10,594 nucleotides of DNA from Weeksellaceae bacterium (lineage in GTDB: Bacteria > Bacteroidota > Bacteroidia > Flavobacteriales > Weeksellaceae): contig JAKOOI010000255.1 of the NCBI GenBank assembly GCA_022701475.1, positions 1-10,594 on the forward strand, read 5' to 3'. The notes under the pieces are model-generated. The model saw only the letters and a program-made list of their open reading frames with translations, was not told where the DNA came from and searched no databases. Position numbers and translations under genes: made by a program. Below, in pieces: positions 1 to 10,594 of the stretch (positions are counted from its first letter, which is position 1; the number at the start of each line of letters is the position of its first letter).

Positions 1-554
1 CCGAGCTCGCGAAATTTGTTGTAGAGGAAAATTTCAGTCATCACTGTGAGGAGACGGTTACGTCCGTACAACTTCAGAACGATATAAAAGAAATATGCAC
101 TGAAGAATCGGGCTATTTTAAAAACTCAGAAATTTTCGTTGTAAAAGATCCTTTAGGAAGTATCCAGGGTTCCATACGGGTGCTGAAATGGGATTATAAG
201 GCAACACTTCCGATACAGAAGTTATTTAATATCAATCCTCTGGATGTTACCTATACGCAAAGGGTATCCTCCATATGGCATATCGGCAGGTTTGCAACGA
301 ATAAGAATAATCAGGACCGTACGCTGTTTAGAAAACTGATGATCTGCGCCATTGCGCCCATCTGTAAGTCTGAAAATAGCGTAGCCTTCGCGGAATGTGA
401 CAGCAAGCTCCTGCGGGTAATGAATCTTATGGGGATCAAAACGGATATCATAGGCAAACCTATCCAGTATATGGGTTCTGAAACGATTCCGGTATCAATG
501 AACTATGAAGGGTTAAAGGGCTTTTATGATGCCAACAGGTATCTGGTCATGTAA
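1..554 (+). CDS. GNAT-fold N-acyltransferase, acyl-homoserine-lactone / N-acyl amino acid synthase-like (5' truncated)
   Basis: The reading frame is open from the first full codon at base 3 through to the TAA at 552-554, giving 183 visible residues. The gene therefore starts outside the window, and the internal GTG at 180 is not a credible start. Visible features, numbered from base 3, are GSIRV (56-60), WHIGRFA (92-98), a helix rich in K/R/L (106-120), AFAECDSKLLRVMNLMG (128-144) and a C-terminal IGKPIQYMGSETIPV stretch (150-164). This order fits the GNAT-like acyltransferases related to LuxI-type and FeeM-type synthases, which move an acyl chain from acyl-ACP or acyl-CoA to an amine. No membrane segment is seen, so it is probably cytosolic. 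It lies 42 bp upstream of the regulator gene and two genes before an NHLP peptide gene. In known selidamide RiPPs, GNAT maturases acylate the peptide, so a maturation role is possible. The family call is by motif only; substrate and acyl donor are unknown. Confidence 0.6.
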   Translation, partial: ELAKFVVEENFSHHCEETVTSVQLQNDIKEICTEESGYFKNSEIFVVKDPLGSIQGSIRVLKWDYKATLPIQKLFNINPLDVTYTQRVSSIWHIGRFATNKNNQDRTLFRKLMICAIAPICKSENSVAFAECDSKLLRVMNLMGIKTDIIGKPIQYMGSETIPVSMNYEGLKGFYDANRYLVM

Positions 555-596
555 ATACATTTTCCACAAAAAAAAACAAATCAATCAGATAGCAAG

Positions 597-1247
597 ATGA
601 GTATAGCAAGAAGTTTAGACTGGAATTCTCCGGATATTCTGGAACAGATCATCCAGAATATCAAGAATCCCCTGGAGCATATTATTACGGTAAGCAAAAG
701 CACCGCATACCACCATAAAGAAAAGAAGGATGAGATCATCTTTTCCTGCAGTAAGGAAATAAGTGACATTATAGAAGAAATCATGCTTAAAACACAGGCG
801 AAAACACTGAATTTAACTTTCAGGAGCCGTCCTGAAATTTTTGATATCTATGATGCCAATGAAAATGTACGGGATCTGTGCTCTGAAAAGATTGTTCCCG
901 GCAAGATTACAAAAATAGATCAGGACTGGCTCATCAACCTGGAGAAGGAGATTTACAGTTCCTTTATCCAGAATGAACTGAGCCTGTATGAGCTTTCGTA
1001 TAAAATGGCGGTAAGCGAAAGACAGCTGCACCGGAAAATAGCCGCTCTGGTCTATCTTACCCCTAATAAATATGTCCGGGTACTGAGACTGCATAAGGCA
1101 AAAGAAATGATAGACAATTATGTGCAGAGATCCATTTCCCAGATCGCTTATGCCGTGGGATATAATGATGTGCATTACTTTTCAAGGCTGTTCGCAGATC
1201 AGTATAATATTACCCCAAAAGAACTGATCAGTTCCCTGAAATACTAG
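597..1247 (+). CDS. AraC-family transcriptional regulator with a degenerate HisKA-like N-terminus
   Basis: This 216-residue protein ends in a clear AraC-type double helix-turn-helix (about residues 115-213). The first HTH contains LSLYELSYKMAVSERQLHRKI (about 128-148), and the second contains ISQIAYAVGYNDVHYFSRLF (180-199) followed by the typical ITPKEL. The form closely resembles the DNA-binding end of Bacteroidota hybrid two-component regulators. Residues 12-70 look like the two helices of a histidine-kinase dimerisation domain: QNIKNPL (20-26) aligns with the usual HELRTPL box, but Gln20 replaces the phospho-acceptor His. No ATPase or receiver domain is present. The ATG at 597 is the first in-frame start after the upstream stop and lies 42 bp from it. 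The next gene starts 16 bp after its stop, so it is probably cotranscribed and a likely local regulator of the peptide/export genes. The HTH call is strong; the HisKA relation is inferred from pattern. Confidence 0.85.
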   Translation: MSIARSLDWNSPDILEQIIQNIKNPLEHIITVSKSTAYHHKEKKDEIIFSCSKEISDIIEEIMLKTQAKTLNLTFRSRPEIFDIYDANENVRDLCSEKIVPGKITKIDQDWLINLEKEIYSSFIQNELSLYELSYKMAVSERQLHRKIAALVYLTPNKYVRVLRLHKAKEMIDNYVQRSISQIAYAVGYNDVHYFSRLFADQYNITPKELISSLKY

Positions 1248-1263
1248 AGACCTACTACAACAT

Positions 1264-1617
1264 ATGAACTTAACAGAAGAACAGAAAAAAGGACAGGAAG
1301 TTTTTTTCAGGATCATTTCCCGCGCCTGGAAAGATGAAGACTTTAAAAGAGCCCTGCTTGAAGATCCCGGCCGGACACTGGAAGCATTTTTCGGAAGAAA
1401 ACTTCCTGCCGGCAAGAGGATAATCATAACAGACCAGTCAGACCCGGACTGTCTGTACATCAACATTCCCGTAAAGCCGGGAATCCGGAACCTGAAGACC
1501 GCCCGCCCATCCGGGAAAGTTTCTGAAAACGAAAAAGCAGACCAGGGAATGACCGATTTTAAAACCCTGTATAATTCCCTGCAGCAGATCAAAGAACCGG
1601 ATGAACGTCAGGAATAG
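1264..1617 (+). CDS. NHLP (nitrile hydratase-like leader peptide) family protein, candidate RiPP precursor
   Basis: This 117-residue protein has the hallmark NHLP leader: a helical N-terminus, then RAWKDEDFKRALLEDPGRTLE (20-40), FFGRKLPAG (42-50), a beta strand RIIITDQ (52-58) and LYINIPV (64-70). This is the minimised nitrile hydratase alpha-subunit fold used as a leader in proteusin-type and other RiPPs, recognised by maturases and by NHLM transporters. The following 47 residues (71-117) are polar and charged, with several Lys and Arg. They contain no GG, GA or GS cleavage motif, no Cys, and no run of small or hydroxyl residues typical of a RiPP core. The only Cys (63) is in the leader. The frame shows no sign of a frameshift: the two alternative frames over the tail close quickly and show no core. 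It may be an atypical precursor, a precursor with an eroded core, or a leader-only accessory protein. The ATG at 1264 lies 16 bp after the regulator stop. Confidence 0.85.
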   Translation: MNLTEEQKKGQEVFFRIISRAWKDEDFKRALLEDPGRTLEAFFGRKLPAGKRIIITDQSDPDCLYINIPVKPGIRNLKTARPSGKVSENEKADQGMTDFKTLYNSLQQIKEPDERQE

Positions 1618-1627
1618 CGGTTTTTTT
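1591..1627 (+). terminator. Possible weak intrinsic terminator/attenuator after the NHLP gene
   Basis: AAAGAACCG (1591-1599) can pair with CGGTTTTTT (1618-1626) to give a nine-pair stem, one pair being G-U, around an 18-nt loop that contains the stop codon; a run of seven T follows from 1621. The GC core is only three pairs, so termination would be partial at best. The position, between the peptide gene and the transport genes, suits an attenuator that raises precursor output relative to the exporter. It is inferred by eye without an energy calculation. Confidence 0.33.
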
Positions 1628-1684
1628 GGCACAATCATCATTATAAAACAAGATATTTTAGCATAACCTTAAAAGAATAGAATC

Positions 1685-2206
1685 ATGAAAAGAGTACTTT
1701 TTTTCTTGGGCCAATTGAATGACAGAGATGTGGAATGGATGATCCATAACGGAAGCAAATTAGACCTGCCGGTAGACTATAAACTGATCTGCAAAGGAGA
1801 GGCTGTTGATAGTTTATTTATCGTCCTGTCCGGCCAGTTATCCGTATACGGGGACAACAGCTGTACAGAAAGCATTGCCCGCCTGGAATCCGGAGAGATT
1901 GTAGGGGAAATGTCCTTTTTGGAATCCAGGCCTCCGTCAGTTTCCGTGGTTGTAACCAAACCCTCGGTTGTATATCATATTTCACGGGATACCATCAGCA
2001 AGAGAATGGCCGCCAACCCGGAGTTCAGATCAAATTTTTATTATGCCCTGGCTCTGTTCCTGTCAAACCGGTTAAGGAAAACAACCGATCAGTTGGGATA
2101 TGGAAACCCTGAGGAGGAAGATATGATTGATACCCACGTCATGGACGGAATTGCACAGGCCGGTTCCCGCTTCGGACAAATATTGCACCGGTTTTCGGAA
2201 GTTTAA
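1685..2206 (+). CDS. Stand-alone cyclic nucleotide-binding-like (Crp-type beta-roll) protein
   Basis: This 173-residue protein is a CAP-family beta-roll without a DNA-binding domain. Visible features are KLICKGEAVDSLFIVLSGQLSVY (about 33-55), a glycine-rich turn, and a phosphate-binding-cassette-like segment GEIVGEMSFLESRPPSVSV (70-88), then a capping helix region (104-135). The cassette keeps Gly-Glu at 74-75, but the place of the Arg that normally contacts the cyclic phosphate (RPRSATV-like) is Pro84 (RPPSVSV), so cAMP or cGMP binding is doubtful. The C-terminal 35 residues form an acidic, probably flexible tail and not an HTH. Small proteins with this fold are known to accompany NHLM export clusters, though their role is unclear. 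It starts 67 bp after the NHLP stop, the largest gap in the cluster, and is followed 18 bp later by the TolC-type gene. A protein-protein or assembly role with the transporter is an inference. Confidence 0.8.
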   Translation: MKRVLFFLGQLNDRDVEWMIHNGSKLDLPVDYKLICKGEAVDSLFIVLSGQLSVYGDNSCTESIARLESGEIVGEMSFLESRPPSVSVVVTKPSVVYHISRDTISKRMAANPEFRSNFYYALALFLSNRLRKTTDQLGYGNPEEEDMIDTHVMDGIAQAGSRFGQILHRFSEV

Positions 2207-2224
2207 ATTCAGATCATAAAAAGA

Positions 2225-3799
2225 ATGAGATTATACAGGTTTATCTGCGTCATACTTATAAGCGGCAGCCTTACAGCTGTTTACGGGCAATCAGGAATAC
2301 GTTGTGACCTGGTGGAAATTTCGAATATCGCATTTGGGAAAAGCCCTGTCCTGATCAGAAGTAACTATCTGATCAAAGATGCGGAAGGGGATCTGCAGAT
2401 TCAGAGAAGTATATTTGATGTGAACCTGTTCTCCGAATTGGCTGTCACGCATAGTGACTATACCCTGTTTGATGAAGATCCCAGAAACCAATACATAGAC
2501 AGGATTCTGAAAGACAATATCCTGGACTTCTCAGGCGGCCTGCAGAAAAGGCTCCGGTCCGGGCAGATAGCAGAGGTAAGTCTGAAATACGGTTTTAATA
2601 ATAACAACTTTCCGTTTAACAGCTTTAACAGATATGTAGGCGCCTTTTGGGGAAATCACCTGGGAAGCGTAAATGCTTCTCTGACGCAGCCTCTTCTCAG
2701 GGGCAGAGGCAGGGAAATTACCACCAGCTCCGAAAGAGCTTCGCGGCTTTATGTAGAGAATGCCCGGAATAATAATGAATTTACCAACTCCTATACCATC
2801 CTGCAGATTGCTCAGGCATACTGGAACTATTGTCTGGCCTATAAAAGCCTGGCTATTTATAAGGAAAATGAAAGCAGGGTACGCAATGTTTCTGAAGTAA
2901 CCAGAGAACTGATAAAGGCGGATAAAAAGCCTGCAGGAGACTTTGCTCAGGTGAATGCAGACCTCGCCAACCAGGAAAAGCTTACTGCTGTGGCAGAACA
3001 GAATCTGTACGAAGCAAGGATTAATCTGGGAAAAGTAATCGGATTGAGTAATGAAGAGAGCCTGAGACTGGATTTCCCGGCAAACGATTTTCCCGGTATT
3101 GCAGAATCCCGTTACAGAACAGATCTCAACAGAAATGCACTGATAAAAACGGCTATAGAAAGAAGGAGCGACCTCAGGGCTGCTGAACGGATTTCCGAAG
3201 CATTGGAAATACAGTATCAGCTTGCAGAAAATAACATGAAACCACAGCTGGATCTCACAGGCTTTGTCTTCTACGGAAGCGCTATCGCAGGAAATGGTAT
3301 TGATAAGGCTTTTTCATCCTTTACCAATAACAACGGAAGGAATCTGGGAGCCGGTGCCAAACTGACTTTTACTTTCCCGGCTAACAACAATTTAGCCAAA
3401 GGAAATTTCATAAAAAGTACAGTGGCCCTGAATGACCGTAAAGTAGCCAATGACAACCTACAGCGGACCATAGAACTCAATATCAGCAATATCATCAATA
3501 GGCTGGATAATAGTGTGGTCATTCTGCAGAAAGCGAAGGAAGCGCTGGATTCCTACAGGGATGCATTCAACAGCGAGCAGGTAAAGCTGCAGGCAGGGCT
3601 TACCACCATACTGAACGTGATCTTATTTCAGGAAAGGCTTACTGCTGCAGAACTTGAATATTTACAGGCTTATCAGCAGTTTGCCAATGCAATTATTAAT
3701 CTGAGGCATGAAACAGGAACCCTGATCTCCCAGGAGAACAACGGCTTTATTTTAACCAGAGAAGTGTTTTATACCATCCCCGATACAACAAATTATTAA
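2225..3799 (+). CDS. TolC-family outer-membrane efflux/secretion channel
   Basis: This 524-residue protein has an N-terminal signal peptide (basic MRLYR, hydrophobic 6-19, probable cleavage near VYG/QSG at 21-22). It has the double-repeat plan of TolC-type outer-membrane factors. Repeat one has a beta-strand segment ending in SLTQPLLRGRGRE (152-164), then long helices (165-275) with QIAQAYWNYCLAY (194-206). Repeat two has PQLDLTGFVFYG (340-351) and LGAGAKLTFTFPANNNLAKG (374-393), then helices ending in KLQAGLTTILNVILFQERLTAAELEYL (454-480) and LRHETGTL (493-500). The length is normal for the Bacteroidota family. It should form the trimeric outer-membrane and periplasmic tunnel of a type I-like exporter, docking on the HlyD-type adaptor encoded 12 bp downstream. 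Its position at the head of the transport genes supports dedicated peptide export rather than drug efflux. Confidence 0.92.
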   Translation: MRLYRFICVILISGSLTAVYGQSGIRCDLVEISNIAFGKSPVLIRSNYLIKDAEGDLQIQRSIFDVNLFSELAVTHSDYTLFDEDPRNQYIDRILKDNILDFSGGLQKRLRSGQIAEVSLKYGFNNNNFPFNSFNRYVGAFWGNHLGSVNASLTQPLLRGRGREITTSSERASRLYVENARNNNEFTNSYTILQIAQAYWNYCLAYKSLAIYKENESRVRNVSEVTRELIKADKKPAGDFAQVNADLANQEKLTAVAEQNLYEARINLGKVIGLSNEESLRLDFPANDFPGIAESRYRTDLNRNALIKTAIERRSDLRAAERISEALEIQYQLAENNMKPQLDLTGFVFYGSAIAGNGIDKAFSSFTNNNGRNLGAGAKLTFTFPANNNLAKGNFIKSTVALNDRKVANDNLQRTIELNISNIINRLDNSVVILQKAKEALDSYRDAFNSEQVKLQAGLTTILNVILFQERLTAAELEYLQAYQQFANAIINLRHETGTLISQENNGFILTREVFYTIPDTTNY

Positions 3800-3813
3800 A
3801 TACAACAAATTAT
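3783..3813 (+). repeat. 14-bp direct repeat across the TolC/HlyD gene junction
   Basis: ATACAACAAATTAT occurs at 3783-3796 and again, identical, at 3800-3813, with a period of 17 bp. The first copy encodes the last TolC codons up to the stop; the second fills the 12-bp intergenic gap and ends inside the ATG of the next gene. This looks like a short slippage duplication that created the current spacing and A-rich start region of the adaptor gene. Confidence 0.8.
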
Positions 3814-5074
3814 GTCAGCAAGTTTTTTCAGAAAGTCAGCATTAGAAAAACTGTCTACCCCGGAAAAGTTGGATCAGTTAATAAAGGTAACAGGGCCTAA
3901 AGCATGGATCGCGCTTCTTACCGTTTTCATTGCATTGGGAACCGGGATCTGCTGGGCCGTAGCAGGAACAGTAAAAACCAAGCTGAATGCCATAGGGGTT
4001 GTGCTGGGCGGGGAACTGCACGAAGTAGTGGCTACCTCCCAGGGGCAGCTTGTCAGCCTGCATGTCTCTATCGGTGACCATGTGAAAAAAGGAGATGTGA
4101 TTGCCACCGTTCAGCAGCCTGAACTCTATCAGCAGATCGAGGATGCAAAGGCCGTCTTATCCGAAAGAAAGTTCGAAATGGGAAAGTTGATGGCTTATGG
4201 AAACCAGGGAAGCCATCTTGAAGGCCAGCTGATCAGCCAGAACCGGGTAAGCATCCAGGGGGAAATAGAGGCAGAGAAGAAAAAACTGGTATTCCTCTAT
4301 AACCAGCTGGAATCAGAAAATAACCTGCTGACCAAAGGACTTATTATAAAATCCCAGGTGGCCGGAACAAAGCAGGAGATAGACGCTTCAAAAAATACAA
4401 TTGAAAGGTTAAAGGCACAGATGGCGGAAACATCCAACCAGAAACATAATCTGGGTTTCGATCTCCAGCAGAAAATAACCTTGCAGAACCAGCGTATTGC
4501 AGAGGCAGAAAGAAATCTCCAGTTCTTATCAGAGCGGTATGAGACCCAGAACAGGATTAAAAGCCCATACGGTGGAGAAGTTGTAGAAGTGCTTACTGAC
4601 GCGGGCGGCGTGGTAGCAGCAGGCACACCGCTGTTCAAATTGAAAAATAACGGGGGAAGCAGCCTCGCCGTACTGAAAGGCGTACTTTACATCCCTTCCC
4701 AGGATGGGAAAAAAATCAGGAAAGGAATGGAAGCCTTTGTGGTACCATCTACTGTCCAGCCGCAGGAATTCGGATTCATGGAAGCAAAGGTTACTTATGT
4801 TTCAGATTTTCCCATTACGGAAAGAGGAATGATGACCTCCGTGAAAAATGATCAGCTGGCCAAAGGATTACTGGCTTCAGGGCCTTTGTTTGAGGTTCAT
4901 GTTGAATTTACAAAAGATCCCGCGTCATTCAGCGGCTATAAATGGACCTCCGCGAAAGGGCCGAACGTTTACATCAGGGAAGGGACTTCCTGTAACGGTA
5001 AAATTACCATCGATCAGGAGCCTCCCGCAACCATTGTAGTTCCTGCATTTAAAAAATTCTTTGATCTCTATTAA
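3812..5074 (+). CDS. HlyD-type periplasmic adaptor, NHLM/NHLP bacteriocin system secretion protein
   Basis: This 420-residue protein is a membrane-fusion (adaptor) subunit. The N-terminus carries the family-like LEKLSTPEKLDQLIKVTGPKAW (11-32), then one membrane segment (about 32-53, WIALLTVFIALGTGICWAV). A split lipoyl-like domain follows: GQLVSLHVSIGDHVKKGDVIATV (78-100) and, after the coiled coil, IKSPYGGEVVEVLTDAGGVVAAGTPLFKL (249-277). Residues 105-245 are a long helical hairpin rich in Q, E, K and L, and beta-barrel domains fill about 285-405. The protein should be anchored in the inner membrane and bridge the ABC transporters to the TolC-type channel. The ATG at 3812 comes 12 bp after the TolC stop and 14 bp separate its stop from the C39 transporter gene, which fits cotranscription and a dedicated complex. 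The assignment to the NHLM subtype rests on the N-terminal sequence and on the neighbours. Confidence 0.92.
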   Translation: MSASFFRKSALEKLSTPEKLDQLIKVTGPKAWIALLTVFIALGTGICWAVAGTVKTKLNAIGVVLGGELHEVVATSQGQLVSLHVSIGDHVKKGDVIATVQQPELYQQIEDAKAVLSERKFEMGKLMAYGNQGSHLEGQLISQNRVSIQGEIEAEKKKLVFLYNQLESENNLLTKGLIIKSQVAGTKQEIDASKNTIERLKAQMAETSNQKHNLGFDLQQKITLQNQRIAEAERNLQFLSERYETQNRIKSPYGGEVVEVLTDAGGVVAAGTPLFKLKNNGGSSLAVLKGVLYIPSQDGKKIRKGMEAFVVPSTVQPQEFGFMEAKVTYVSDFPITERGMMTSVKNDQLAKGLLASGPLFEVHVEFTKDPASFSGYKWTSAKGPNVYIREGTSCNGKITIDQEPPATIVVPAFKKFFDLY

Positions 5075-5088
5075 CAATAATCCGGAAG

Positions 5089-7278
5089 ATGGATAAGAAA
5101 AAAAAACTGCTCATAGCAAAACAGGCAAGACCCGTAAAGGTTCCCACCGTTCTTCAGATGGAAGGGGTTGAATGCGGCGCTGCGGCATTAAGTATTATTT
5201 TGGGATATTTCGGCAAATTCGTTCCCCTTGAAAAATTAAGAATTGCCTGTGGTGTTTCCAGAGACGGCCTGAAGGCTACCAATATCATAAAGGCGGCAAA
5301 GGAATATGGCCTTGAGGCAAAAGGATATGCAAAATCCCTGGAAAATTTAATGCAGCTGCAAACCCCTGCCATCCTGTTCTGGAATTTCAACCATTTTCTG
5401 GTTTTGGAAGGGTTTACAAAAAATAAAGTTTACCTGAGCGATCCAGCACAGGGACGGTACCAGGTTACCCATGAAGAATTTGACGATGCTTATACAGGGG
5501 TGGTCCTCACTTTCAGCTGTGGTAAGGATTTTGTCAGAGGAAATGAAAAAAGAGGCCTGATGTCTTCACTGGCTTCCAGGATATCCCATTCCAGGCTGAG
5601 TGTTGCCTATCTTATAATAGCCAGCCTTTTTCTTGTTATTCCGGGGTTGGTAATTCCTTCTTTCATTAAAATATTTATTGATAAATACCTGATCAACGGG
5701 TATGACGGATTTGTAATGCCGTTATTGCTGGTCATGACAGGCGTTCTGCTGATCAATGCCGCGCTGGTATATCTTCAGCAGTATTATCTCCTGAAATTAG
5801 AAACAAAACTGGCCTTGGCGGCATCCAGCAAATTCCTGTGGCATGTATTTCATTTACCGATCTCCTTTTTCACTCAGCGTTACAGCGGGGAAATAGGAAA
5901 CCGGGTGTCATTGAACGATAAAGTTGCCAAGCTCCTGAGCGGAGATCTTGCCAATGCCGCGCTCAATATTATTGTGGTGGTCTTTTATGCATTCCTTATG
6001 TTTTCCTATGATGTCCATCTTACCCTGATATGCATACTGATGGCAGGAATTAATATCATAGCATTACAATATGTTGCCAGAAAAAGAAAAGACGGTAACC
6101 GGAGGCTAAGCAATGAAAACGGCAAGCTGCTGGGAACCACCACATCCGGGATCAGTATGATAGAGACCCTGAAAGCTTCAGGCAGGGAAAATGATTTTTT
6201 CACCAATTGGATCGGCTATCTTGCAAAAGTAACGAATGCCCAGCAGGAATTGGGCTGGCTCACGATCAGGCTCAATGCAATCCCCCCATTGATCACTTCC
6301 CTTACCACTACGATTATTTTAGGGGTCGGAGCACTGAGAATCATGGACGGAGAAATGACCCTCGGTGCCCTGGTTGCCTTCACCTATCTTATGAGTAATT
6401 TCATATCCCCGGTTAATCAGCTGATTTCGGTAGGAAGTTTACTTCACGAAACGGAAAGCGATATGAACAGGATAGATGACGTTGTCAATTATGAAGTAGA
6501 CGATCAGTTTAAAGACAAAAAAGGTCAATCTGCAGCTGAAGAAGAAGTCAATAACAAGCTGGTAGGGTATTTTGAAATGCGTAATGTTACCTTTGGGTAC
6601 AATACAACAATGCCGGCCCTTATTGAAGGTTTCAGTTTAAAACTAAGGCCCGGCAGCAGGGTGGCTTTGGTAGGGGGTTCCGGAAGCGGAAAATCAACGG
6701 TTGCCAAGATTGCTTCGGGACTGTACCAACCATGGAAAGGCGAAGTTTTGCTGGATGGAACAGACAGAGAAGAGATTCCAAGGAATGTGATTACGGAATC
6801 ATTGGCAGTCATTGACCAGGATGTCCTTATATTCAACGGGACGGTAAGGGAAAATATTTCTTTCTGGGATGCTGCAATTTCTGAAAAAAGCATCATCCAG
6901 TCTGCCAGAGATGCTGCAATCCATGATGTGATTGCCGCCCGGAATGATGCTTATGAGAGCGCTGTTTCGGAAGGAGGCTCCAATTTTAGCGGCGGACAGC
7001 GGCAGCGCCTTGAAATTGCAAGGGCCCTCGCCACCGATCCTTCCATACTGGTCATGGATGAAGCCACCAGCGCACTGGATCCCAATGCAGAAAAGACAGT
7101 GATGGATAACATCAGGAAAAGAGGCTGCACCTGCCTGATCGTAGCCCACAGACTCAGTACTATTATCGATTGTGACGAAATTATCGTCATGGAATACGGA
7201 AAAATAATAGAAAGAGGAACCCACCACGAATTAATACAAAAGAACGGAGCCTACTCCAGATTAATTGAAACAAAATAA
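5089..7278 (+). CDS. NHLM-type peptidase C39 / ABC permease / ATPase (leader-cleaving exporter, ABC1)
   Basis: This 729-residue protein has the three-part bacteriocin exporter plan. The N-terminal C39 peptidase (about 17-142) has the oxyanion Gln23 and catalytic Cys29 in LQMEGVECG, His102 in NFNHFLVLEG and Asp118 in LSDPAQG, so it looks active. Six membrane helices follow within about 170-445. The ATPase (about 495-729) has A-loop Tyr504, Walker A GGSGSGKST (529-537), Q-loop Gln577, signature FSGGQ (633-637), Walker B ILVMDE (653-658) and H-loop His687, all canonical. C39 exporters cut their peptide substrate after a double-glycine-type site in the cytosol and pump the product out. Together with the adaptor and TolC-type channel it should carry the peptide across both membranes. 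Its 14-bp and 11-bp spacing to its neighbours marks it as part of the same operon. No double-glycine substrate is visible in the window. Confidence 0.95.
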   Translation: MDKKKKLLIAKQARPVKVPTVLQMEGVECGAAALSIILGYFGKFVPLEKLRIACGVSRDGLKATNIIKAAKEYGLEAKGYAKSLENLMQLQTPAILFWNFNHFLVLEGFTKNKVYLSDPAQGRYQVTHEEFDDAYTGVVLTFSCGKDFVRGNEKRGLMSSLASRISHSRLSVAYLIIASLFLVIPGLVIPSFIKIFIDKYLINGYDGFVMPLLLVMTGVLLINAALVYLQQYYLLKLETKLALAASSKFLWHVFHLPISFFTQRYSGEIGNRVSLNDKVAKLLSGDLANAALNIIVVVFYAFLMFSYDVHLTLICILMAGINIIALQYVARKRKDGNRRLSNENGKLLGTTTSGISMIETLKASGRENDFFTNWIGYLAKVTNAQQELGWLTIRLNAIPPLITSLTTTIILGVGALRIMDGEMTLGALVAFTYLMSNFISPVNQLISVGSLLHETESDMNRIDDVVNYEVDDQFKDKKGQSAAEEEVNNKLVGYFEMRNVTFGYNTTMPALIEGFSLKLRPGSRVALVGGSGSGKSTVAKIASGLYQPWKGEVLLDGTDREEIPRNVITESLAVIDQDVLIFNGTVRENISFWDAAISEKSIIQSARDAAIHDVIAARNDAYESAVSEGGSNFSGGQRQRLEIARALATDPSILVMDEATSALDPNAEKTVMDNIRKRGCTCLIVAHRLSTIIDCDEIIVMEYGKIIERGTHHELIQKNGAYSRLIETK

Positions 7279-7289
7279 ATCAGAATCCT

Positions 7290-10202
7290 ATGCCTGTACG
7301 AGAAAAGATATGCATCAATGTTGAAAATCCTTTTATCCTGAATGAGACCGGCAGGCTATGGATGGTGCTTTCCGGAGAAGTTAACCTGTTTTTTACCCAA
7401 ATCGGCGACGATGGCAGCTACCTGGTTCCGCTGAAACACCTCTATACGGTACGGAAAGGGGAAATTGTATTCAGCTTTCTCACGGAAAACAATACCGGAA
7501 GCAATATCAGGCTTATCGCTTTTTCAAATAACGCAAAGCTGTTACCGGTTAATAAGGACAGCCTCCTGGATATGGATCATTTCTTCCTGAAGAATATGAT
7601 CAGTCAATGGATCTCCAGTACGGCTGCCGTACTTTGTACTGCTAACAGCCCCAGAGTATATAAAGCGCTGGATCATTACAGAGTGGTATCGCTGGAAAAA
7701 GACAGTCTTGCTTTTCCTTCCGGCGGAATCAGCTGGGTACATATTCTGAAAGGAGAAGCATCAGTATATGCGGAAAGCACGGATATCAGCCAGGATAAGC
7801 TGCCCGGTTTCCTTGTGCCTGTGTCTAACAAATTATGGATAAAGTCATTAAGTGATGATACCGAACTGAAGGTCATCAGTACAAGGGAAGTGCTTCAGGA
7901 CGATATCTATTTTCTGCTGTCACTGGCAAAACTTGAAGAATATTTTCACCGGAGGCTTGCGGTTGCCATAGATACCCGGAAATCGGAAGAGATCAGGCAT
8001 TTTCAGGAAAAGAGGATAGCAGAAGAACAAAACATACAGAGCACATTACAGAAAATCAGATCCCTGGTAGCCGGTAACGATGATAGAAAGGGGCCGGGAA
8101 TACCGTGGACACCGGATAAAAAGAATATACTCTTTTCCACCTGCCGTTTGATCGGGGAGCAGTCAGGATTCAGGATAGATGAACCCAGACATATTGAATC
8201 TTATGAAAACAGCATTACAAATCAGTTGTATGCCATCGCAAAAAGCTCAAAGATACGGATCCGGAAAATCATCCTGAGAGGAACCTGGTGGAAGGAGGAA
8301 AACGGACATCTGCTGGCCTTTGCAAAAAACGATAAAACGCCGGTTGCTTTATTACAGTCGACTTCTGCAAAGTATATCCTGAAAGATCTTTCTACGGGCA
8401 AGGAAACCACCGTTAATAATGAAATCGCTGAAACACTGGAACCTATCGGATACATGTTCTTTTCAGGATTCGACGGGAAAATGACTTCCGTAAAAAAAGT
8501 GGCGGGTTTCGCTTTAAAAGGGGTGAAAAAAGATGCTAAGATACTGATGGCAGCAGCTTTGGCGGGCAGCCTCATAGGATTGCTGGTTCCTGTACTGTCA
8601 GGCATAATGTATGATGATGTTATTCCTGCAGCAGACCGTTCCCTTCATAAAGAGATTTTTATCATCATGGTTATGATCGGCGTTATCACGGCAGGCCTGC
8701 AGCTCGTGAAAGGCGTTTTGCAGCAAAGGGTAGAGGCAAAGTCCAGCATCAGCCTGCAGGCAGGTGTAATGGATCATATGTTACGCTTACCGGTTACGTT
8801 CTACAAAAAATTCAGTGCCGGGGATCTCACGAACAGGGTGTTGAGTATAAATATGATACGCCAGATCGTTTCCAATACACTGATGACGGCGGTGCTGAGC
8901 GGAGCTTTTTCTTCCGTAAATCTCATATTGCTGTTTTATTACAATTCTGAACTGGCCTGGATCGGGATCGGGTTAGCACTGATTGCCATGCTTTTTATGG
9001 TAGTCATCGGGCTCTTAAAGCTGAAATATGACCGTGAAGTATCCAAACACCAGGGTGAAATTCAGGGGTTTCTGTTTGAATTCCTTTCCGGGATTTCCAA
9101 AATACGGATAACCGGCGGGGAACGGCGGGTGTTTACCCTCTGGGCAGATAAGTTTTCCAGGCTTAAAAAACTGGGATTTGCTTCGGGAAGCTACCAGAAT
9201 TTCGTGGAAACTTTCAATGCCTCTTACCCTCTCGTCACAAGCATCTTCTTCTTTGCATTCCTGTATTATACTGTCCTTAATTCGGATGTCAGGACCGTGA
9301 TGCTTACGGTAGGTGCATTTATGGCTTTCATTATTGCATTCAACCAGTTTCTGAATGACAGCCTGAGGCTGAGCATGGCCATCATCACTTCACTCAATGT
9401 CATTACCCTGTATGAAAGGGTAAAACCGATCCTGGAAGAAGAAACGGAATCTGTGGAACAGAGTGTGGATCCCGGAGAACTTGCAGGGGATATTGAGATG
9501 AATTCCGTTTCTTTCAGGTATCACAAAGATCAGCCATTGGTACTTAATGATGTAACATTTAAAATCAAATCAGGGGAAATGGTTGCATTTGTAGGCGCTT
9601 CCGGATCAGGGAAATCCACCATTATGAGGCTGTTGCTGGGGTTTGAATATCCCGAACTGGGTTCAATTTATTTTGACAGCGATTCCTTTGAATCAATGAA
9701 TAAAGAATTGGTCCGGAGACAGATAGGGGTGGTGTTGCAGAACGGATCACTGATGTCAGGAAGTATTTATCAGAACATCGTAGGCAATTCTGAACTGACG
9801 CTGGATGATGCATGGGAGGCGGCCCGGATGGCAGGAATGGAGCAGGATATCAGGCAGATGCCTATGGAAATGCATACCGTGGTAAGTGAAGGGGCCGGAA
9901 CGTTCTCAGGAGGACAGAAGCAAAGGCTCATGATTGCAAGGGCCATCGTTCACAAACCGAGGCTGCTGTTCATGGACGAAGCCACCAGCGCCCTGGATAA
10001 CAGAACCCAGAACATCGTCTCGGAAAGCCTGGACAAACTCCAGGCTACCCGGATCATTATTGCTCACAGATTAAGTACAATAAAAAATGCAGACCGTATC
10101 TATGTTATGGATAAGGGAACTATCGTAGAAACAGGAACCTATGATGAACTGATGGAAATGAACGGCCTGTTTGCCCAGCTGGCAAAAAGACAGATTGCAT
10201 AA
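7290..10202 (+). CDS. NHLM-type ABC permease/ATPase with N-terminal beta-roll region (ABC2)
   Basis: This 970-residue protein is the second transporter subunit typical of NHLM clusters. It has no C39 peptidase. Residues about 10-100 (RLWMVLSGEVNLFF, VRKGEIVFSF) and about 128-200 (WVHILKGEASVY) look like two degenerate cyclic-nucleotide-binding-like beta-rolls. A mostly helical and mixed linker domain (about 205-405) of unknown fold follows. Six membrane helices lie within about 416-695. The ATPase (about 733-970) is complete: A-loop Tyr744, Walker A GASGSGKST (769-777), Q-loop Gln817, signature FSGGQ (872-876), Walker B LLFMDE (892-897), H-loop His926. Both ABC proteins therefore seem catalytically competent. 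In NHLM systems the two are found together, and pairing as a heterodimer is the usual assumption, though each could also form a homodimer. The ATG at 7290 is 11 bp after the stop of the C39 transporter. This is the last gene of the apparent operon. Confidence 0.93.
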   Translation: MPVREKICINVENPFILNETGRLWMVLSGEVNLFFTQIGDDGSYLVPLKHLYTVRKGEIVFSFLTENNTGSNIRLIAFSNNAKLLPVNKDSLLDMDHFFLKNMISQWISSTAAVLCTANSPRVYKALDHYRVVSLEKDSLAFPSGGISWVHILKGEASVYAESTDISQDKLPGFLVPVSNKLWIKSLSDDTELKVISTREVLQDDIYFLLSLAKLEEYFHRRLAVAIDTRKSEEIRHFQEKRIAEEQNIQSTLQKIRSLVAGNDDRKGPGIPWTPDKKNILFSTCRLIGEQSGFRIDEPRHIESYENSITNQLYAIAKSSKIRIRKIILRGTWWKEENGHLLAFAKNDKTPVALLQSTSAKYILKDLSTGKETTVNNEIAETLEPIGYMFFSGFDGKMTSVKKVAGFALKGVKKDAKILMAAALAGSLIGLLVPVLSGIMYDDVIPAADRSLHKEIFIIMVMIGVITAGLQLVKGVLQQRVEAKSSISLQAGVMDHMLRLPVTFYKKFSAGDLTNRVLSINMIRQIVSNTLMTAVLSGAFSSVNLILLFYYNSELAWIGIGLALIAMLFMVVIGLLKLKYDREVSKHQGEIQGFLFEFLSGISKIRITGGERRVFTLWADKFSRLKKLGFASGSYQNFVETFNASYPLVTSIFFFAFLYYTVLNSDVRTVMLTVGAFMAFIIAFNQFLNDSLRLSMAIITSLNVITLYERVKPILEEETESVEQSVDPGELAGDIEMNSVSFRYHKDQPLVLNDVTFKIKSGEMVAFVGASGSGKSTIMRLLLGFEYPELGSIYFDSDSFESMNKELVRRQIGVVLQNGSLMSGSIYQNIVGNSELTLDDAWEAARMAGMEQDIRQMPMEMHTVVSEGAGTFSGGQKQRLMIARAIVHKPRLLFMDEATSALDNRTQNIVSESLDKLQATRIIIAHRLSTIKNADRIYVMDKGTIVETGTYDELMEMNGLFAQLAKRQIA

Positions 10203-10397
10203 GCAATGGTAGAAATCCAAAAGGGCAGGTTGATAAACAGGCATATTTCGGGTTTTCCTTCGCAGGATACGCAGTAAATTCTGCCAGAGAACACAGGGAT
10301 ACGGCCGACTGTGGTAATCATAATCCTCCTGGATGCTTCCTGGAAACAGGATAAAGAGAGGATGCCAGCTAAGCTGTTTCTCTCCGGGAGGCTTTCT

Positions 10398-10554
10398 GAA
10401 ACCACATGGGAACCATAAGTTCCGGAAGGTTCCGGCCGGAACCCTGTAATTCTGTCAAAGCGGAATGCGTTCAGGCAATAGGCAGATGATAGAAATGGTG
10501 TAGTAAAAAGTCCGGAACGGGAACCTTCTCCGGAGAGCAGGCATCCATGGTTTC
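10398..10554. repeat. Long imperfect inverted repeat
   Basis: The left arm has GAAACCACATGG (10398-10409) and, after 11 bases, TCCGGAAGGTTCC (10421-10433). The right arm has the reverse complement in mirrored order: GGAACCTTCTCCGGA (10520-10534) and, after 10 bases, CCATGGTTTC (10545-10554). Each matching block differs by a 2-base insertion. Including a weaker CCGGA match, arms of roughly 43 bp enclose about 70 bp. The conserved spacing of two blocks makes chance unlikely. It could be a long transcript hairpin, a regulator site pair or a remnant of a small repeat element. Confidence 0.6.
10428..10443. repeat. Perfect 16-bp palindrome
   Basis: GGTTCCGGCCGGAACC is its own reverse complement and is immediately preceded by another palindrome, TTCCGGAA (10420-10427). 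In RNA the longer one would give a 6-pair stem with a GGCC loop. No T-run follows, so a standard intrinsic terminator is not supported; a dimeric protein-binding site is equally possible. Confidence 0.75.
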
Positions 10555-10594
10555 ACAATCCATAGGCTGCCTGTATATGTATAGAATAAAGCGT

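Follow-up and report, generated by a model that had tools for sequence, protein, structure and literature searches.

An acyltransferase gene of the GNAT type, lying at the left edge of a contig of a Weeksellaceae bacterium (GCA_022701475.1, JAKOOI010000255.1, positions 1 to 10,594, the whole of this 10,594-nucleotide stretch being called the window below), belongs to a module that unites the acyltransferase with an E1/ThiF-like enzyme and a LuxR-type regulator. The gene module itself, a DNA box shared within it and the exchange of payloads behind one and the same module can be read directly from the sequences. On these grounds we propose, with a probability of about 0.72, that GNAT and E1 would make an acylated autoinducer, and that a LuxR protein with a PAS-like sensor would read this signal and induce the GNAT gene together with the operon behind it. 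Since the cassette heads many unrelated natural-product clusters in Bacteroidota, a cell-to-cell signal is likelier than a lipid tag on a peptide, which was the proposal of the sequence-only reading of this DNA. LuxR-type genes in Bacteroidetes have been described without a recognised synthase, and a paper on them leaves room for a synthase family as yet unknown and also mentions 'cheaters' (PMC6000730). A GNAT+E1 pair adjoining a LuxR gene that has a defined box is a concrete and testable candidate for this missing synthase, and, if the proposal is true, the signal or the box would offer a handle for activating silent natural-product clusters of Flavobacteriales. No title describing the module was found in a literature search of open-licence papers, which is weak evidence of absence.

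All genes annotated in the window lie on the forward strand. The GNAT frame (3..554), LuxI/FeeM-like, comprises 183 aa and is open to the left edge, where the contig end cuts off 17 aa; the full 5' end asked for in the earlier reading was recovered in a 200-aa version (P0001). It is followed, as that reading had said, by an AraC-type regulator (597..1247; PF12833, E 2e-17) and an NHLP leader protein (1264..1617), the latter from the orthologue group behind GNAT-AraC, with gaps of only 42 and 16 bp. A weak GNAT_acetyltran match in the AraC gene (E 0.015) is taken as chance. The export operon continues with a cyclic-nucleotide-binding protein (1685..2206; PF00027, E 3e-15, with a partial TIGR03896 match below cut-off), a TolC-type outer-membrane export protein (2225..3799; PF02321) and an NHLM export system, in which the HlyD-type secretion protein (3812..5074; TIGR03794, 290.8 bits), ABC transporter 1 with its C39 double-Gly peptidase (5089..7278; TIGR03796, 1057 bits; PF03412) and ABC transporter 2 (7290..10202; TIGR03797, 855 bits) each score over the cut-off of their profile. 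Because the NHLP/NHLM operon stands directly behind the GNAT gene with short gaps, a box upstream of the GNAT could drive all of it. The GNAT promoter of the window, for which a box centred about 53-118 bp ahead of the GNAT start is predicted, falls in an assembly gap, and the LuxR partner is found on another contig of the same genome, C221, which probably adjoins the window; the specific E1 was not found in this genome. Contig C221 also bears a lone LanM-type dehydratase domain (DUF4135) and two NHLP genes with GG sites, so that the supposed absence of a lanthionine synthetase stands for the window and fails for the genome. GG-bearing NHLP genes occur on contig C564 as well.

Regarding the acyltransferase, the likeness to LuxI/FeeM-type enzymes was borne out by profile matches, all of them weak. 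The window GNAT has no Pfam match at E 1, and it is matched at E 9e-4 by TIGR03694, the PEP-CTERM acyltransferase profile, which also matches 40 of 40 relatives (best E 3e-8); P0001, the sole member with bits listed, scores 21.8 bits, where the cut-off is 111.95. FeeM (PF21926) matches 31 of the 40 relatives (best E 2.5e-5), at 14.3-18.0 bits in the eight listed, below the gathering score of 27, and gives no match in the window GNAT or P0001. The best profile similarities thus point, weakly, to acyl-donor GNATs. Autoind_synth (PF00765), the domain of LuxI-type synthases, was found in only one of 40 relatives, at E 0.024, and PDB searches with the GNAT, by profile and by single sequence, returned no match. 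The LuxI catalytic core carries a conserved E-x-x-R. The family here, of about 200 aa, has H-x-x-R at this point: a HIGRFA motif, H-I/V-G-R-F-A across the matched set, is conserved together with an AECDSKLL block, and H110 and R113 are present in at least 95% of 80 GNATs.

These 80 loci were collected by GNAT search alone, and their counts include close relatives. A LuxR family member is present in 79 of them, always on the strand opposite to the GNAT, and upstream and divergent in 78; the E1/ThiF-like gene is present in 68, lying within 300 bp tail-to-tail of the LuxR gene in 60 of these. The E1 is absent from the stretch in 12 loci, four of which have about 5 kb or less upstream. At the genome level, the specific E1 occurs in 13 of 14 GNAT genomes tested vs none of 21 others, all of the 12 GNAT genomes have the LuxR sensor domain, and the pairwise distances of GNAT, LuxR sensor and E1 correlate at 0.75-0.81, values obtained without species-tree control. 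In the weakest GNAT genome (locus L180), LuxR and E1 genes adjoin each other and a 133-aa frame has a partial GNAT match. A ThiF domain is clear in the E1 (PF00899, E 4.5e-32, for the protein of another locus, outside the window); PDB entries 9egb, 9egc and 9egd are members of the same E1 family (E 3.5e-138), and the next PDB match, at E 2.5e-16, is TcdA, named there as tRNA threonylcarbamoyladenosine dehydratase. The LuxR protein of locus L008 has a GerE DNA-binding domain (PF00196, E 2e-18). Autoind_bind was matched neither in this protein nor among the families listed for 27 LuxR N-terminal domains, five of which match PAS_3 weakly (best E 0.0026).

The genes behind the module change from locus to locus. 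By scripted gene-family rules, with NRPS and PKS named by eye and 12 of 80 loci left as 'other or cut', the payload types include NHLP export, LanB/LanC lanthipeptide, NRPS-like, JmjC-like with C39, TonB receptor and others; the JmjC profile is matched below cut-off. Loci L041 and L068 have the same flanking genes and the same module in front of different payloads. In the GNAT tree, built by a quick method with 24 of 61 inner branches weak, most GNATs of NHLP clusters, the window's included, fall in one supported clade, and 11 payload changes are counted overall; payload fidelity is therefore partial, and a specialisation of the NHLP-cluster clade appears possible. This partial fidelity, and the fact that whole clusters can be co-inherited, would suit a view that takes GNAT and E1 for unrelated metabolic genes caught by accident in a LuxR-controlled island, as would two Hymenobacter loci without E1 in the stretch (L028, and L026, where GNAT and AraC persist but LuxR is missing too). 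We hold such an accident to be very improbable, since the module is kept in Chryseobacterium, Flavobacterium, Tenacibaculum, Kordia, Aquimarina and Zobellia, and in a Parabacteroides record, behind different payloads, and since its boxes come in pairs of fixed spacing as described below. A second view takes GNAT and E1 as a shared supply of an acylated molecule or activated unit that joins, or protects from, the cluster products, with LuxR answering something else. Biosynthetic or export genes do lie behind the module in most GNAT loci, and a distant GNAT (31% identity, locus L181) still adjoins an E1 without any LuxR, a pairing that speaks for the signal reading as well. We regard this view as unlikely, because payloads as different as those listed above offer no evident common acceptor and because the promoter region of the regulator shares its box with the GNAT and with part of the E1 genes.

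This box is an 18-bp inverted repeat, ACTACAC-N4-GTGTAGT, present at no more than three mismatches of 14 in 75 of 75 LuxR/GNAT spacers, compared with 8 of 1180 shuffles and none of 75 for the reversed pattern. The 75 spacers are those of the 80 loci minus L026 (no LuxR), L070 (other order) and L012, L028 and L049 (long spacers); the motif was derived from 59 non-redundant ones among them, and the count of 75 is thus not independent of it. The six spacers outside the 80 and the sites at E1, payload and orphan LuxR genes gave no input to the motif. All six GNAT-locus spacers outside the 80 (L094, L095, L096, L103, L105 and L111), whose GNATs share 52-95% identity with their closest counterpart among the 80, contain the box, and it lies upstream of seven of seven orphan LuxR genes examined, a count that leaves out a further gene in genome G030; at L180, no box was found beside the LuxR gene. 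Upstream of E1 it occurs in 28 of 68 cases (control 0) vs 3 of 852 other genes (control 2), and the 40 E1 upstream regions that lack it at the same cut-off count against the signal reading. On the payload side, between 80 bp before and 250 bp after the GNAT stop, it was found in 43 of 79 loci (control 2); a count starting 15 bp before the stop gave 19 of 79, and the range was widened since many boxes overlap the GNAT end. Among NHLP-type loci, no payload box was found in the 17 with the export operon or in the nine without, for which the only explanation is an operon led by the GNAT.

Pairs of boxes, with no more than four mismatches each, are spaced exactly 38 bp apart in 40 cases in GNAT promoters and 32 behind the GNAT, other spacings being 28 bp (nine pairs) and 39 bp (five). 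Tandem pairs at 38 bp occur in nine of 395 sampled genomes, all of them among the 12 with the GNAT and none among the 383 others; seven of the nine represent loci already in the motif set, so that this shows specificity and is not an independent finding. Genome-wide, single boxes at three mismatches are meaningless, and position, pairing and context alone count: in the window's own genome, the reversed-pattern control at no more than three mismatches gave 101 sites against 23. A lux box is the palindromic box before the synthase and target genes in LuxI/LuxR systems, and a predicted site of this kind precedes the GNAT synthase candidate and putative target genes here.

The sequence-only reading suggested that the GNAT may acylate the NHLP peptide, putting a fatty acid on a Lys of the window NHLP or, in an extended form, of the GG-bearing NHLP peptides on C221 and C564. 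This has its attractions: the order GNAT-AraC-NHLP-cNMP-TolC-HlyD-ABC1-ABC2 is repeated in 16 of 80 loci, in answer to the neighbourhood check proposed earlier, the NHLP-cluster GNATs largely share a clade, their kin are acyl-donor GNATs, and published GNATs of such kind accompany NHLP or Nif11 leaders. The window NHLP matches TIGR03793 over model positions 3-64 of 77 with 46.6 bits (E 2e-12), just below the curated cut-off of 50.9, and its C-terminal part has the several Lys residues that were remarked on, at 78, 85, 91, 100 and 110; there is no GG after residue 60, and hence no acceptor Lys or Orn behind a protease site. Of the 27 aligned NHLP rows, which include the window twice, 10 have a GG, that of L012 lying earlier than the rest; seven rows are short orthologues of 65-86 aa in which the core is small or missing. 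A relative of the window's NHLP accompanies the GNAT in 25 of 80 loci and is absent from the fetched stretch in 55, and the AraC family, present in 19 loci, accompanies the NHLP-type payload, while LuxR and mostly E1 accompany the GNAT regardless of payload. Co-occurrence is poor in both directions: in a sample of the phylum, NHLM ABC1 scores over cut-off in 30 genomes, 25 of which are without the GNAT, and 7 of 12 GNAT genomes have no ABC1 at that level. Neighbourhood, two-way genome co-occurrence and the anatomy of the NHLP orthologues have led us to put NHLP-specific acylation behind, and we consider it quite improbable.

For the autoinduction reading, the course of events may be pictured as follows. 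The GNAT would acylate an amine substrate, and the E1 would adenylate a carboxylate, either on the substrate or on the product, perhaps for cyclisation or coupling. The product would diffuse to the LuxR protein, whose PAS-like N-terminal domain would sense it; this protein would bind the box and raise transcription of GNAT, E1 and payload. On balance we also lean, less firmly, towards a wider interpretation, in which Bacteroidota would own a LuxI/LuxR-like acyl-signal circuit with a GNAT+E1 synthase, a PAS-type LuxR receptor and a box of its own, often in tandem at 38 bp, serving as an exchangeable switch before clusters of RiPP, lanthipeptide, NRPS and further types; orphan LuxR genes at other sites might eavesdrop on the signal.

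Among known systems, the selidamide GNATs NpuN and PhaN resemble the present case in that an acyl-donor GNAT is encoded close to a C39 exporter and to leaders of the NHLP or Nif11 type. NpuN, in its published description, is a tandem GNAT with P-loop, acting with a peptide that has a GG leader; the cassette GNAT is set apart from it by a size of about 200 aa, with a P-loop pattern in only 13 of 80 members (at residues 139-154 in the ten listed), by occurrence beyond NHLP loci and by a window NHLP without GG. FeeM and TIGR03694 give the best profile similarities, below cut-off wherever bits are listed, whereas the cassette differs from them by pairing its GNAT with LuxR and E1. With LuxI/LuxR systems it shares a GNAT-type acyltransferase beside a GerE-type LuxR, a palindromic box and orphan LuxR relatives, and it differs from them in its near lack of PF00765, the missing autoinducer-binding domain with a PAS-like sensor in its stead, the H-x-x-R core and the additional E1-like enzyme.

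The window (contig C157 of the genome G000, an assembly 73% complete in 602 contigs) holds eight genes, all on the + strand. The GNAT acyltransferase (3-554, +, 5' end cut) is followed on that strand by genes for an AraC regulator, an NHLP protein, a cNMP-binding protein and TolC, and then for NHLM HlyD, NHLM ABC1 with C39 peptidase and NHLM ABC2. The NHLP protein scores 46.6 bits, under the cut-off of 50.9, over model positions 3-64 of 77, and a check of its sequence found no GG site. The closest GNATs in named records are those of Chryseobacterium and Flavobacterium. A Pfam search with the window GNAT returned zero matches. Among 40 GNAT relatives, all matched TIGR03694 (PEP-CTERM-associated acyltransferase; best E 3e-8), 31 the FeeM profile (best E 2.5e-5) and one Autoind_synth (E 0.024), with scores under the curated cut-offs in every case where bits were given. 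LuxI proteins carry an E-x-x-R motif, at whose position the family has H-I/V-G-R-F-A; because of these matches and this motif position, the GNAT probably uses an acyl donor. The sequence-only reading is right in that the best profile similarities are to acyl-donor GNATs, though the likeness to LuxI/FeeM is weak. The proposed kinship with selidamide maturases finds no support in the comparison with NpuN, a selidamide GNAT described as a tandem GNAT with P-loop (PMC13060382), an architecture that the present family does not share.

Scanning genome contigs with the GNAT alignment confirmed 108 stretches; the 80 best make up the locus set. Among these best 80 of 108, a LuxR-type gene is present in 79, on the opposite strand to the GNAT every time, and lies upstream and divergent in 78, with a spacer above 600 bp in L012, L028, L049 and L061. 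A ThiF/E1-like gene, of a family with solved structures (PDB 9egb, 9egc, 9egd), occurs in 68 of the 80, tail-to-tail with LuxR within 300 bp in 60 of them and at 6-8 kb in the remaining 8. No E1 was found in the stretch of 12 of the 80 loci, 4 of which have about 5 kb or less upstream; in G030 and G362, NHLP-type genomes of the window's genus, it lies about 11 kb from the GNAT, beyond the export operon. Distances of GNAT, LuxR sensor and E1 correlate at 0.75-0.81 over 53 loci, uncorrected for the species tree. In the stretch L181 a distant GNAT (31% identity) and an E1 (44%) adjoin at 6450-7926 even without LuxR, an arrangement suggestive of joint action by GNAT and E1; the neighbours of this pair are genes with response-regulator-like kin. 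The locus L046 has a module of Bacteroidota type on a contig filed as a Candidatus Zambryskibacteria MAG, which is probably misbinned.

As to the acyltransferase-regulator-NHLP-NHLM order looked for in relatives, the full order from GNAT to ABC2 is kept in 16 of the 80 loci (L007-L018, L024, L028, L035, L042), with HlyD split over two frames in L012 and a transposase-like gene (by eye) inserted in L028; 25 of the best 80 of 108 carry a relative of the window NHLP, and L058 has the same order without NHLP.

The palindromic motif search of 59 non-redundant LuxR/GNAT spacers yielded aaACTACaCttaaGtGTAGTtt, with a log-likelihood of 708 (width 22) against 34 and 40 in two shuffles. The core of this box, an 18-bp inverted repeat ACTACAC-N4-GTGTAGT, was found at up to 3 mismatches of 14 in 75/75 spacers, 8/1180 shuffled ones and 0/75 in the reversed control, centred 53-118 bp ahead of the GNAT start; 59 of these 75 spacers supplied the motif, and the E1, payload and other-gene regions and six outside loci did not. 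Upstream of E1 it lies in 28/68 cases, against 0 in the control. The region reaching from -80 to +250 around the GNAT stop has it in 43/79 loci (control 2), and the stretches upstream of other genes have it in 3/852 (control 2). It is also present in the spacer of each of six further GNAT loci (L094, L095, L096, L103, L105, L111), which do not belong to the 80 and whose GNATs share 52-95% identity with the closest one in that set. Allowing up to 4 mismatches per site, GNAT promoters hold 40 site pairs exactly 38 bp apart, 9 at 28 bp and 5 at 39 bp, and 32 pairs exactly 38 bp apart stand behind the GNAT. In L029, L031-L034, L041, L068 and L069 this payload pair overlaps the GNAT 3' end, so that operator DNA doubles there as coding sequence for part of the GNAT C-terminus. 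NHLP-type loci show no payload box (0/26), which fits an operon led by the GNAT.

Genome-wide, the GNAT occurs in 12 of 395 genomes of the phylum sample (G284 weakly) and in 6 of 59 genomes of close kin, the window's own included. The tandem pair, two boxes 38 bp apart at up to 2 mismatches of 20, was found in 9/395 genomes (reversed control 2/395), all 9 among the 12 with GNAT and none among the 383 others; the chance figure of 4e-16 ignores kinship and loci shared with the 80, and as 7 of the 9 genomes are loci of the 80, specificity rather than discovery is tested. The pair stands at the GNAT locus in 8 of the 9; in G000 it directly precedes, with its 38 bp spacing, an orphan member of the same LuxR family on C391 (L101, 1307-2133). 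The LuxR sensor domain is found in 24/395 genomes, namely 12/12 with GNAT, a further 7 without it that match strongly, and 5 that match weakly. Every orphan LuxR gene of those 7 is preceded by a box at a distance of about 16-340 bp, which in one case overlaps the longest reading of the gene start. The stretches read contain no other such site or pair, which ties the regulator to the box independently of the GNAT. The specific E1 (E < 1e-70) is present in all but one (G000) of the 14 GNAT genomes examined, thus in 13, and in none of 21 GNAT-free ones, where the best E was 2e-19. NHLM ABC1 exceeds its cut-off in 30/395 genomes, 5 of them with GNAT (adjoining in 4), so 25 manage without it.

Genes following the GNAT vary widely. 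By classes assigned by script, with domains verified on single representatives and NRPS and PKS by eye, the 80 loci carry NHLP/NHLM (17), GNAT with NHLP and an incomplete export set (9), LanB/LanC lanthipeptide (13), UpxY/NusG-type antiterminator with NRPS, PKS or other genes (12), JmjC-like enzyme with C39 exporter (5), the F28/F20/F19/F21 plus ABC island (6), TonB receptor plus other (6), and other or cut payloads (12). L041 and L068 have all six compared upstream chromosomal genes in common (60-98% identity) and similar modules (E1 82%, LuxR 92%, GNAT 80%); behind the module one has the F28 island and the other a lanthipeptide cluster. Payload classes need 11 changes on a tree of 64 GNATs (quick method, 24 of 61 inner branches weak); one supported clade of 19 unites the window GNAT with most others of NHLP type, a second NHLP-type group (L035, L046, L058) being separate; payload fidelity is therefore partial. 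That clade would also suit GNATs specialised for their payload; we read the partial fidelity as whole clusters having been inherited together. In L020-L023, L025, L053 and L026 NHLP orthologues of 65-86 aa keep the leader with little or no core and stay beside GNAT or GNAT-AraC. Three tiny GG-leader genes in L027 (11310-11859), between a GNAT and a JmjC-like enzyme with C39 exporter, are possibly an uncharacterised RiPP type.

In G000 the LuxR partner of the window GNAT is at the left end of C221 (L005), which also carries a lone LanM-type dehydratase (DUF4135, without cyclase domain; 3783-5255, -), of a family in 13 of the best 80 of 108 loci, and two GG-bearing NHLP genes (5416-6221, -), one of them encoding a core that contains Cys. 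C564 (L006) has an NHLP gene (5228-5560) and a TPR protein whose end resembles, by eye, class III nucleotide cyclases (5659-7671); this adjacency recurs in the locus L008 (544-2980), and the cyclase-like family occurs in 11 of the best 80 of 108. Together with the cNMP-binding protein of the export operon it makes a cyclic-nucleotide link possible. Comparison with L008 favours C564 - C221 reversed - C157 as the likely contig order; the GNAT promoter with its box would then fall in a short stretch missing from the assembly, and neither the C221 edge nor the window itself showed a box. The right ends of L006 and L005 have similar coding stretches (DRSR..HLKKGK..AVFTQKLAGLSG), perhaps a repeat at which the assembly broke.

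In the mechanism we propose, the GNAT would acylate an amine substrate, the E1 would adenylate a carboxylate, and the product would be an autoinducer sensed by the PAS-like domain of LuxR. In searches of open-licence papers, no title pointed to such a module. Bacteroidetes LuxR-type genes without synthase are reported and an unknown synthase family is held conceivable in one paper (PMC6000730), where a 'However' follows; for Porphyromonas gingivalis a little AHL is reported, a putative HdtS-like synthase is named and unknown ones are left possible (PMC7300016). The module looks designed to function in the LuxI/LuxR manner, but by their defining features its members do not qualify for either the LuxI or the LuxR family.
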